64,000 nucleotides of DNA from Micromonospora carbonacea (lineage in GTDB: Bacteria > Actinomycetota > Actinomycetes > Mycobacteriales > Micromonosporaceae), in contig NZ_JACHMZ010000001.1 of the NCBI RefSeq assembly GCF_014205165.1, positions 5,066,501 to 5,130,500 on the forward strand, written 5' to 3'. The notes below the pieces were generated by a model, which saw nothing but the letters and a program-made list of their open reading frames with translations, made no database searches and had not been told where the DNA came from. A program made the translations under genes and the position numbers. Positions 1 through 64,000 of the stretch are shown piece after piece; within the stretch, counting starts at the first letter, position 1; each line of letters starts with the position of its first letter.

Positions 1-681
1 GTTGAAGAGGATGGCCTGCTGCACGTCCAGCCGGTAGGAACACTCAGGATCGTCTCGCTCGACACCGATCCTCACGTCCACATGCCTCGTGGCACCGCGC
101 AGCGACAGCACTGCTTCCTTCCCGGACCGAGCCCGCACCACTGCTCCAGCCACCCCGTCGATGGTCGGCTGCAACGTCAGCATCGCCGGCCCCGCGCAGT
201 TCCCGGTCTCCCCGGTGTTCTCGACGGCGACCGTCAGCGCCAGCCGTCGGCGCTGGGGTGGAGCCCCCGGCACCAGCAGGGTCAGCTCGGCGCCGGGCCC
301 GAAGGTGCCGGCGGGCGCGACCGAGGCCATGTCGACCGTGACGTTGAGGTTGTTGCGCCCGGTCAGACGCCACACGGCCACGGTGCCCACGCAGACGGAC
401 ACGGCCACGATGAGGGCGGCGGCCCACGATCGCCGCCGTCGAACGGAGAACGGACGGCGGACCTCGTGGGGATGCCGGACCTTTTCGTAGAGGGTGACCA
501 GAAGGGTCGCCACCGCCACCGTCAGGCTCAGCACCTGGGCAATCTCGTTGCCCTTCGTGCCCAAAGCGAGAAGGTAGACCGTGCCCGCCACCACGAGCCC
601 CACCGTGAGAAGCAGAGCCCCGGGGCGGGACCACCATGAGTGATTCGATCCTGAACTGCGAGGAGATGCTGCCTGCGGCAC
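1..681 (-). CDS. Partial membrane protein of unknown function
   Basis: The reading frame runs off the left edge, so only the first 227 residues are visible. I chose the GTG at 679-681, preceded by a GAGGGGGA ribosome-binding sequence. Three hydrophobic segments lie at about residues 22-40, 46-65 and 87-104, separated by short basic loops. A soluble part with a beta-rich look follows, containing two cysteines near the window edge. I do not recognise the family. The codon pattern (GC in third positions) supports this frame over the alternatives on either strand. The protein is probably anchored in the cytoplasmic membrane with a C-terminal domain outside, but the topology is inferred. Confidence 0.6.
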   Translation of the reverse strand, partial: MPQAASPRSSGSNHSWWSRPGALLLTVGLVVAGTVYLLALGTKGNEIAQVLSLTVAVATLLVTLYEKVRHPHEVRRPFSVRRRRSWAAALIVAVSVCVGTVAVWRLTGRNNLNVTVDMASVAPAGTFGPGAELTLLVPGAPPQRRRLALTVAVENTGETGNCAGPAMLTLQPTIDGVAGAVVRARSGKEAVLSLRGATRHVDVRIGVERDDPECSYRLDVQQAILFN

Positions 682-837
682 GAATCCCCCTCACCCTTGG
701 CACGGTCGCCTGCCACTCTATGGGCACGGCTCCCAGGGATGGGAGGTTGCGCAGGGACCGCAATGCGTCGGATTACCGACGGCCACCATCCCCACACATC
801 GATCGCGACAGCCCCGGTGATCAGCCGGGAGGGCTGG

Positions 838-3306
838 TCAGTTGTCCGCGCCGCCGAGGCCGGCGAGGACCTCTTCCAGCTCGTCCGGCTTGACCAGCAC
901 GTCGCGGGCCTTGGAACCCTCGGACGGGCCGACCACGCCCCGGGTCTCCATCAGGTCCATCAGACGGCCGGCCTTGGCGAAGCCCACCCGCAGCTTGCGC
1001 TGGAGCATCGACGTCGAGCCGAACTGCGAGGTGACCACCAGCTCGACCGCCTGCACCAGCAGGTCCAGGTCGTCGCCGATCTCCTCGTCGATCTTCTTCT
1101 TGCTGTCCTGCGCCGGGGCCAGCACGTCCGGGCGGAACTCCGGCTCCCGCTGGTCCTTGCAGAACTTCACCACGTCGGCGATCTCGCGCTCGGTGACCCA
1201 GGCCCCCTGGATGCGGATCGGCTTCGACGCGCCCATCGGCAGGAAGAGGCCGTCGCCACGCCCCAGCAGCTTCTCCGCGCCCGGCTGGTCGAGGATGACC
1301 CGCGAGTCGGCCAGCGACGAGGTGGCGAAGGCCAGCCGGGACGGCACGTTGGCCTTGATCAGGCCGGTGACCACGTCCACGCTCGGCCGCTGGGTGGCCA
1401 GCACCAGGTGGATGCCGGCGGCCCGGGCGAGCTGCGTGATCCGCACGACCGAGTCCTCCACGTCGCGCGGCGCGACCATCATCAGGTCGGCCAGCTCGTC
1501 CACGATCACCAGCAGGTACGGGTACGGCCGTATCTCCCGCTCGCTGCCCGGCGGGGCCTTGATCTCCCCCGTGCGCACCTTGCGGTTGAAGTCGTCGATG
1601 TGCCGGACCCCGTTCGCGGCGAGGTCGTCGTAGCGCATGTCCATCTCGCGGACGACCCACTCCAGCGAGTCGGCCGCCTTCTTCGCGTTGGTCACGATCG
1701 GGGTGACCAGGTGCGGGATGCCCTCGTAGCCGGTCATCTCGACGCGCTTCGGGTCGATCAGCAGCAGCCGCACCTCGTCCGGGGTGGCCCGGGTGAGGAT
1801 GGACACCAGCAGGGTATTCAGGCAGCTCGACTTCCCGGCTCCGGTTGCGCCCGCGATGAGGATGTGGGGCATCTTCGCGAGGTTGGCCACCACGAAGCCG
1901 CCCTCGATGTCCTTGCCGAGCGCCACCACCATCGGGTGGTGGTCGCTGGTGGCGGCGCGGGAGCGCAGCACGTCGCCGAGCGCCACGTTCTCCGGGTCGG
2001 TGTTCGGGATCTCCACACCGACCGCGCTCTTGCCCGGGATCGGGCTGAGGATGCGCACGTCCGGGGACTTCACCGCGTACGCGATGTTGCGGGAGAGCTG
2101 GGTGATCCGCTCGACCTTCACGCCCGGGCCCAGCTCCACCTCGTACCGGGTGACCGTCGGGCCCCGGGTGAAGCCGGTGACCTCGGCGTCGACGCCGAAC
2201 TGGTCGAACACGCCGGTGAGCGCGGCGATCACCTCGTCGTTGGCCTTGCTGCGGGTCTTCGGCGCGGCCCCGCCGCTGAGCAGGTTGGCCGGGGGCAGCG
2301 TGTAGTCGCCGGCCAGGCCGGTGAGCGCGAGCTGCTCGGCCCGGGTGGGCGGCGGCGAGTGCTCCGGCGGCTCGACCGGCTTGCGGGTGGCGGGCACCTT
2401 CGCCGGGGCCTTGCGGGGCAGCACCACGGTCTCCTGGAGGTCCGCGCCCTCGTACGCCTCCCCGTCGAAGTCGTCCGGGTCCGGCAGCGGCGGCGCGGCG
2501 CGCTTGGCCGGGCGGCGGCGGGCCGGCTTCTTCTCGGCGGGCTCCGCCTCGGCCTCGTCGGCGGCCGGCGGCGGGCCGACCACCGCGCCGGCGAGCAACC
2601 CGAGCCGCTCCGGGATCTTGTTGATCGGCGTGGCGGTGACCACCAGCAGGCCGAAGACGAGCAGCAGGAGCAGCAGCGGCACGGCGACCCAGGCCGTCAC
2701 GGCGGTCTCCAGCACGTCGCCGACGCCCGCGCCGATCAGGCCGCCCGCGTAGTCGCGCTGGACCGGGTCCACCGGGTTCTGTCCGATGTGCAGCATCGCG
2801 GCGGTGGCGACCAGCATGGACCCCCAGCCGACCAGGCCCCGCCCCCGGTGCTCCGGGTCGCCCGGCGTACGCATCAGCCGCCACGCCCCGATCGACAGCA
2901 GCACCGGCACGACGATCGAGATCGCGCCGAGGAAGAGCCGCACGGTGTCGGCGAGCCGGGCACCGACCGGGCCGGCCCCGGAGAACCAGATGGCCACCGC
3001 GCTGAGCAGGGAGAGGCCGAGCAACAGCAGGCCCGCGCCGTCGCGGCGGTGCTCCGGGTCGAGGTCGCGGGCGGAGGCGGCCTGCCGGCCGGCGGCCCGC
3101 ACCGCCCAGCCGACGCCGTGCGCGAGCCCCATCCACACCGTGCCGATCGCCCGGCCGACGTGGACGGCCGGGCCCTGCCGCGCGGCGGGGCGCCGCCTAG
3201 GCGCCGCCTTGGTGGTCTTCTTCGCCGGCTGACGGGCACGACTGTTCGTGGTGCCACGCGGCGACGCGCCGCGTCGCCGGCTCGCCTGAGAGGTACGGCC
3301 CGCCAT
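838..3306 (-). CDS. ftsK: DNA translocase FtsK/SpoIIIE
   Basis: This 822-residue ATP-driven motor pumps chromosomal DNA through the division septum and promotes dimer resolution. The N-terminus is basic (about residues 1-45). Several membrane segments follow at about 90-260, then a proline/lysine-rich linker, the RecA-like motor with Walker A GATGAGKS ending near K492, and Walker B in LLLIDPKR. The C-terminal gamma winged helix contains LRVGFAKAGRLMDLME, which in this family reads polar KOPS sequences. The start ATG at 3304-3306 gives MAGRTSQ; an open frame continues upstream but is low-complexity and lacks a convincing start. The gene ends the conserved rnj-dapA-thyX neighbourhood, although protease and YbjN genes separate it from rnj here. 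Confidence 0.95.
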   Translation of the reverse strand: MAGRTSQASRRRGASPRGTTNSRARQPAKKTTKAAPRRRPAARQGPAVHVGRAIGTVWMGLAHGVGWAVRAAGRQAASARDLDPEHRRDGAGLLLLGLSLLSAVAIWFSGAGPVGARLADTVRLFLGAISIVVPVLLSIGAWRLMRTPGDPEHRGRGLVGWGSMLVATAAMLHIGQNPVDPVQRDYAGGLIGAGVGDVLETAVTAWVAVPLLLLLLVFGLLVVTATPINKIPERLGLLAGAVVGPPPAADEAEAEPAEKKPARRRPAKRAAPPLPDPDDFDGEAYEGADLQETVVLPRKAPAKVPATRKPVEPPEHSPPPTRAEQLALTGLAGDYTLPPANLLSGGAAPKTRSKANDEVIAALTGVFDQFGVDAEVTGFTRGPTVTRYEVELGPGVKVERITQLSRNIAYAVKSPDVRILSPIPGKSAVGVEIPNTDPENVALGDVLRSRAATSDHHPMVVALGKDIEGGFVVANLAKMPHILIAGATGAGKSSCLNTLLVSILTRATPDEVRLLLIDPKRVEMTGYEGIPHLVTPIVTNAKKAADSLEWVVREMDMRYDDLAANGVRHIDDFNRKVRTGEIKAPPGSEREIRPYPYLLVIVDELADLMMVAPRDVEDSVVRITQLARAAGIHLVLATQRPSVDVVTGLIKANVPSRLAFATSSLADSRVILDQPGAEKLLGRGDGLFLPMGASKPIRIQGAWVTEREIADVVKFCKDQREPEFRPDVLAPAQDSKKKIDEEIGDDLDLLVQAVELVVTSQFGSTSMLQRKLRVGFAKAGRLMDLMETRGVVGPSEGSKARDVLVKPDELEEVLAGLGGADN

Positions 3307-3419
3307 AGAGTCACCGTAACGGCGGGACCCGGTGGATCGCCGCTTTTCCGGGTCGTGTCCGCGCGTCGCAGCACGGGCGACGCCGCCTGTTGTGTTATTC
3401 GCCTCAGAAGGGATGCCCG

Positions 3420-3899
3420 ATGGCGTCGCCCGAGATCGAGGACGACCCGGACGGCCCCCTGGCCGGGCATCCCGGGGCGTTGCGGCCGTTGACCGACGAG
3501 CTGATCGCGGCCGTGCTGCGTCGCCGGGGGTACGCGGTCGCGGCGGATCCGGCAGGCCGGCTGCTCGGCCGCTGGGAGGACGCGCTCGTCTGGTTCCTGC
3601 GGATGGGGGCGGCCGGCGAGATCCTCCAGGTCCGCACGGTAGCCGCGCCGACCTTCCCGATCGAGTACGTGCCGACCCTGCACGCCTTCTGCAACTCGTG
3701 GAACCACGACCGCTACTGGCCCAAGGCGTTCGTGCACGTCGACGACGACGGGCGGGCCCTGGTCTGCGGCGAGGTGATCGCCGACCTGGAGCGCGGGGTG
3801 ACCCCGCACCAGCTCGACCAGTTGCTCGACTGTGGCATCTCGACCGGCTGCCAGCTCGCCGCCGCCGTCGGGCAGCTCGCGGGCGGGGCGCGGCCGTGA
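3420..3899 (+). CDS. YbjN-domain protein (short)
   Basis: This 159-residue protein resembles the YbjN family, small alpha/beta proteins with a type III secretion chaperone-like fold and no known enzymatic activity. The family signature region is HAFCNSWNHDRYWPKAFVH, with a downstream segment in which a regulator-like helix begins DLERGVTPHQLDQLL. The start at 3420 is supported by AGAAGGG seven bases upstream; a TTG at 3390 would add ten unlikely residues. Its stop overlaps the GTG of the next gene, which carries a second copy of the same domain, so the two are probably co-transcribed. The function is unknown. A role in stress or in regulating a partner protein is only a guess. Confidence 0.8.
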   Translation: MASPEIEDDPDGPLAGHPGALRPLTDELIAAVLRRRGYAVAADPAGRLLGRWEDALVWFLRMGAAGEILQVRTVAAPTFPIEYVPTLHAFCNSWNHDRYWPKAFVHVDDDGRALVCGEVIADLERGVTPHQLDQLLDCGISTGCQLAAAVGQLAGGARP

Positions 3900-5758
3900 C
3901 CGGGCAGCCGCGCCCGTGGGCCGACCGGCTGGCCGCCGCCGGGGACCTGCCCGACGGGGAGGAACGCGCCGCCGAGCTGGACCGGATCGCCTCGGCCGCC
4001 GACGCGGCCGGCGACCTGGCCACCGGGGTGGACGCCCGGTTCGCGCTGATGGACCTGCATCTGCGGCGGGGCGAGCGGTGGCGGCTGTTCGAGCCGGTCC
4101 GCCGCTGCCGGGAGCTGCTCGACGCCGCGTCGCCGGACGCCACCGCCGAGCGGGCCGCCGAGCTGCGCCGCTACCAGCGCTTCGCGGTCGAGGCCGCGTT
4201 CGGCACGCCCCGGGTCGGGCTGGGCCAGACCCGCGCGGCGCTGGACGACCTGGCCGGATTCGCGCCGGGGCCGACGGACGTGGCCGGGTTCGCGCCGGAG
4301 CCGACGGACCTGGCCCGGCAGACGCCGGGGCCGACGGATGGGACCGGGCCCGCGCCGGGTGGGGCCGGCGACGCGGCGGTGACCGACCTGGTGGCCGAGC
4401 TGCGCTGCCGCCTCGCCGACCACCTCGGCGACGAGCCGGAGGCCCGCCGCTGGTACGACCGCTGGCGCACCGCCCCCGCCGACCCGGCCGCCGGCTGTCC
4501 GGGCTGCGCCCCGTCGCGCCGCGCCGACCTGCTGGCCGGGTGGGGCGACTGGGCGGCGGCGCTGGCCGAGCTGCGCCCGGTCGTCGACGGCCCGACGGCG
4601 GCGACCCCCGCCGGGGCGGACGGGGCAGCCGGGGCCGGGACCGCCGGAGACGGGACGGCCGGGCCCGGCGGGGCGTACTGCACCGACCAGCCGGAGCGGG
4701 CACTGGCCGGGGCGTTGCTGCCGCTGCTGCGCGCCGGCGAGCCGGAGCGGGCGGGCCGGGCGCACGTCACGGCGTACCGGCGGCACCGGCGGGAGCGGAC
4801 GGCGTTCGGGCAGCTCGCCGCGCACCTGCGGTTCTGCGCGCTGGGCGGGCACCTGGACCGGGGGCTGGACATCCTCGCCGAGCAGCTGCCCCGGCTGGAC
4901 CGTCCGTCCGACGACCTGGCCGCGATGGAGTTCGCCGCCGCCGGGGCGCTGCTGTGCGCCCTCGCCGCCGAGGCGGGGCGGGGCGACCGGCGGATGCCCG
5001 GACCCGCCGCCCCCGCCGGTCGGGCCGGTCGGGCGGCCGACGACATCGACGTGGCCCGCCTCGGCGGGCTGCTCGCCGAGCTGGCGACGGGGCTCGCCGG
5101 CAGCTTCGACGCCCGCAACGGCACCGGGCACCAGTCCGGCCGGATCGCGGCCCTGCTCGCCGAGCGGCCGGTCGCCGGTCCGGTGACGCCGCTGCCCGCC
5201 GACGACGCGCCCGACGACGGCGACCCGGGCCGTGAGGGCGACGACGGCGACCCCGACGGTGGGGGCGCCGACGACGCGACCGGCGGCGATCCTGACGGTG
5301 AGGGCGGCGGCGGGCCGGCGGGGCGGGAGGCCGGGCGCAGGCTGGCCGGGGACGAGGTGGGGGCGCTGACCGTCGCCCTGGTCACCGAGGCCCTGGACCG
5401 GCGCGGCGACGCCTGGACGCTGCGCGGCCCGGCGGTGGTCGGGCGCTGGGGGCCGGCGGTGATCGAGTTCCGGCAGGCCGGCGAGCGGGGCGACATCCTG
5501 CACGCCCGGGTGCTGGCCGTCCGACGCCTCCCGGCGGCGCGGCGCGCGGAGGCGTACGCCTTCTGCAACGTGTGGAACCACGACCGGCTGCTGCCGAAGG
5601 CCTACGCGCACGACGACGGCAGCGGGGAGCTGGTGCTGGCCGGCGACGTGTCCACGGACCTGGCCCACGGCGTCGCCCCCACCCAGCTCGACGTGCTGGT
5701 CACTGCGGCCGTCGCCACCGGCGTCGCGTACGCGGAGGCGGTCGCGGCGCTGCCCTGA
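3896..5758 (+). CDS. Large protein with C-terminal YbjN domain
   Basis: The protein has 620 residues. The N-terminal two thirds are alpha-helical and alanine/arginine-rich, resembling TPR-type solenoids, with conserved blocks such as GERWRLFEPVRRCRELLD. They are interrupted by a 10-residue repeat array near residues 120-150 and by a long acidic Gly/Asp linker near 435-480. The C-terminal about 140 residues repeat the YbjN domain of the preceding gene, including AFCNVWNHDRLLPKAYAH. The GTG start overlaps the upstream stop (GTGA), which argues for translational coupling. The two products may form hetero-oligomers through their shared domain; this is inference. I know of no characterised protein with this architecture. 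Confidence 0.75.
   Translation: MTGQPRPWADRLAAAGDLPDGEERAAELDRIASAADAAGDLATGVDARFALMDLHLRRGERWRLFEPVRRCRELLDAASPDATAERAAELRRYQRFAVEAAFGTPRVGLGQTRAALDDLAGFAPGPTDVAGFAPEPTDLARQTPGPTDGTGPAPGGAGDAAVTDLVAELRCRLADHLGDEPEARRWYDRWRTAPADPAAGCPGCAPSRRADLLAGWGDWAAALAELRPVVDGPTAATPAGADGAAGAGTAGDGTAGPGGAYCTDQPERALAGALLPLLRAGEPERAGRAHVTAYRRHRRERTAFGQLAAHLRFCALGGHLDRGLDILAEQLPRLDRPSDDLAAMEFAAAGALLCALAAEAGRGDRRMPGPAAPAGRAGRAADDIDVARLGGLLAELATGLAGSFDARNGTGHQSGRIAALLAERPVAGPVTPLPADDAPDDGDPGREGDDGDPDGGGADDATGGDPDGEGGGGPAGREAGRRLAGDEVGALTVALVTEALDRRGDAWTLRGPAVVGRWGPAVIEFRQAGERGDILHARVLAVRRLPAARRAEAYAFCNVWNHDRLLPKAYAHDDGSGELVLAGDVSTDLAHGVAPTQLDVLVTAAVATGVAYAEAVAALP
4253..4342 (+). repeat. In-frame 30-bp tandem repeat (three units)
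   Basis: Three consecutive 30-bp units encode variants of AGFAPGPTDV, followed by a decayed fourth copy. They sit in the linker of the long YbjN gene. Lengths stay in frame, so copy number can vary without breaking the protein. The units differ at several positions, so this is not a recent expansion. Confidence 0.8.
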
Positions 5759-5805
5759 CCGGCCCGCGCGGTCGCGCCGGGCCGGTCAGGGCGCACGGGG
5801 CGGGG

Positions 5806-7017
5806 TCAGCGCCGCACGCGGCGACCGCCCTGGAGGGTGTTGCCGCCGTCGGCGGTGGCCAGGGTCAGCCCGTTGACCCGGAGGATCTCGTTGACCGGCT
5901 GGAAGAAGGTGACCCCGCCGGCCGTGCAGTCGCCGGCCCCGCCCGAGGTGACCCCCTGCGCCTGGTCACCGGAGATCCACGACCCGCCGGAGTCGCCCGG
6001 CTCGGCGCAGACGTTGGTCTGGGTCAGCCCGGTGACCGTGCCCTCGGGGTAGTTGACCGTCGCGTTCTTCGCCTGGATCACTCCGCAGAACGCCCCGGTG
6101 GTGGAGCCGGAGCGGCAGATCGACGCGCCGACCGGGGCCTCCTGGGAGCCGTTGACGGGCACCGCGCCGCCGTTGAAGTCGTTCACCACGGGCTGCGGCT
6201 GGAAGTCGCCGGTGACCCGCACGACGCCCCAGTCGTCGCGGGGGAAGGACGACGCGGCGAAGACGCCCTGCGGGGAGCCGTCGACCCCGGTGGTGCGGTC
6301 GCCGGCCCGGCCGCAGTGCCCGGCGGTGACGAAGCCGCCGACCACGGCGAAGCCGACCGAGCAGCGGGAGTTGCCGTTGATGAGGTAGGCGTCGCCGCCG
6401 GCGAGGTCGGCGAGCAGCCGGGGGGCCCGCGTCGAGCCGACCACCCGCACCGCCGACGCCGGGAGCCCGCTGGCCGCCGCGAACCGGCGACCGGCCTCCT
6501 CCTGGCCCGACCGCGCCACCACCACGACCGAGTTGGTGGGCGCGTCGACGTACCAGCCGGTGACGGCCCGGCCGACCGCGCCGCCGGACCGGTCGAGCCG
6601 GGTCTTCATGGTGTCCAGCTCCCCCACGCCCCGGGCGACCTGCTTCGGCACCGCGCCGGCCGCGCGGACGGCGTCGGCCCGGCCGGGGTCGGCGACCGCG
6701 ACGGTCAGGGTACGGCCGTCGGCGCCCAGCCAGGCGCCGCCGTAGTCCTCGCCCAGCTCGGTCCGGAGCCTGTCGACGGTGCCGGCGGCCCAGCGCTCGG
6801 TCTTGAGCCGCTGCACGGCCTGCTCGCGGGTGAGCCGCAGGTCGCGGCTCATCGCGTCCACGACCTTCTGGTCCGCCCCCGCCGGGGCGGCGGCCCGCCC
6901 GGAGTCCCCGGCCGGCGGCGCGGCGCCCTCCCCGGCGAACGACGGCAGGGCCACGACCGCCGCCGCTCCCGCCGCCACCACCAGTACGCCGATGGCTGTC
7001 ATCCGTCTGCGGTCCAT
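5806..7017 (-). CDS. Secreted chymotrypsin-like serine protease (streptogrisin/alpha-lytic type)
   Basis: This 403-residue preproenzyme belongs to peptidase family S1. It has a signal peptide (about residues 1-28, basic start then a hydrophobic stretch), an alpha-lytic-type pro-region to about residue 205, and a protease domain. The triad is visible as H234 in TAGHC, D262 in DDWGVV and S343 in GDSGGS. Cysteine pairs around the histidine and at CRSG/FCG match the disulfides of bacterial S1 enzymes. The start ATG follows GGGAGGAG. The enzyme should be exported and self-activated after removal of its foldase-like pro-region. It is monocistronic and convergent with the YbjN pair. An operator-like sequence lies about 70 bases upstream. 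Confidence 0.93.
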   Translation of the reverse strand: MDRRRMTAIGVLVVAAGAAAVVALPSFAGEGAAPPAGDSGRAAAPAGADQKVVDAMSRDLRLTREQAVQRLKTERWAAGTVDRLRTELGEDYGGAWLGADGRTLTVAVADPGRADAVRAAGAVPKQVARGVGELDTMKTRLDRSGGAVGRAVTGWYVDAPTNSVVVVARSGQEEAGRRFAAASGLPASAVRVVGSTRAPRLLADLAGGDAYLINGNSRCSVGFAVVGGFVTAGHCGRAGDRTTGVDGSPQGVFAASSFPRDDWGVVRVTGDFQPQPVVNDFNGGAVPVNGSQEAPVGASICRSGSTTGAFCGVIQAKNATVNYPEGTVTGLTQTNVCAEPGDSGGSWISGDQAQGVTSGGAGDCTAGGVTFFQPVNEILRVNGLTLATADGGNTLQGGRRVRR

Positions 7018-7086
7018 CCGCCACGCTCCTCCCGGCCGGCGCGGGTACGCCTGCCGCGACGGAGTACGGGACAGACCGCCGGATGG

Positions 7087-7096
7087 TTGAACGATC
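7087..7096. promoter_or_regulatory. Possible LacI-type operator half upstream of the protease gene
   Basis: The ten bases TTGAACGATC are identical to the left operator arm at 20643-20652, in the LacI/debranching-enzyme intergenic region. An A/T-rich 10-mer like this is not expected often by chance at this GC content. It sits about 70 bases upstream of the protease start. There is no symmetrical second site, so regulation is speculative. Confidence 0.3.
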
Positions 7097-7171
7097 GACC
7101 CGGAACAATTTTCCCGTCGACGTTGAACCGTGCGGCGTCGGTGTCCGTACCCCAGGCCGGCGGGAGAAACG

Positions 7172-7210
7172 CCGACGCCGGCCCACCGCTCGGGGGTGGG
7201 TCGGCGTCGG
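7172..7210 (-). terminator. Rho-independent-type hairpin after rnj
   Basis: A 16-bp stem (7172-7187 with 7195-7210, one G-T pair) and a 7-base loop begin 27 bases past the rnj stop. There is no U-tract, as is common in actinobacteria. Confidence 0.7.
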
Positions 7211-7236
7211 TACGCGCGAACGCGGCGGTGCGGGCG

Positions 7237-8925
7237 TCAGACCTCGACGACCGTCGGGACGATCATGGGTCGGCGGCGGTACTTGTCGTTGACCCACCGG
7301 CCGACGGTGCGCCGGACGATCTGCTGGAGCTGGTGCGGGTCGGTGATGCCGTCGGCGGCGGCCCGGTTGAGCGCCTCGGTGACCAGCGGCACGACCGGGT
7401 TGAACGCCTCCGGGTCCTCCGAGAAGCCCTTCGCCGAGACGGTGGGGCCGCCCACGACCTTGCCGGTGACCGAGTCGACCACGACGGTGGTGGCGATGAA
7501 CCCGCCGTCGCCGAGGATCCGCCGCTCGGTGAGCAGCGACTCGCTGACGTCGCCCACGGCGAGGCCGTCGACGTAGACGTACCGGCTCTTGACGTGGCCG
7601 ACGAGGCTGGCGCGGCCCTCGACCAGGTCGACGACGTCGCCGTCCTCGCAGAGCACCACCCGGTCCGGGGCGACCCCGGACTCGATGCCGAGGCGGGCGT
7701 GGGCCCGCAGGTGCCGCCACTCGCCGTGCACCGGCATCAGGTTGCTCGGGCGGGTCACGTTGAGCAGGTAGAGCAGCTCACCGGCGGGGGCGTGGCCGGA
7801 GACGTGGACCTTCGCCACATCCTTGTGCACGACGACCGCGCCGGCCCGGGCCAGCCGGTTGATCACCCGGTAGACCGAGGTCTCGTTGCCGGGCACCAGC
7901 GAGGACGCCAGCACGACCGTGTCGCCGGGGGCGATGGTGATGTGCCGGTGGTCGCCGCTGGCCATCCGGCCGAGCGCGCTCATCGGCTCGCCCTGCGAGC
8001 CGGTGGACATCAGCACGATCCGCTCCGGCGGCAGCGCCGTGGCCTCCTCGATGCTGATCACCAGGCCGGCGGGGATGTTGAGCAGGCCCAGGTCCCGGGC
8101 GATGCCCATGTTGCGGACCATCGAGCGGCCGATCAGCGCCACCTTGCGGCCGTGCTCGACGGCCGAGTCGAAGACCTGCTGCACCCGGTGCACGTGCGAG
8201 GCGAACGAGGCGACGATGATCCGCCCCTTCGCCTTTGCGAAGATCGAGTCGAGGACCGGCCCGATCTCGCGTTCCGGGGTGACGAAGCCGGGGATCTCCG
8301 CGTTCGTGGAGTCCGACAGCAGCAGGTCGACGCCCTCCGCGCCGAGCCGGGCGAAGCCGGCCAGGTCGGTGATCCGGCCATCCAGGGGAAGCTGGTCCAT
8401 CTTGAAGTCGCCGGTGTGCAGCACCAGACCGGCGGGGGTGCGGATGGCCACCGCGAGCGCGTCGGGGATCGAGTGGTTGACGGCGAAGAACTCGCACTCG
8501 AACGGGCCGAGCCGCTCCCGGCCGCCCTCCCGCACGGTCAGCGTGTACGGCTGGATGCGCCGCTCGGCCAGCTTCGCCTCGACCAGGGCGAGGGTGAACT
8601 GCGAGCCGACCAGCGGAATGTCCGGCTTGTGGGCGAGCAGGTACGGCACCGCGCCGATGTGGTCCTCGTGGCCGTGGGTGAGCACGATCGCCTGCACGTC
8701 GGCGAGCCGGTCCAGGATCGGCCCGAAGTCGGGCAGGATCAGGTCCACGCCCGGTTGCTCGACGTCGGGGAAGAGCACCCCGCAGTCGACGATGAGCAGC
8801 TTGCCGTCGTACTCGAAGACGGTCATGTTCCGACCGATGGCGCCGAGCCCGCCGAGCGGGATGATCCGCAGGCCGCCCTCCGGCAGCGGCGGGGGCAGTT
8901 CGCCCTCGTTGTGCGCCTCGGTCAC
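7237..8925 (-). CDS. rnj: Ribonuclease J
   Basis: This 562-residue metallo-beta-lactamase/beta-CASP nuclease combines 5'-to-3' exonuclease and endonuclease activity in RNA decay and rRNA maturation. The zinc-binding motif HGHEDH is at residues 84-89. Further metal-ligand motifs are HTGDFKMDQ and SDSTNAE, and the beta-CASP histidine motif is GHAPAGE. The C-terminal domain (about 460-562) ends in WVNDKYRRRP. The length matches actinobacterial RNase J. The GTG start follows GAGGTGG. dapA lies immediately upstream in the same direction with a 57-base gap, a conserved pairing in actinobacteria. Its role in the cell is probably broad mRNA turnover alongside PNPase, which is also encoded in this window. 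Confidence 0.95.
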   Translation of the reverse strand: MTEAHNEGELPPPLPEGGLRIIPLGGLGAIGRNMTVFEYDGKLLIVDCGVLFPDVEQPGVDLILPDFGPILDRLADVQAIVLTHGHEDHIGAVPYLLAHKPDIPLVGSQFTLALVEAKLAERRIQPYTLTVREGGRERLGPFECEFFAVNHSIPDALAVAIRTPAGLVLHTGDFKMDQLPLDGRITDLAGFARLGAEGVDLLLSDSTNAEIPGFVTPEREIGPVLDSIFAKAKGRIIVASFASHVHRVQQVFDSAVEHGRKVALIGRSMVRNMGIARDLGLLNIPAGLVISIEEATALPPERIVLMSTGSQGEPMSALGRMASGDHRHITIAPGDTVVLASSLVPGNETSVYRVINRLARAGAVVVHKDVAKVHVSGHAPAGELLYLLNVTRPSNLMPVHGEWRHLRAHARLGIESGVAPDRVVLCEDGDVVDLVEGRASLVGHVKSRYVYVDGLAVGDVSESLLTERRILGDGGFIATTVVVDSVTGKVVGGPTVSAKGFSEDPEAFNPVVPLVTEALNRAAADGITDPHQLQQIVRRTVGRWVNDKYRRRPMIVPTVVEV

Positions 8926-8982
8926 GCGTCCACCTCATTCTGCGACGCCGTCGCCCGGCGTCCGTCGTGTCGTTCGATCATG

Positions 8983-9906
8983 TCAGGGGAGCTCCAGACC
9001 CGCCGCCGCGCAGTCCGCGCGCAGCTGGGCGATCTCGTCGGGGGTGGCGTCCACCAGCGGGGGCCGCACCGGGCCGGCCGGCAGGCCCAGGGCCGCCAGG
9101 GCCGCCTTGACCAGGATGGTGCCCTGGGTGCGGAAGATGCCGGTGGACAGGGGCAGCAGCCGCCGGTGCAGGGCGAGCGCGGTGCCGGGGTCGCCCGCGT
9201 CGTACGCCTCGATCATCCGCTGGGTGAGCGCGCCGGTGAAGTGGGTCGAGGTGCCGACGACCCCGACGCCGCCGACCGCCAGCGCGGGCAGGACGAGGGA
9301 GTCCTCCCCGCTGTAGAAGGCCAGGTCGGTGCGGCTGGTCACCCACGACGTCGCGGTGAGGTCACCCTTGGCGTCCTTGACCGCGACGATGCGGTCGTGC
9401 TCGGCGAGCCGGACCAGGGTCTCGGTCTCGATCGGCACCCCGGAGCGGTGCGGAATGTCGTAGAGCATGATCGGCAGCCCGGTGGCGTCCGCGACGGCGG
9501 TGAAGTGCCGGACCAGCCCGCTCTGCGGCGGCTTGTTGTAGTACGGGGTCACCACCAGCAGGCCGTGCGCGCCGGCCTTCTCGGCCGACGCGGCCAGCTC
9601 GATGGTGTGCCGGGTGTCGTTGGTGCCGACCCCGGCGACCACCCTGGCCCGGTCGCCGATCGCCTCCACCACGGCCCGGATCAGGCGTTCCTTCTCCGCG
9701 TCGGTGGTGGTGGGCGACTCGCCGGTGGTGCCGTTGAGCACGAGCGCGTCGTTGCCCTGCTCGTCGACGAGGTGGTTCGCGAGGCGTACGGCGCCGTCGA
9801 GGTCCAGGGAACCGTCGGAGGTGAACGGGGTCACCATGGCCGTGAGCACTCGGCCGAACGGGCGGGACACCGCCCGGTCGGCGGCAACAGGGTGGTCGTG
9901 CGTCAT
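8983..9906 (-). CDS. dapA: 4-Hydroxy-tetrahydrodipicolinate synthase
   Basis: The enzyme condenses pyruvate with aspartate semialdehyde in the first committed step to diaminopimelate and lysine. It is a TIM-barrel protein of 307 residues from the ATG at 9906. K177 in IVAVKDAKGD is the expected Schiff-base lysine, Y149 in MLYDIP is the catalytic tyrosine, and GTTGES is the pyruvate-binding motif. I prefer the ATG over the GTG two codons upstream because a -10-like TAGGTT ends six bases before it, suggesting a leaderless message. dapB occurs separately at 23440-24207 with a nearly identical promoter/start arrangement, so the two may be co-regulated. Confidence 0.95.
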   Translation of the reverse strand: MTHDHPVAADRAVSRPFGRVLTAMVTPFTSDGSLDLDGAVRLANHLVDEQGNDALVLNGTTGESPTTTDAEKERLIRAVVEAIGDRARVVAGVGTNDTRHTIELAASAEKAGAHGLLVVTPYYNKPPQSGLVRHFTAVADATGLPIMLYDIPHRSGVPIETETLVRLAEHDRIVAVKDAKGDLTATSWVTSRTDLAFYSGEDSLVLPALAVGGVGVVGTSTHFTGALTQRMIEAYDAGDPGTALALHRRLLPLSTGIFRTQGTILVKAALAALGLPAGPVRPPLVDATPDEIAQLRADCAAAGLELP

Positions 9907-9912
9907 GCTCAC

Positions 9913-9918
9913 AACCTA
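9913..9918 (-). promoter_or_regulatory. -10 element of dapA (leaderless)
   Basis: TAGGTT ends six bases before the dapA ATG, placing the transcript start at or next to the start codon. The same hexamer and spacing precede dapB. Confidence 0.5.
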
Positions 9919-9952
9919 GCGGACGACCACCGGCGGGCCGGTGGGGAAGGGT

Positions 9953-10705
9953 TCAGGACAGCTCGGCGAGCGGGCTGGCCGCCACCTCCGTGCCGTCGGG
10001 CAGCGTGGAGATGACGAAGTCGGCGAACACGTTCGGGGCGACCCGCTGGAGCTCGCGCAGGCACTCCACGGCCAGCTCGCGGATCTCCACGTCGGCGTGC
10101 TCGGTGGCCCGCATCGCGACGAAGTGCCGCCAGGCCCGGTAGTTGCCGGTGACCACGATCCGGGTCTCGGTGGCGTTGGGCAGGACCGCGCGGGCCGCCT
10201 GCCGGGCCTGCTTGCGGCGCAGCGTCGGGTTGGGCTCGGCGGAGAAGCGCTGCTCCAGGCCCTCCAGCAGCTCCGTGTACGCCCGCACGCTCGCCTCGGC
10301 GGCCTCGACGAACCGCTTGTGCAGCTCCGGGTCGTCGGCGATCACCGCCGGCTCGACCATCGCGGCGTCGCGCTCGGGGACGTACCGCTGGGAGAGCTGG
10401 GAGTAGGAGAAGTGCCGGTGCCGGATCAGCTCGTGGGTGAACGAGCGGGACACCCCGGTGAAGTAGAAGCTCACCGAGCCGTGCTCCAGCACCGACAGGT
10501 GCCCCACCTCCAGGATGTGCGCCAGGTAGCCGGCGTTGGTGGCGGTGGCCGGGTTCGGCTTGGACCAGCTCTGGTAGCAGGCCCGGCCGGCGAACTCGGC
10601 GAGCGCCTGGCCGCCCTCGGCGTCGGTGGACCACGGCACGTCGTCCGGGGCCTGGAACTGGGTCCACGCGACGAGCTTGACCTGGGGCTGCACCATCTCC
10701 GGCAT
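9953..10705 (-). CDS. thyX: Flavin-dependent thymidylate synthase ThyX
   Basis: The enzyme makes dTMP from dUMP using FAD, NADPH and methylene-tetrahydrofolate. This 250-residue protein carries the ThyX motif [14 protein letters not shown] at residues 95-108, which binds dUMP and flavin. The strongly conserved [10 protein letters not shown] helix precedes it. Length and motif order match the family. The ATG lies seven bases after a TACAGT -10-like sequence, so translation probably starts at the 5' end of the message. It sits directly upstream of dapA in the same direction, as in other actinobacteria, with a 46-base gap. Confidence 0.96.
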
Positions 10706-10712
10706 GCCAGGG

Positions 10713-10718
10713 ACTGTA
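10713..10718 (-). promoter_or_regulatory. -10 element of thyX (leaderless)
   Basis: TACAGT lies seven bases before the thyX ATG, with no ribosome-binding sequence between them. Confidence 0.45.
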
Positions 10719-10875
10719 GTGGTCCGCCGGCCGGTCGCCCAAGTCGGGCGCGCCCGGTGCAGCGGCGGTCACCCGCCGGGCGGGCGCGTCGCTCCCCCGG
10801 CCGGGACCACCGGTCTCCCGCCTAGGGAGCTGAGTCGTTCACGACATCAGGGCCGGGGTCGGGCTCGGCGCCGGG

Positions 10876-11442
10876 TCAGACGTAGAGGGAGGTGAAGGGG
10901 GCCCAGGGCAGGTTGCGGGCCACCGAGAAGGCCAACCACAGGGCCAGGAAGCCGCCGATCACCTTCGAGCTGACCTGCGGCTGCGGCAGCCGCCAGCCGA
11001 ACGCCTGCCGGCCCGCCCAGGCGACGAAGAGGTAGGCCAGGAAGGGCAGCACGAAGACGAAGAGGAAGTGGTGCCGGGCGGCGGCCGGCAGGTCGCCGTG
11101 CAGCACGTACCACAGCGCGCGGGTGCCGCCGCAGCCCGGACAGTCCAGCCCGGTGGTGAGCTTCAGCAGGCAGCTGGGTGCGGCGTCGGGCTCGGCCCGG
11201 GTCGGGTCGCTGAGCAGCGCGTACGCCATGCCGAGGCCGACGCAGCCGAGCGCGGCCAGGGGCGCCGCCCAGCGCGGCGACCGGGCGTGCACCCGCATCA
11301 CGAGGCGGGTCAGCCGGTCGGGCTCCGCCACCGGGTACGCCCCCGGCGGCCACTCCCCCGGCGCGGGCGCGGGGGCCTGCGCGTCAGGGTGCGGGTGTGG
11401 GTGCGGGGCCGCCGGGCCGTCGACGCTCGTCACGCCGCTCAC
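10876..11442 (-). CDS. DUF2752 membrane protein
   Basis: This 188-residue protein has a histidine/proline-rich cytoplasmic N-terminus of about 50 residues. Three to four membrane segments follow, with the DUF2752 hallmark [11 protein letters not shown] between the first two. The two cysteines of CPGC resemble a metal- or thiol-reactive site, but no function is established for the family. Its ATG overlaps the stop of the YcaQ-family gene by four bases (ATGA), so the two are translationally coupled. No link between membrane DUF2752 proteins and DNA repair is known to me. The coupling may be fortuitous. Confidence 0.85.
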
Positions 11443-12668
11443 GGTACACCGGCCACGCTCCGCAACGCGGCGGTCAGCCCGACGGCGAGGTCACCGGCGG
11501 CGGGCGGGGCGACCGCGTCCAGCCCCAGCCAGCCGGCCAGCCGGTGCAGCTCGGCGGCCAGGGCCACCGCCGTCTCCCCCGCATCGACGCCCGGCTCGGC
11601 CCAGGCGGCCGGCACCAGCAGCACGCCGGCCCGGCGGTCGGCCTTCAGGTCGACCCGGGCGGTGAACCGCTCCCCCTGGAGGAACGGCAGCACGTAGTAG
11701 CCGTGGACCCGCTGCGGGGCCGGGACGTAGATCTCGATGCGGTAGGCGAAGTCGAAGAGCCGCTCGGTGCGCCCCCGCTCCCACACCAGCGGGTCGAACG
11801 GGCTGACCAGGGTGTTGCCCCGCACCCAGCGGGGCAGCCGGGCGGCGGCGTGCAGGTAGGCCGGGTGCCGCCAGCCCTGCACGGAAACCGGGGTCAGCTC
11901 GCCGGCCTCGACCAGCTCGGCGACCGCCCGCCGGGCCCCGGCGACGGGCAGCCGGAAGTAGTCGCGCAGCTCCGGCTCGGCGGCCACGCCGAGCGCGCGG
12001 GCGGCGATCGCGACCAGGGCGCGGTGCGCCTCGGCGTCGGTCGGGGTGGGCGCGTCCAGCACGGCGGCCGGCAGCACCCGCTCGGGCAGGTCGTAGCGGC
12101 GGGCGAACGACGGGGTACGGTCGGCGGCGGTGACCTCGCCGGCCCAGAAGAGGAACTCCAGCGCCCGCTTCACGGTCGACCAGTTCCAGCCCCAGTTGCC
12201 GGTTTCCCGGGGCGCGTCGTGCTCGATCTCGGCGGCCGTCAGCGGGCCCCGGGCGGCCACCTCGTCGCGCACCCACGCCACCAGCTCGGGCTGCTCCTGC
12301 GCGATGCGGCGCATCCCGCCCCACGCCTCGTCGCGCGCCTTGGCCATCCGCCAGCGCAGCGCCGGGTGCAGCCCGACCGGGACCAGCGACGCCTCGTGCC
12401 CCCAGTATTCGAACAGCTCGCGGGGGCGGCGGTAGGCGGCGGCGTCGAGCAGGGTCGTCGGGTAGGGCCCGAGCCGGCTGTAGAGCGGCAGGTAGTGCGC
12501 GCGTTGCAGCACGTTGACCGAGTCCATCTGGATCAGCCCGACCCGGTCGAGCACCCGGCGCAGGTGCCGGCGGGTGGGCACGCCGGCCGGCGGCGGGTCG
12601 GCGAAGCCCTGGGCGGCCAGGGCGACCCGGCGGGCCTGGGCGAGCGAGAGCGATTCCGGTGCGGTCAT
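11439..12668 (-). CDS. YcaQ/AlkZ-like winged-helix DNA glycosylase
   Basis: This 409-residue protein of the HTH_42 family is related to E. coli YcaQ and Streptomyces AlkZ. These enzymes unhook interstrand crosslinks or excise bulky alkylated bases. The catalytic QxD motif is visible as Q47-M48-D49 in [11 protein letters not shown], within the first of three winged-helix units. A conserved aromatic block, [14 protein letters not shown], follows. AlkZ-type members often protect producers against their own DNA-alkylating metabolites, but no biosynthetic cluster is visible here. The start ATG at 12668 lies eight bases after a TAGGGT -10-like element, so the message may be leaderless. The DUF2752 gene overlaps its end. 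Confidence 0.85.
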
Positions 12669-12676
12669 CGTCGGGC

Positions 12677-12682
12677 ACCCTA
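12677..12682 (-). promoter_or_regulatory. -10 element of the YcaQ-family gene
   Basis: TAGGGT sits eight bases before the ATG with no ribosome-binding sequence, consistent with leaderless expression. Confidence 0.4.
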
Positions 12683-12747
12683 ATCCAGGGGTACGACACC
12701 GGTGCGGCTGGCTGGACCTCACGCCCGGCGGGGCATAGAACGGACGC

Positions 12748-13299
12748 ATGCTGATCATCCGCCCCGAGGAGCCGGACGACGCCGAGGCGGTGGCCCGGGT
12801 GCACGTGCACGGCTGGCAGCACGGCTACGCCGGCCTCATGCCGCCGGAGGTGCTGGCGCGGCTCAACGTGGCGGCCTGGGCGCAGCGCCGCCGGGACCTG
12901 GGCACGGCCGACCCGGAGCACCCGTTCACCACCCTGCTCGCCGAGCGCGACGGCGCGGTGATCGGGTTCACCACGTTCGGCCCGTACCGCAACAACCAGG
13001 ACCGGGCCGACCTCGACCACACGCTCGGCGAGGTGCTCACCATGTACGTCGACCGGGCGCACTGGGGCGACGGAACGGCCGGGCGGCTGCTGGCGGCGGC
13101 GAAGCAGCGGCTGGCCGGGCGGGGCTGGACGGCGTACCGGCTGTGGGTGTTGCGGGACAACCGGCGGGCCCGGCGCTTCTACGAGCGGGCCGGGCTGTCG
13201 CCCGACGGCGAGTCGACCACCTACCCGGTGCCGCTGGCCGGCGGGGCGCCCCCGCTGGGGCTGGTCGAGCTGAGGTACGCGGGGCTGCTCGACGGCTGA
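12748..13299 (+). CDS. GNAT-family N-acetyltransferase
   Basis: This 183-residue single-domain GNAT protein transfers an acetyl group from acetyl-CoA to an unknown amine. Visible features are the N-terminal strand [14 protein letters not shown], the core [19 protein letters not shown], where the usual Q/RxxGxG/A pyrophosphate loop appears as HWGDGTAG, and the C-terminal [14 protein letters not shown]. It diverges from the YcaQ-family gene across an 79-base intergenic region. A TAGAAC sequence six bases before the ATG could be a -10 element. Its 3' end overlaps the convergent glycosyltransferase gene by 79 bases, an unusually long overlap. Confidence 0.88.
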
Positions 13300-14465
13300 T
13301 CCGCCGGGCGGCGCACGGGCAGGAACAGCAACAGCGCGAGGCTGATCCAGACGTAGGTGTTGCTGCCGAGGAACCCGTCGACGCCGGTGAAGTCCTTCTC
13401 CCAGGCCCAGACGATCCGGCTGCACAGCAGGGCGTACCCGATGATCGCGGCGGCCAGCAGGACGCGGCGCCGGCGGCTGCGCGCGGGCGCCGCCGTGCCG
13501 TTGTCGACCAGCAGGATCAGCCCCGGCAGCAGCCAGACCAGGTGGTGCACCCAGGTCACGGGGCTGACCAGGCACATCAGCGCGCCGGTCAGGGCCAGGC
13601 CGGTGGCCTCGTCGCCGGCCCGGGCGGCGGCCCGCGAGCGCCACGCCCAGGCGGCGAGGGTGGCGAGCACCAGCGCCAGCCAGGCCACGGTGCTGGGGTG
13701 TTCGGGGTTGAGCCGGGCGACCACGCCCTGCAACGACTGGTTCGACACGAACGCCAGCTCGCCGACGCGGCCGGTGTTCCACAGCGCGGAGGTCCAGAAC
13801 TCGCGGGACGCGTCGGGGAACAGCGCGGCGGCGACCAGGGTCGCCCCGGCGGCCGTGCCGGCGGCGGTCAGGGCGGCCCGCCAGCGGCCGGTGACCAGCA
13901 GGTAGACGAGGAAGATCCCCGGGGTCAGCTTGATCGCGGTGGCCAGCCCGATGCCCACTCCCGCCCAGCGGTTGCCCGCCGGCAGCAGCCGCAGCAGGTC
14001 CACCGCGACGAGGAACAGCAGCAGCATGTTGACCTGGCCGAAGTTGACCGTCTCGCGCATCGGCTCGAACGCCGCGGCCAGGCAGAGCGCCACGGCGAGG
14101 GCGAACCAGCCGGTCCAGCCGCAGCGGCGGGCGACCGGGGCGAGCAGCCACCAGATCAGCACGGCGCTGACCACGACCGACGCGGCGACGCTCACCGCGA
14201 TCGCGGCGGGCCACGGCAGCAGGGCCATCGGCAGCATGACCAGGGCGGCGAAGGGCGGGTAGGTGAAGCCGTACTGGGTGCCGGGCTTGAGGAAGTCGTA
14301 GATCTCCCCGCCGTCGTGCACCCAGAAGTGGAGCGCGCCGTAGTAGACCTTCAGGTCGAAGAAGCCGTGCCGCACGGCCGCCACGGACAGGAACGCGGTC
14401 ACCGCGAGGGCGAGCCCGACCACCGCGGCGACCTGCCCGATCGTCCGTTTGGCACCCTGCGCCAC
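13221..14465 (-). CDS. GT87-family polyprenol-phosphate glycosyltransferase
   Basis: This integral membrane protein of about 414 residues has roughly ten membrane segments and belongs to the DUF2029/GT87 mannosyltransferases. These use polyprenol-phosphate sugars to build cell-envelope glycolipids or glycans. The first periplasmic loop has FFDLKVYYGALHFW, the acidic motif expected at the catalytic site, and GFTYPPFAALV follows. I chose the GTG at 14465, preceded by GGGAGG, over an upstream ATG in the divergent promoter region. The last about 26 codons overlap the convergent acetyltransferase gene. The tail is polar and serine/proline-rich, so it may be dispensable. The donor and acceptor sugars cannot be read from sequence. 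Confidence 0.85.
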   Translation of the reverse strand: MAQGAKRTIGQVAAVVGLALAVTAFLSVAAVRHGFFDLKVYYGALHFWVHDGGEIYDFLKPGTQYGFTYPPFAALVMLPMALLPWPAAIAVSVAASVVVSAVLIWWLLAPVARRCGWTGWFALAVALCLAAAFEPMRETVNFGQVNMLLLFLVAVDLLRLLPAGNRWAGVGIGLATAIKLTPGIFLVYLLVTGRWRAALTAAGTAAGATLVAAALFPDASREFWTSALWNTGRVGELAFVSNQSLQGVVARLNPEHPSTVAWLALVLATLAAWAWRSRAAARAGDEATGLALTGALMCLVSPVTWVHHLVWLLPGLILLVDNGTAAPARSRRRRVLLAAAIIGYALLCSRIVWAWEKDFTGVDGFLGSNTYVWISLALLLFLPVRRPADQPSSSPAYLSSTSPSGGAPPASGTG

Positions 14466-14486
14466 CGTGGCCTCCCTCGCCCTGCG

Positions 14487-14492
14487 TAGGCT
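14487..14492 (+). promoter_or_regulatory. -10 element of the 14501 acetyltransferase gene
   Basis: TAGGCT lies eight bases before the ATG, with no ribosome-binding sequence. The divergent GT87 gene starts 22 bases to the left. Confidence 0.4.
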
Positions 14493-14500
14493 TCCGTCCC

Positions 14501-15094
14501 ATGGCTCTCGGGTACGTCCGCCCGGCGCGTCCGGAAGACGCCGGCGAGATCGCACGCATCCAGCTCGCGACCTGGCGGGTCGCGTATCGCCGGATCCTGC
14601 CCCGGCACGTGCTCGACAACCTGGACGAGGAGTATCTCGCCAGGCGGTGGAGCGCGGCGGTGCAGGAGCCGCCCTCGGGCGCGCACCGGGTGCTCGTCGC
14701 CGTCGAACAGGCCGAACAATCGTATCTGGTGGGATTTGCCGCGTCCGGGCCGGCCGACGCCGAGTCCCTCGCCCCGAACGAGCCGGCCGAGGCGCTCGGG
14801 TCCGGCGTGGTGGCGGTGACGGACCTGCTGGTCGAGCCGCGCTGGGGCCGGCGCGGGCACGGCAGCCGGCTGCTCGCCGCGAGCGTGGACCTGTGGCGCT
14901 CCGACGGCTTCGGGCGGGCGGTGGCGTGGGCGTTCGACGCCGACGCGGCGACCCGGAAGTTCCTCACCGGCGCGGGCTGGGAGCCCGACGGCGCGGCCCG
15001 GGCCCTCGACGTGGACGACATGCTGGTCAACCAGCTCCGGCTGCACGTGGCGGTGCCGGCCGAGGGCGCGGCGGAGGACGACGCCGCCGGCTGA
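14501..15094 (+). CDS. GNAT-family N-acetyltransferase
   Basis: This 197-residue GNAT protein has the usual order of elements: GYVRPARPEDAGEIARIQ at the N-terminus, AVTDLLVEPRWGRRGHGSRL as the acetyl-CoA pyrophosphate loop (RRGHGS), and FDADAATRKFLTGAGWE near the end. The C-terminal about 25 residues are acidic and probably disordered. It is divergent from the GT87 gene, with a 35-base gap. It belongs to a different subfamily from the acetyltransferase at 12748, with little similarity outside the CoA-binding region. The substrate is unknown. Confidence 0.88.
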   Translation: MALGYVRPARPEDAGEIARIQLATWRVAYRRILPRHVLDNLDEEYLARRWSAAVQEPPSGAHRVLVAVEQAEQSYLVGFAASGPADAESLAPNEPAEALGSGVVAVTDLLVEPRWGRRGHGSRLLAASVDLWRSDGFGRAVAWAFDADAATRKFLTGAGWEPDGAARALDVDDMLVNQLRLHVAVPAEGAAEDDAAG

Positions 15095-15166
15095 CCGGGC
15101 GGGCTCCGCCGGCCGGGGCCGGCCTGCCGGCGCGTCGGGGTTGCCGGGAATGTCGGTGGTGCCGCC

Positions 15167-15172
15167 TACGGT
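15167..15172 (+). promoter_or_regulatory. Possible -10 element of the sigma factor gene
   Basis: TACGGT lies six bases before the ATG. GGTGGCGGG overlaps it and could act instead as a weak ribosome-binding site. Confidence 0.3.
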
Positions 15173-15178
15173 GGCGGG

Positions 15179-16252
15179 ATGAGCGTGTCGACGAGTCGTG
15201 CCCGCGTGACGCCGGCCCAGGCCCCCGCGCAGGCCCTGGCCCCCGCGCAGGCCCCGGCCCCGGCCGGGCCGCAGGAGCGCCCGCCGCCCGAGCGGCACCC
15301 GCCGTCGGAGCGGCAACTGGAGGAGCACCGGGTGGAGCTCACCGGCTACTGCTACCGGATGCTCGGCTCGGCCTTCGACGCGGAGGACGCCGTCCAGGAG
15401 ACGCTGCTGCGCGCCTGGCGGGGGCTGGCCGGCTTCGACGGCCGGTCCAGCGTGCGCACCTGGGTCTACCGGATCGCCACCAACGTCTGCCTGGACCTGC
15501 TGCGCGGGCGGTCCCGCCGGGCGGTCCCGACCGACCTCACCGGCCCGTCGGCGCCGGTGCTGGCGGCGCTGGGCGAGCCCCGGCCCGCCGGGGAGTGGGT
15601 CGGGCCGGCCCCCGACGCCCGGGTGCTGCCCACCGGCGGGGACCCGGCCGAGGTGGCGGTCGCCCGGGAGTCGGTGCGGCTGGCCTTCGTCGCCGCGTTG
15701 CAGCACCTGCCGCCCCGGCAGCGGGCCGTGCTGCTCCTGCGCGACGTGCTGCGCTGGCGGGCCGACGAGGTCGCCGGCCTGCTCGACACCAGTGTGGCGG
15801 CGGTCAACAGCGCGTTGCAGCGGGCCCGCGCGACGCTGGCCGCCCGGTGCGTCGACGCCGACCCGCCGGCCGCCGCCCTCGACAGCGGGCACCGCGAGCT
15901 GCTCGACCGCTACGTGCGCGCCTTCGAGCGCTACGACATCGACACGCTGGTCGCGCTGCTGCGGGCCGACGCCGTGCAGACCATGCCGCCCTACCGGCTC
16001 TGGCTGCGGGGCGCGGGCGACATCGGGCGCTGGATGACGGGCCCGGGCGCCGGTTGCGCGGGGTCCCGGCTGGTCCCGGTGGCGGTCAACGGCAGCCCGG
16101 GGTTCGCGCAGTACCGGCGGGATCCGGCGGGCGGGCACCGGCCGTTCTCGATCCAGCTCCTCGGCTGCTGGGGCGGCCGGGTCGCCCGGCTCAACTACTT
16201 CCTCGACCCGGCCCTGTTCGGCCTGTTCGGGTTGCCGGACCGGCTGCCCTGA
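15179..16252 (+). CDS. ECF-type sigma-70 factor with SnoaL-like C-terminal domain
   Basis: This 357-residue sigma factor resembles the SigG/SigJ-type groups, in which a SnoaL/NTF2-like domain replaces a separate anti-sigma factor. Residues 1-45 are an Ala/Gln/Pro-rich extension with PAQAPAQ-type repeats. Region 2 follows, with GYCYRMLGSAFDAEDAVQET, then region 4 with LPPRQRAVLLLRDVLRW. The C-terminal about 120 residues form the SnoaL-like part, including FERYDIDTLVALLRADAV and MPPYRLWLRG. No anti-sigma gene is adjacent, in line with such families. The tail may sense a small ligand; that is inferred from its fold class. Targets are unknown. Confidence 0.9.
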   Translation: MSVSTSRARVTPAQAPAQALAPAQAPAPAGPQERPPPERHPPSERQLEEHRVELTGYCYRMLGSAFDAEDAVQETLLRAWRGLAGFDGRSSVRTWVYRIATNVCLDLLRGRSRRAVPTDLTGPSAPVLAALGEPRPAGEWVGPAPDARVLPTGGDPAEVAVARESVRLAFVAALQHLPPRQRAVLLLRDVLRWRADEVAGLLDTSVAAVNSALQRARATLAARCVDADPPAAALDSGHRELLDRYVRAFERYDIDTLVALLRADAVQTMPPYRLWLRGAGDIGRWMTGPGAGCAGSRLVPVAVNGSPGFAQYRRDPAGGHRPFSIQLLGCWGGRVARLNYFLDPALFGLFGLPDRLP

Positions 16253-16270
16253 GCCGGCCCGGCGGCCCGG

Positions 16271-17173
16271 TCAGCCCTTGTCCGCGCCGTCGTTGGCGTC
16301 CCGCACGAAATACCGCTGGAAGATCACGAACAGCACCGCCACCGGGATGGTGGCCAGCAGCGCCGCGCCGAGCTTGAGCGGATACTGGGTGCCCTTGCCC
16401 AGCGAGCCGCTGACCAGGTCGGCCAGTCCGCGCGGCAGGGTGAACAGGTCCGGGTCCTGCACCGCGACCAGGCTGTGCGGGAACTCGTTCCAGGAGCCCT
16501 GGAACGACAGGATGGTCAGCGTGATCAGCGCCGGCTTCGCCATCGGCAGCACCACCGACCAGAACGTGCGGAAGACGCTCGCCCCGTCGATGCGGGCGGC
16601 CTCCTCCACGCTGACCGGGATCGACTCGAAGAACTGCTTCATGATGAACACGCCGGCCGCGTCGGCGAGCAGCGGCACCACCAGGCCGGCGTAGCTGTCG
16701 TACATGCCGAGCTGGTTAAGCACGAGGAACTTCGGGATCAGCAGCACCACGCCGGGCACCGCCAGCACCGCGACGACTGCGGCGAAGAGCCCGGCTCGGC
16801 CCCGGAAGCGCAGCCGGGCCAGGGCGTACCCGGCGAGCGAGTCGAAGAACACTCGGCCGAGGGTGACCAGCACGGTGACCAGCAGCGAGTTGCCGAGCCA
16901 GAGCGGGAAGGCGGTGCCCGCGAAGATCCGTTCGAAGCCGGCCAGCGACAGTGGGTCCGGGATGGGCGAGAGCGGGTTGGCCGCCGCGTCCGGCTCGGTC
17001 TTGAGCGAGTTGCCGATCTGGATGACGAACGGGTAGAGGAACACCAGCGCGAAGAAGACCAGGATCGCGTACCCGACGAGGCGGCTCGCCAGCGTGCGGG
17101 CCGCGCGGTCGCGGGCGCGGCGCGGCCGGGCGGGCGGCGCGGGTGCCGCCGGCCGGTCGGTGAGCACGGCCAT
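16271..17173 (-). CDS. Carbohydrate ABC transporter permease (MalG type)
   Basis: This 300-residue inner-membrane permease has six predicted helices. The EAA loop, EEAARIDGASVFRTFWSVVLP, contacts the ATPase. It pairs with the MalF-type permease encoded one base upstream and with the binding protein at 18327. No ATP-binding subunit is encoded nearby, so a shared MsiK-type ATPase elsewhere in the genome probably powers the importer, as is common in actinobacteria. The ATG follows GGAAGGGGG. The transported sugar is unknown. The linked debranching enzyme suggests an alpha-glucan or related oligosaccharide. Confidence 0.93.
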   Translation of the reverse strand: MAVLTDRPAAPAPPARPRRARDRAARTLASRLVGYAILVFFALVFLYPFVIQIGNSLKTEPDAAANPLSPIPDPLSLAGFERIFAGTAFPLWLGNSLLVTVLVTLGRVFFDSLAGYALARLRFRGRAGLFAAVVAVLAVPGVVLLIPKFLVLNQLGMYDSYAGLVVPLLADAAGVFIMKQFFESIPVSVEEAARIDGASVFRTFWSVVLPMAKPALITLTILSFQGSWNEFPHSLVAVQDPDLFTLPRGLADLVSGSLGKGTQYPLKLGAALLATIPVAVLFVIFQRYFVRDANDGADKG

Positions 17174-17174
17174 C

Positions 17175-18254
17175 TCAACCCCCTTCCGGTACGCGTCGAC
17201 GCCACCACCGGCCGCGGCGGGGCGCGGCCGGCTCCCGGTCGGCCATCAGCCGGCGCTGGAGCAGGGTGAGCGCGATGATGATCAGGAACAGCACGAACGA
17301 GATGGCCGCGCCGGAGCCGTAGTCGAAGTCCCGGAACGCGGTGCGGTACGACAGGTACGCGGGGGTGAGCGTGGTCTTGGCCGGCTCGCCCTGGCTCATC
17401 ACGTACACCTGGTCGAAGACCTGCCAGGAGCCGATCAGGCCGAGGGTGAGCACGAGGAACGTGGTCGGCTTGATCATCGGCAGGGTGACGTGCCGGAAGC
17501 GCTGCCAGCGGCCGGCCCCGTCGAGGGTGCTGGCCTCGTCGAGGGCCACCGGGACGTTCTGGAGCGCGGCGAGGAACATCAGCATGAACGTGCCGGAGGT
17601 GGTCCAGACGACCAGCGTGATGATCGAGATCATGGCGACGCTCGGCCCGGACAGCCAGTCCCACCAGCTCAGCCCGAACGGCCCGCCGGCGGCGAGCGCG
17701 GCCGGCGGCGCGTCCACCCCGACCGCGCCGAGCAGCAGGTGCAGCACGCCCCGGGAGTCGGCGAACCACTGCGGCCCCCGGATGCCGAGCAGGCCGAGCA
17801 GGGCGTTGACCGCGCCGGCGTTGGCGAACAGGAACAGGAAGACCACGCTGATCGCCACCGAGCTGGTCACCGAGGGGAAGTAGAACGCGGTGCGGAAGAA
17901 TCCCCGGCCCCGCAGCATCCGGTTGTTGACGACGAGGGCGAGCCCGAGGGCCAGCGCCGTCTGGGTCGGCACCACGATCGCCACGTAGTAGGCGTTGTTG
18001 CGCAGGCTGGTCATGAAGTCGCGGCGGGCCAGCCCCTCCTCGGCGAACAGCCGGGTGTAGTTGTCGGCCCCGACGAACGGGACCCGACCGGTGAACGGGC
18101 TGCCCTGGCCGTTCCAGTCGGTGAGGCTCACCCAGAGCGCCATCAGGATCGGCAGCAGCAGGAACAGGCCGAGGATGACGACCACCGGGGCGACGAAGAG
18201 CCACCCGGCGAGGTTCTCGTTGCTCCGGACGCCGCGCGCGACGCGCTTGCCCAT
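17175..18254 (-). CDS. Carbohydrate ABC transporter permease (MalF type)
   Basis: This 359-residue permease carries the EAA loop in DEASTLDGAGRWQRFRHVTL. It has a longer first periplasmic loop than its partner, as MalF-type subunits do. That loop holds an insertion of about 60 residues around ALLGLLGIRGPQWFADSRG. The ATG is preceded by a strong GGGAGGAGGG. The stop lies one base before the next permease's ATG, so the two are coupled. A large hairpin element (18273-18321) separates it from the upstream binding-protein gene and may lower its expression relative to that protein. Confidence 0.93.
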   Translation of the reverse strand: MGKRVARGVRSNENLAGWLFVAPVVVILGLFLLLPILMALWVSLTDWNGQGSPFTGRVPFVGADNYTRLFAEEGLARRDFMTSLRNNAYYVAIVVPTQTALALGLALVVNNRMLRGRGFFRTAFYFPSVTSSVAISVVFLFLFANAGAVNALLGLLGIRGPQWFADSRGVLHLLLGAVGVDAPPAALAAGGPFGLSWWDWLSGPSVAMISIITLVVWTTSGTFMLMFLAALQNVPVALDEASTLDGAGRWQRFRHVTLPMIKPTTFLVLTLGLIGSWQVFDQVYVMSQGEPAKTTLTPAYLSYRTAFRDFDYGSGAAISFVLFLIIIALTLLQRRLMADREPAAPRRGRWWRRRVPEGG

Positions 18255-18272
18255 TTCCCTCCTCCCTCCTGG

Positions 18273-18321
18273 AAGGAAGGGCCCCTTGTTAACGCATACG
18301 GTTAATAGGGGGCCCTTCCTT
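18273..18321 (-). repeat. Intergenic hairpin element, copy A
   Basis: Perfect 13-base arms (18273-18285 and 18309-18321) with sequence AAGGAAGGGCCCC and its complement enclose a 23-base loop that contains GTTAACGCAT. The element shares its right half with copies at 32681-32733 and 49481-49533. Here it lies between the binding-protein and permease genes of one operon, where it could act as an attenuator or an mRNA-stabilising structure. Confidence 0.85.
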
Positions 18322-18326
18322 ACACC

Positions 18327-19571
18327 TCAGCCGGCGAGCGCCGCCTTGGCGTTGGCGTCGAAGCGGGCGAGGACGGCCTTCGGGTCGCCGTTGGCCAGCC
18401 CCTGCAGGCCGGTGTCGAGGTCGCCGAGGACGCTGTCCATCTTCGGCGCGTTCACCGGGCCCTGGGCGTACTGCGCGCCGTCGACGAACGGCTTGTCGGC
18501 CGGGAAGGCGGCGGTGTACTGGTCGCGCACGGACTGCCGGGACGGCATGACGCCGAACGCCTTGGCGAACGTCATCTGCTGCTCGCCGGCGGTCATCGCC
18601 TCGACGAACCTGATCGCCTGCTCCTTGTACCGGCTCTTGGCGGCGACGCCCCAGCACTGGGTGAAGGAGAGCGTCCCCTTGCCCTTGGGGCCGGCGGGCA
18701 GCTCGACGACGCGGTACTTCACGTCGGGGAAGTCGTTCTGCAGGGCGCCCTTGATCCAGTTGCCCTCGATGGTCATGACGGCCTTGCCCTTGCCGAACGC
18801 CTCGCCGGACCAGCCGGCGTCGAGCTGCTTCGGGTACCGGGCCAGGCCCTCGTCCAGCATCGTCCGCACGTACTGGAGGGCGGCCAGGTTCTCCGGGGTG
18901 TCGGCGGTGGCCTGCTTGCCGTCGGGGCTGACCAGCCAGCCGCCGTTCTGCACGAGGAACGCGCCGATCCGGTCCCGGGTGTCGCCGAGGGCGAGCGGGA
19001 CCAGGCCCCTGGCCTTGATCTTGCGGGCGGCGGCGGTGAGCTGGTCCCAGGTGGTCGGCACGTCGGCGCCGGTCAGGCCGGCCTTCGCCCACAGGTCCGT
19101 GTTGATCTGGAGCGCGAGGGTGGAGAAGTCCTTGGGCGCGCAGTAGAGCTTGCCGTCGTACGTGAACGTGGTGCGCAGGCTGGGGTAGAAGTCGTCCGGG
19201 CTGCTGATCCGGTCGCCGTAGGGCTCCAGCGCGCCGACGCTGGCGTAGTCGGCGAACCGGCTGGCGTCGACGTAGAAGACGTCGGGCGGGCTGCCGCCGG
19301 CGAGGGCCTGGCCGAGCTGCTGGGTGAGGTCCTGCGCCGGGGTGACGGTGGCGCTGTTGCCGGAGCCGGCGGCCCACGTCGCGGCGGCGGCCTGGACCGC
19401 CTTCGTCTCGGCGTCGCCGGAGGACCCGATCAGGATCTGGAGGCTGGCCGGGCCGGTGGACTGGGCGGCGTCGGTGGAGTCGTCGAAGCCGCTGCCGCAG
19501 GCGGCGGAGCCGAGCAGCGCCACGGCGGCGACGCCGGCGACTGTCGCGCGGCGCAGGGATCGGGGTGTCAT
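18327..19571 (-). CDS. Extracellular sugar-binding lipoprotein of an ABC importer
   Basis: This 414-residue family 1 solute-binding protein captures the substrate outside the membrane and hands it to the two permeases downstream. The signal peptide ends in the lipobox GSAAC, so the mature protein is a lipoprotein. Further signature segments are FYVDASRFADYASVGALEPY and VMTIEGNWIKGAL. The start ATG at 19571 follows GGAGAGTGAG. The stop lies five bases before a hairpin element. The LacI regulator gene sits 25 bases upstream in the same direction, so regulator and transporter are probably co-transcribed. Confidence 0.94.
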   Translation of the reverse strand: MTPRSLRRATVAGVAAVALLGSAACGSGFDDSTDAAQSTGPASLQILIGSSGDAETKAVQAAAATWAAGSGNSATVTPAQDLTQQLGQALAGGSPPDVFYVDASRFADYASVGALEPYGDRISSPDDFYPSLRTTFTYDGKLYCAPKDFSTLALQINTDLWAKAGLTGADVPTTWDQLTAAARKIKARGLVPLALGDTRDRIGAFLVQNGGWLVSPDGKQATADTPENLAALQYVRTMLDEGLARYPKQLDAGWSGEAFGKGKAVMTIEGNWIKGALQNDFPDVKYRVVELPAGPKGKGTLSFTQCWGVAAKSRYKEQAIRFVEAMTAGEQQMTFAKAFGVMPSRQSVRDQYTAAFPADKPFVDGAQYAQGPVNAPKMDSVLGDLDTGLQGLANGDPKAVLARFDANAKAALAG

Positions 19572-19596
19572 CTCACTCTCCTGGGGGGTGGTGGGG

Positions 19597-20625
19597 TCAC
19601 GCGGTCTGGCGTCGCACCAGCGAGGGCTGGAGCAGCACCGGGGAGTTGACGGGCTGCCCGTCGAGCACGCCGGTGAGCAGGTCGACGCAGCGGGCGGCGG
19701 CCACTCCAAGGGGCTGGCTGACGCTGGTGAGGCCGACGGCGGCGGCGACGGGGGTGTCGTCGAAGCCGACGACGGCGACGGGCCCGCCGGGCGTCGGGGG
19801 GCCGGCGGGCGGGGCGTAGGCGGCGCTGCCGCGCACCGCCTGGAGGGCGCCGAGGGCGAGGGAGTCGCTGGCGCAGACGACGGCGGTCGGCGGCTCGGCC
19901 GCGGCGAGCAGCTCGCGCATCGTCCGTTCGCCCTCGGCGATGCCGTCGACGGTCTCGCGGTCCAGCCCGCCGGGGTCGACGCCGGCCTCGCGCAGCGTCT
20001 CGTGCCAGCCGGAGCGGCGCTCGCCGCCGACCGCCGAGGTGGGCAGCGGCCAGCCGATGTAGCCGATCCGCCGGTGGCCGGTGGCCAGCAGGTGGCGGGT
20101 GGCCTGGGCCGTCCCGGCGGCGTTGTCGACGTCGACCCAGGGGTGCGGGTCGGGCGCGTCCCACGGGCGGCCGAACGTCACGAACGGCACGTCCCGCCCG
20201 GCCAGCCACGCGGTACGGGGGTCGCCGCGCTCGGTGCCGGTGAGCACGAACGCGTCCAGGTCGTACGCGCCGAGCAGGTCGTCGAAGGCGTCGATCTCCT
20301 GGTGGGCGTCGGTGGCGGTGTAGAGCATGACCCGGTAGCCGGCGCTCTCGGCGGTCTCGGTGAGCCCGTGCAGGAACCGGTCGAGCACGGAGCCGTTGAT
20401 CCCGTCCCGGGTCGGCTCGATGCGGACGGCGATGAGCCGGGACCGGCCCGTGCGCATCTGCCGGGCGGCCTGGTTGGCGCGGTAGCCGAGTTCGGTGATC
20501 GCCTCCTGCACCCGGCGGCGGGTCTCCTCGCGGACGATGTGCGGCGCGTTGAGCACGTTGGACACCGTCTGTCGGCTCACCCGGGCATGCTCGGCCACAG
20601 TGGAGATGGTCACCTTCTGCGACAT
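19597..20625 (-). CDS. LacI-family transcriptional regulator
   Basis: This 342-residue repressor has an N-terminal helix-turn-helix (about residues 5-26: VTISTVAEHARVSRQTVSNV) and the hinge helix typical of LacI proteins near ANQAARQM. A periplasmic-binding-like sensor domain follows. It probably binds the paired sites at 20643-20684 in its own promoter region. It would control the ABC importer downstream and the divergent debranching-enzyme gene. The inducer should be a sugar handled by this locus; its identity is not readable from sequence. Confidence 0.93.
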   Translation of the reverse strand: MSQKVTISTVAEHARVSRQTVSNVLNAPHIVREETRRRVQEAITELGYRANQAARQMRTGRSRLIAVRIEPTRDGINGSVLDRFLHGLTETAESAGYRVMLYTATDAHQEIDAFDDLLGAYDLDAFVLTGTERGDPRTAWLAGRDVPFVTFGRPWDAPDPHPWVDVDNAAGTAQATRHLLATGHRRIGYIGWPLPTSAVGGERRSGWHETLREAGVDPGGLDRETVDGIAEGERTMRELLAAAEPPTAVVCASDSLALGALQAVRGSAAYAPPAGPPTPGGPVAVVGFDDTPVAAAVGLTSVSQPLGVAAARCVDLLTGVLDGQPVNSPVLLQPSLVRRQTA

Positions 20626-20642
20626 GAATCCCCCTTGCGGTC

Positions 20643-20684
20643 TTGAACGATCAAATGCCGATCCGGCAGGATTAGATCGTTCAA
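20643..20684. promoter_or_regulatory. Paired LacI-type operators
   Basis: TTGAACGATCAA (20643-20654) and TAGATCGTTCAA (20673-20684) are inverted near-copies whose centres are 30 bases apart, about three helical turns. The extended arms CTTGAACGATC and GATCGTTCAAG form a perfect 11-base inverted repeat. Each 12-mer is itself an imperfect palindrome, as LacI-family operators are. They lie between the regulator gene and the divergent debranching gene, so one regulator could control both directions. Confidence 0.7.
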
Positions 20685-20746
20685 GTTGCCGGAATGTTTC
20701 GAACCTTGCACCGCCCCGGACGATCTGTCAAGACTGGAGCCCCGCC

Positions 20747-22861
20747 GTGACCCCACCCCGCCTGCAACCCCTGCTGCACGACCTCGTCGGGCTGGTCCAC
20801 GCTCCGACCAGCGCGCTGGGCGATGCGGCCGGACAGGTCCGCCCGTCCGGCGTGCAGGGCGTCTTCCACGCCGACGCCCGCGTGCTGTCCCGGGCCGAGC
20901 TGCGCGTCGACGACCGCGAGCCCGAGGCGCTGGCCCGGGGGCCCGTCGGCCCGCACGCCGCCCGCTTCGCCGGCCTCGCCCGGTGGCTCGGCGACCCCGG
21001 GCCCGACCCGACCGTCCGGGTCGACCGGGTCCGCCGCCTCGCACCCGCCGGCCTCGCCGAGGAGATCCACGTCGTCTCCACCGCCGCCACCGGGGTACGG
21101 GCCACCGTCAGCGTCGACCTCGGCTGCGACCTCGCCCCGATCGAGCTGGTCAAGTCCGGCGACGCCGCCGACCCGCTGGCGGCACGGGCCGACGGCCCCG
21201 GCCGCCTCGCCTGGTCCGGCGGCGGCACCACCGTCACCGTCACCGGCGAGGGCGCGACCGTCGACGCCACCGGCGACCGGGCCACCGCGCCCCGGCTGAG
21301 CTGGCCGGTCGAGCTGCCCCCGCGCGGCGCGGTCACGCTGCGCTGGCGGCTCGCCGTCGACGACCCCCGCGCCGTGGTGACCGCCCCGCCCGCCGCACCC
21401 ACCTGGGCCCGCCCCGAGGTCACCGCCGACGACCGGCGGCTGGTGCGCCTGCTCGACCGCTCCCTGGACGACCTGCACGCCCTGCGCCTGGCCGAGCCCG
21501 CCCACCCCGGCGACGTCTTCCTCGCCGCCGGGGTGCCCTGGTTCCTCACCCTCTTCGGGCGCGACAGCCTGTGGGCGGCCCGGATGCTGCTGCCGCTGGG
21601 CACCGAGCTGGCCGCCGGCACGCTGCGGGTGCTGGCCCGCCGGCAGGGCACGCGGGTCGACCCGGCCACCGGCGAGGCCCCGGGCAAGATCCTGCACGAG
21701 TTGCGCCGGCACGAGTTCGCCGCCGGCGCGGGGCTGCGGCTGCCGCCGGCGTACTACGGCACCGTCGACGCCACCATGCTCTGGGTCGCGCTGCTGCACG
21801 ACGCCTGGCGCTGGGGGCTGCCGGCCGAGCAGGTGCAGCCGCTCCTGCCGCACCTGGAGGCCGCGCTGGCCTGGCTCGGCGAGCACGCCGACGCCGACGG
21901 CGACGGCCTCGTCGAGTACGTCGACACCACCGGCCACGGCCTGGCCAACCAGGGCTGGAAGGACTCCGGCGACGCCGTCCGGTTCCACGACGGCCGGCAG
22001 GCGCAGGCACCGATCGTCCTGGCCGAGGTGCAGGGATACGCGTACGAGGCGGCGGTCGCCGGTGCGGCGCTGCTGGACGCGTTCGACCGCCCCGGCGGGG
22101 ACCGGTGGCGCGCACACGCGGCCCGGCTGGCCGACCGGTTCCGGGCCACCTTCTGGGTCGACGGGCCGCACGGCCCCCAGCCGGCGCTGGCGCTGGACCG
22201 GGACAAACGCCCGGTCGACTCGCTGACCAGCAACATCGGCCACCTGCTCGGCACCGGGCTGCTCACCGACGACGAGTCGGCGCAGGTGGCCCGGCTGCTC
22301 ACCACCGAGGCCCTGGCCGGCGGCTTCGGGCTGCGCACCATGTCCACCGGCGACGCCGGGTTCAGCCCGCTGTCGTACCACTGCGGTTCGATCTGGACCC
22401 ACGACACGGCGATCGTGCTCGCCGGGCTGGCCCGCGCCGGCCACCGCACGGCGGCGCTCGGCCTGGCCGACGGGCTGCTCGCCGCCGCCGAGGCGTTCGA
22501 CCACCGGCTGCCCGAGCTGTACGGCGGCGACGACCGGGAGCTGCTCGGGCGGCCCGTGCCGTACCCGGCGGCGTGCCGGCCGCAGGCGTGGTCCGCCGCG
22601 TCGGCGGTGCTGCTGCTCCAGGCCGGCGTCGGGCTCTACCCCGACGTGCCGGCCGGCCGGGTGCGCCTGGCCCCGCTCGCCGGCCCGGGGCTCGGGGCCC
22701 TCGCCGCGCGCAACCTGCGCGTCGCGGGCGACCGGGTCGACATCACGGTCACCGCCGCCGGCGAGGCCACCGTCGACCGCCTCCCGGCGGCCCTGACCGC
22801 CACCCCGGTCCCCGCCCCCCGCGCCGCCGCCGAGGCGGGCGTCAGGGGGTCGGCGGGGTGA
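20747..22861 (+). CDS. Glycogen-debranching-type amylo-alpha-1,6-glucosidase family protein
   Basis: The protein has 704 residues. The N-terminal beta-rich domain (about residues 1-200) resembles GDE_N_bis. The C-terminal (alpha/alpha)6 barrel holds the segments GVPWFLTLFGRDSLWAARML, MLWVALLHDAWRWGL and SIWTHDTAIVLAGLARAGH, typical of amylo-1,6-glucosidase-like hydrolases. It has no signal peptide, so it should act in the cytoplasm on imported or stored oligosaccharide. I chose the GTG at 20747, with GGAG upstream. It is divergent from the LacI gene with operators between them, and probably belongs functionally with the ABC importer. The real substrate may differ from glycogen. Confidence 0.85.
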   Translation: MTPPRLQPLLHDLVGLVHAPTSALGDAAGQVRPSGVQGVFHADARVLSRAELRVDDREPEALARGPVGPHAARFAGLARWLGDPGPDPTVRVDRVRRLAPAGLAEEIHVVSTAATGVRATVSVDLGCDLAPIELVKSGDAADPLAARADGPGRLAWSGGGTTVTVTGEGATVDATGDRATAPRLSWPVELPPRGAVTLRWRLAVDDPRAVVTAPPAAPTWARPEVTADDRRLVRLLDRSLDDLHALRLAEPAHPGDVFLAAGVPWFLTLFGRDSLWAARMLLPLGTELAAGTLRVLARRQGTRVDPATGEAPGKILHELRRHEFAAGAGLRLPPAYYGTVDATMLWVALLHDAWRWGLPAEQVQPLLPHLEAALAWLGEHADADGDGLVEYVDTTGHGLANQGWKDSGDAVRFHDGRQAQAPIVLAEVQGYAYEAAVAGAALLDAFDRPGGDRWRAHAARLADRFRATFWVDGPHGPQPALALDRDKRPVDSLTSNIGHLLGTGLLTDDESAQVARLLTTEALAGGFGLRTMSTGDAGFSPLSYHCGSIWTHDTAIVLAGLARAGHRTAALGLADGLLAAAEAFDHRLPELYGGDDRELLGRPVPYPAACRPQAWSAASAVLLLQAGVGLYPDVPAGRVRLAPLAGPGLGALAARNLRVAGDRVDITVTAAGEATVDRLPAALTATPVPAPRAAAEAGVRGSAG

Positions 22862-23324
22862 CCAGCTCGGCGACCACCTCGTCGTCCTCCCGCTCGCCGG
22901 TCAGGGCGAAGCCCAGGCGGGGATAGAGGGTGGCCGCGGCCGGGTTGTCGGGGTGGTACGACAGGCGCACGGCGGCGCAGCCGGGCTGGGCGCGCAGCCA
23001 CGTCGCCAGGGTCGCCAGCGTGGCCGCCCCGACCCCCCGGCCCTGCTCGGCGGCGTCGACGACCATCCCGCCGATCCAGCGCGCGCCGTCGTCGTCGACG
23101 CCCCACATGACGTGCCCGACGACGGTGTCGTCGGCGTAGACGGCCAGCGAGGTCCACACGTCGCCGCGCAGGCTGGTCAGCAGGTAACGGGCGGCCATCG
23201 GGTAGACCCAGGCGCGCTGGTCGTCGCGGGGCGCGACGTCGGCGACGGCCCGCCAGTTGTCGTCGTCGACCGGGCGCAGGGTGACGTGCCGGCCGGCCCG
23301 ATCGCGGAGCTTCGAGTCGATCAC
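22842..23324 (-). CDS. GNAT-family N-acetyltransferase
   Basis: This 160-residue GNAT protein has the N-terminal strand VTLRPVDDDNWRAV and the acetyl-CoA loop EQGRGVGAATLATLATWL. The C-terminal block DNPAAATLYPRLGFALTGE is followed by an acidic tail. It resembles the spermidine/diamine acetyltransferase-like group (YPMAARYLL in the N-terminal part), but the substrate is uncertain. Its 3' end overlaps the debranching-enzyme gene by 20 bases on the opposite strand. It is probably monocistronic. dapB lies 115 bases to its right in the same direction. Confidence 0.85.
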   Translation of the reverse strand: MIDSKLRDRAGRHVTLRPVDDDNWRAVADVAPRDDQRAWVYPMAARYLLTSLRGDVWTSLAVYADDTVVGHVMWGVDDDGARWIGGMVVDAAEQGRGVGAATLATLATWLRAQPGCAAVRLSYHPDNPAAATLYPRLGFALTGEREDDEVVAELVTPPTP

Positions 23325-23439
23325 CGGGGCAGCCTAGGCGCGGCGGGGCCGGCCGGCGACCGCTTTCCCCGCCGGGGCCGGTCGTCCCCGGCGGCATCGA
23401 CCCGCCCGCGCAGCGCCGGCCCGGGGGGCGCGCCGCCCG

Positions 23440-24219
<780 letters not shown>

Positions 24220-24303
24220 TCCCAGCCGCACCGGCCGCACCGGGCCGGTCGCCGGCCGTCCCACGGGCGGACCCCGACGCCGCCGCGACGACCGGGCTCT
24301 CGG

Positions 24304-25719
24304 TCAGGCGGAGAAGTCGCGCTCGCCGAACGGCCCGACGACGGCCAGGGACATCGGCTGGGTCAGCAGCTCGGCGGCGAGGGTGTTCACGTCGGCCACG
24401 GTCACCGCGTCGACGCGGGCCAGCAGCTCGTCCACCGGCATCAGGTCGCCGTAGAGCAGCTCGCCCTTGGCCAGCCGGCTCATCCGGGAGCCGGTGTCCT
24501 CCAGGCCCAGCACGAACGAGCCCTTGCTCATCCCCTTGCCCCGGGCCACCTCGGCCTCCGTCAGCCCGTCGGCGGCCACCCGGCGCAGCTCGGCGCGGGT
24601 CAGCTCCAGCACCTCGTCGACCTTGCCGGGGGCGCACCCGGCGTACACGGCGAACACGCCGCTGTCGGCGTACTGGCTGGCATAGGAGTAGACCGAGTAG
24701 GCCAGGCCGCGCCGCTCCCGGATCTCCTGGAACAGGCGGCTGGACATGCCGCCGCCGAGGACGTTGTTGAGCACCCCGAGGGCGAAGCGCCGCCCGTCGA
24801 CGCGGTCGATGCCGGGGCAGCCGAGGACGACGTGCGCCTGCTCGGTCTCCTTCGGCTCGACCAGGGTGGCCGCGGGCTGCACGCGTACGACCGGGGTGGC
24901 CGGCCGGTGCGGGGCCGGCGCGGCCGGGTCGGTGTCCAGCGGGGTGCCGGCGAGCGCCTCGCGGACCAGCCGGACCACGACGGCGTGGTCGAGGTTGCCG
25001 GCGGCGGCGACCACGATCTGCGGCGCGGTGTAGTGGCGGCGGTAGAAGTCCTGGATCTGCCGGCGGGTCATCGGGGTGACCGTCTCCTCCGTGCCGGAGA
25101 TCAGCCGGCCGAGGGGATGGTCGCCGTAGACGACGCGGGTGAACAGGTCGTGCACCTCGTCGCCGGGCTCGTCGTCGTGCATGGCGATCTCTTCGAGGAT
25201 GACGCCGCGCTCGGTCTCCACGTCGGCCGGCTCCAGCAGCGAGTCGGCGACCGCGTCGCACATGACGTCGATGGCCAGCGGCAGGTCCTCGTCCAGCACG
25301 CGGGCGTAGTAGCAGGTGTATTCCTTCGTGGTGAAGGCGTTCGTCTCGCCGCCCACCGCCTCGATCTCGGCGGAGATCTCCAGGGCGGTGCGCTTGTGGG
25401 TGCCCTTGAAGAGCAGGTGCTCCAGGAAGTGCGCGGCACCGGCCTGGGGGCCGGTCTCGTCGCGGGAGCCGACGGACACCCAGATGCCGAACGACACGCT
25501 GCGCATCGCGGGGATCGCCTCGGTGAGCACGCGCAGCCCGCTGGGCAGCACGGTACGGCGCACCGTCCCGCCCAGCGGGTCGTCGCTCAGCGTCCGGGTG
25601 ACCGCGCGGGCCGACCCGCCGGCCCGCCCGGGCTGCCCCCCGGCGGCGTGCCGGACGGCCCCGGACGGGGCCACCCCCCGTCGACCCGCAGGGAAAGACG
25701 CGCGCTGGGCCCGGCTCAC
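24304..25719 (-). CDS. M16-family zinc peptidase (PepR-like)
   Basis: This peptidase of up to 471 residues has the inverted zinc motif HFLEH within AAHFLEHLLFKGT, and the downstream glutamate region ETNAFTTKEYTCYYARVL. The second M16 half lacks a metal site, as expected. The listed GTG start gives a 40-residue Arg/Ala-rich extension; a GTG at 25602 (VTRTLSDDPLGGTVRR) matches the usual family N-terminus and may be the true one. It lies downstream of pnp in the same direction with an 84-base gap. That arrangement is conserved in actinobacteria, where the protein is thought to be a cytoplasmic processing peptidase. Confidence 0.92.
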   Translation of the reverse strand: MSRAQRASFPAGRRGVAPSGAVRHAAGGQPGRAGGSARAVTRTLSDDPLGGTVRRTVLPSGLRVLTEAIPAMRSVSFGIWVSVGSRDETGPQAGAAHFLEHLLFKGTHKRTALEISAEIEAVGGETNAFTTKEYTCYYARVLDEDLPLAIDVMCDAVADSLLEPADVETERGVILEEIAMHDDEPGDEVHDLFTRVVYGDHPLGRLISGTEETVTPMTRRQIQDFYRRHYTAPQIVVAAAGNLDHAVVVRLVREALAGTPLDTDPAAPAPHRPATPVVRVQPAATLVEPKETEQAHVVLGCPGIDRVDGRRFALGVLNNVLGGGMSSRLFQEIRERRGLAYSVYSYASQYADSGVFAVYAGCAPGKVDEVLELTRAELRRVAADGLTEAEVARGKGMSKGSFVLGLEDTGSRMSRLAKGELLYGDLMPVDELLARVDAVTVADVNTLAAELLTQPMSLAVVGPFGERDFSA

Positions 25720-25803
25720 GGAAACCTGCTCTCAGTTCGACGAGGGGTGGGTGGTGCGGTGCCGCCGGCCGCCCGGGGCGGGCGGCCGGCGGTGGTGGGA
25801 ACG

Positions 25804-28185
25804 TCAGCTGTGCCGGGTCCGGCGGCGCGGACGCTCGCCGCCCTCGCCACCCTCGCCGCCGCCCTGGCCGCGCTCGCCGCCGCCCGGGCCACGACCGCCC
25901 CGGTCGCCGCGCTCGCGGTCCCCGCGGTCACGCGGACCCCGGTCGCCGCCCCGGCCGGCCGGGCGCTCGTCGCCGGCGACCTCGCCGGTGGCGGCCGGCG
26001 CCTCGGCGCCCTCCGGGCGGACCTTGTCCAGGTAGATCTTGCCGCGGGCGTCGATGTCCGCGATCTCCACCTCGACCTTGTCGCCGACGTTGAGGAAGTC
26101 CTCGACCTTGTCGACTCGCTTGCCGTCGCCCACCTTGGAGATGTGCAGCAGGCCGTCGCGGCCCGGCAGCAGCGAGATGAACGCGCCGAACGCGGCGGTC
26201 TTGACCACCGTGCCGAGGAACCGCTCCCCCGCCTTCGGCAGGGTCGGGTTGGCGATCCCGTTGATCCGGTCGACGGCGGCCTGGGCCGACGGGCCGTTGG
26301 TCGCGCCGACGTAGATGGTGCCGTCGTCCTCGATGGAGATCTCGGCGCCGGTCTCGTCCTGGATGGCGTTGATCGTCTGCCCCTTCGGGCCGATCACCAT
26401 GCCGATCTTGTCGACCGGGATCTTCACGGTGGTGACCCGCGGCGCGTACTCCGACATCTCGGCCGGAGCCTCGATGGCCCGCTGCATCACGTCGAGGATG
26501 GTCTGCCGGGCCTCGTACGCCTGCTGGAGCGCGGCGGCCAGCACGTCCGACGGGATGCCGTCGAGCTTGGTGTCGAGCTGGAGGGCGGTGACGAACTCCG
26601 GCGTGCCGGCGACCTTGAAGTCCATGTCGCCGAACGCGTCCTCGGCGCCGAGGATGTCGGTGAGCGTCACGTACCGCGTCTTGCCCTCGACCTCGTCGGA
26701 GATGAGGCCCATGGCGATGCCGGCCACCGGCGCCTTCAGCGGCACACCGGCCGAGAGCAGGCCCAGCGTCGAGGCGCAGACCGAGCCCATCGAGGTGGAG
26801 CCGTTGGAGCCGAGCGCCTCCGAGACCTGCCGGATGGCGTACGGGAACTCCTCGCGCGAGGGCAGCACCGGGATCAGCGCCCGCTCGGCGAGCGCGCCGT
26901 GGCCGATCTCGCGCCGCTTCGGCGAGCCGACCCGGCCGGTCTCACCGGTCGAGTACGGCGGGAAGTTGTAGTTGTGCATGTAGCGCTTGCGGTTCTCCGG
27001 CGAGAGGGTGTCCACCATCTGCTCCATGCGCAGCATGTTGAGGGTGGTCACGCCCAGGATCTGGGTCTCGCCGCGCTCGAACAGCGCCGAGCCGTGCACG
27101 CGGGGCAGGACGCCGACCTCGGCGGTCAGCGGGCGGATGTCGCGCGGGCCCCGGCCGTCGATCCGGACCTGCTCGCGCAGCACCCGGTTGCGGACCTCGG
27201 ACTTGGTCAGCGACCGGAAGGCGGCGGACAGCTCCTTCTCCCGGCCCTCGAAGCGGGCGCCCAGCTCCTCGGCGACCTTGGCCTTGATCCGGTCCAGGGC
27301 CTCCTCGCGGTCGGCCTTGCCGGCGATCTTGAGGGCCTCGGCCACCTCGGCGCGGGCCACGTCGGCCACCGCGTCGTAGACGTCGGGCTGGTAGTCGAGG
27401 AAGACCGGGAACTCGGCGACCGGCTTGGCGGCCACCTCGGCCAGCTCGCTCTGCGCGCGGCACAGCTCGCGGATGGCCGGCTTGGCGGCCTCCAGGCCGC
27501 TGGCGACGACCTCCTCGGTCGGCGCGGTGGCGCCGCCCGCGATCAGGGTCACGGCGTGCGGGGTCGCCTCGGCCTCGACCATCATGATCGCGACCTCGCC
27601 GTCGGCGAGGGTGCGGCCGGCCACGACCATGTCGAAGGTGGCCCGGGCCAGCTCCTCCAGGGTCGGGAAGGCCACCCACTGGCCGTCCACGTGCGCGACC
27701 CGGGTCGCCCCGATCGGGCCGGAGAACGGCAGGCCGGAGAGCTTGGTCGACATCGACGCGGCGTTGATCGCGACCACGTCGTACGGGTGCTGCGGGTCGA
27801 GCGCGAGGACGGTCTCGACGACCTGGACCTCGTTGCGCAGGCCCTTGACGAACGACGGGCGCAGCGGCCGGTCGATCAGCCGGCAGGTGAGGATCGCGTC
27901 CTCGCTGGGCCGGCCCTCGCGGCGGAAGAACGAGCCGGGGATCCGGCCCGCGGCGTACATCCGCTCCTCGACGTCGACGGTCAGCGGGAAGAAGTCGAAC
28001 TGCTCCTTCGGCTGCTTGCCGGCGGTGGTGGCGGACAGGACGACCGTCTCGCCGAGCTGGGCGACGACGGAGCCGGCGGCCTGGCGGGCCAGCCGGCCGG
28101 TGGAGAAGGTGATCTCACGGGTGCCGAAGGACCCGTTATCGATCACGGCGGTGCGGGACTCGGTGCCGAGGTTGTGCTCGGTCAT
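25804..28185 (-). CDS. pnp: Polyribonucleotide nucleotidyltransferase (PNPase/GpsI)
   Basis: This 793-residue phosphorolytic 3'-to-5' exoribonuclease is trimeric in known cases and also adds 3' tails in actinobacteria. It has two RNase PH domains, the second starting around [14 protein letters not shown], with an alpha-helical linker between them. A KH domain follows, with [20 protein letters not shown], then an S1 domain ([20 protein letters not shown]). The C-terminal about 70 residues are an Arg/Gly/Asp-rich disordered tail. AAGGAG lies 12 bases before the ATG, rather far, but no better start is in frame. It follows rpsO, with a hairpin-rich spacer that may be processed. Confidence 0.96.
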
Positions 28186-28582
28186 GGTGCGGTGGTGCTC
28201 CTTCGCATCGGGGGGTCCGCGACGCGGGGAGCTGCTCAGACGGCCGGTCTTCGATCGAAGCGCCCGGGGTGCCGGCGACTGCCGGGGCTCCCGGGGGCCA
28301 CTACCGGAGACCGGTACGCTGACCGGCTCCCTGTCGGGTGGTCGCGCGGCCCCTGTTGTTCCTTGGTGCCCTCGACACTGCGAGGGCCGTTCCTTCTCGG
28401 TCGCCGGAAGGCGATCCCTTCCGGGCTTCCTTCCGGCTCTGCCGGGCCTTCCCTACGGGCCCTTGCGGGCCCTGTTCCTTCCGGCCCGGCGGCCTGTTCC
28501 GCCGGTCCCGGACGCCGAACGGGCGTTCAGGAGGTGGACGCCGAACGGGGGAGCGGCCCACGCGGGCCGCTCCCCCGTGACG
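28186..28582 (-). other. rpsO-pnp intergenic region rich in stem-loops
   Basis: No gene is visible in these 397 bases. They hold a strong hairpin right after rpsO (annotated separately) and a run of shorter ones: 28404-28411 with 28417-28424 (CCGGAAGG arms), and 28457-28462 with 28467-28472 (GGGCCC arms). CCTTCC/GGAAGG units recur between 28389 and 28490. In Streptomyces the rpsO-pnp spacer is cut by RNase III; a similar role here is inferred. Confidence 0.5.
28547..28576 (-). terminator. Hairpin terminator after rpsO
   Basis: A perfect 13-bp stem (28547-28559 with 28564-28576) and the loop ACGC lie seven bases past the rpsO stop. It probably reduces read-through into pnp or acts as an RNase III site. 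Confidence 0.75.
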
Positions 28583-28852
28583 TCATCGGCGCAGGCCGAG
28601 CCGCTCGATGAGCGACCGGTAGCGGTTGATGTCCTTCTTCTGGACGTAGTTGAGCAGCCGACGGCGACGGCCGACCAGCAGCAGCAGCCCGCGGCGGCTG
28701 TGGTGGTCGTGCTTGTGCACCTTCAGGTGCTCGGTGAGCTCGGCGATCCGCTTGGTGAGGACCGCGACCTGCACCTCCGGCGAGCCGGTGTCGCCCTCGG
28801 CGGTCGCGTACTCCGCGCGGATCTTGGCCTTGGCTTCCTGGTCGAGCGCCAT
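28583..28852 (-). CDS. rpsO: 30S ribosomal protein S15
   Basis: This 89-residue primary 16S rRNA-binding protein matches S15 along its full length. Recognisable segments are [34 protein letters not shown] and [17 protein letters not shown]. The ATG follows GGGAGAAC on the minus strand. It precedes pnp as in most bacteria, with a strong hairpin between. S15 often represses its own translation, but I see no clear rRNA mimic in its short leader. Confidence 0.97.
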
Positions 28853-29227
28853 GTTCTCCCTGTTTCGTGGGTTGTTCGGTGATGCCCGTCGGATCGGTCA
28901 GGGACCGGAAACGGGCCGGCTCCTCGCACCCGCGGCGTCGTGCAGGCACGCGAGGCCCCACGTCGGTCAGCCGACGTCCTCGCCAGCCTACCAGCCCCCG
29001 GCGGAACCGCCCGCCAAGGCCGGCCCGACGGGCCGCCGGCGCGCCTCGCCCGGCGGGCTGCCGGCGCGCCTCGCGGGCCGCCGGCGCGTCATGCCGGCGG
29101 CTGCCGGCGCGTCATGCCGGCGACATGGGGGTATCCCGGCGGCGGGAAACCGCCATGTCGCCGACATGGCGACGCCGCTAGCCGTCCGGCCCGCCGGGCC
29201 AGTCGGCCGGTCAGCCGGTCAGCCGGG
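28853..29227. other. Intergenic region between ribF and rpsO with GC-rich repeats
   Basis: No gene is visible. The part next to rpsO should hold its promoter. From about 29030 to 29115, GCCGGCGCG units recur at intervals of about 15-20 bases, followed by CCTCGC or TCATGCC. Then come CCGGCGACATGG (29117-29128), its complement at 29153-29163, and the palindrome CGCCATGTCG/CGACATGGCG (29151-29171). The stretch can fold into competing hairpins and could terminate rpsO-upstream transcription or bind a protein. Confidence 0.6.
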
Positions 29228-30163
29228 TCAGAGGATGCCCAGCATCCGGCGGATCCGCGCCACGTCGACGTTCATCTGGGCGATCAGCGGCTCCACCCCG
29301 TCGAACCGCACCTGGCCGCGCACGTGCTCGGTGAAGTCCAGGGCCACCCGCTCGCCGTAGAGGTCGCCGGAGAAGTCCAGCACGTGCGCCTCGACCCGCC
29401 GCTCCCGGCCGGAGAACGTCGGGTTGGTGCCCACCGAGATCGCGGCGGGCAGCCGCTCTCGGCCCTCCTTACGCAGGAACCAGCCGGCGTAGACGCCGTC
29501 GGCGGGCACCGCCGCGTGCGGGTGGCAGAGCAGGTTCGCCGTCGGGAAGCCCAGCTCCCGGCCGCGCTGGTCGCCCAGGACCACGACCCCCTCCAGCCGG
29601 TGCGGACGGCCGAGCACGGCCGCCGCCGCGGCGACCTCACCGGCGTCGACCCGGGCCCGGATGTAGGTGGACGAGAAGACGGTGTCGTCCTCCGCCACCA
29701 GCGGCGCGTCCTCGACGGCGAAGCCGAACGTCCGGCCGAGCTCCTCCAGCAGCGCCACGTCGCCGGCCGCCCGGTGCCCGAACCGGAAGTTCTGCCCCAC
29801 CACCACGAGGGTGGCGTGCAGGTGCTCGACCAGGATGTCGTGCACGAACGCGTCGGCGGGCAGCCGGGAGAACTCCGGCGTGAACGGCACCACGCAGAGC
29901 ACGTCCACGCCCAGCGCCTCGATCAGATCGGCCTTGCGGGTCAGCTCGGTGAGCACCGCCGGGTGCGAGCCGGGGCGGACCACCTCGGCCGGATGGGGGT
30001 CGAAGGTCACCACCACCGACCGCACCCCCAGCTCGCGGGCGCGGGCCACGGTGTGCCCGATCGTCGCCTGGTGGCCCCTGTGCACGCCGTCGAAGACGCC
30101 GATGGTGACGACCGAACTGCCCCAGCCGTCGGGCGTGGCGTCGTACCCCCGCCACCGCTGCAT
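29228..30163 (-). CDS. ribF: Bifunctional riboflavin kinase/FAD synthetase
   Basis: The enzyme converts riboflavin to FMN and then FAD. It has 311 residues. The N-terminal nucleotidyltransferase domain shows GVFDGVHRGHQ (the HxGH-type motif) and the TYIR-containing segment FSSTYIRARV. The C-terminal riboflavin kinase domain has RGRELGFPTANL and the catalytic-region segment YGERVALDFTEHVRGQVRF. The ATG follows GGGAGGAG. It lies downstream of truB in the same direction with an 81-base gap, the usual actinobacterial truB-ribF order. Confidence 0.96.
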   Translation of the reverse strand: MQRWRGYDATPDGWGSSVVTIGVFDGVHRGHQATIGHTVARARELGVRSVVVTFDPHPAEVVRPGSHPAVLTELTRKADLIEALGVDVLCVVPFTPEFSRLPADAFVHDILVEHLHATLVVVGQNFRFGHRAAGDVALLEELGRTFGFAVEDAPLVAEDDTVFSSTYIRARVDAGEVAAAAAVLGRPHRLEGVVVLGDQRGRELGFPTANLLCHPHAAVPADGVYAGWFLRKEGRERLPAAISVGTNPTFSGRERRVEAHVLDFSGDLYGERVALDFTEHVRGQVRFDGVEPLIAQMNVDVARIRRMLGIL

Positions 30164-30244
30164 GACGCTCCTCCCCTGTCGTTGCCCTGCCGGCCTCGGC
30201 CGGTCGTACCCCGCCGGCCGGGCCGGCGGTCGCCTGTCCCGCCG

Positions 30245-31129
30245 TCACGCCGGGGCGAGCACGATCTCCGCGCGCGCCCGACCGTCCCGCTCGCTGACGA
30301 TAGCGATCAGAGCGCCGGAGGGGCCGAAGACGGCGTACGGCCCCGCGATCCCGACCGGGTCGAGCGGGCCGCCGTGGGAGAGCACCTTCGCCTCGTCGGC
30401 GGTGGCCTCCCGGCGCGGGAAGAACCGGTCGGCCGCCGCGTCGAGGGGGAGGTTGACCACCTCGGGGGCGCGCCGCTCCAGCTCGTCGAGGGTCGCGGCC
30501 TCGCCGAGGGCGAAGCCGCCGACGGCCGTGCGGCGCAGCGCGGTGAGGTGGCCGCCGACCGCCAGCGCCAGGCCCGCGTCCCGGGCCAGCGCCCGGATGT
30601 ACGTGCCGGACGAGCAGGTCACGTCGATGTCCACGTCCACCACGCCGGGCGTGTCCCGGCGGACGGCCAGCACGTCGAGGCGGCTGACGGTGACCCGGCG
30701 GGCGGGCAGGTCGACGCTCTCGCCGTCGCGCACCCGCTTGTACGCCCGCTCGCCGTTGATCTTGATGGCGCTCACCGCGCTCGGCACCTGGTCGATGTCG
30801 CCGGTGAGCGCGGCGAACGCCGCCCGGATCGCCTCGTCGGCGACGGCGTCGGCCGGCGTGACGGCGATCACGTCCCCCTCGGCGTCGTCGGTCACGGTGG
30901 CCTGCCCGAGCCGCACGGTGGCGGTGTAGCTCTTGCCGGCGCCGATGACGTACGTCAACAGCCGGGTGGCCCGGCCCACCCCGATCACCAGCACGCCGGT
31001 GGCCATCGGGTCGAGGGTGCCGCCGTGCCCGACCCGCCGGGTGCGCGCCAGGCGACGGACCCGCGCCACCACGTCGTGCGACGTCATGCCGCCGGGCTTG
31101 TCGACCACGATCAGACCGTCTGCGCTCAC
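30245..31129 (-). CDS. truB: tRNA pseudouridine(55) synthase
   Basis: The enzyme makes pseudouridine 55 in the T-loop of tRNAs. It has about 294 residues from the GTG at 31129. The N-terminal signature LIVVDKPGGMTSHDVV and the catalytic motif GGTLDPMATGVL, with D40 as nucleophile, are clear. A C-terminal PUA-like domain follows. A TTG three codons upstream is the alternative start, and a CAGGCT eight bases before the GTG could be a -10 element. A divergent gene starts 91 bases away. Confidence 0.94.
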   Translation of the reverse strand: MSADGLIVVDKPGGMTSHDVVARVRRLARTRRVGHGGTLDPMATGVLVIGVGRATRLLTYVIGAGKSYTATVRLGQATVTDDAEGDVIAVTPADAVADEAIRAAFAALTGDIDQVPSAVSAIKINGERAYKRVRDGESVDLPARRVTVSRLDVLAVRRDTPGVVDVDIDVTCSSGTYIRALARDAGLALAVGGHLTALRRTAVGGFALGEAATLDELERRAPEVVNLPLDAAADRFFPRREATADEAKVLSHGGPLDPVGIAGPYAVFGPSGALIAIVSERDGRARAEIVLAPA

Positions 31130-31219
31130 GACCGCCAAGCCTGCCAGACGGGGTCGTGCCCGCCGTCACCGCACGGCACAATGCGGCGTACCCCTGAGCG
31201 TTCGTCCCCCAGGAGCCCC

Positions 31220-31552
31220 GTGAGCACACCGCCGCGCCCGTCGCCGGGCACGCCCGCCTCGCCCTCGCCCTCGCCCGAGCATCGCGCCCGGGTCGACCTG
31301 CCCGAATGGATGCGCAACCCCCCGCCCGCGCGGCCGACCCTCGGCCGACGCCTTTCCGGCCTGGTGGAGGCCGTGCCGAGGCTGCGGGAGGCCCGGCGGG
31401 CGCTGTGGCGTTGGCGGGACCGGAGCCGGTTCAGCGAGCGACGCCCCGCCGTCGCGGCGATCGCGTCGTTCGTGGTCGTCGCCGGGGTGGCCACGATCCT
31501 CGTCGCGGGCACCCTGTACGTGTTCGTGAGGATGCGGGCCGGGGAGCCGTGA
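31220..31552 (+). CDS. Small single-pass membrane protein with LPEWMR motif
   Basis: The protein has 110 residues. The N-terminus is Pro/Ser-rich (1-25), followed by RVDLPEWMRNPP at 24-35, a basic amphipathic stretch (41-75) and one membrane helix (about 77-103). Only a short tail is left outside. AGGAG lies four bases before the GTG. The acidic-LP-acidic-WMR motif recurs in the next gene, so the two are related in part. Function is unknown; a role in assembling a membrane complex would suit such a small anchored protein, but there is no direct evidence. Confidence 0.7.
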   Translation: MSTPPRPSPGTPASPSPSPEHRARVDLPEWMRNPPPARPTLGRRLSGLVEAVPRLREARRALWRWRDRSRFSERRPAVAAIASFVVVAGVATILVAGTLYVFVRMRAGEP

Positions 31553-31653
31553 GTCCGGCGCGCGGCCGGCCCGACGAAACCGTGCTGCGCGGCCGGGGCG
31601 GCGGGTGCGAAGATCATGCGCCTTCGTCCCGTCGTAGACCAGGATCCCGCGCG

Positions 31654-32658
31654 ATGACCGACCCGCAGCCGCCCGTCGCGGCGCCCACCGACGATCCGAG
31701 CGCCGCCGGGCCGGATCGGTCGCCCGCCTCCCGGGTCGACGAGGAGGTGCGGCTGCCGGACTGGATGCGCCAGGTGGGCACGGAGCAGGTGCTGGACCGG
31801 TCGGAGCGGCGGCGGCTGGCCTGGGGCCGGCACCGTGGCAAGCTCCTCGTCGCCGTCGTCGCCCTAGGCGCGGCGGGCCTGCTCGGCGCGACGGCGGTCG
31901 TCGTGGGCACCGTCGCCGAGGGCGTACGCACCGCCACCGCGCCGACGCCGGCACCCTCGCCCAGCGGGCCGCAGGACTACTTCGCCGGCACCCCTGCCGC
32001 CGGCTTCGCCGTCGGGGAGCGGGGCATCGCGCTGCCCCCGGCGCGGGCCACTGGCCCGTTCAGCGAGGCGCAGGTCCGTACGGCGCTCGACACGACCCGG
32101 CGGGCACTGGTCGAGAGCCGCCTGGCCGACACCATGCTGGGCGGCAATCCCGACCGGTTCCTCGGCGTGCTGGCGAAGGATTCCCGCAAGAGCCTCGAGC
32201 CGTTCCTCGGCGACGGGCGGCAGCGACACTTCGTTACCTGGCTCGTCAACGACTTTCGCCTGGTCGACGAGATCCGGGTCTCGGGGAAGGCCACCTACAC
32301 GGCCACCGAGGACGACAGCGGGGTCCGGATGCTGTCGGTCACCACGAGGTTCTCCTGGGTGTACGCCTTCGAACGGCTGGCCGGCGAGGCCCCGCCCGAG
32401 GCGAACCTGGTGGTCGTCCGGGACACCCTCACCTGGCACTTCCCCCACCCCGACGACGTCGCGCCCACGGCACGAGGCCTGTGGCTGGCTTCCGCCGAGG
32501 CGTTCTACTGGAACGCCATGTGCGACAAGCTGAGCCGGCGGGGCAGGCTCGACGTCGATCCCGGGCAGTACCCGTCGCAGGGCTGGCGGGCCAACCGGCT
32601 GCCCCTGGCGGAGGTCTTCGACCCGGAACGGGCCGCCCTCATTCCCGGCACCTGCTGA
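31654..32658 (+). CDS. Membrane-anchored protein with LPDWMR motif and extracytoplasmic domain
   Basis: The protein has 334 residues. The cytoplasmic part is disordered (1-28), then EVRLPDWMRQVG (31-42) repeats the motif of the preceding gene. A membrane helix lies at about 63-87. The outside domain of about 240 residues begins after a Pro/Ser/Thr-rich linker. It contains TALDTTRRALVESRLADTML and FSWVYAFERLAGEAPPEANL, with two cysteines near the end (NAMC and the terminal Cys) that may pair. I do not recognise the fold. The gap to the upstream gene is 101 bases. A hairpin element follows its stop. Confidence 0.75.
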   Translation: MTDPQPPVAAPTDDPSAAGPDRSPASRVDEEVRLPDWMRQVGTEQVLDRSERRRLAWGRHRGKLLVAVVALGAAGLLGATAVVVGTVAEGVRTATAPTPAPSPSGPQDYFAGTPAAGFAVGERGIALPPARATGPFSEAQVRTALDTTRRALVESRLADTMLGGNPDRFLGVLAKDSRKSLEPFLGDGRQRHFVTWLVNDFRLVDEIRVSGKATYTATEDDSGVRMLSVTTRFSWVYAFERLAGEAPPEANLVVVRDTLTWHFPHPDDVAPTARGLWLASAEAFYWNAMCDKLSRRGRLDVDPGQYPSQGWRANRLPLAEVFDPERAALIPGTC

Positions 32659-32680
32659 CCCGCCCCGCCGCGAAGCGGGT

Positions 32681-32733
32681 GTGAGAAGGGTGCCCTTCTC
32701 TACCGAATGCGTTAACAGGGGGCCCTTCCTTAC
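32681..32733. repeat. Intergenic hairpin element, copy B (bidirectional terminator)
   Basis: GAGAAGGG (32683-32690), two bases, then CCCTTCTC (32693-32700) form a perfect 8-bp stem. They are followed by a segment with GCGTTAACAGGGGGCCC and CTTCCTTAC. The TAA stop of the MATE gene is built into the right end. Layout and most bases match copy C at 49481-49533. Both sit between converging genes. A small CCCGC/GCGGG hairpin precedes it. Confidence 0.85.
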
Positions 32734-34064
32734 ATCCCCCGCACGGCGCCGACGACCGCCCAGCCGCCGGAGCGCAGCCGCAGCAGCAGGGCCGCCAGCC
32801 GCAGCAGCACGAACAGCGTCAGCCCGGCCCAGATGCCGCCGAGGCCGAGGTCGAACGCGTACGCCAGCCAGATCGCCGGCAGGAAACCGCCGAGGGCGGC
32901 GACGATCGTGAGGTTGCGCAGGTAGCGGACGTCACCCGCGCCGATCAGCACCCCGTCGAGGGCGAACACCACGCCGCCGATCGGCTGCAACGCCACCAGC
33001 CACGGCCAGGCGACCATCGCCTGCCCGCGCACCTGGGCGTCGGAGCTGAACAGGCCGGGCACGATGCCGGCCCCGGCGGCGATGAGCGCCGCGAACGCCA
33101 CCCCGCAGACCGCGCCGAGCAGCGCCATCCGCCGGGCCAGGGCCCGCGCCCCGGCGGAGTCGCCGGCCCCGAGCGCCGCACCGATCAGCGCCTGCGCGGC
33201 GATCGCGAGGGCGTCGAGCACCAGGGCGGTGAAGAACCACAGTTGTACGGCGATCTGGTGCCCGCCGACAGCCGCCGCCCCGAACCGGGCGGCCACGGCG
33301 GTGGCGGACAGGAAGCTGGCCTGGAAGGCGACGCCCCGCACCAGCAGGTCCCGGCTGAGCAGCAGTTGCTGGCGGATCACCCGCAGCCGGGGGCGCAGCG
33401 GCACCCGCTCGCGGGCCAGGGCGGCGGCGAACAGGACGCCGGAGACGGTCTGTGCCACCGCGTTGGCCACCGCCGAGCCGGTCAGCCCCCAGCCGACCGG
33501 ATAGACCAGCAGGACGCAGAGCAGGGCGGAGAGCAGGTTGGGGCCGAGCACGAACCACAGCGGCCGGCGGGTGTCCTGCACGCCGCGCAGCCAGCCGTTG
33601 CCCGCGGCGGCGAGCAGCAGGCCGGGCGCGCCGAGCGCGGCGACCCGCAGCCACCGCGCCGCCGCGTCGGCGACCTCTCCGGGGCCGGCGAGCGCCTCGG
33701 CCAGCGGGCCCGCGCCGAGCTGCATGCCGGCCGCGACCAGCACCCCGGCGCCGAACGCGAGCCAGGACGCCTGGACCCCCTCGGCGACGGCGCCGGCGCG
33801 GTCCCCGGCGCCGAAGCGGCGGGCGGCCCGCCCGGTGATCCCGTACGCCAGGACGGTGCCGAGCCAGGCGATCAGGGTCAGCACGGTGCCGGAGACGGCG
33901 AGCGCGGCCAGCGGCACCCGGCCCAGGTGGCCGATGACCGCCGTGTCGACCAGCACGTAGAGCGGCTCGGCGGCGAGCACCACGAGCGCGGGCAGGGCGA
34001 GCGCGGCGATCCGGCGCGGCGACGCGCCGGCGGACGGGGCGGGGGCAGGGACGGGTTGAGTCAT
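32730..34064 (-). CDS. MATE-family efflux transporter (DinF-like)
   Basis: This integral membrane antiporter of about 444 residues has twelve predicted helices in two related halves. The first begins around RIAALALPALVVLAAEPLYV, containing the conserved P-x-x-x-x-x-EP pattern of MATE N-termini. The second half begins near LLSRDLLVRGVAFQASFLSA. It would export cationic or toxic compounds using a sodium or proton gradient. I prefer the ATG at 34064, preceded by AGGA, to one six codons upstream. A dinF gene near rbfA and the DHH gene is typical in actinobacteria. The stop codon lies inside repeat element B. Confidence 0.9.
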   Translation of the reverse strand: MTQPVPAPAPSAGASPRRIAALALPALVVLAAEPLYVLVDTAVIGHLGRVPLAALAVSGTVLTLIAWLGTVLAYGITGRAARRFGAGDRAGAVAEGVQASWLAFGAGVLVAAGMQLGAGPLAEALAGPGEVADAAARWLRVAALGAPGLLLAAAGNGWLRGVQDTRRPLWFVLGPNLLSALLCVLLVYPVGWGLTGSAVANAVAQTVSGVLFAAALARERVPLRPRLRVIRQQLLLSRDLLVRGVAFQASFLSATAVAARFGAAAVGGHQIAVQLWFFTALVLDALAIAAQALIGAALGAGDSAGARALARRMALLGAVCGVAFAALIAAGAGIVPGLFSSDAQVRGQAMVAWPWLVALQPIGGVVFALDGVLIGAGDVRYLRNLTIVAALGGFLPAIWLAYAFDLGLGGIWAGLTLFVLLRLAALLLRLRSGGWAVVGAVRGM

Positions 34065-34176
34065 CGACGCCGATCCTGACATGGCCCAGGTAAGGGCTGC
34101 AAGAACGACGGTCCCTTACTCGAAGCTCGCGCCCGGCTTCGGCGGAGTGATCACCGGGACGATTGCACTCGAACAG

Positions 34177-34225
34177 GGAAAGAGTGGTCTCGACATCGGG
34201 TCATCGGGCGGACACCACTCTTTCC
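34177..34225. other. Hairpin in the region upstream of the MATE gene
   Basis: Perfect 12-base arms GGAAAGAGTGGT (34177-34188) and its complement (34214-34225) enclose a 25-base loop. It lies between the start of the MATE gene and the end of the 29-residue gene. It could terminate the small gene's transcript or bind a regulator. The remainder of 34083-34363 holds only GGGCGGGAC-type simple repeats near 34280-34320. Confidence 0.55.
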
Positions 34226-34363
34226 GGCATCGAGCGCGATCTTCGAGGTGGCGCGGGCACGGCGTGGGCGAGGGCTCAGCGGGCGGACCGGGCGGGCGGG
34301 ACCGGGCGGGCGGGACCGCCGGCGGCGCGCGACCCCGGCGGCATCAGCGCCTGTCGGCGTGGG

Positions 34364-34453
34364 TCACTGACGGGTGTCCATCGACGTCTGGAGCGCGCGG
34401 CGGGCCTGCTCGCGCGCCTCGTCGGTGTTCTCGGTCTTGGGCTTGCTGGGCAT
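34364..34453 (-). CDS. 29-residue microprotein
   Basis: The frame starts MPSKPKTENTDEAREQ, ends ALQTSMDTRQ, and then reaches TGA. It is preceded by GGAGGG seven bases before the ATG, one of the better ribosome-binding sites in the window. The peptide is highly charged, has no membrane segment, and its middle (about residues 9-25) should form an amphipathic helix. It stands alone between the MATE gene and the DUF6186-like pair. I recognise no family. The strong ribosome-binding site and codon choice make it more than a chance frame, but a 29-codon gene remains uncertain without conservation data. Confidence 0.6.
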   Translation of the reverse strand: MPSKPKTENTDEAREQARRALQTSMDTRQ

Positions 34454-34779
34454 GGCGATTCCCTCCAGGGATGCGGGTCACGGGGGACACGGTGGCCCGA
34501 CGGCCGGTCGTGCTGGACGCCCGTCGGCGGCCCGGGATCACCGGAGCGGCCGGTCTGGACGCGTGCGCCCGGGTCGGTCCGACCCTGGGGGGAGGCGGCG
34601 TCGGGTGCGACGCCACCGCCTGCGGACCAGCGCCGCAGCCACGGCGCCGATCGATTCCCAAGTTATCGTTCAGGTCCACATGCTGCCCACTGTTCCCGCC
34701 ATTTGGACACATGGGAGTGGTCCGCGACACGTCGGCGAGGCGTTCGCGCCGGTCACGACGCCCTCGCCACCGACGCCAC
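34454..34779. other. Intergenic region between the microprotein and DUF6186-like genes
   Basis: No gene is apparent in these 326 bases. The segment 34655-34715 is richer in A/T than its surroundings, with CCCAAGTTATCGTTCAGG and ATTTGGACACATGGG. It probably carries the promoter for the microprotein. No clear hairpin follows the end of the DUF6186-like gene. Confidence 0.4.
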
Positions 34780-34992
34780 TCAGCGGGCGAGGAAGTGCCA
34801 GCCGAGCCACCACCAGAAGCCGAACAGGCCGATCCGGCCGACGGGGACCGGGCCCACCTCGTAGCGCATGACGTAGGCGCAGACATCGGCCAGCGACGGG
34901 ATGCGCGAGCCGGGGCGGCGGGCCGCCCACTCGACGGCGGCGAAGAGCGTCAGGGCGGTGAGGAAGCCGCCGATGGCGAGGGCCCGCATCAT
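34780..34992 (-). CDS. Small two-helix membrane protein (DUF6186-like)
   Basis: This 70-residue protein has an N-terminal helix (ALAIGGFLTALTLFAAVEW), the conserved middle ARRPGSRIPSLADVCAYVMR, and a C-terminal aromatic helix (IGLFGFWWWLGWHFLAR). It looks like the DUF6186 group of small actinobacterial membrane proteins, a family call made from memory. Its ATG overlaps the stop of the upstream membrane-protein gene, so both are probably made together and may interact. Function is unknown. Confidence 0.7.
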   Translation of the reverse strand: MMRALAIGGFLTALTLFAAVEWAARRPGSRIPSLADVCAYVMRYEVGPVPVGRIGLFGFWWWLGWHFLAR

Positions 34993-35396
34993 CGCCGCAC
35001 CAGCCCCCAGAAGGCGGCCAGCCAGGCGAACCAGGCCGCGGAGCGGACCAGCTCGTCCTCCAGCAGGGGGTCGGCCAGCCGGGAGAAGGTGGGGAACTCG
35101 TCGCCGACGGCCAGCACGAAGGTGACCCCCTCGAAGACGCCGAACACGGCCACCGGCAACACCCACCAGACCGCCCCCGCGCCGAGTCTGCGCGGCGCCG
35201 GCCGGCGCGGCACCCGGTTGCCCAGGCCCAGCCAGATCAACGCTCCCCCGGTGCCGAGGGTGTAGAGGTTCGCCGAGGCGGAGAACGAGGGCAGTTGCCC
35301 GCCGACCAGGGAGAGACAGACCAGCACCGGCACGGTGACCACGGGGCGCTCCCACGCCCGGGTCTCCGCGACGGAGAGCTCGCTCGGGTGCTCCAT
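34989..35396 (-). CDS. Membrane protein of unknown function
   Basis: The protein has about 135 residues from the ATG at 35396, which follows GGGGAG; a GTG at 35423 is the alternative. Four hydrophobic segments are visible: VPVLVCLSLVGGQLP, LYTLGTGGALIWLGLG, VWWVLPVAVFGVFEGVTFVL and SAAWFAWLAAFWGLV. A charged loop, GDEFPTFSRLADPLLEDE, lies before the last. The loop sequence suggests it may contact the neighbouring 70-residue protein. I do not recognise a characterised family. The DHH phosphoesterase ends 65 bases upstream. Confidence 0.7.
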   Translation of the reverse strand: MEHPSELSVAETRAWERPVVTVPVLVCLSLVGGQLPSFSASANLYTLGTGGALIWLGLGNRVPRRPAPRRLGAGAVWWVLPVAVFGVFEGVTFVLAVGDEFPTFSRLADPLLEDELVRSAAWFAWLAAFWGLVRR

Positions 35397-35460
35397 CCCC
35401 CGATTCTCCCCGCCGTCACCCACTGCAGGAAGGCCGACACCCCCCGGAGTCGCCCCTGAT

Positions 35461-36501
35461 CTACGCCCCGATCAGCGCCTTGTCCAGCTCGGCGCGGATG
35501 CTGGCCACCACGTCGTCGACGCTGCCCCGGCCGGTGAAGCCGGCCGCGAACTTGTGCCCGCCGCCGCCGAGCGCGACCGCGACCCGGCTCACGTCCACCG
35601 CGCCCTTGCTGCGCATCGAGACGGCCCACTCGTCGGGGCGGACCTGCTTGACCACGCAGCTCACGTCCGCCTCGGCGGTGCACCGCACCGAGTCGATCAG
35701 GGCCTCCAGCACGTACGGCCGCTGGTCGTGCCGGGCCAGGTCGTCGAGCGTGGCGTACGTCCAGACCAGGCCGTTGCCCCCGGCCGCCGCCGGCTCCAGG
35801 CGGGCCCGGCACATCACCTCGCCGAAGAGCCGCACCGCCCCGAAGGGCCGGGTGTCGAAGACCCGGCGGGAGATGTCGCCGGGGCGGATGCCGGTGGCCA
35901 GCAGCCGCGCCGCCAGCTCGTGCACCGCCGGGGTGGTCGCCTCGAACCGGAACGACCCGGTGTCGGTGGTCAGGGCGACGTAGAGGCCCTCGGCGATCCC
36001 CGCGTCCAGCCGCACCCCGAGGCGGGCCAGCAGCTCCTCGGCCACCACGGAGGTGGCCGCGGCCCGGGGGTCGACGAGGTTGATCCCGCCGAACATGGTG
36101 TTCGACGCGTGGTGGTCGAGCACCAGCGCCGTGCCGGCCGTGGCGAGCCGGTCGACCAGGCCGCCGAGCCGCGACTCGCTCGCCGCGTCGAAGCAGACGA
36201 CCAGGTCCGGCGCCGGGTACGCGTCCTGCTCGGCGACCAGCAGGTCGAGGCCGGGCAGCGCGCGGAACGGCTCCGGCACCTCCGGCGGGCCGGGGAAGGT
36301 CGCCCGGAGCTGGCGAACGCCGAGCTGGCGCAGCCCCAGCCCGAAGCCGAGCATGCTGCCGAGCGCGTCGCCGTCGGGGTTGACGTGGCAGATGAGCTGG
36401 ACCTGCGCGTCGGCCGGCAGGTCGCGTACGGCCGCCACGGCCGCCGCCCAGTCGGCCTCGTCGGGCCCGGTGCCGGCCGCGCCGGCCGCCGGGTCGGTCA
36501 C
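35461..36501 (-). CDS. DHH/DHHA1 phosphoesterase (NrnA-like oligoribonuclease/pAp phosphatase)
   Basis: This 346-residue protein probably degrades nanoRNAs, pAp or linear dinucleotides such as pApA, as NrnA-type enzymes and mycobacterial Rv2837c do. Metal-site motifs are HVNPDGDALGS, VCFDAAS, the DHH motif in LVLDHHASN and TTDTGSFRF. The C-terminal DHHA1 domain ends in GGGGHKFAAGF, which binds substrate phosphate. Its ATG overlaps the rbfA stop by four bases. That coupling to ribosome-assembly genes is conserved in actinobacteria. Substrate preference among these compounds cannot be read from sequence. Confidence 0.93.
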   Translation of the reverse strand: MTDPAAGAAGTGPDEADWAAAVAAVRDLPADAQVQLICHVNPDGDALGSMLGFGLGLRQLGVRQLRATFPGPPEVPEPFRALPGLDLLVAEQDAYPAPDLVVCFDAASESRLGGLVDRLATAGTALVLDHHASNTMFGGINLVDPRAAATSVVAEELLARLGVRLDAGIAEGLYVALTTDTGSFRFEATTPAVHELAARLLATGIRPGDISRRVFDTRPFGAVRLFGEVMCRARLEPAAAGGNGLVWTYATLDDLARHDQRPYVLEALIDSVRCTAEADVSCVVKQVRPDEWAVSMRSKGAVDVSRVAVALGGGGHKFAAGFTGRGSVDDVVASIRAELDKALIGA

Positions 36502-36995
36502 GGCCGGTCCGCGCCGCGTGGTGCGTCGGAGTCGGCGGCGGAGCCCGCGACGTCGTCGGCCTCGTCGTCGTCGGAGTCCTCGTCGAGCCGGTACGGCTGG
36601 GCGTCGCCCGCGTACTTGGCCTGGGCGGCGAGGCGCTGCACCTCGGCGTCGGCGTGGCGGGCCGCCGCGAGCAGGTCGTCGATCTGCTTGACCTGGTCCT
36701 GCACGTCGTCGAGGACGAAGGTCAGGCTCGGCGAGTGGCGCAGCCCGAGGGCCTTGCCGACCGTGCTGCGCAGCATCCCCTTGGCGCTCTCCAGCGCCGC
36801 CGCCGTGCTGGCCTGGGCAGCCGAGTCACCGAGGACGGTGTAGAACACCGTGGCGTCGCGCAGATCGGCGGTGATCCGGGCGTCGGTGATGGTGATCATG
36901 CCGAGGCGCGGGTCCTTGATCTGACTCCGCACCACCGACGCGACCAGTTCGCGAATGCGCTCCGCGTGCCGGCGTACCTTGGCCGGATCCGTCAT
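36498..36995 (-). CDS. rbfA: Ribosome-binding factor A
   Basis: This 165-residue small-subunit maturation factor has a KH-type fold. Recognisable segments are RHAERIRELVASVVRSQIKD, DPRLGMITITDARITADL and SLTFVLDDV. The C-terminal about 35 residues are an acidic tail (DEDSDDDEADDV) that is probably disordered. The ATG at 36995 follows GGAGG. Frame continues upstream but is Arg/Ser-rich and lacks family similarity. Its stop overlaps the ATG of the DHH gene. ylxP lies 137 bases upstream, so a separate promoter may exist in that gap. Confidence 0.95.
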   Translation of the reverse strand: MTDPAKVRRHAERIRELVASVVRSQIKDPRLGMITITDARITADLRDATVFYTVLGDSAAQASTAAALESAKGMLRSTVGKALGLRHSPSLTFVLDDVQDQVKQIDDLLAAARHADAEVQRLAAQAKYAGDAQPYRLDEDSDDDEADDVAGSAADSDAPRGADRP

Positions 36996-37132
36996 CTCGC
37001 CCACCTCCACGGCGTCGGACTCCCGGTCGGCTCCGGCGGCGCGGGACGCCGCCGGAGCCGACCGGCCAACAGTTCGAACACTACCTTCGCGATCGGGCCG
37101 GCCGCCGGTCCCGGGCGGCACCGCCCGCACTG

Positions 37133-37426
37133 TCAGTCGTCGTCGCCGTAGAGGCGTCGACGGGCCGACAGCAGCTCGACCTCCGGGCGGCCCGCCACCA
37201 GGCGCTCGCAGGAGTCGAGCACCTCGCGCACGTGCGCGCCCTCCGCGGCCACCACGGCCACGGCAATCTCCGCCCGACCGTGCAGGTCGAGCGCCCCCAC
37301 CTCGGCGGCCGACACCTCGAAGCGGCGCAGCGCCGCCACGATCGGCCGTACGTAGGATCTCTTGGCTTTGAGCGACCGGGAGTCGCCCGGCAGCAGCAGG
37401 TCGAAGACCACGGTTCCGGTGAACAT
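37133..37426 (-). CDS. DUF503 protein YlxP
   Basis: This 97-residue small alpha/beta protein belongs to DUF503, usually encoded between infB and rbfA and thought to aid ribosome or RNA metabolism. The family signature is visible as LPGDSRSLKAKRSYVRPI, and the C-terminal DSCERLVAGRPEVELLSA is typical. The ATG lies eight bases after a TATCGT -10-like element and just beyond the terminator that follows infB. It therefore seems to be transcribed on its own rather than by read-through from infB. Confidence 0.9.
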   Translation of the reverse strand: MFTGTVVFDLLLPGDSRSLKAKRSYVRPIVAALRRFEVSAAEVGALDLHGRAEIAVAVVAAEGAHVREVLDSCERLVAGRPEVELLSARRRLYGDDD

Positions 37427-37434
37427 CGCCCCGG

Positions 37435-37440
37435 ACGATA
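37435..37440 (-). promoter_or_regulatory. -10 element of the DUF503 gene
   Basis: TATCGT lies eight bases before the ATG with no ribosome-binding sequence, consistent with a leaderless transcript starting after the infB terminator. Confidence 0.4.
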
Positions 37441-37458
37441 CCCGCGGTTACCCCCGCA

Positions 37459-37502
37459 TGATCAAGGGGTTTACGCCGTTGCGGGCGTAAACCCCTCGAT
37501 CA
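37459..37502 (-). terminator. Hairpin terminator after infB
   Basis: A 12-bp stem GGGGTTTACGCC (37466-37477) pairs with 37484-37495 around the loop GTTGCG. It is flanked by TGATC and GATCA, which extend the symmetry to 44 bases. It sits 15 bases past the infB stop. Confidence 0.8.
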
Positions 37503-37516
37503 GTGCGTCGGACGCG

Positions 37517-40500
37517 TCAGGCGCGCGGCTTCTCCCGCATCTCGAAGGTCTCGATGACGTCGCCGACCTGGACGTTGTTGTAACCGCCCAGCGTCAGACC
37601 ACACTCGAAGCCCTCGCGGACCTCCGTCGCGTCGTCCTTGAACCGCTTGAGGGAGCTGATCGTGAGGTTGTCCGCCACGACCGACCCGTCCCGCAGCAGC
37701 CGCGCCTTGGCGTTGCGGCGGATGATGCCCGACCGGACGATACAGCCGGAGATGTTGCCGACCTTGGACGAGCGGAACACGTCGCGGATCTCCGCGCTGC
37801 CCAGCTCGACCTCCTCGTACTCCGGCTTGAGCAGCCCCTTGAGCGCGGCGTCGATCTCCTCGATGGCCTGGTAGATGACGGTGTAGTACCGGATCTCCAC
37901 GCCCTCGCGGTCGGCCATCTCGCGGACCTTGTTGGCGGCCCGCACGTTGAAGCCGATGATCGTGACCGCCTCGGACGAGGCGCTCGCGAGCATGACGTCG
38001 CTCTCGGTGATCGCGCCCACGCCCCGGTGGATGATCCGGAGCTGGACCTCCTCGGGGATGTCGAGGTTGAACAGCGCGTCCTCGAGCGCCTCCACGGAAC
38101 CGGAGACGTCGCCCTTGAGCACCAGGTTGAGCGAGGTCTTCTCGCCCTCCTTGAGCTGCTCCATGAGCGTCTCGAGGGTGGCCCGGCCGCGGGAGTTGGC
38201 GAAGGACGCCGCCCGCCGCCGTGCCTGCCGCTGCTCGGCGATCTGCCGCACCGTGCGGTCGTCGGCCGCCGCGAGGAAGGTGTCGCCCGCCCCGGGGACC
38301 GCGGTGAGACCGAGCACCAGCACCGGACGGGCGGGACCCGCCTCGGCGACCTGGTTGCCGTTCTCGTCGAGCATCGCCCGGACCCGGCCGTGCGCCCCAC
38401 CGGCGACGATCGAGTCGCCCGCCCGCAGGGTGCCCTTCTGCACCAGCACCGTCGCCACCGCGCCCCGGCCCTTGTCCAGGTGCGCCTCGATGGCCACACC
38501 CTGCGCCGGCCCGTCGATCGGAGCGGTCAGCTCCAACGACGCGTCGGCGGTGAGCAGGACGGCCTCGAGCAGGTCGTCGATGCCGATGCCCGGCTTCGCG
38601 GCCACGTTGACGAACATGGTGTCGCCGCCGTACTCCTCGGCGACCAGCCCGTACTCGGTCAGCTGCTGGCGGACCTTGTCGGGGTTGGCCTCCGGCTTGT
38701 CGACCTTGTTGACCGCCACCACGATCGGCACGTCCGCCGCCTTGGCGTGGTTGAGCGCCTCGATGGTCTGCGGCATCACGCCGTCGTCGGCCGCCACCAC
38801 CAGGACCACGATGTCCGTGACCTGGGCGCCACGGGCACGCATGGCGGTGAACGCCTCGTGACCCGGGGTGTCGATGAAGGTGACCGCCCGGTCCTCGCCC
38901 TCGTGCGGGACGTGGACCTGGTAGGCACCGATGTGCTGGGTGATGCCGCCGGCCTCGCCCGCGACCACGTTCGCCTTGCGGATCGCGTCGAGCAGCTTGG
39001 TCTTACCGTGGTCGACGTGACCCATGACGGTCACGACCGGCGCACGGCTGACCAGGCGGTCCTCCGCGACCTCGGCGTCGAGGTCGATGTTGAACTGCGC
39101 GAGCAGCTCGCGGTCCTCGTCCTCCGGGCTGACGATCTGCACGTCGAAGCCGAGGTGCTCACCCAGCAGCAGCAGGGTCTCGTCGGAGCAGGACTGGGTC
39201 GCGGTGACCATCTCGCCCAGGTTGAACATCTCCTGGACCAGCGAACCCGGGTTGGCGTTGATCTTGTCGGCGAAGTCCGACAGCGACGCGCCACGGGAGA
39301 GCCGGACGACCTGACCCTGACCCCGGGGGGCACCCGAGCTCATGGTCGGGGCCGACAGGTTGTCGAACTCCTGTCTGCGCTGCTTCTTGGACTTGCGACC
39401 CCGCGTCGGCTTGCCGCCCGGACGCCCGAAGGCACCCGCGGCGCCGCCGCCACGGCCGCGACCGCCACCACCCGGACGGCCACCACCGCCGGCCGGGCCA
39501 CCCGGCCGGAAACCGCCACCGGCACCGGGAGCGCCGCCACCGCCACCGGGACCGCCACGGTAGCCACCGCCACCGCCGCCGCCACCGGGACCGCCACGGT
39601 AGCCACCGCCACCGCCGCCGCCGCCGGGACCGCCACGGAAGCCGCCGCCGCCACCGGGACGACCGGCACCGCCGCCACCGCCGGGACGACCCGCGCCGGG
39701 GCCACCGGGGCCACCGGGCCGGCCGGGGCGCTGGCTCGGCATGGACGCCGGGCTGGGCCGGGGCGGCATGGACGCCGGGCTGGGCCGCGGCGGCATGCCC
39801 GCCGGGCTGGGCCGGGGGCCGCCGGCACCGGCGGCCGGGGGCCGCTGCTGCTGACCGCCCTGGATGCCGAACGGGTTGTTACCGGCGCCGCGCGCCGGCG
39901 GGCGACCGCCCGGCCGGGCGCCGGGGCCCTGGCCCTGACCCGGGCCACCGGGGCGACCGGCGGCCGGGGAACCCGGGCGGGGCGGCATCGCGCCCGGACC
40001 GGGACGCGGGCCGGGACGGGGACCGCCCTCCGCCGGAGGCTCCCGGCGGACGTTCTCACGCTGCTGCTGGCGGGCGGCCTGGGCGGCCTTGACCGCGGCC
40101 TCCTGCTCGGCCTTCAGCGCGGCGGCACGCGCCTCGGCGGCGGCCACCTCGATGTCGTGGGCACTCGCCGGCTTGGCGACCGGGGTCGCCGGCTGCGGCG
40201 GGCCGGGGACCGGGCCCTTGGGCTTCGGTCCGGGGGTCGGCGGGCCGGGCCGCCGGGGCGGCATCGGCTTCGCCGTGACCCGGGGGGCACCCGGGGTCGG
40301 GGACGGCGTCGGAGTCGGGGTCGACGTCGGGCTCTGGGTGGCCGCCGGAGGGGCGGACGGTGCCGGCGAGCCGGCGGAGGCGACGAAGGCGTTGCGCAGC
40401 CGACGGGCGACGGGCGCCTCGACGGTGCTGGACGCGGACTTCACGAACTCGCCCATTTCCTTCAGCTTGGCGAGAACTGTCTTACTTTCGACCCCGAGCT

Positions 40501-40537
40501 CCTTGGCAAGCTCGTGTACGCGGGCCTTACCTGCCAC
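37517..40537 (-). CDS. infB: Translation initiation factor IF-2
   Basis: This GTPase delivers formylmethionyl-tRNA to the 30S subunit. It has about 1006 residues. The short N-terminal domain has [19 protein letters not shown], then a long Pro/Ala/Gly-rich linker (about 50-390) holds a 13-residue glycine repeat. The G domain carries [12 protein letters not shown] (K512), DTPGHEAF and NKVDKP. Two beta-barrels and the C-terminal fMet-binding domain follow. I chose the GTG at 40537 with GAGGAG upstream over a GTG four codons earlier. It belongs to the rimP-nusA-ylxR-infB operon and is followed by a strong terminator. Confidence 0.96.
39548..39664 (-). repeat. 39-bp in-frame tandem repeat in infB
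   Basis: Three units of 39 bases (starts at 39548, 39587 and 39626) encode a 13-residue unit of the type [13 protein letters not shown] in the IF-2 linker. The third unit has diverged. Copy number could vary between strains without frameshift. Confidence 0.8.
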
Positions 40538-40630
40538 TGCACTCCTCACTCCGAGGTCGTGCGGGCAGCACCCGCAGCGACCTCACTCCTGCACTTGAAG
40601 CCTGGTCATTTCAGGGACTTCATCGTGTGC

Positions 40631-40963
40631 TCATGTCGGTCGTCCTACCTTGCTAGCGACCCTCGCCCGGTCGGGATGACCGGACGTAGTGGTTGGCGCA
40701 TCGACGTGCTCGGCCAGCACACCGTGGTCGACGACCCCGGTGACGCGCAACGCGCGCCCGAAGGCACGGCGGCGCACTGCCAGCGCGAAGCAGGCCGGAT
40801 CCGGGTGCATGTTCGCTCCCCGACCCGGCAGCCTGCGGGCCGGATCGGGCCGGAGGCTGTGACCAGCTCCGTCGCCGACCGCGACGATCCGCAGCAATTC
40901 GCTGGCCGGCGCACGTCGCCGGCAGCCCACACAGGTGCGCTCCGGCAGCGCGCGTCGTACCAC
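40631..40963 (-). CDS. YlxR (DUF448) RNA-binding protein
   Basis: This 110-residue protein carries the DUF448 hallmark ERTCVGCRRRAPASELLRIV at the start. The positively charged pocket segments LPGRGANMHPDPACF and the C-terminal helix RRRAFGRALRV are also typical. YlxR proteins are nucleic-acid-binding; in Bacillus one has been linked to RNase P and to global regulation. It follows nusA by 16 bases and precedes infB by 93 bases, as in most bacteria. The GTG start has only a weak AGGGG 13 bases upstream, so translation may depend on nusA. The tail after residue 85 is probably disordered. Confidence 0.9.
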   Translation of the reverse strand: MVRRALPERTCVGCRRRAPASELLRIVAVGDGAGHSLRPDPARRLPGRGANMHPDPACFALAVRRRAFGRALRVTGVVDHGVLAEHVDAPTTTSGHPDRARVASKVGRPT

Positions 40964-40979
40964 TGGAAGAAGTCTACCC

Positions 40980-42023
40980 CTAGCTCCCCGAGATCGCGCC
41001 GCCCGGCTCCCGGACGTGATCGGTCCCGCCCCGCGCGGCGGTCGTCGCCTGCTCCGCGTCCGAGCGGATGTCGATCCGCCAACCGGTCAATCGGGCAGCA
41101 AGGCGGGCATTCTGCCCCTCCCGGCCGATCGCGAGGGAGAGCTGGAAGTCCGGCACGGTCACCCGGGCGGTCCGGGTGGCCAGGTCGACCACCTCGACCC
41201 GCAGCGCCTTGGCCGGCGAGAGCGCGTTGCCGACGAAGGTGGCCGGGTCGTCCGACCAGTCGATGATGTCGATCTTTTCGCCGTGCAGCTCGCTCATCAC
41301 GGCGCGGACCCGCTGCCCCATCGGCCCGATGCAGGCGCCCTTGGCGTTGACGCCCGGCGTGGTGGACCGCACCGCGATCTTCGTGCGGTGGCCGGCCTCC
41401 CGGGCGATGGCCCCGATCTCCACGGTGCCGTCGGCGATCTCCGGCACCTCCAGGGCGAACAGCTTCTTCACCAGCGCCGGGTGGGACCGGGACAGGGTGA
41501 TCTGGGGACCGCGCATGCCCTTGGCGACGTGCACCACGACGCAGCGGATCCGCTCGCCGTGGGCGTACCGCTCGCCGGGGACCTGCTCCGACTGCGGCAG
41601 CACGCCCTCCAGCTTGCCCAGGTCGACGCTGACGATGCCCTTCTCGCTGCGCGCCTCGTGCGCCTGCACCACGCCGGTGACCAGGTCGCCGTCGCGGCCG
41701 ACGTACTCGCCGAAGTGCACCTCGTCGGTGGCCTCCCGCAGCCGCTGGAGGATCACCTGCTTGGCGGTCATGGCCGCGATCCGGCCGAAGTCGTGCGGGG
41801 TGTCGTCCCGCTCCCGCACCACCGTGCCGTCGTCGTCCAGCTCCTGGGCGTAGACCAGGGCCGCGCCGGTCTTGCGGTCGATCTCGACCCGGGCGTGCGG
41901 CTCGGCCCCGTCGGTGTGCCGGTAGGCGGTCAGCAGCGCGGTCTCGATCGCCGCGAGGATCGTGTCGAACGGGATCTCCCGCTCGCGCTCGAGTGCGCGC
42001 AGCGCCGCGAGGTCGATGTTCAC
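40980..42023 (-). CDS. nusA: Transcription termination/antitermination factor NusA
   Basis: The protein binds RNA polymerase and nascent RNA and modulates pausing and termination. It has 347 residues, the short actinobacterial form without the C-terminal acidic repeats of E. coli NusA. Domains are the N-terminal RNAP-binding part (1-115), an S1 domain (about 120-190, [20 protein letters not shown]) and two KH domains, with [17 protein letters not shown] in the first and [20 protein letters not shown] in the second. Its GTG overlaps the rimP stop (GTGA). The operon is rimP-nusA-ylxR-infB. Confidence 0.96.
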
Positions 42024-42736
42024 CTCTCCTCGTCCTCCACATCATCTTCGTCGTCGATGTCGTCAGTGTCTGAGCTGTCGCCGGACCCGTCGTCGGCGAT
42101 CTCGTCGAGCTCGTCGTCGGCCACCTCGTCGAGGCGGTGGAACTCCACCTGCACCCGGCCGGGGCCGAGCTCGGCGTGGCCGAACTCGGCGCGGCCGGAG
42201 TCGGTCTCCAGCACCACGCGCTCGTCGTCGGCCTCGACCACCCGGCCGGTGACCTGGCGGTCGCCGGCGGGCTGCTCGGCGCGCTGCCCGGGCAGCGCGG
42301 CCCGGACCGTCACCTTCACCAGCCGGCCGACGTTGCGCCGCCAGTGCCGGGGCAGGGTGAGCGGGCGGTCCACCCCGGGGGAGCTGACCTCCAGCTGGTA
42401 TTCGCCCGCGAGGATGTCGCCGCCGGACTCCTCGGCGGCGTCGAGCGCGGCGGAGACGGCCCGGGAGACGTCGGCGACGGCGTCCAGGCTGATCCCGCCG
42501 TCGGCGTCGACGATCACCCGCACCACGTGCCGGCGGCCGGCGCGGGAGACGGAGACGTCCTCCAGGTCGTAGCCAGCCCCGTTGACCACCGGCTCGATCA
42601 CCGCCCGCAACCGGGCCCGCCGCGCCGCGAGGTCCACCCGGGGGCCGCCGACGCGGTCACCGCCACGAGGGCCGTCGGCGCGCCGGGGTCTCCCCGTCGG
42701 CCCCGTCGACCTGGTGGTACGGCCCCGCTGCGTCAT
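42020..42736 (-). CDS. rimP: Ribosome maturation factor RimP
   Basis: This 238-residue protein is needed for 30S subunit assembly. The basic N-terminal tail (1-45) is long and probably disordered. The core has [20 protein letters not shown] and the family signature [15 protein letters not shown]. The C-terminal about 35 residues are strongly acidic ([13 protein letters not shown]). The ATG follows AAGGGG with an eight-base gap. It opens the nusA-infB operon, so the operon promoter should lie between here and the divergent lipoprotein gene. I see no clear -10/-35 pair in that 150-base region. Confidence 0.95.
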
Positions 42737-42890
42737 CTGGCGCACCCCTTCGTGAACGACGACGCCCGGTCGGACGCCATGCCGGCACGCCACCGGGGCA
42801 GACGCGCCGGTGGCTGCGCAGAGCGTAACGCGCCTACGGCGCGGCGGGCCGGGCGGCGCACCGACTCCCCTGGCCCACGTGTCCGCCGCG

Positions 42891-43415
42891 ATGGTGTTGA
42901 CTTGTCCGGTGGCAAGGGGCAGAACGACACCGCACGACCGAGCACTCGGGCATTCCCGGCGAAACCTCCTGCGCGCGGGCGCGCTCCTGGCGCTCGGCGG
43001 GGCCGTCGCGCCGCTGACCGGCTGCGACCTCCTCGACCGGGGCGACCAGCAGGACCAGGCCCCCGACCCGCTCGAACCCCTCGCCACGCAGGCCCGCGAG
43101 CTGGCCGCCCGGCACCGCGCCGCGCTGGCCGCCGACCCGGGCCTGGCCCCGCTGCTCACCCCGATCGCCGACGCCCACGAGGCGCACGCCGCCGAGCTGG
43201 CGAAGCTGACGGGCCGCCCGCCGGCCTCGCCGGGGCCGTCGCCGGAGGCCACCACCGACGGCGACCGGGCGGCGGTGCTGGCCGCGTTGCGCAAGGCCGA
43301 GCAGGACGGCCGCGAGGCGGCCGCGAAGCTGTGCGAGGCGGCCCCGGCCGACCGGGCGGCCCTGGTCGGCTCGATCGCCGCCGCGCGGGCGACCCACGTG
43401 GAGGCGCTGAAGTGA
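42891..43415 (+). CDS. Twin-arginine-type lipoprotein
   Basis: The protein has about 174 residues from the ATG at 42891; a GTG at 42909 is possible, and neither has a good ribosome-binding site. A twin-arginine-like signal ([20 protein letters not shown]) ends in the lipobox LTGC, so the mature protein is anchored outside the membrane. The rest is helical and Ala-rich, with several histidines ([19 protein letters not shown]), and could bind a metal. It overlaps the DUF4439 gene by four bases. It is divergent from rimP, a neighbourhood shared with mycobacteria as I remember it. Confidence 0.75.
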
Positions 43416-43861
43416 GACACCGCCAGGCACCGTCCGGCCCGGCCGAGGCCCTGGGCGGCGCGCTCACCGCCGAGTACGCCGCGGTCTTCGCGTACGGGGT
43501 GATCGGGGTGCGCCTCGCCGACGCCGCCCGCACGGCCGCCCGCCGCGCCGAGGCGGCGCACCGGTCCCGGCGGGACGCGCTGGTGCTCCAGCTCAGCGCG
43601 GCCGGCGGCACCGTCCCCGCCGACAAGGCCGGCTACACGCTGCCGTTCCCCGTCACCGACGCCGCGGGCGCCCTGCGGCTGGCGGTGGAGGTGGAGGAAC
43701 GCACCGCGGCCTTCTGGCGCGTGGCGCTGCCGCACACCACGGGCGAGGACCGCAACCGGGCCCTCGCGGCGCTGACCGACTGCGCGGTGCGGGCCACCAG
43801 ATGGCGGCGCACCGCCGGGGTGACTCCCGTCACCGTGGCCTTCCCCGGCCGCCCCACCTGA
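43412..43861 (+). CDS. DUF4439 ferritin-like protein
   Basis: This 149-residue four-helix protein is of the ferritin-like DUF4439 type. The segments [18 protein letters not shown] and [20 protein letters not shown] carry the glutamates expected in such bundles. The GTG overlaps the upstream stop (GTGA), so it is coupled to the lipoprotein. There is no signal peptide, so unless it rides with its partner it stays in the cytoplasm. No function is established. A metal-related role of the pair is a guess from fold and histidine content. Confidence 0.8.
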
Positions 43862-43924
43862 CCGCGCTGACCGGGGCCGCAGCGTTTGCGCTGGTCGCAC
43901 CGGCGGGACCCGCGATTGCGGATG

Positions 43925-43939
43925 GCATACCAGGTATGC
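43925..43939. promoter_or_regulatory. Palindromic operator upstream of the PadR gene
   Basis: GCATACCAGGTATGC is a perfect palindrome around a central A, 13 bases before the start codon and adjoining its ribosome-binding site. PadR-family regulators usually bind such sites in their own promoters. TATGCA within it may be the -10 element. Confidence 0.65.
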
Positions 43940-43952
43940 ATACTTCGGAGCC

Positions 43953-44549
43953 ATGTCCATCCGTCACGGCCTGCTCGCGCTCCTCGAACGCGGCCAGATG
44001 TACGGCTACCAGCTCCGGGCCGCGTTCGAGGAGTCGACCGGCTCGACCTGGCCGCTGAACATCGGGCAGGTCTACACCACCCTCTCCCGGCTGGAACGGG
44101 ACGGGCTGGTCCGGCCGCTGCCGGAGAGCGAGGCGGGGCAGCGCCCGTACGAGATCACCGACGCCGGACGGGCGGACCTGGCGCTGTGGTTCGCGACCCC
44201 GATCAGCCGCACCGACCGCCCCCGCGACGAGCTGGCGATCAAGCTGGCCCTGGCGCTGACCACCCCCGGGGTCGACGTGCGGGCGGTGGTGCAGACCCAG
44301 CGCACCGCGACCATGCGGGCGTTGCAGGAGTTCACCCGGTTGAAGTACGCCAGCGACCGGCCCGAGGACCTGCCCTGGCGGCTGGTGCTCGACGCGATGG
44401 TGTTCCAGGCCGAGGCGGAGATCCGCTGGCTGGACCACTGCGAGACGAGCCTGGTCCGGCACCGGCCGGCCGGGTCCGGCGGGCGGGCGGGCCCGGGGCG
44501 GCCGGCGGAGGTGGAGGCGGACCGGGACGGCGAGGAGGCGCGGCGATGA
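43953..44549 (+). CDS. PadR-family transcriptional regulator
   Basis: This 198-residue repressor has an N-terminal winged helix ([20 protein letters not shown], with wing [18 protein letters not shown]) and the C-terminal helical Vir_act_alpha_C-type dimerisation part (about 90-165). A Gly/Ala-rich acidic tail ends it. The ATG follows CGGAG. It overlaps the ABC transporter ATPase gene by four bases, so regulator, ATPase and permease form one operon. Autoregulation through the palindrome at 43925-43939 is likely. The inducer is probably a compound exported or sensed by the transporter. Confidence 0.92.
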
Positions 44550-45418
44550 GCGGGACGGGCGGCGCGCCGACGACCCGCCCCGACCCGCCCGACCCGCGCC
44601 ACGGCCCGGGCGACCCGGCGGGCCCTGGCGGTTCCGGCGGCCGGGTCGGACCCGACGCGGCGGCCCGCCCCGGAGACGACCCCCGTGCGCGGGCGACGAC
44701 GGCCGTGCTCGACGTCCGCGACGTGCACCGCACCCACGGCAACGGCGACGCCGCCGTGCACGCCCTGCGCGGGGTGAGCCTCACCGTCGCCCCCGGCGAG
44801 CTGGTCGCGGTGATGGGCCCCTCCGGCTCCGGCAAGTCCACCCTGCTCGCCCTCGCCGGCGGCCTGGACGGCCCGACCGCGGGCGAGGTCCGCGTCGAGG
44901 GGCAGGCGCTCGGCGCGCTGGACCCGCGTGCGCTGGCCCGGCTGCGCCGCCGGCGGATCGGCTACATCTTCCAGAACCTGAACCTGCTGGGCAGCCTCAC
45001 CGCCGCCGAGAACGTCGCGCTCCCCCTCGAACTCGACGGCGTCGGCGTGCGCCAGGGCCGGCGGGCGGCCCGGGCCGCGCTCGCCGAGGTGGGCCTCGCC
45101 GAGCTCGGCGACCGCTTCCCCGACCAGCTCTCCGGCGGCCAGCAGCAGCGGGTGGCCATCGCCCGCGCTCTGGTCGGCGAGCGGCGGCTCGTGCTGGCCG
45201 ACGAGCCGACCGGCGCGCTGGACTCGCAGACCGGCGAGGCGGTGCTGCGCCTGCTGCGCCGCCGGGTCGACGCGGGTGCCGCCGCCGTCCTGGTCACCCA
45301 CGAGGCCCGGCACGCCGGCTGGGCCGACCGCGTCGTGTTCCTGCGCGACGGGGTCATGGTGGACTCGACGGCCCCGCTGGGCGGTGTCGAGCAACTGCTG
45401 GCCGGCAGCGGCCGGTGA
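44546..45418 (+). CDS. ABC transporter ATP-binding protein (MacB/LolD type)
   Basis: The ATPase has 290 residues. After a 55-residue Pro/Gly/Arg-rich N-terminal extension that is unusual for the family, the nucleotide-binding domain shows Walker A GPSGSGKST, the signature LSGGQQQRVAIARAL and Walker B RLVLADEPT. The H-loop is in LVTHEARH. The ATG follows GAGGAGG and overlaps the PadR stop. It should energise the FtsX-type permease encoded next. Export of a lipid, peptide or drug, or envelope remodelling, are the usual roles. Confidence 0.93.
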   Translation: MSGTGGAPTTRPDPPDPRHGPGDPAGPGGSGGRVGPDAAARPGDDPRARATTAVLDVRDVHRTHGNGDAAVHALRGVSLTVAPGELVAVMGPSGSGKSTLLALAGGLDGPTAGEVRVEGQALGALDPRALARLRRRRIGYIFQNLNLLGSLTAAENVALPLELDGVGVRQGRRAARAALAEVGLAELGDRFPDQLSGGQQQRVAIARALVGERRLVLADEPTGALDSQTGEAVLRLLRRRVDAGAAAVLVTHEARHAGWADRVVFLRDGVMVDSTAPLGGVEQLLAGSGR

Positions 45419-48144
45419 CCGGCGGGCGACCCGGCCGCGACCGGCGGCTGCTGGCGGCGCTGCGCTCGTGGCGGGCCGCCCTGCGCATCGCCCGGCGGGA
45501 GGCGCGCCGGGCCCGCGGCCGGACCGCGCTGGTCCTTGCGATGATCACCCTGCCGGTGCTGGGGCTGACCCTCTCCGCCGTCAGCTACGACATGGCGGAG
45601 TTGAGCCGGGCCGAGCGGATCGACCGGCGGCTCGGCGTCGCCGACGCGGAGCTGCGCTGGGTCGCCGAGGGCCCGGTGGCGCAGGACGCCTGGGGCGACA
45701 CCACCTACCAGCGCGACGGCGTGCCGAGCCGGAGCCGCCCGGTCGCCGCCGACGAGCTGACCGCCCTGCTGCCGGCCGGCAGCAGCGTCGCCGAGGTCCG
45801 CTGGTGGGTGCCGTTCGAGGCCCGCGCCGGGGGCAGGCGCGAGTCGGTCGACGGGCGGCTGCTGGACCTGACCGACCCGCTGCTGCGGGGGCAGGGCCAG
45901 GTGCTCGCCGGCCGTCCCCCGACGGCGGCCGACGAGGTCGGGCTCAACCGCGCGGCGCTGCGCCGGTTGGGCGCGGAGCTCGGCGACCGGATCGTCCCGG
46001 CCGACGGGTCGGCCGAGCGGACCGTGGTCGGGGTGGTGGAGTTCCCCGACAACCTGCGGCCGACCGTGGCGCTGCCGCCCACGGATCGACCGGGCGACCC
46101 GCGCAACGAGTCGAGCTGGCTCGTCGACCTGCCGGCCGACGCCGATCCCGGGCTGACGGAGCGGCTCAACGCGCGCGGGATCGTGGTGGCCGCCCGCACC
46201 CCGGCGCCGCACCCCACGGCGGAGGCCGGCAGCACGGGGGTCGCGCTCAGCGTCGAGGACACCAGCACCACGCTGCTGGTGGCCGGCCTCGGCCTGCTCG
46301 AGGTGGTGCTGCTCGTGGGTCCGGCGTTCGCCGTCGGCGTGCGGCGTCGCCGCCGCGACCTCGCCCTGGTCGCGGTGGCCGGTGGCGACGCCGCGCACCT
46401 GCGCCGCATCGTGCTGGCCGACGGGGTGGTGCTGGGCGGCGCGGGGGCCGTCGCCGGGCTGGCGCTGGGCATCGCCGGCGCGTTCGCGGCCCGGCCGCTC
46501 ATCGAGGAGTACGTCTTCGGGGCGCGCTTCGGGGCGTACCGCGTCTTCCCGGCCGCGCTGGCGGCGATCGCCGCGGTCGCGGTGCTGGCGGGGGTGCTCG
46601 CGGCCCTGGCGCCGGCCTGGGCCGCCGCCCGGCAGGACGTGGTGGCCGGGCTGGCCGGGCGGCGCACCCCGCCGGAGCACCGGCGGCGCTGGCCGCTGAT
46701 CGGCGTGCTGCTGGCCGCCGTCGGCGTGGCGGTGGCCGCCCTCGGGGCCACCTGGGACGCCACGGCGGTGCTCTTCGCCGGCCTGGTCCTGGGCGAGCTC
46801 GGGCTGGTCTTCGTCACCCCGACGCTGGTCGGGCTGCTCGCCCGGGCCGGCCGGTGGTTGCCGCTCGCGCCCCGGATCGCGCTGCGCGACGCCAGCCGCA
46901 ACCGTTCCTCGGCGGCGCCCGCGATCTCGGCGGTGATGGCCGCGGTCGCCGGCAGCGTCGCCCTCGGCGTCTACGTGGCCAGCGACAGCGCCCGCACCCA
47001 CGCCAGCTACGTGCCGTCCATGCCGTACGGGCACGCCATGGTCGTCGGCCCCGGCGACCAGACGACGCCGCCGCCGGTGTCCCGGGTCGCCGAGGTGGTC
47101 GCTGCGGCGCTGCCGGGCAGCACGGTGGCCCAGGTCGACGTCCCGGCCTGTCCCGCCCGGTTCGACTCGGACAACTGGTGCGACGTCCGGGTGGAGCTGC
47201 CGGCCGGACGGGCCTGCCCGTACCAGGTGGGGCAGTTGCGCGACGCGGCCGTGCGGGCCCAGGCCCGCAGCGACCCGCGGTGCGGCGGTTGGGTGGAGGA
47301 GGGCTACCCCACGGGCTACGCCGTGTCCGTCTCGGTCGACGACGGCGACGCGCTGGCGGCGCTGACCGGGGCCGGCCCCGAGGAGCTGGCCGCCGCCCGG
47401 CGGGTGCTGGCGGCCGGCGGCGCGGTCGTCACCGACGAGCGGTACCTCCTCGCAGGCCGGCTCACCCTCACGGCGATCCGGGTGGGTGCGGAGCCGGAGC
47501 CCGTGGTGACCGCGACCGCCACCGTCCCCGGGTACGCGCTGCGCGGCGGCGTCGGAACCGACCAGCTCACCGTGTCCCGCGCCGCCGCCGCCCGGCTCGG
47601 GCTCGACACCCGCCAGATCGGCTACGCGGTGGACACCGCCGCCGCACCGACCCCCGCCCAGCAGGACCGCCTCGACGTGGAGCTGCGCCGGCTCGGCCAG
47701 CTCGACGTGATCGTCGAGCGGGGGACGTGGGGCAGCGACGACCGTTCCCTGCTGCTGGTGCTGGCCGTCGGATCCGGCCTGATCACGGTGGGCGCGGCGG
47801 CCGTCGCCACCGGCCTCGCCGCGGCCGAGGGGCGGGCGGACCTGTCCACCCTCGGCGCCGTGGGCGCCAGCCCCCGGATGCGGCGGGTGCTCTCGCTGTG
47901 CCAGGCCGGGGTGATCGCCGTGCTCGGCTCGGCGCTGGGCATCGTGGTCGGGCTGGGCACGGCGGTGATCATCCTGGTCGCCCTCAACCGCCGGTTCGAC
48001 ACGGCGTGGCCGGTGCCGGAGCCGTACCCGATCGTGGTCCCGTGGCTCAACCTGGGCGTGCTGGTGGTGGTGCCGCTGGTGGCGATGGTCGGCGCGGCCC
48101 TGTTCACCCGGTCCCGGCTGGCCGTCGAACGCCGGCTCGACTAA
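45415..48144 (+). CDS. FtsX-like ABC transporter permease
   Basis: This 909-residue permease has two FtsX-type units. An N-terminal helix (about residues 40-58) is followed by a large outside domain. A three-helix block (about 280-420) follows, with LLEVVLLVGPAFAVGVRRRR. A helix pair lies around 425-500, then a second outside domain, and a C-terminal three-helix block with LLLVLAVGSGLITVGAAAVA. Four cysteines in the second outside domain (PACPARFDSDNWCDVRVEL region) may form disulfides. The GTG overlaps the ATPase stop. The last gene of the PadR-controlled operon, it has no obvious terminator. Confidence 0.9.
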   Translation: MTGGRPGRDRRLLAALRSWRAALRIARREARRARGRTALVLAMITLPVLGLTLSAVSYDMAELSRAERIDRRLGVADAELRWVAEGPVAQDAWGDTTYQRDGVPSRSRPVAADELTALLPAGSSVAEVRWWVPFEARAGGRRESVDGRLLDLTDPLLRGQGQVLAGRPPTAADEVGLNRAALRRLGAELGDRIVPADGSAERTVVGVVEFPDNLRPTVALPPTDRPGDPRNESSWLVDLPADADPGLTERLNARGIVVAARTPAPHPTAEAGSTGVALSVEDTSTTLLVAGLGLLEVVLLVGPAFAVGVRRRRRDLALVAVAGGDAAHLRRIVLADGVVLGGAGAVAGLALGIAGAFAARPLIEEYVFGARFGAYRVFPAALAAIAAVAVLAGVLAALAPAWAAARQDVVAGLAGRRTPPEHRRRWPLIGVLLAAVGVAVAALGATWDATAVLFAGLVLGELGLVFVTPTLVGLLARAGRWLPLAPRIALRDASRNRSSAAPAISAVMAAVAGSVALGVYVASDSARTHASYVPSMPYGHAMVVGPGDQTTPPPVSRVAEVVAAALPGSTVAQVDVPACPARFDSDNWCDVRVELPAGRACPYQVGQLRDAAVRAQARSDPRCGGWVEEGYPTGYAVSVSVDDGDALAALTGAGPEELAAARRVLAAGGAVVTDERYLLAGRLTLTAIRVGAEPEPVVTATATVPGYALRGGVGTDQLTVSRAAAARLGLDTRQIGYAVDTAAAPTPAQQDRLDVELRRLGQLDVIVERGTWGSDDRSLLLVLAVGSGLITVGAAAVATGLAAAEGRADLSTLGAVGASPRMRRVLSLCQAGVIAVLGSALGIVVGLGTAVIILVALNRRFDTAWPVPEPYPIVVPWLNLGVLVVVPLVAMVGAALFTRSRLAVERRLD

Positions 48145-48205
48145 CTGCCGGCTCGACTGACTGCCGGCTCGACCGGCTGCCGGCCTCAGGTGCCACACTG
48201 ACGGG

Positions 48206-48670
48206 GTGTCCGCTATCGGTACCCTGACCCGCCGCCTCGGCCACCACCGCTGGTTCGGCGTCACGATCCGGCTGCTCGTCCCCGTCGACCGGGCGGTCGG
48301 CCGGCTCACCAAGGGACGGGTGGTCGCGCTGGGCCTGGTCCCCTCGCTGGTCATCACCACCACCGGGCGTCGCTCGGGCCTGCCACGCAGCAACCCCCTG
48401 CTGTACGTGCCGGACGGCGACGCCTTCGTGGTGGTCGGCTCCAACTGGGGGCAGCAGCACCAGCCCGCCTGGGCGCTGAACCTGCTCGCCGACCCGGCCG
48501 CCGAGGTCGACGTGCGGGGGCGGCGGCTGGCGGTGCGCGCCGAGGTGGCCACCGGCGCGGAACGCGACCGGCTCTGGGAGCTGCTGACGACCGAGTGGCC
48601 GGCCTACGAGACGTACGTCGAGCGGGCCGGCGGGCGGGAGATCCGCGTCTTCCGGCTGGTGCCCCGCTGA
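48206..48670 (+). CDS. Deazaflavin-dependent nitroreductase-family protein
   Basis: This 154-residue protein is of the DUF385/Ddn group, whose members use F420H2 to reduce quinones or nitro compounds. The family core is visible as ITTTGRRSGLPRSNPLLYV and VVGSNWGQQHQPAWALNLLA, where the GWGxxxxPxW-like element binds the deazaflavin. The C-terminal WPAYETYVERAGGREIRVF is typical. A basic N-terminal helix may associate with the membrane. The GTG at 48206 has no ribosome-binding site. It follows the ABC permease by 61 bases containing CTGCCGGCTCGA repeats. Confidence 0.85.
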   Translation: MSAIGTLTRRLGHHRWFGVTIRLLVPVDRAVGRLTKGRVVALGLVPSLVITTTGRRSGLPRSNPLLYVPDGDAFVVVGSNWGQQHQPAWALNLLADPAAEVDVRGRRLAVRAEVATGAERDRLWELLTTEWPAYETYVERAGGREIRVFRLVPR

Positions 48671-48738
48671 CCCGGACCGACGCCGGGCGGTGACGCCGGC
48701 CGGGCGCGGCGCACCGGGCGGTCCCGCCGCCGGGTGAC

Positions 48739-48744
48739 TAGGGT
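48739..48744 (+). promoter_or_regulatory. -10 element of the 48753 gene
   Basis: TAGGGT lies eight bases before the GTG, suggesting a leaderless message. Confidence 0.4.
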
Positions 48745-48752
48745 GGGGCCGC

Positions 48753-49463
48753 GTGGAGCCTTACCAGGACGACCCCCGGTGGTCGGTGGCGGAGCGGGTC
48801 GCCGCGGCGGCCCGGCGACGCTTCGCGGCCGACGTCCTGGCCGTCGCGGTGCACGGCCCGCTGGCCCACGGCGACGACGACGGCGGCGGGGACGGCGAGG
48901 TCGGGCTGCTGATCGCCACCTACCGGCCCGGCACGGGGCCGCGGCCGGCGACCCGCCGCGTCGACGGGGTGCTGGTCGACCTGACCGTCACGGCCGCCGA
49001 CGACCACCTGGCGCGGGCCCGGTCGATCACGGCGCGGTGGCCACTGGTCGCCGACCGGTACGTCACCACCCGGGCGCTGCACGACCCGACCGGCTGGTTG
49101 CCGACCCTGCGCGACGAGCACCTGGCCACGCTGGCCCGCGCCCGGCCGGCGGAGTTCACCGGCGCCGCCCGGCAGGCGTGGTACCGCGGCTACGCCGCGC
49201 ACGCCCGGGCCGCCCGGCTCGCGCAGTGGTACGAGACGGACCAGGCGCTGCTGATGCTCGGCGAGGCCCGGCTCGCGGCGGCCACGGTCAACGGGCTGCT
49301 CAGCCGCACCTACTTCCGGGACCCGGGCGACGCGGTGCGCCGCACCGGCCTGGCCGGGGCGGACATGACCGAGGTCGGCGCGGTGCTGGCCCGGCAGGCC
49401 GAGGAGCTGGCCGCCCGGGGCCGCCCCGTGGACGGCACCGTCGACGACCTCCTCGCCGGCTGA
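48753..49463 (+). CDS. Possible nucleotidyltransferase-fold protein
   Basis: The protein has 236 residues. The N-terminal half contains VLAVAVHGPLAHGDDDGGG, followed by DGEVGLLIATY and a third acidic strand, GVLVDLTVT. This spacing resembles the GS-x10-DxD arrangement of nucleotidyltransferases such as kanamycin nucleotidyltransferase, but the glycine-serine pair is replaced by HG-P. The C-terminal half is helical (AARLAQWYETDQALLMLGEA), as in ANT-type helical domains. The enzyme, if active, would transfer a nucleotide to a small molecule. The assignment is tentative. The convergent VIT gene ends 66 bases away across repeat element C. Confidence 0.7.
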   Translation: MEPYQDDPRWSVAERVAAAARRRFAADVLAVAVHGPLAHGDDDGGGDGEVGLLIATYRPGTGPRPATRRVDGVLVDLTVTAADDHLARARSITARWPLVADRYVTTRALHDPTGWLPTLRDEHLATLARARPAEFTGAARQAWYRGYAAHARAARLAQWYETDQALLMLGEARLAAATVNGLLSRTYFRDPGDAVRRTGLAGADMTEVGAVLARQAEELAARGRPVDGTVDDLLAG

Positions 49464-49480
49464 CCGGCCCCCTTCAAAGT

Positions 49481-49533
49481 GTGAGAAGGGAACCCTTCTC
49501 GACCGCAGGCGTTAACAGGGGGCCCCTCCTTAC
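49481..49533. repeat. Intergenic hairpin element, copy C (bidirectional terminator)
   Basis: The layout matches copy B: GAGAAGGG (49483-49490), two bases, CCCTTCTC (49493-49500), then GCGTTAACAGGGGGCCC and CTCCTTAC. The TAA stop of the VIT-family gene is part of the element. It lies between two converging genes. Confidence 0.85.
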
Positions 49534-50243
49534 AGGCCGCCCTGGATGCCGATGAGGGCGCCGATCAGGTAGGTCGCGGCGGCCGCCGCCGCGCCGAGGA
49601 GGAGCTGCCGCAGGCCGCTGCTCCACCAGGCGCGGTTGGTGAACCGGGCCACGATCGCCCCGGCCGTGAAGAGCCCGACCCCGCCGACGGCCAGCGCGAG
49701 CCACAGGCTGGTGGCCCCGAGCAGGTAGGTCAGCAGCGGGACCAGCGCCCCGACCGAGAAGAACAGGAACGACGAGATCGCCGCCGCCCACGGGCTCGGC
49801 TGGTCGTCCGGGTCGACGCCCAGCTCCTCCCGGACGTGCACCCGCAGCGCCTCCTCCGGGTTGGCCCGCACCGCCTCGGCGACCTGCGTGGCGAGGTCGC
49901 GGGACAGGCCCCGGGCCACCCACGCGTCGGCCAGCTCGCGGGCCTCCGCGTCCGGGTGCCGCTCCAGCTCGCGGCGCTCCTTGGCGACCTCGGCGGCGAC
50001 CTGCTCGTTGGCCGAGCGGACGCTCGTGTACTCGCCGAGGCCCATCGAGATCGCGCCGGCGACCAGGCCGGCGACGCCGGTGAGCACGATGCTGCGCGGC
50101 GACACCCCGCCACCGCCGACGCCCGCGATCAGGGCGATGTTGGTGACCAGGCCGTCCATCGCGCCGAACACGGCCGGCCGCAGCCAGCCGCCGGACACGT
50201 CCGCGTGGTGCGCCTCGCGCAGCGCCGCCGGGGTGTCGCTCAC
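49530..50243 (-). CDS. VIT1/CCC1-family transporter
   Basis: This 237-residue protein is related to vacuolar iron transporters, which move Fe2+ or Mn2+ in exchange for protons. It has five predicted helices: the first holds [20 protein letters not shown], and the second [20 protein letters not shown] with the conserved GEY. The cytoplasmic metal-binding helical domain (about 75-140, [20 protein letters not shown]) contains the expected glutamates. The remaining helices follow. The GTG overlaps the map stop (GTGA). Efflux of Fe or Mn is the likely role, by family. Coupling to methionine aminopeptidase, a metal enzyme, is interesting but may be chance. Confidence 0.92.
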
Positions 50244-51097
50244 GGCAGGGTCAGGATCTCGTGGCCGTCCTCGGTGACGAGGATCGTGTGCTCGAACTGG
50301 GCGGTCCACTTCCGGTCCTTCGTGACGACCGTCCAGCCGTCGTCCCACATGTCGTACTGGTGGGTGCCGAGGGTGATCATCGGCTCGATGGTGAACGTCA
50401 TGCCCGGCTCCATCACGTCGGTGGGCCGGGGGCTGTCGTAGTGCGGCACGTACAGGCCGCTGTGGAAGGCCTCCCCGATGCCGTGGCCGGTGAAGTCGCG
50501 GACCACCCCGTAGCCGAACCGCCTGGCGTACGACTCGATGACCCGGCCGATCACGTTGATCTGCCGGCCGGGGGCGACCGCCCTGATCCCCCGCAGCATC
50601 GCCTCGTGGGTCCGCTCGACCAGCAGCCGGGCCTCCTCGGCGACCTCGCCGACGCAGAAGGTGGCGTCGGTGTCGCCGTGCACCCCGCCGATGTACGCGG
50701 TGACGTCGACGTTGACGATGTCGCCGTCGAGCAGCACGGTGGAGTCGGGGATGCCGTGGCAGATCACCTCGTTGAGGCTGGTGCAGCAGGACTTCGGGAA
50801 GCCCTTGTAGCCCAGCGTCGACGGGTAGGCACCGTGGTCGCAGAGGAACTCGTGCACCACCCGGTCGATCTCGTCGGTGGTCACCCCCGGCTTGCAGTGC
50901 TCGCCGGCGAGCTGCGTGGCCTGGGCGGCGAGCCGGCCGGCGACCCGCATCCGCTCGATGGTCTCCGGGGTCTGCACGTGCGATCCGGTCCACTGGCGGG
51001 GCTGCTTCTTGCCCACGTACTCCGGGCGGACGATGTGGGGCGGCACCGGTCGCGTCGGGGTGAGCGTGCCGGGGGTCAGCGGCGCACGGACGGTCAT
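50240..51097 (-). CDS. map: Methionine aminopeptidase, type I
   Basis: The enzyme removes the initiator methionine from nascent proteins. It has 285 residues, with an N-terminal extension of about 40 residues that contains a PxxP-type segment, as in mycobacterial MapB. Metal ligands are visible in [20 protein letters not shown] (two aspartates), [12 protein letters not shown] (histidine), [10 protein letters not shown] (glutamate) and AQFEHTILV (glutamate). The ATG lies six bases after TAGGCT, so the mRNA is probably leaderless. Its stop overlaps the VIT-family gene. Confidence 0.95.
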
Positions 51098-51103
51098 GGG
51101 GCA

Positions 51104-51109
51104 AGCCTA
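51104..51109 (-). promoter_or_regulatory. -10 element of map (leaderless)
   Basis: TAGGCT ends six bases before the ATG with no ribosome-binding sequence. Confidence 0.45.
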
Positions 51110-51189
51110 TCGCCGGGCCGGCGTCGGGCGGGGCGGCCGGTGCCCGGCGACGCCGGCGACACCGGGGCGCGGCCTCGGCCGACCGGTTG

Positions 51190-51218
51190 TTGCCGACCCC
51201 CTTCCGCTGTGCCATCGT
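51190..51218 (+). promoter_or_regulatory. Promoter of the STAS gene
   Basis: TTGCCG (51190-51195) and CATCGT (51213-51218) are spaced by 17 bases. The -10-like element ends seven bases before the GTG at 51226, so the message would start close to the start codon. Confidence 0.4.
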
Positions 51219-51225
51219 GTTCTGC

Positions 51226-51540
51226 GTGGATCAAGGGGGTGCCGCTCCCGTCTTCTCCGCCCGCACGGAGACCGACGGCGACCACATCCGCGTGGTGGTC
51301 GCCGGCGAGGTGGACATGGCCACCGCCGACACGATGCTCCAGGCTGCGCTGCGTGAGCCGGCCGGTCGGGTGACCCTCGACCTGCGGGGGGTCACGTTCT
51401 TCGACTCGGCGGCGATCCACGCCGTGGTCCGGCTCGCCCAGCGCTTCCCGGGCGCGCTCACCGTGCTGCCGTCGCGGCAGGTCCGCCGGGTGCTGGAGAT
51501 CTCCGGCCTGGCCGGTCAGGGGTGGGTCGCCCCCGCCTGA
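51226..51540 (+). CDS. STAS-domain anti-sigma factor antagonist
   Basis: This protein of about 104 residues (from the GTG at 51226) is a single STAS domain. The core is DHIRVVVAGEVDMATADTM, and the phosphorylatable serine lies in RGVTFFDSAAIHAVV. Such proteins bind RsbW-type kinases when unphosphorylated and free the sigma factor. It converges with the giant hybrid kinase gene, 57 bases apart, which encodes both an RsbW-like domain and a SpoIIE phosphatase domain. It is thus the likely substrate of that protein. No sigma factor is adjacent. The start is uncertain because no ribosome-binding site is visible. Confidence 0.9.
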   Translation: MDQGGAAPVFSARTETDGDHIRVVVAGEVDMATADTMLQAALREPAGRVTLDLRGVTFFDSAAIHAVVRLAQRFPGALTVLPSRQVRRVLEISGLAGQGWVAPA

Positions 51541-51597
51541 GCCCGGCCCGGTGGGGCCCCGGCCACCGCCCGGCGGCCCGGCCCGAGGCACCCGCGC

Positions 51598-54500
51598 TCA
51601 GTCCCGCAGCCGCCGGCTCAGCGTCACCTGCGTGCCCTCGGCGGTACGGCTGACCGTCAGGTCGCCGAGGGCCCTGATCAACGCCAGCCCGCGCCCGCGG
51701 AAGCCCGCGCCGGTCGACTCCCGCCACTGCCCGCTGTCCCGGATCGTCGCCACCACCGTGCCGTCGGCGATGGTCACCTCCACGCCGATGGTCGGCTCGG
51801 CCGGGGAGACCGGGTGCTCGATGGCGTTCGCCGCGGCCTCGGAGACCGCGACGGTGAGGTCGAACAGGTCGTTCTCGCCGACCCGGTGGGCGGTGAGGAA
51901 GTCCTCCAGCCGCCGGCGCAGCACGCTCAGCCGGGTGGGGTCGGCGGGCAGCCGCAGCGCGAACCGGTGCGGTTCGGTCGCCTCCAGCGCGAGCACCGCC
52001 ACGTCGTCGCGGCGGGGGCGCCCGGCGACCCGCGCCACGACCGCGTCGACCAGGTCGGCGACGTGCTCGCCGCCGGCGGCGTCGGCGCGGAGCTGCTCCA
52101 GGGCCGCGTCGAGGCCGAGCTGCCGGTCCTCGATCAGCCCGTCGGTGTAGAGCAGCAGCCGGGCCCCCGGGGCCAGCGCGTCGTCCACGGTCCGGTACGA
52201 CGCGCCGGGGATCGCGCCGACCGGCGGCCCGAGCGCGCGGTCGTGCAGGAACGCCACGTCGTCTCCTCGGATCAGCAGGGGGGACGGGTGCCCGGCGCTG
52301 GCATAGCGGAGCCGGCCGGTGCGGGGCGCGAAGCGCAGGCAGACCACGGTCGCGAAGGACGGCTGCTCCGCCGAGCCGACCAGCCGGTTGAGCCGGGTCA
52401 GCGACTCGCCGGGGTCGTAGCCCTCCAGCACGTACGCCCGCAGCGCGTTGCGGAGCTGGCCCATCGAGGCGGCGGCCCGCACGCCCTTGCCGACGACGTC
52501 GCCGATGACCAGGACCAGTTCGTCGTCGTCGAGCCGGATCACGTCGTACCAGTCGCCGCCGACCTCGGCGTCGGCGCTGCCGGGCAGGTAGCGGCTGGCC
52601 ACCACCGCGCCGGGCAGCCGGGGCAGCGACCGGGGCAGCAGGCTGTGCTGGAGGGTGGTGGCGATGCGGTGCTCGGCCTCGTAGAGCTGGGCGTTCTCCA
52701 GCCGCACGCCGACCAGCCGGGCGAGCTGGGTCAGCGCGGCGTGGCCGGGGTCGGCGGCGTCCTCGGCGTGCCCCCAGACCCGCAGCTCGCCCAGCGTCTC
52801 CCCGGCGCTGCCGGTCAACGGCAGCACGGCGGACGGTTCGACGGCGGCGGTCCCGCCGCCGTCTGCCTCGTAGCGGGCCCCGGTGGCGGTGGCCACCACC
52901 CGGACCGCCTCGGCGAGGCCGAGCGCGTGCCGGGCGGCCACCTGGAGCACCTCGGCGGTGGTGCGGGCGGTGTTCACGGCGACGGCGGCGTCGGCCAGGG
53001 CGCGCAGCCGCCGGATGATCTGCCCCCGGAGCTGCCCCAGCTCGACGTTCGCCCGGACCCGGGCGATCAGCTCCTCGCCGGAGAACGGTTTGGTCAGGTA
53101 GTCGTCCGCGCCGACGGCGAGGCCGGCGACGGCCTCCGCCGAGCCGGCCCGGGCCGACAGCAGCACGATCGGCACGTGCCGGGTGCGCGGGTCGGCGCGC
53201 AGCGCGGTCACCAGGCCGAAGCCGTCGAGCCGGGGCATCATCACGTCGGTGAGCACCAGGTCGAAGGGCGTCTCCACGGCCAGGCGCAGCGCCTCGACGC
53301 CGTCCGGCACGGCCACCACCTCCCACGACGCGCCCAGCAACCGGCTGACGTGTTCGCGCAGGTCGGCGTTGTCGTCGGCGACCAGGATGCGGCCCGCCGC
53401 GGCCCGCTCACCGCCGGTCGAGCCGGTCGCCGCGCCCGTCCCCCCGGCCGCGGGTTGGCCGGGCGTGCCGGTCCACAGCGCGGTCTCGGCCGCGAAGAGG
53501 CGGGCCTGCCCCAGTTCCGCCGGCTCGGCCGGCGCGTCGGCCGCGACCCGGTCGGCCGGCAGGTGGGCGGTGCCGAACGGCACGGTCACGACGAACGTGC
53601 TGCCCCCGTCGACGACGCTGCGCGCCTCGGCCCGGCCGCCGTGCATCTCCACCAGCTCCCGGACCAGCGCCAGCCCGATCCCGGTGCCCTCGTGGGTGCG
53701 GGAGCGGACGCCGGGGACCCGGTGGAACCGCTCGAAGACGTGCGGCAGCTCCTCGGGCGCGATGCCGACACCGGTGTCGGCGACCTCCAGCCGGGCCGCG
53801 CCGTCCACCGCCCGGACGCGGACCCGGACCTCGCCGTCGAAGGTGAACTTGACCGCATTGGCGACGAGGTTGAGCACGACCTTCTCCCACATGTCCCGGT
53901 CGACGTGGACCGGCGCGGGCAGCGGCGGGCAGTCGACGACCAGGCGCAGGCCGGCGCGTTCGGTGGCCGAGCGGAAGGTGCTGGCCAGCCGGGCGGTGTA
54001 GTCGGCCAGGTCGGTGGGCTGGTAGTGGGCGGCGAGCCGGCCGGACTCCAGGCGGGAGAAGTCGAGCACGGTGTTGACCAGCTTGAGCAGGCGCAGCGCG
54101 TTGCGGTGCATCATGGTGAGCCGGTCGAGGTGGGGGTCGGGCAACGTCGGGTCGGCGAGCAGCTCCTCCAGCGGGCCCAGCACGAGGGTCAGCGGGGTGC
54201 GGAACTCGTGGCTGACGTTGGCGAAGAAGCTCGTCTTGGCGCGGTCCAGCGCGGCCAGCTCGGCCGCCCGGGCCCGCTCCTGCTCGTACGCCCGCTGCCG
54301 GCCCACGGCGCGGGAGAGCTGGGCGGCGATCAGGTCGAAGAAGGTGCGGTACTCGTCGGTGAGCGGCAGCCGGGCGGAGACGCCCACGACGAGCGCGCCC
54401 ACCGGCTCGTGGGTCGCGGTGACCGGCAGCACCAGCGCCCGCGCGGCCGTGCCGGCGTCGAGGTGCGGCAGCAGGTCGGCCGCGTCGATGGTGGTGGCGG

Positions 54501-55308
54501 ACCCGCCGTCGGCGACCCGGCTCACGACCGCCGTGGCCGCCTCGGTGGCGTCGCCGCCGCCGCGCCCGCCGGGGGCGGGCGGCCCGGTGCCGCTGCGCCC
54601 GGCGAGGGTGAGCCGCCCCGCGTCGTCGCGGAGGTAGATCAGGGCGAACGGCACGTCCGCCCGGTGCTGGTCGAGCACCCCGGCGGCGGCCCGGCCCAGG
54701 GCCGCGACGTCCTCCGCCTCGGCCAGCTCGGAGCCCAGCTCGGCCAGGGCGCGCAGCCGGCGCTCGCCGAGCACCCGCCCGGTGGTCTCGTTGACGAGGC
54801 AGAGGACGCCGTCGATGCCGCCGTCGGCGGCGCGGATCGGGTCGTACGAGATGTCGAAGTAGACGTCCTCCAGGAAGCCGTGCCGGTGCAGCACGAAGGG
54901 GTGGTTCTCGCCCCGGTAGGGCTCGCCGGTCTTGTGCACCGAGTCCAGCAGGGGCCCGAGGACGTCCCAGGTCTCCCGCCAGTGCTCGTGGGCGGGCTGG
55001 CCGACGGCGTGGGGGTGCTTGTCGCCGATGGTCGGCAGGTAGGCGTCGTTGTAGAAGGCGCGGTGCTCCGGGCCCCAGAACATGACGATCTGCGCCCGGG
55101 AGGAGAGCATCATGGCGACCGCGTGGCACAGCGCCGGTGGCCAGCCGGACGGGGCACCGAGCGGGCTGGCCGCCCAGTCGAAGCGGAGCAGGCGTTCCCC
55201 CATCTCGCCGCCGGCGGCACAGGCGGCCGTGAGCAGCGGCGGGAACGCCTCCTCGACGGTCCCGCCGGACGGATGCAGCCCGTCCTCGCCCCCCTGGGCC
55301 GAGCTCAT
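51598..55308 (-). CDS. Hybrid histidine kinase with receiver, SpoIIE phosphatase and RsbW-like kinase domains
   Basis: The protein has 1236 residues and no membrane segment. In order: a PAS-like domain (about 20-185), a GAF-like domain (about 190-340), a histidine kinase core with NVSHEFRTPLTLVLGPLEEL (H367 as phosphoacceptor) and ATPase motifs (NLVANAVKFT, VADTGVGI, GTGIGLALV), a receiver domain (DDNADLREH; D688 in TDVMMPRLDG), a second GAF-like domain (about 785-890), a PP2C/SpoIIE phosphatase (GGDWYDV with D919; RRDDVAVLAL), and a C-terminal RsbW/HATPase_2 kinase (SEAAANAIEH with N1161). The ATG follows GGGAGG. Phosphatase and anti-sigma kinase in one chain, headed by a phosphorelay, could set the state of the STAS protein next door. 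Confidence 0.9.
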   Translation of the reverse strand: MSSAQGGEDGLHPSGGTVEEAFPPLLTAACAAGGEMGERLLRFDWAASPLGAPSGWPPALCHAVAMMLSSRAQIVMFWGPEHRAFYNDAYLPTIGDKHPHAVGQPAHEHWRETWDVLGPLLDSVHKTGEPYRGENHPFVLHRHGFLEDVYFDISYDPIRAADGGIDGVLCLVNETTGRVLGERRLRALAELGSELAEAEDVAALGRAAAGVLDQHRADVPFALIYLRDDAGRLTLAGRSGTGPPAPGGRGGGDATEAATAVVSRVADGGSATTIDAADLLPHLDAGTAARALVLPVTATHEPVGALVVGVSARLPLTDEYRTFFDLIAAQLSRAVGRQRAYEQERARAAELAALDRAKTSFFANVSHEFRTPLTLVLGPLEELLADPTLPDPHLDRLTMMHRNALRLLKLVNTVLDFSRLESGRLAAHYQPTDLADYTARLASTFRSATERAGLRLVVDCPPLPAPVHVDRDMWEKVVLNLVANAVKFTFDGEVRVRVRAVDGAARLEVADTGVGIAPEELPHVFERFHRVPGVRSRTHEGTGIGLALVRELVEMHGGRAEARSVVDGGSTFVVTVPFGTAHLPADRVAADAPAEPAELGQARLFAAETALWTGTPGQPAAGGTGAATGSTGGERAAAGRILVADDNADLREHVSRLLGASWEVVAVPDGVEALRLAVETPFDLVLTDVMMPRLDGFGLVTALRADPRTRHVPIVLLSARAGSAEAVAGLAVGADDYLTKPFSGEELIARVRANVELGQLRGQIIRRLRALADAAVAVNTARTTAEVLQVAARHALGLAEAVRVVATATGARYEADGGGTAAVEPSAVLPLTGSAGETLGELRVWGHAEDAADPGHAALTQLARLVGVRLENAQLYEAEHRIATTLQHSLLPRSLPRLPGAVVASRYLPGSADAEVGGDWYDVIRLDDDELVLVIGDVVGKGVRAAASMGQLRNALRAYVLEGYDPGESLTRLNRLVGSAEQPSFATVVCLRFAPRTGRLRYASAGHPSPLLIRGDDVAFLHDRALGPPVGAIPGASYRTVDDALAPGARLLLYTDGLIEDRQLGLDAALEQLRADAAGGEHVADLVDAVVARVAGRPRRDDVAVLALEATEPHRFALRLPADPTRLSVLRRRLEDFLTAHRVGENDLFDLTVAVSEAAANAIEHPVSPAEPTIGVEVTIADGTVVATIRDSGQWRESTGAGFRGRGLALIRALGDLTVSRTAEGTQVTLSRRLRD

Positions 55309-55458
55309 GCATCCTCCCGCGCCGGCCGTTGCCCCCGGCGACCGCATGATCGCCGCCGCCGTGCCCCGCCATGTACCCAGACGGACCAGCAACGTAACGC
55401 ATCCCCGCCGTGATGCGCTGGTTACCCGCGTCTCATCCGCGCGGGACTCCGCCGGGGG

Positions 55459-56007
55459 TCAGAAGACCGACAGGCCGTCGATGCTCGCGGCGTTCTTCGT
55501 GGCCCGGTAGGTCACCAGGTCCTCGGCGGTGCGGCGGGAGTGCGCGCGGATCAACAGGTCCCGGTCGCCCTCGTACCGCATCAGGGGGACGGCGTACCCG
55601 CAGGAGTCGCTGACCCGCTCGACGTCGACGGTGATCACCGCGCGGGCGGAGTGCAGGTCCGGCGGGTCGGGGAAGTCGGCGAGCCGCTCGGCGAAGCCGG
55701 CGTCCTCCACCGTCACCGCCGTGCCCCGGCCGTGCAGCCGGACGATGTTCGGCGGCCCGACGAAGGCGCAGAACATGAGCGTGATGCGGCCGTTCTGCCG
55801 CAGGTGGGCGATCGTCTCCGCGCCGCTGCCGTGGAAGTCGATCCACGCCACCCGGTGCGGGCCGAGGATGACGAAGGTGCCGCGCATGCCCTTCGGCGAG
55901 ACGTTGACGTGCCCGTCGGCCCCGGAGGGCGCGGTGGCGACGAAGAAGACGGGCTGCTCCTCGATGAACTCGCGCAGCCGCCCGTCGATGGCCTCGTGAA
56001 CCTTCAT
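55459..56007 (-). CDS. Pyridoxamine 5'-phosphate oxidase-family protein
   Basis: This 182-residue protein has a split-barrel flavin-binding fold. Visible segments are FFVATAPSGADGHVNVSPKG and HRVAWIDFHGSGAETIAHLR, both typical of the family, and RITLMFCAFVGPPNIVRLHG. Family members bind FMN or F420 and reduce various substrates; the substrate here is not known. The ATG at 56007 follows AGGATGG. Its 3' end lies 150 bases from the giant kinase start, in the same direction. The SDR gene ends 93 bases upstream, so it could be the last gene of the amine-use operon, although nothing else supports that. Confidence 0.85.
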   Translation of the reverse strand: MKVHEAIDGRLREFIEEQPVFFVATAPSGADGHVNVSPKGMRGTFVILGPHRVAWIDFHGSGAETIAHLRQNGRITLMFCAFVGPPNIVRLHGRGTAVTVEDAGFAERLADFPDPPDLHSARAVITVDVERVSDSCGYAVPLMRYEGDRDLLIRAHSRRTAEDLVTYRATKNAASIDGLSVF

Positions 56008-56099
56008 GTCGCCATCCTGGCACCGCTTACCGAAAAGTGGGACAGCCCTTCCGCATGGCGGGAAGGCGGGGCCGGGGTGCGGGCCGGCCCCGCCGCGCC

Positions 56100-56867
56100 T
56101 CACAGCGGGGTGACGTACGCGCCGGTGATCCCGCCGTCGACCACGAACTGCGCGGCCGTCATGAACGACGAGTCGTCGCTGGCCAGGAACGCCACCGCCG
56201 CGGCGATCTCCTCCGGCTGGCCGAACCGGCCCATCGGCACGTGCACGAGGCGGCGGGCGGCCCGCTCCGGGTCGGCGGCGAACAGCTCCATCAGCAGCGG
56301 GGTGGCGATCGGCCCGGGGCACAGCGCGTTGACCCGGATGCCCTCCCGGGCGAACTGCACGCCCAGCTCCCGGGTCATCGCCAGCACCCCGCCCTTGCTC
56401 GCCGTGTACGCGATCTGCGAGGTGGCCGCCCCCATCAGCGCCACGAACGACGCCGTGTTGATGATCGAGCCCTTGCCCTGCCGGCGCATGTGCGGGATCG
56501 CGTACTTGCAGCACAGGTAGACGCTCGTCGTGTTGACCCGCAGCACCCGCTCCCAGGCGTCGAGCCCCGTCTCCAGGATCGAGTCGTCGTCGGGCGGGGA
56601 GATGCCGGCGTTGTTGAACGCCACGTCCACCCGCCCGTGCCGCTGCGCCACGCCGTCGAACAGGTCCCGCACGGCCGCCTCGTCGGCCACGTCGCAGGCG
56701 ACGAACTCGCCGCCCACCTCCTGCGCGGCCCGCTCGCCCGCCGCCGCGTCGACGTCGACGCAGACCACCCGCGCCCCCTCGGCGGCGAACCGCCGCGCGG
56801 TGGCCAGCCCGATCCCGCTGCCCGCCCCGGTCACCACCGCGACCCGGTCCTCAAGCCGTCCCTGCAT
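56100..56867 (-). CDS. Short-chain dehydrogenase/reductase
   Basis: This 255-residue classical SDR has TGAGSGIG as the nucleotide loop and NNAG at strand four. The catalytic serine is in INTASF, and the active-site YxxxK reads YTASK. An aspartate after the second strand (VCVDVDAAAGERA) favours NAD over NADP. It follows the aldehyde dehydrogenase gene with one base between stop and ATG, so they are coupled. In this context it probably oxidises a hydroxyl intermediate, but the substrate is unknown. Confidence 0.9.
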   Translation of the reverse strand: MQGRLEDRVAVVTGAGSGIGLATARRFAAEGARVVCVDVDAAAGERAAQEVGGEFVACDVADEAAVRDLFDGVAQRHGRVDVAFNNAGISPPDDDSILETGLDAWERVLRVNTTSVYLCCKYAIPHMRRQGKGSIINTASFVALMGAATSQIAYTASKGGVLAMTRELGVQFAREGIRVNALCPGPIATPLLMELFAADPERAARRLVHVPMGRFGQPEEIAAAVAFLASDDSSFMTAAQFVVDGGITGAYVTPL

Positions 56868-56868
56868 C

Positions 56869-58233
56869 TCACTCCTCCGTGCTGATGAACACGTTCTTGA
56901 CGTCGGTGAAGGCGTGCAGCGCGTCCGGGCCCAGCTCGCGGCCCAGCCCGGAGCGCTTCATCCCGCCGAACGGGGTCCAGTACCGCACCGAGGAGTGCGA
57001 GTTGACGCTGAGGTTGCCCGCCTCGACCGCCCGCGCCATCCGCAACGCCCGGCCCACGTCCCGGGTCCAGACCGAGCCGGACAGGCCGTACTCGGTGTCG
57101 TTGGCCAGCCGGACCGCGTCCGCCTCGTCGTCGAAGGGGAGCACCGACACGACCGGGCCGAAGATCTCCTCCCGCCAGTGCCGGTCGGCCGGGGAGTCGG
57201 CGAGCAGCACCGTCGGGGCGTGCCAGAAGCCGGGGCCGTCGGGGCGGGAGCCGGTGAACGCCACCCGCGCCCCGTCGACGTACCCGGCGACCCGGTCCCG
57301 CTGGGCGGCGGAGATCAGCGGGCCCATCTCGGCCGTCTCCCGCGCCGGGTCCTCCACCCGCAGCGCCCGCACGGCCGGCTCCAGCAGCTCCAGGAACCGG
57401 TCGTACGCCGGGCGCTGCACCAGGATCCGCGACCGGGCGCAGCAGTCCTGGCCGGCGTTGTCGAAGACGGCGTACGGCGCGGTGGCCGCCGCCCGCTCCA
57501 GGTCGGCGTCGGCGAAGACGACGTTCGCGCTCTTGCCGCCCAGCTCCAGGGTCACCCGCTTCACCTGCGCGGCGCAGCCGGCCATGATCCGGGTGCCGAC
57601 CTCGGTGGACCCGGTGAAGCACACCTTGCGGACGGCCGGATGGGTGACGAACCGCTCGCCGACCACGTCGCCGCGGCCCGGCAGCACGGTGAACACGTCC
57701 TCGGGCAGGCCGGCGTCGCGGCCCAGCTCGGCCAGGCGCAGCGCGGTCAGCGGGGTCAGCTCGGCCGGCTTGAGCACCACCGTGTTGCCGGCGGCGAGCG
57801 CCGGGGCGAACCCCCAGGCGGCGATGGGCATCGGGAAGTTCCACGGCACGATCACCCCGACCACGCCCAGCGGCTCGTGGAAGGTGACGTCCAGCCCGCC
57901 GGGCACGGGGATCTGCCGCCCGGTCAGCCGCTCCGGCGCGCCCGCGTAGTAGTCGAGCACGTCGCGGACGTTGCCGGCCTCCCAGCGGGCGTTGCCGATG
58001 GTGTGCCCCGAGTTGCGCACCTCCAGCAGCGCCAGCTCCTCCAGGTGCGCGTCGACCAGGGCGGCGAACCGCCGCAGCAGGCGCGCCCGCTCCCCCGGCG
58101 CGACGTCGCGCCACCGCGGAAACGCGGCGGCGGCCCGCCCAATGGCGGCATCGACCTCGCCCTCCCCCGCAGCGACGACCTCCCCCACCACCGTTCCGCT
58201 GGCGGGATTGACCACCCGCGTCACGTCCCCCAC
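56869..58233 (-). CDS. NAD(P)-dependent aldehyde dehydrogenase
   Basis: This protein of about 454 residues belongs to the betaine-aldehyde/gamma-aminobutyraldehyde dehydrogenase group. Motifs are VPWNFPMPIAAWG (cofactor site), LELGGKSANVVF (catalytic glutamate) and NAGQDCCARSR, with C264 as the probable nucleophile. GPVVSVLPFDDE and FGGMKRSGLGREL close the domain. I chose the GTG at 58233 after GGGAGGGG; a GTG at 58224 is possible. It sits downstream of the glutamine-synthetase-like gene, separated by a long inverted repeat. Together they suggest oxidation of a gamma-glutamylated aminoaldehyde. Confidence 0.92.
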   Translation of the reverse strand: MGDVTRVVNPASGTVVGEVVAAGEGEVDAAIGRAAAAFPRWRDVAPGERARLLRRFAALVDAHLEELALLEVRNSGHTIGNARWEAGNVRDVLDYYAGAPERLTGRQIPVPGGLDVTFHEPLGVVGVIVPWNFPMPIAAWGFAPALAAGNTVVLKPAELTPLTALRLAELGRDAGLPEDVFTVLPGRGDVVGERFVTHPAVRKVCFTGSTEVGTRIMAGCAAQVKRVTLELGGKSANVVFADADLERAAATAPYAVFDNAGQDCCARSRILVQRPAYDRFLELLEPAVRALRVEDPARETAEMGPLISAAQRDRVAGYVDGARVAFTGSRPDGPGFWHAPTVLLADSPADRHWREEIFGPVVSVLPFDDEADAVRLANDTEYGLSGSVWTRDVGRALRMARAVEAGNLSVNSHSSVRYWTPFGGMKRSGLGRELGPDALHAFTDVKNVFISTEE

Positions 58234-58252
58234 CCTGCCCCTCCCTCTCCAG

Positions 58253-58333
58253 CTCCCGCGATCTTGCAGTTTCGGCCCCCACAAATGCCGCCAAGCTCCC
58301 ATAGCAGGGGCCCCAACTGCAAGATCGCGGGAG
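58253..58333. repeat. Long inverted repeat between the GS-like and aldehyde dehydrogenase genes
   Basis: Perfect 19-base arms (58253-58271 and 58315-58333) read CTCCCGCGATCTTGCAGTT and its complement. They enclose 43 bases that contain a second, smaller GGCCCC/GGGGCC pair. It could fold into a large cruciform or RNA hairpin. As I remember them, similar GCGATCTTGCA sequences recur in Micromonospora intergenic regions, so this may be one copy of a dispersed REP-like family. Confidence 0.85.
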
Positions 58334-58378
58334 AGAAAAGGGGTGGGTGGGACGGGCGGGGGCGGATGGGGGGTGGGT

Positions 58379-59743
58379 TCAGAGGCGCTCGAAGCCGCGT
58401 TGGAGTTCCCAGTCCGTCACCGCGGCGTCGAAGGCGCGCAGCTCGATGCGTGCCATGTTGGCGTAGTGGGCGTGCACCTCGTCGCCGAAGACCGCGCGGG
58501 CGATCGTCGACGACTCCCACAGGCCGAGGGCGTCGCGCAGGGTGCCGGGGACCCGCTCGGCGGCCGGATCGTCGTACGCGTTGCCGGTGCACTCCTCGCC
58601 CAGCTCCAGCTCCCGCTCGATGCCGTGCACCGCCCCCGCCACCAGGGCGGCGATCGCCAGGTACGGGTTGACGTCCGCCCCCGGCACCCGGTTCTCCACC
58701 CGCATGCCCTGGCCATGGCCGACCAGCCGCAGCGCGCAGGTGCGGTTGTCGGTGCCCCAGCGCAGCGCCGTCGGGGCGAACGAGCCCGGCTGGTAACGCT
58801 TGTAGGAGTTGACGTTCGGGGCGAACAGCAGGCCGAACTCCCGCATCGTGTCGAGCAGCCCGGCCAGCACCCGCTGCCCGGTGACGCTCAGGTGCGCCGG
58901 CCCGTCGCCGAGCATCGCCGAGCGCCCGTCGGCATCGCGCAGCGAGAAGTGGATGTGGCAGGAGTTGCCCTCCCGCGCGTTCGGCTTGGCCATGAAGGTG
59001 ATCGACATGCCCTCCTGGGCGGCGATCTCCTTCGCCCCGTTCTTGTAGATCACGTGGTGGTCGGCGCAGGCCACCGCCTCGTCGTAGCGGAAGGCGATCT
59101 CGTGCTGGCCGAGGTTGCACTCGCCCTTCGCGCTCTCCGGGGTCAGGCCCGCGCCGGCCATCTCGGTGCGGATGCGCCGCAGCAGCGGCTCCACCCGGGA
59201 CGTGCCGAGCAGCGAATAGTCCACGTTGTATTGGTTTGCCGGGGTCAGCTCGCGGTAGCCGCGCCGCCACGCGTCCTCGTACGAGTCGCGGTAGAGGACG
59301 AACTCCAGCTCCGTGCCCGCGTACGCGGTCAGGCCGTGCGCGGCGAGCCGGTCGAGCTGGCGGCGCAGGATCTGCCGGGGCGAGGCGGCCACCGGGCCGG
59401 ACCCGTCCAACCACGCCAGGTCGGCCAGGAGCATCGCCGTCCCCGGTTGCCATGGCACCCGGCGCAGCGTCTCCAGGTCGGGCACCATGGCGAAGTCGCC
59501 GTACCCGCGCTCCCAGCTCGACATCGCGTAGCCGTCGACGGTGTTCATGTCGACGTCGACGGCGAGCAGGTAGTTGCACCCCTCGCTGCCGTTCTCCACG
59601 ACCTGGTCGAGGAAGAACGGCGCGTGGAACCGCTTGCCCTGCAACCGGCCCTGCATGTCGACCAGGGCCAGCACCACGGTGTCGAGCTTGCCGGCGGCGA
59701 CCGCCGCCCGTAACTCTTCGAGGGACAGCGGTGCTCTGCTCAT
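58379..59743 (-). CDS. Glutamine-synthetase-like gamma-glutamylamine ligase
   Basis: The protein has 454 residues. It has the GS fold but belongs to the GlnA3/GlnA4/PuuA-like group that attaches glutamate to polyamines or ethanolamine rather than ammonia. Visible motifs are YAGTELEFVLYRDSYE (metal-site glutamates), KGECNLGQHEIAFRYDEAV, the ATP-binding segment GNSCHIHFSL, and ENRVPGADVNPYLAIAALVA. True GlnA residues for ammonia binding and the adenylylation loop are not evident. The ATG follows GGAGG. With an aldehyde dehydrogenase, an SDR and an APC permease alongside, a pathway for using an amine as a carbon or nitrogen source is likely. The amine is unknown. Confidence 0.9.
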   Translation of the reverse strand: MSRAPLSLEELRAAVAAGKLDTVVLALVDMQGRLQGKRFHAPFFLDQVVENGSEGCNYLLAVDVDMNTVDGYAMSSWERGYGDFAMVPDLETLRRVPWQPGTAMLLADLAWLDGSGPVAASPRQILRRQLDRLAAHGLTAYAGTELEFVLYRDSYEDAWRRGYRELTPANQYNVDYSLLGTSRVEPLLRRIRTEMAGAGLTPESAKGECNLGQHEIAFRYDEAVACADHHVIYKNGAKEIAAQEGMSITFMAKPNAREGNSCHIHFSLRDADGRSAMLGDGPAHLSVTGQRVLAGLLDTMREFGLLFAPNVNSYKRYQPGSFAPTALRWGTDNRTCALRLVGHGQGMRVENRVPGADVNPYLAIAALVAGAVHGIERELELGEECTGNAYDDPAAERVPGTLRDALGLWESSTIARAVFGDEVHAHYANMARIELRAFDAAVTDWELQRGFERL

Positions 59744-59766
59744 GCGCGGGCCTCCATCACCAAGGT

Positions 59767-61359
59767 CTACTGCCTGACCGGATCACCGTCAATGCCCGCC
59801 CCGGGCGCGTCGGCAAACCCCTCGACCGTGCGGCGGGGGCCGGTGAACCACGTGCGCGCCGAGGCGTACCACCAGACGGCCACCACCAGCAGCACCCCGC
59901 CCACGGCGAGCGGCGCGTAGTTGACCGCCGACCAGCTGAAGTCGGCGTGACCGGGCACCCCGGCGGGCACGATCGGCAGCACGAAGTACACCGAGATGAT
60001 CACGATCTCGACCACCGCGACCCAGCCGAGCAGCCTGTAGCGGCGGCCCAGCGTCCACGGGCCGGGGGTGAACCGGTCGCCCATCCGCAGCCGCAGCACG
60101 ATCGGAATGACGAAGGAGAGGTAGAGCCCGATCACCGCGACCGAGACCACCGCGTAGAAGGCGACCGGGATGCCGGACGGGCTCTCGTAGAGCGCCGGCA
60201 GGGTGAGCACCAGCCCGGCCACGGTCGCGCCGACGATCGCGTTGACCGGGGTGCCGTTGCGGTCCACCTTCGACCAGAGCCGCCAGCCCGGCACCGCCCG
60301 GTCCCGGCTGAACGCGTACGCCATCCGCGACATCGACGTCACGCAGCTCATGCCGCAGAAGAACTGCCCGATGGTGGAGACGATGATGACGGTCTTGAAG
60401 AAGAACGGGGTGAGCGCCGTTTCGAAGATCGCCCCGGAGAACCCGCCGGCCGCGTTGATCGCGTCCACGTCGGTGGCGGCGAACAGGAACGCGAGCAGCA
60501 GGATCCAGCCGCCCACCGCCGAATAGAAGATCGACCGCCACAGCCCCTGCGCGGCGGCCTTCGACGCGCCCCGGGTCTCCTCCGACACGTGCGCGCAGGC
60601 GTCGAAGCCGGTGATCGTGTACTGGGTGAGCAGGAAGCCCAGCGGCAGCACGTAGAACCAGAAGGTCAACCCGCCGGTGCCGCCGTCGCCGAAGCCGGAG
60701 TTGTTGAACCGCTCGGTGAAGACGAACTGGAAGCTCTGGTGCCGGTCCGGGACGAACACCAGGATGGCGACGACCGCCGCCGCGCCGGCCACGTGCCACC
60801 ACACCGAGACGTTCTGGAGTACGTCGATGATCCGGTGCCCGAAGATGTTGATCAGCCCGTGCAGCGCCAGAATGATCACGAACAGCACGAACGCCTGCCG
60901 CAGCGTCCCCGCCCAGCCGTCGAACAGCGCCGACAGGGTGAGATTGAGGAACGTGGCGCAGCCGTAGTCGACCGACGCGGTGACCGCCACCAGGCCGATC
61001 AGATTGAGCCAGCCCGTGAACCAGCCGTGCACCGGCCGGCCCATCTTCGCCGCCCACCAGTAGATGCCGCCCGCCGTCGGATACGCCGACACCAGCTCGG
61101 CCAGGCAGAATCCGATGACCAGGATGAACAGCGAGATCAGCGGCCAGCCCCAGGAGATGGCGACCGGCCCGCCGTTGTTCCACGCCTGGCCGAACGTGGT
61201 GAAGCAGCCGGCCAGGATCGAGATGATCGAGAACGAGATCGCGAAGTTGGAGAAGCCGCTCCACTTGCGGCGCAACTCCTGCTGGTAACCGAGTTCGGCG
61301 AGCCGGCGGGCGTCGTCGTCCATCGGCTGATCGGCGGTCGGTGCGGGCGTCGTGGCCAC
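59767..61359 (-). CDS. APC-family amino acid/amine permease
   Basis: This integral membrane importer of about 530 residues has twelve predicted helices. The N-terminus carries the family start RLAELGYQQELRRKWSGFSN, as in GabP/ethanolamine-type permeases. GGIYWWAAKMGRPVHGWFTG and TGFDACAHVSEETRGA are typical of helices 3 and 8. I chose the GTG at 61359, with AGGAGG in ideal position; a longer frame exists upstream. It precedes the GS-like gene by 23 bases, so the two are almost certainly one operon. Its substrate is probably the amine that the ligase then gamma-glutamylates. Confidence 0.92.
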   Translation of the reverse strand: MATTPAPTADQPMDDDARRLAELGYQQELRRKWSGFSNFAISFSIISILAGCFTTFGQAWNNGGPVAISWGWPLISLFILVIGFCLAELVSAYPTAGGIYWWAAKMGRPVHGWFTGWLNLIGLVAVTASVDYGCATFLNLTLSALFDGWAGTLRQAFVLFVIILALHGLINIFGHRIIDVLQNVSVWWHVAGAAAVVAILVFVPDRHQSFQFVFTERFNNSGFGDGGTGGLTFWFYVLPLGFLLTQYTITGFDACAHVSEETRGASKAAAQGLWRSIFYSAVGGWILLLAFLFAATDVDAINAAGGFSGAIFETALTPFFFKTVIIVSTIGQFFCGMSCVTSMSRMAYAFSRDRAVPGWRLWSKVDRNGTPVNAIVGATVAGLVLTLPALYESPSGIPVAFYAVVSVAVIGLYLSFVIPIVLRLRMGDRFTPGPWTLGRRYRLLGWVAVVEIVIISVYFVLPIVPAGVPGHADFSWSAVNYAPLAVGGVLLVVAVWWYASARTWFTGPRRTVEGFADAPGAGIDGDPVRQ

Positions 61360-61426
61360 TGCACACCTCCTGGCGAGGATTGCCGGAAACGCGTGCGCCC
61401 GAGTCTCGTCCCGCCGATCACGATGG

Positions 61427-61720
61427 TCAATACGCCACGGCCTGTCGCCCCGGACGCGCCGCCGACGGACGCGGGGCATCGGCCAACCGGCGCAGCCCCG
61501 CCGGCTGCACGAAGATCGAGCGGCGGGCCACGGCGTCGCCCCACGCGTCGACCTCGTAGCCGTCCAGCCACAGCCACCCGTGGTAGGTGTGCCAGTCCTC
61601 GTGGACCCGGATCACCCGGAAGAGGATCGGCCGGACGAACTGCACGCTGGCGGCCCGCGTGACGTGCAGCAGGTCCCCGCACCTCAGCTCCGCGTACTTC
61701 GACGGGTGTTGGCCCGTCAC
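61427..61720 (-). CDS. Small protein, paralog of the adjacent 88-residue protein
   Basis: This 97-residue protein begins VTGQHPSKYA. The core LRCGDLLHVTRAASVQFVR, FRVIRVHEDWHTYHGWLWL and DGYEVDAWG looks like an all-beta, SH3- or OB-like fold. Pairwise reading against the upstream neighbour shows the same order: GD-hydrophobic at the start, a central R(V/L)xV strand, then WxxL(D/E)G. The GTG overlaps the upstream stop (GTGA). Related genes may accompany XRE/DUF397 loci in actinomycetes, but I know of no described function. An RNA- or DNA-binding role is a guess. Confidence 0.65.
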   Translation of the reverse strand: MTGQHPSKYAELRCGDLLHVTRAASVQFVRPILFRVIRVHEDWHTYHGWLWLDGYEVDAWGDAVARRSIFVQPAGLRRLADAPRPSAARPGRQAVAY

Positions 61721-61983
61721 CGCCCCCGCACCTCCGGCACCGGGCGGACCGGCGGGGCGTCGCGGATCGCCTGCACCCGGACCATGACGACGCGCTCCCG
61801 GCCCGGCGTGCCGTCGGGGCGCAGCTCCAGCCCCTCCAGCCGCACCCATTGCGACGCCAGGAAGTTCGCGTACCGGGGGACGTAGGTGACCTTCAGCCGC
61901 AGCACCACCTGACCGATGCAGTAGTCACACGGCTGAAGCGTCAACACGTCACCCACGACGACCAGCGGGTTCACTGTGGACAC
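61717..61983 (-). CDS. Small protein, paralog of the adjacent 97-residue protein
   Basis: The protein has 88 residues from the GTG at 61983; a GTG at 61974 is equally possible. Visible segments are VVVGDVLTLQPCDYCIGQVV, LKVTYVPRYANFLASQWVRL and EGLELRPDGTPGRERVVMV. The GDVL start and the WVRLEGLEL block align with GDLL and WLWLDGYEV of the downstream neighbour, so the pair arose by tandem duplication. Two cysteines (PCDYC) in a CxxC arrangement could bind zinc and are absent from the paralog. It is divergent from the XRE regulator across 242 bases. Confidence 0.65.
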   Translation of the reverse strand: MSTVNPLVVVGDVLTLQPCDYCIGQVVLRLKVTYVPRYANFLASQWVRLEGLELRPDGTPGRERVVMVRVQAIRDAPPVRPVPEVRGR

Positions 61984-62072
61984 CCCGGGTGCCGCCCACC
62001 GCGATTCCTGCGCATGTGCCCCTCCCTGACTCGAAGACCGGGCGGGCAAGACCCTGCACACCGGCCCGCCGG

Positions 62073-62102
62073 GTGACAGTCTGCTGATCGCAGAACTACG
62101 CT
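62073..62102 (+). promoter_or_regulatory. Promoter of the XRE gene with palindromic operator
   Basis: GTGACA (62073-62078) and TACGCT (62097-62102), 18 bases apart, form a plausible -35/-10 pair. Between them TCTGC (62080-62084) and GCAGA (62090-62094) make an inverted repeat around TGATC, a common placement for a repressor site. The untranslated leader would be about 118 bases. Confidence 0.45.
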
Positions 62103-62225
62103 GAGAAGCCATCGCGCCTGGTCCCGGAGCACCTCTGGAGTCACCGCGCCGCGCTCGGCAGCCCTCGACGACGCCCGGCAGGACCGGACGACGCCTGGCG
62201 ATCACGACGAAAACCTGGAGAAGGC

Positions 62226-63023
62226 ATGGAAAGCGAGCAGACCGCCGATCTGATACGCACGCAGCTCCGTCGCATCCGGACAGCCGCCGGCCTCAACCAG
62301 GAGGAACTCGGCCGACGCGCGAACTACTCGGCCTCGACGATCTCGGCGGTGGAAACCGGCACCCGGCCGCTCGACAAGGCGTACGTCAAGCGCATGGACG
62401 AGGTGCTCGACACGGGCGGCCTGTTCGAGTCCCTGCTGCGGATGGCCGAACGGGACGGCCAGCCCTCGTGGTTCCGCCCCTGGCTGGAGGCCGAGCGCAA
62501 CGCCACGCAGCTCCGATACTTCAACCCCACGCTCGTCCCCGGCCTGCTCCAGACCGAGAACTACGCCCGCGCCGTGCTGCGCCTCGACGACACCAAGCCC
62601 GAGGCGGAGGTCGAGCGGCAGGTCGCGGCCCGCCTGGAGCGGCAGGAGATCCTGGTACGCGAACACCCACCCCAGGTCATCGCCGTGATCGACGAGGCAG
62701 CCCTACGCCGCACCGACGCCATCATGGCCGAACAACTCGCCCACCTGCTGCGAATGGCCGACGTCCCCCACGTCCACATCCACGTCATCCCGAGCTACAC
62801 CGGCCTGCACGTCGGACTGTCCGGCCCACTCGCTCTGGCCAGGTCCGCCGATGGGGGCTGGGTGGGACACCTGGAGAACCAACTCTCCGGCTTGGTCACC
62901 GACAGCGAGGATGAGATGGCTACGCTTCTGGGACGATGGGAGGGTGTGAGAGGACTCGCCCTGCCGCGCGACCTGTCCCTCGCTCTGATGAAGGAAGTGG
63001 AGAGCCAACATGGACCTCAGTAG
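62226..63023 (+). CDS. XRE-family regulator with DUF5753 domain (Scr1-like)
   Basis: This 265-residue protein has an N-terminal XRE helix-turn-helix (LRRIRTAAGLNQEELGRR, then SASTISAVETGTRPL) and a C-terminal DUF5753 domain. The latter shows the signature PTLVPGLLQTENYARAVL and HVHIHVIPSYTGLHVGLSGP. Many actinomycetes carry tens of such XRE/DUF397 pairs; in Streptomyces coelicolor the Scr1/Scr2 pair behaves like a toxin-antitoxin-like regulatory pair. GGAGAAGG precedes the ATG. It overlaps the DUF397 gene by 14 bases. It may control its own promoter and the divergent small genes. Confidence 0.93.
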   Translation: MESEQTADLIRTQLRRIRTAAGLNQEELGRRANYSASTISAVETGTRPLDKAYVKRMDEVLDTGGLFESLLRMAERDGQPSWFRPWLEAERNATQLRYFNPTLVPGLLQTENYARAVLRLDDTKPEAEVERQVAARLERQEILVREHPPQVIAVIDEAALRRTDAIMAEQLAHLLRMADVPHVHIHVIPSYTGLHVGLSGPLALARSADGGWVGHLENQLSGLVTDSEDEMATLLGRWEGVRGLALPRDLSLALMKEVESQHGPQ

Positions 63024-63198
63024 CGCGCGATGGAGGAAGTCCACCCGAAGCGGCACGAGCGGCGGCGACTGCGTTGAGGTGGCCCCCAACCTGAACGGTG
63101 TGGTCGCCGTCCGCGACAGCAAGGACCCGTCCGGTCCAGTGCTCGCGTTCACCCCGCAGACCTGGCGCGCATTCGTCGAGCACACCAAGCACCCCTAG
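63010..63198 (+). CDS. DUF397-domain protein
   Basis: This 62-residue protein contains the DUF397 signature ARWRKSTRSGTSGGDCVEVA at the N-terminus and VAVRDSKDPSGPVLAFTP towards the end. It is the standard partner of DUF5753-type XRE regulators, and starts 14 bases before that gene's stop. In the Scr1/Scr2-like model the small DUF397 protein is held in check or counteracted by the XRE protein; whether this one is toxic is unknown. The CRISPR leader begins about 85 bases downstream. Confidence 0.93.
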   Translation: MDLSSARWRKSTRSGTSGGDCVEVAPNLNGVVAVRDSKDPSGPVLAFTPQTWRAFVEHTKHP

Positions 63199-63281
63199 CC
63201 TCGTTCTGGCCCGCAGGCGAGGCCACCCGATGACAGCACAGCCTCGCGTGCGACGCCGAACAGTCGTAGCCAGGAGAGGAT

Positions 63282-63340
63282 CTTGCGAGGCAAACCAAAG
63301 AAAAACGAGGGTTGATCTTTAGCGCCCCAGGTCAGCAAGC
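63282..63340 (+). promoter_or_regulatory. Probable leader of CRISPR array 1
   Basis: This stretch is much richer in A/T than its surroundings (GCAAACCAAAGAAAAACGAG, then GGTTGATCTTTAG). It directly precedes the first, intact repeat. Decayed repeats lie at the opposite end. Both points support a leader here, with transcription rightward. Confidence 0.6.
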
Positions 63341-63678
63341 CTGCTCCCCGCGCACGCGGGGGTGATCCGGCCGGGACCGGGCCGGCCGGCCGGGAACTGG
63401 ACCTGCTCCCCGCGCACGCGGGGGTGATCCCCGAGTCCGGCCTGCGGCACCTGCAGGACGAGACCTGCTCCCCGCGCACGCGGGGGTGATCCGAACAAGA
63501 CCCCCACTGACGGTCCGTACGCATCCTGCTCCCCGCGCACGCGGAGGCGAGGTGATCCGCCGTTCGGGTCGCACTCGTAGGTGCGCAGGTCCTGCCCCCC
63601 GCGCACGCGGGGTGATACCCGGCATGACCATCTATGCCGATCGGGACGTCCTGCTCCCCGCTCAGGCAAAGGTAATCG
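63341..63678 (+). CRISPR. CRISPR array 1 (type I-E-like, six repeats)
   Basis: Repeats of 28 bases of the form CTGCTCCCCGCGCACG followed by CGGGGGTGATCC start at 63341, 63403, 63465, 63526, 63592 and 63651. The first three are identical. The fourth carries a five-base insertion (AGGCGA region), the fifth has substitutions and an indel, and the sixth keeps only its first half. Five spacers of 31-34 bases lie between them. The repeat has the CCCCGCG/CGCGGGG stem of type I-E. Progressive decay at the right marks the old, trailer end. No cas genes are in the window. Reading frames crossing the array on the minus strand are artefacts of the repeats. Confidence 0.95.
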
Positions 63679-63751
63679 GAGAGGGAGTCGAGGTCATCCA
63701 GCATCCAGGCGGGAACAAGTGGCTTAGACCAGCCAGGAAGGCCGGTGGAGG

Positions 63752-64000
63752 GCTCATCCCCCGCGTGCGCGGGGAACAGGGCCCGGCCCCGCCAACCGCC
63801 ATCGTGACGTCGGGATCACCCCCGCGTGCGCGGGGAGCAGGCGGCGGCGATGCGCTGCCGGCGCTGATGGCCGGGATCATCCCCGCGTGCGCGGGGAGCA
63901 GGTCCGCGACGGGTCAAAGCTGCGCGACCCCGCAGGATCACCCCCGCGTGCGCGGGGAGCAGGGCGACAGCCTGCTGGTCCGGGTGCGGCTGGCGGGATC
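63752..64000 (-). CRISPR. CRISPR array 2 (same repeat, opposite orientation, continues past the window)
   Basis: The array 1 repeat appears here as its reverse complement, in the form GGATCACCCCCGCG followed by TGCGCGGGGAGCAG. Copies start at 63752 (degenerate), 63813, 63874 and 63935, and a fifth begins at 63996. The period is exactly 61 bases, with 33-base spacers. The copy nearest array 1 is the least conserved and so is the trailer end. The leader and probably the cas genes lie to the right, outside the window. Repeats 63813 and 63874 differ at one or two positions. Confidence 0.95.

Follow-up and report, generated by a model that had tools for sequence, protein, structure and literature searches.

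Known STAS-directed switches and the present locus

A STAS kinase and a STAS phosphatase already share one chain in HsbR, CrsR, SypE and Rv1364c, so the principle discussed here is not new. We take OsaC of Streptomyces coelicolor to combine GAF/PAS sensors and a phosphatase with anti-sigma action, presumably with neither a fused histidine kinase nor a fused receiver. In HsbR of Pseudomonas aeruginosa and CrsR of Shewanella oneidensis, a receiver, a PP2C domain and a kinase/anti-sigma domain form a single chain with a partner antagonist (HsbA and CrsA, respectively), and the state of the HsbR receiver selects kinase versus phosphatase on input from separate hybrid kinases via HptB (excerpts of PMC6482189). 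The REC-PP2C-STYK proteins of Campylobacterota, with their target STAS proteins, were predicted from gene neighbourhood to be bifunctional, a separate histidine kinase being assumed (excerpts of PMC9239204). SypE of Vibrio fischeri carries a serine kinase, a receiver and a serine phosphatase on one chain and has a single STAS-type substrate, SypA (excerpts of PMC3610818), while the kinase domain of Mycobacterium tuberculosis Rv1364c phosphorylates its own STAS domain (excerpts of PMC9138534). In the RsfS/RsfR system of M. smegmatis and the RsbK/RsbY system of Bacillus cereus, the route from histidine kinase through receiver-PP2C to STAS protein runs over separate chains, and the effect of phosphorylation on RsfR is opposite in sign to that on RsbY (excerpts of PMC10950880).

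The protein studied here, which we call the hybrid, joins these elements in the order PAS-GAF-HisKA-HATPase_c-REC-GAF-PP2C-RsbW-like kinase and shows 99% identity to a protein listed under the name Micromonospora carbonacea. Like HsbR and CrsR, it has receiver, PP2C and RsbW-like kinase on one chain; unlike them, it has a fused histidine kinase and PAS/GAF domains in front and a GAF domain between receiver and PP2C, the likeness being one of domain order. With the Campylobacterota proteins, as excerpted, it shares a receiver N-terminal to PP2C-kinase and a STAS target, whereas its histidine kinase is fused. An N-terminal PAS domain and a PP2C followed by an RsbW-like domain are common to the hybrid and Rv1364c (3ke6, 3k3c); however, Rv1364c includes its STAS domain in the chain itself and, in the excerpted account, has no histidine kinase or receiver (PMC9138534), while the hybrid's STAS protein comes from its own gene on the opposite strand. 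The RsfR and RsbY systems differ in being spread over separate chains, with a phosphatase for which the excerpts mention no kinase domain, and SypE, as excerpted, differs in its kinase-receiver-phosphatase order and in having no histidine kinase on the chain. Our literature search turned up no study that treats the joined HK-receiver-PP2C-kinase form or the shortened version found in nature.

Locus organization and domain architecture

The window, that is, the whole stretch of 64,000 nucleotides analysed, contains the following features, with the hybrid listed from its N-terminus:

51598-55308, minus strand: hybrid gene, ATG start, 1236 aa (ORF list and Pfam)
54784..55203, minus strand: PAS, about residues 36-175 (AlphaFold2 model, mean pLDDT 94.4)
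54304..54783, minus strand: GAF 1, about residues 176-335 (Pfam GAF_3 and AlphaFold2 model)
54040..54240, minus strand: HisKA, residues 357-423, phospho-acceptor H367 (Pfam E 1e-15)
53575..53901, minus strand: HATPase_c of the histidine kinase, residues 470-578 (Pfam E 2.5e-33)
53053..53388, minus strand: receiver, residues 641-752, phospho-acceptor D688 (Pfam Response_reg E 8e-24)
52969..53079, minus strand: long helix exiting the receiver, residues 744-780 (predicted model)
52744..52959, minus strand: GAF-like domain 2, about residues 784-855 (predicted model, block pLDDT 79-92)
52639..52743, minus strand: helix into the phosphatase, residues 856-890 (predicted model)
51979..52608, minus strand: SpoIIE/PP2C, about residues 901-1110 (Pfam SpoIIE 927-1109, E 6e-49)
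51616..51951, minus strand: RsbW/SpoIIAB-like serine kinase, residues 1120-1231 (Pfam HATPase_c_2, E 2e-23)
51187..51540, plus strand: STAS gene, with the start set by the sequence-only reading (GTG at 51217 or 51226 likelier)
51406..51408, plus strand: predicted phosphoserine codon, S74 counted from the TTG at 51187, motif FFDSAAIH

The sequence-only reading had assigned this domain set, which profile-HMM annotation, together with predicted folds for PAS and the second GAF, shows to be real; the residues it named (H367, D688, D919, N1161) are those present in the 1236-aa ORF. GAF 1 is matched by Pfam GAF_3 above that family's cut-off (222-335, E 5e-7) and by GAF_2 below its cut-off (203-335), while PAS and GAF 2 gave no Pfam match at 1e-3, their folds being seen only in predicted structures. 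The N-terminal model has the Rv1364c PAS domain 3k3c as its top PDB match, and Rv1364c is the best PDB match for both ends of the hybrid. In the fold comparison of the output part, where most of the PDB matches listed were to the receiver, the PP2C fold matched Rv1364c, RssB, SpoIIE and SiaA. A search of phage records found no place covering 80% of the hybrid.

The HisKA, HATPase_c and receiver domains retain intact H, N and D boxes, as expected of a hybrid histidine kinase: H367 is a histidine in 38 of 38 ungapped alignment rows, and D645, D646, D688 and K740 of the receiver are kept in 39 of 39. Conserved aspartates of the PP2C domain (D919, D937, D1056, D1101 and D1102) are presumably its metal ligands. 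The kinase domain can be aligned with RsbW and SpoIIAB over their N-box stretch, and its E1157, N1161, D1191, G1193, G1205 and G1207 are invariant in 42/42 ungapped rows (one row is gapped, and rows are not all separate genomes, L011 and L162 lying on one contig). Degenerate catalytic residues in the SpoIIE or RsbW-like domain, named earlier as one of two outcomes that would speak against a dual enzyme, were looked for and are ruled out by motif reading and the alignment of relatives; the motifs are intact.

The neighbouring gene does encode a STAS protein, as had been proposed (Pfam STAS_2 E 7.5e-10, STAS E 3e-8). Its predicted phosphoserine, a serine in 41/41 STAS rows, aligns with the DS of SpoIIAA and RsbV, giving it the STAS domain with DS phosphoserine motif typical of those proteins. 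At 40 bits it falls below the NCBIfam cut-off of 53.45 for ant_ant_sig (TIGR00377), and we therefore file it as a STAS protein that may act like an ant_ant_sig member, outside that NCBI family. Many ortholog matches start at residues 10-14, so translation probably begins at GTG 51217 or 51226 rather than at TTG 51187. The spacing of 57 bp to the hybrid had been given correctly; we add that the STAS gene lies on the plus strand and that the two genes stand tail to tail. Being convergent, they do not form an operon within the window, and no SigBFG-type sigma gene was found close to the pair; the two SigBFG sigma factors of the genome are encoded at 4320941 and 2774117. The same genome holds 17 STAS matches, which makes other substrates possible. 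At another locus (L181) it encodes HK and REC-PP2C as unfused proteins, next to RsbR/RsbS/RsbT-like genes.

Genomic linkage of the hybrid and STAS genes

Both genes occur in 58/61 Micromonospora genomes, convergent in 58/58 (one, G013, counted as hybrid fragments only), and neither occurs in the other 3/61. The pair is kept in six genomes of the genus despite 0.7-3.6 kb inserted between its members. In a related clade, the STAS frame begins on the stop codon of the hybrid in 18/20 loci, a count that leaves out L052, where the overlapping start opens a frame stopping after 27 codons and the STAS match lies in another frame. Among relatives with intact PP2C and kinase motifs, 31/35 have a STAS gene within 500 bp, compared to 1/45 without these motifs; the 45 controls belong mainly to other phyla and include some on short contigs, and the loci are related, hence the counts are given without a p-value. 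The 35 include L007, a hybrid split by a frameshift, and L011, which is without HK and receiver; the four with no STAS gene within 500 bp are L009, L010, L013 and L066. Five relatives have PP2C but no kinase domain (L012, L014, L016, L068, L080), and none of them has a STAS gene within that distance. Domain scans of relatives cover four related-clade proteins, motifs elsewhere being taken from one alignment.

These data show that the pairing of hybrid and STAS genes exceeds chance: a chance neighbourhood is ruled out by the genus-wide pairing, the proximity counts among relatives and the stop/start overlap. The survey of neighbours in other genomes thus supports the proposed partnership through conserved residues, synteny, co-absence and the overlap, and a dedicated STAS antagonist gene in fixed linkage, as in the HsbR/CrsR type, is what we find (58/58 and 18/20, with none near 4/35). 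The full one-ORF pattern is present in at least the own genome, G098 and G134 in a phylum survey of 80 genomes in which eight candidates were scored in most. A relative on a Mycobacterium gordonae plasmid shows no STAS match at E 1e-3 anywhere in its 12-kb stretch, and for one on a plasmid of Streptomyces sp. M54 the only STAS found is upstream. In G013 (L163), a draft with 890 contigs, a frameshift and the loss of HK, receiver and PP2C reflect either decay or assembly error.

Domain loss and selection

In two species (L161/L162, of which L162 is M. avicenniae) the same in-frame deletion has removed HK and receiver, with PP2C and kinase retained; the deletion junction maps inside helix 744-780. 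The output dN/dS values of this pair, 0.20 and 0.13, the latter for the kinase domain, indicate purifying selection, and the phosphorelay is accordingly not indispensable. Absence of HK and receiver as the ancestral state is ruled out, both being present in 55/61 genomes of the genus and in the more distant L005 and L009. Across seven chosen loci out of 42, GAF 1 is the fastest-evolving domain in 5/7 pairs (dN/dS 0.54-1.09 over the seven), being exceeded by GAF 2 in L008 and by PAS in L136, while the receiver has the lowest value in 6/7 (0.12-0.20). The PAS-HK-receiver part also turns up in hybrids from many phyla that are without the PP2C/kinase outputs (38-50% identity over the best segment), which marks it as a separable unit.

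Proposed mechanism and alternatives

Sequence comparison makes it probable that the hybrid serves a partner-switching system as its input and control unit in one chain, acting on the convergent STAS protein; by analogy, its most likely mode of action is that of HsbR/CrsR, with the histidine kinase as part of the chain. Signals at PAS and GAF would set autophosphorylation of H367, and phosphate would pass to D688 either in the same chain or across the two chains of a dimer. The receiver state might then be transmitted along helix 744-780, GAF 2 and helix 856-890 to PP2C, a path taken from the predicted model. From the intact active sites and the strict pairing we infer that PP2C would take phosphate off the conserved STAS serine and the RsbW-like domain put it on, the receiver determining the phosphorylated fraction. 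Unphosphorylated STAS could sequester an anti-sigma kinase, which might be the C-terminal domain of the hybrid itself, as in CrsR, or an RsbW homologue on another chain; a SigB/F-type sigma factor would thereby be freed. The sequence-only reading had called the protein a whole partner-switching module; its domain reading and pairing hold, but the term is overstated, since STAS and sigma factor are on separate chains. Its phosphorelay choosing between kinase and phosphatase is plausible by the examples of HsbR, RsbY and RsfR, although the sign varies and two species do without HK and receiver. A further-reaching version is conceivable but doubtful: a self-contained switch in which one chain senses, its own His-Asp relay flips STAS kinase and phosphatase, and the C-terminal kinase doubles as anti-sigma factor, with STAS and sigma alone needed besides. 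The HK-less species would then be natural rewirings, PAS/GAF driving the switch directly via one spliced signalling helix.

It is also conceivable, albeit unlikely, that only PP2C acts enzymatically on STAS, with the RsbW-like domain serving in docking or as an anti-sigma module and phosphorylation left to a separate RsbW homologue, making the hybrid an input arm of the RsfS/RsfR or RsbP kind. One study reportedly found kinase activity to be lost in Rv1364c, the closest solved relative; as accounts of that activity conflict, intact motifs are no proof of activity. The own genome has 40 HATPase_c_2 matches, histidine kinases included, and in M. smegmatis RsfR is a receiver-PP2C while RsbW2 phosphorylates RsfB (excerpts of PMC10950880). 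Such a division of labour is nevertheless at odds with the invariance of E1157, N1161, D1191 and the glycines in all 42 ungapped rows, with kinase-domain dN/dS of 0.18-0.31 in the seven pairs and 0.13 in the HK-less pair, and with the 0/5 STAS linkage of kinase-less PP2C relatives.

We consider it still less likely that the HK-receiver front signals to other regulators without cis control of PP2C/kinase, PAS/GAF acting by helix transmission alone. The in-frame loss in L161/L162 with outputs under selection (0.20, 0.13) and the outputless PAS-HK-receiver proteins of many phyla would fit such an arrangement; the strong constraint on the receiver in 6/7 pairs would not, nor would the predicted helix leading from it to GAF 2 and then PP2C, and receiver control of PP2C has been shown for RsfR, and the excerpted sources state it for RsbY and HsbR as well. 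Least probable of all is that the STAS gene is a functionally unlinked neighbour and the hybrid acts on another of the 17 STAS matches. The opposite strands, the lack of an operon in the window and the 4/35 relatives with no near STAS gene would be explained, but not the stop/start overlap in the related clade or the both-or-neither pattern in 61/61 genomes, even across 0.7-3.6 kb in six, although phylogenetic relatedness makes these counts non-independent and few events may account for the three absences.

Implications

If the preferred reading of a one-chain control unit is true, everything from signal to STAS phosphorylation lies on a single polypeptide that has one STAS partner, and two proteins would suffice to reconstitute input, relay and both opposing enzymes; which protein the partner is can be read from the overlap in the related clade without guessing. 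With the natural HK-receiver deletion, receiver phosphorylation can be tested against helix transmission as what sets the kinase/phosphatase balance, a question left unsettled by the opposite signs of RsfR and RsbY (excerpts of PMC10950880). The hybrid also suggests where the signals of some orphan actinomycete hybrid kinases may go, as a fused output would need no HPt. SCO7327 is one of three Streptomyces coelicolor hybrid histidine kinases whose cascades are called unclear, with no HPt proteins noted in the excerpts of PMC9739842, and SCO7325, a homologue of RsbV, reportedly activates SigB (excerpts of PMC8346170 and PMC9739842). OsaC is likewise named in the excerpts of PMC12143880 and PMC9739842. 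SCO7327 and SCO7325 lie two locus numbers apart, and we mention them as a lead.

Pairing of the hybrid and STAS genes in Micromonospora

We surveyed 61 Micromonospora genomes, including that of the source strain, for the hybrid (the 1236-residue protein of the window) and the convergently encoded STAS protein. A near full-length hybrid ortholog (71–100% identity) was found in 55 of them, a form without the histidine kinase (HK) and receiver in two, fragments in one and no hybrid in three (G012, G014 and G042). The genomes lacking the STAS ortholog, which is present in 58 of the 61 (E < 1e-43), are exactly these same three, with best STAS matches of 6e-9 to 2e-8. The two genes are convergent in all 58 genomes that have both, and the gap, measured between protein matches, is at most 150 bp in 52 and 683–3627 bp in six. 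In the window, the pair sits between the SDR and map genes; in G012 these lie ~235 bp apart, and both the pair and the window's small PNPOx gene are absent, while neither gene of the pair was found in the 1.5 kb beyond map in G014 and G042.

Two further observations concern atypical loci. The convergent pair is kept in G020, G017, G059, G018, G022 and G025 despite the 0.7–3.6 kb between its genes. The fragmentary hybrid (L163, contig C39 of G013) is frameshifted and without HK, receiver or PP2C, with the kinase motifs and STAS gene retained; it may represent either decay or a draft assembly error.

Wider relatives and their STAS neighbors

The wider survey covered at least 80 loci listed as relatives of the hybrid. 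Among 80 listed loci, the PP2C and kinase motifs are both intact in 35, of which 31 have a STAS gene within 500 bp (none was found at that distance in L009, L010, L013 and L066). The same holds for only one of the 45 loci without both motifs intact, namely L061, whose kinase motif is degenerate. A midpoint-rooted tree of 34 proteins, with long branches (L017 above all), separated two distinct sets: the window's clade, represented by the window and seven of the clade's nine listed loci, and a related clade of 20. All nine listed loci of the window's clade have a convergent STAS gene. In the related clade, an extra PAS domain lies between the receiver and phosphatase (Pfam, all four proteins scanned), and in 19 of 20 loci the stop codon of the hybrid shares bases with a start codon (ATGA, GTGA or TGATG). 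The frame starting there encodes a STAS protein in 18; in L052 it breaks after 27 codons, with the STAS match in another frame, and L074 has a convergent STAS gene. The same overlap is annotated in plasmid records of Rhodococcus ruber and Streptomyces fungicidicus. On the Streptomyces sp. M54 plasmid, STAS and ATP-binding genes lie upstream of the relative on the other strand, with no STAS match downstream of it; the Mycobacterium gordonae relative has a SigB/F/G sigma gene upstream of it, and its 12-kb stretch gave no STAS match at E 1e-3.

Six loci (L019, L029, L054, L071 and the plasmid loci L170 and L172) have an additional STAS gene upstream on the strand opposite to the hybrid, bearing the motif YCDSTGI in the first three; thus, some loci have at least two STAS proteins.

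Selection and natural loss of the relay

Conservation was assessed across 42 window-clade loci, some of which come from the same genome, with the STAS ORF recovered from 40. The predicted phosphoserine position is serine in 41 of 41 rows, window included. Of 20 hybrid residues examined, 19 are unchanged in every ungapped row, the sole exception being receiver S718 (threonine in two rows). The dN/dS values (NG86, seven pairs) are 0.12–0.20 for the receiver, 0.18–0.32 for PP2C, 0.18–0.31 for the RsbW-like kinase, 0.21–0.35 for the HK, 0.26–0.47 for the STAS protein, 0.31–0.58 for GAF 2, 0.29–0.84 for PAS and 0.54–1.09 for GAF 1. The enzyme domains are conserved, and the sensing end is fast-diverging.

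The two forms without HK and receiver, L161 (G015) and L162 (G019; the same ORF as L011 of M. avicenniae), lack about residues 337–760 in frame. Their identical junction, which indicates that the loss was probably a single event, splices the helix after GAF 1 onto that after the receiver and falls inside a signaling helix. In both, the PP2C and kinase motifs remain intact and the STAS gene is retained in convergent orientation; dN/dS between the two species is 0.20 for PP2C and 0.13 for the kinase, i.e., purifying selection. Thus, PAS–GAF–GAF–PP2C–kinase with STAS is still of use when the relay is gone, an argument for the robustness of the output module and against a strict need for the relay.

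Proposed mechanism and precedents

Beside the directly observed domains, intact motifs, STAS pairing, selection and HK-less variant, we propose that phosphotransfer would occur within the His–Asp relay, that signals would travel along the helices, that the hybrid would act on the STAS serine and that a sigma factor might be the output. Published descriptions offer precedents of differing polarity. HsbR is described as a kinase for HsbA while its receiver is unphosphorylated and as an HsbA phosphatase once the receiver is phosphorylated (PMC6482189); phosphorylation is reported to abolish the phosphatase activity of RsfR and to confer that of RsbY (PMC10950880). The SypE kinase domain reportedly promotes SypA phosphorylation (PMC3610818), and PP2C dimers are described as receiving signals via coiled-coil linkers (PMC12143880).

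The hybrid's parts and switching logic are already known, and a receiver–PP2C–kinase protein with a target STAS has been predicted in Campylobacterota (PMC9239204). Our searches of an open-access library turned up no studied protein in which a histidine kinase and receiver are fused to PP2C and a STAS kinase; database names are mostly "SpoIIE family protein phosphatase" or "histidine kinase". Streptomyces coelicolor SCO7327 is described as a hybrid kinase whose cascade is called unclear; its locus number differs by two from that of SCO7325, which is reported to be an RsbV homologue that acts on SigB (PMC9739842, PMC8346170). From these descriptions, SCO7327 is a candidate lead worth following for the hybrid family.

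Related systems in the same genome

A search of the source genome for another copy of the full architecture found none; this genome has 12 SpoIIE and 17 STAS matches and two SigBFG sigma factors above the cut-off, both encoded far from the window. L181 (6750800–6758200) encodes, in a row, RsbRD_N–STAS, STAS, HATPase, HATPase_c_2–SpoIIE, a histidine kinase and REC–SpoIIE. It is a stressosome-like set and an unfused HK and REC–PP2C counterpart of the hybrid, with the two on separate chains as in RsfS/RsfR.

Three other loci were observed:
L182, 2773500–2778500: a gene for a SigBFG-type sigma factor close to one for a 283-aa fusion of STAS and HATPase_c_2, resembling the Actinoplanes SsdA/SipA pair as described (PMC10733313)
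L183, 4302000–4305500: a 707-aa protein with SpoIIE, HATPase_c_2 and GAF_2 (PAS_4 below its cut-off) and without HK or receiver, the second-best match to the hybrid in this genome
Window 56100–61479, minus strand: SDR, aldehyde dehydrogenase, glutamine-synthetase-like and amino-acid permease genes in a row, which looks like amine catabolism
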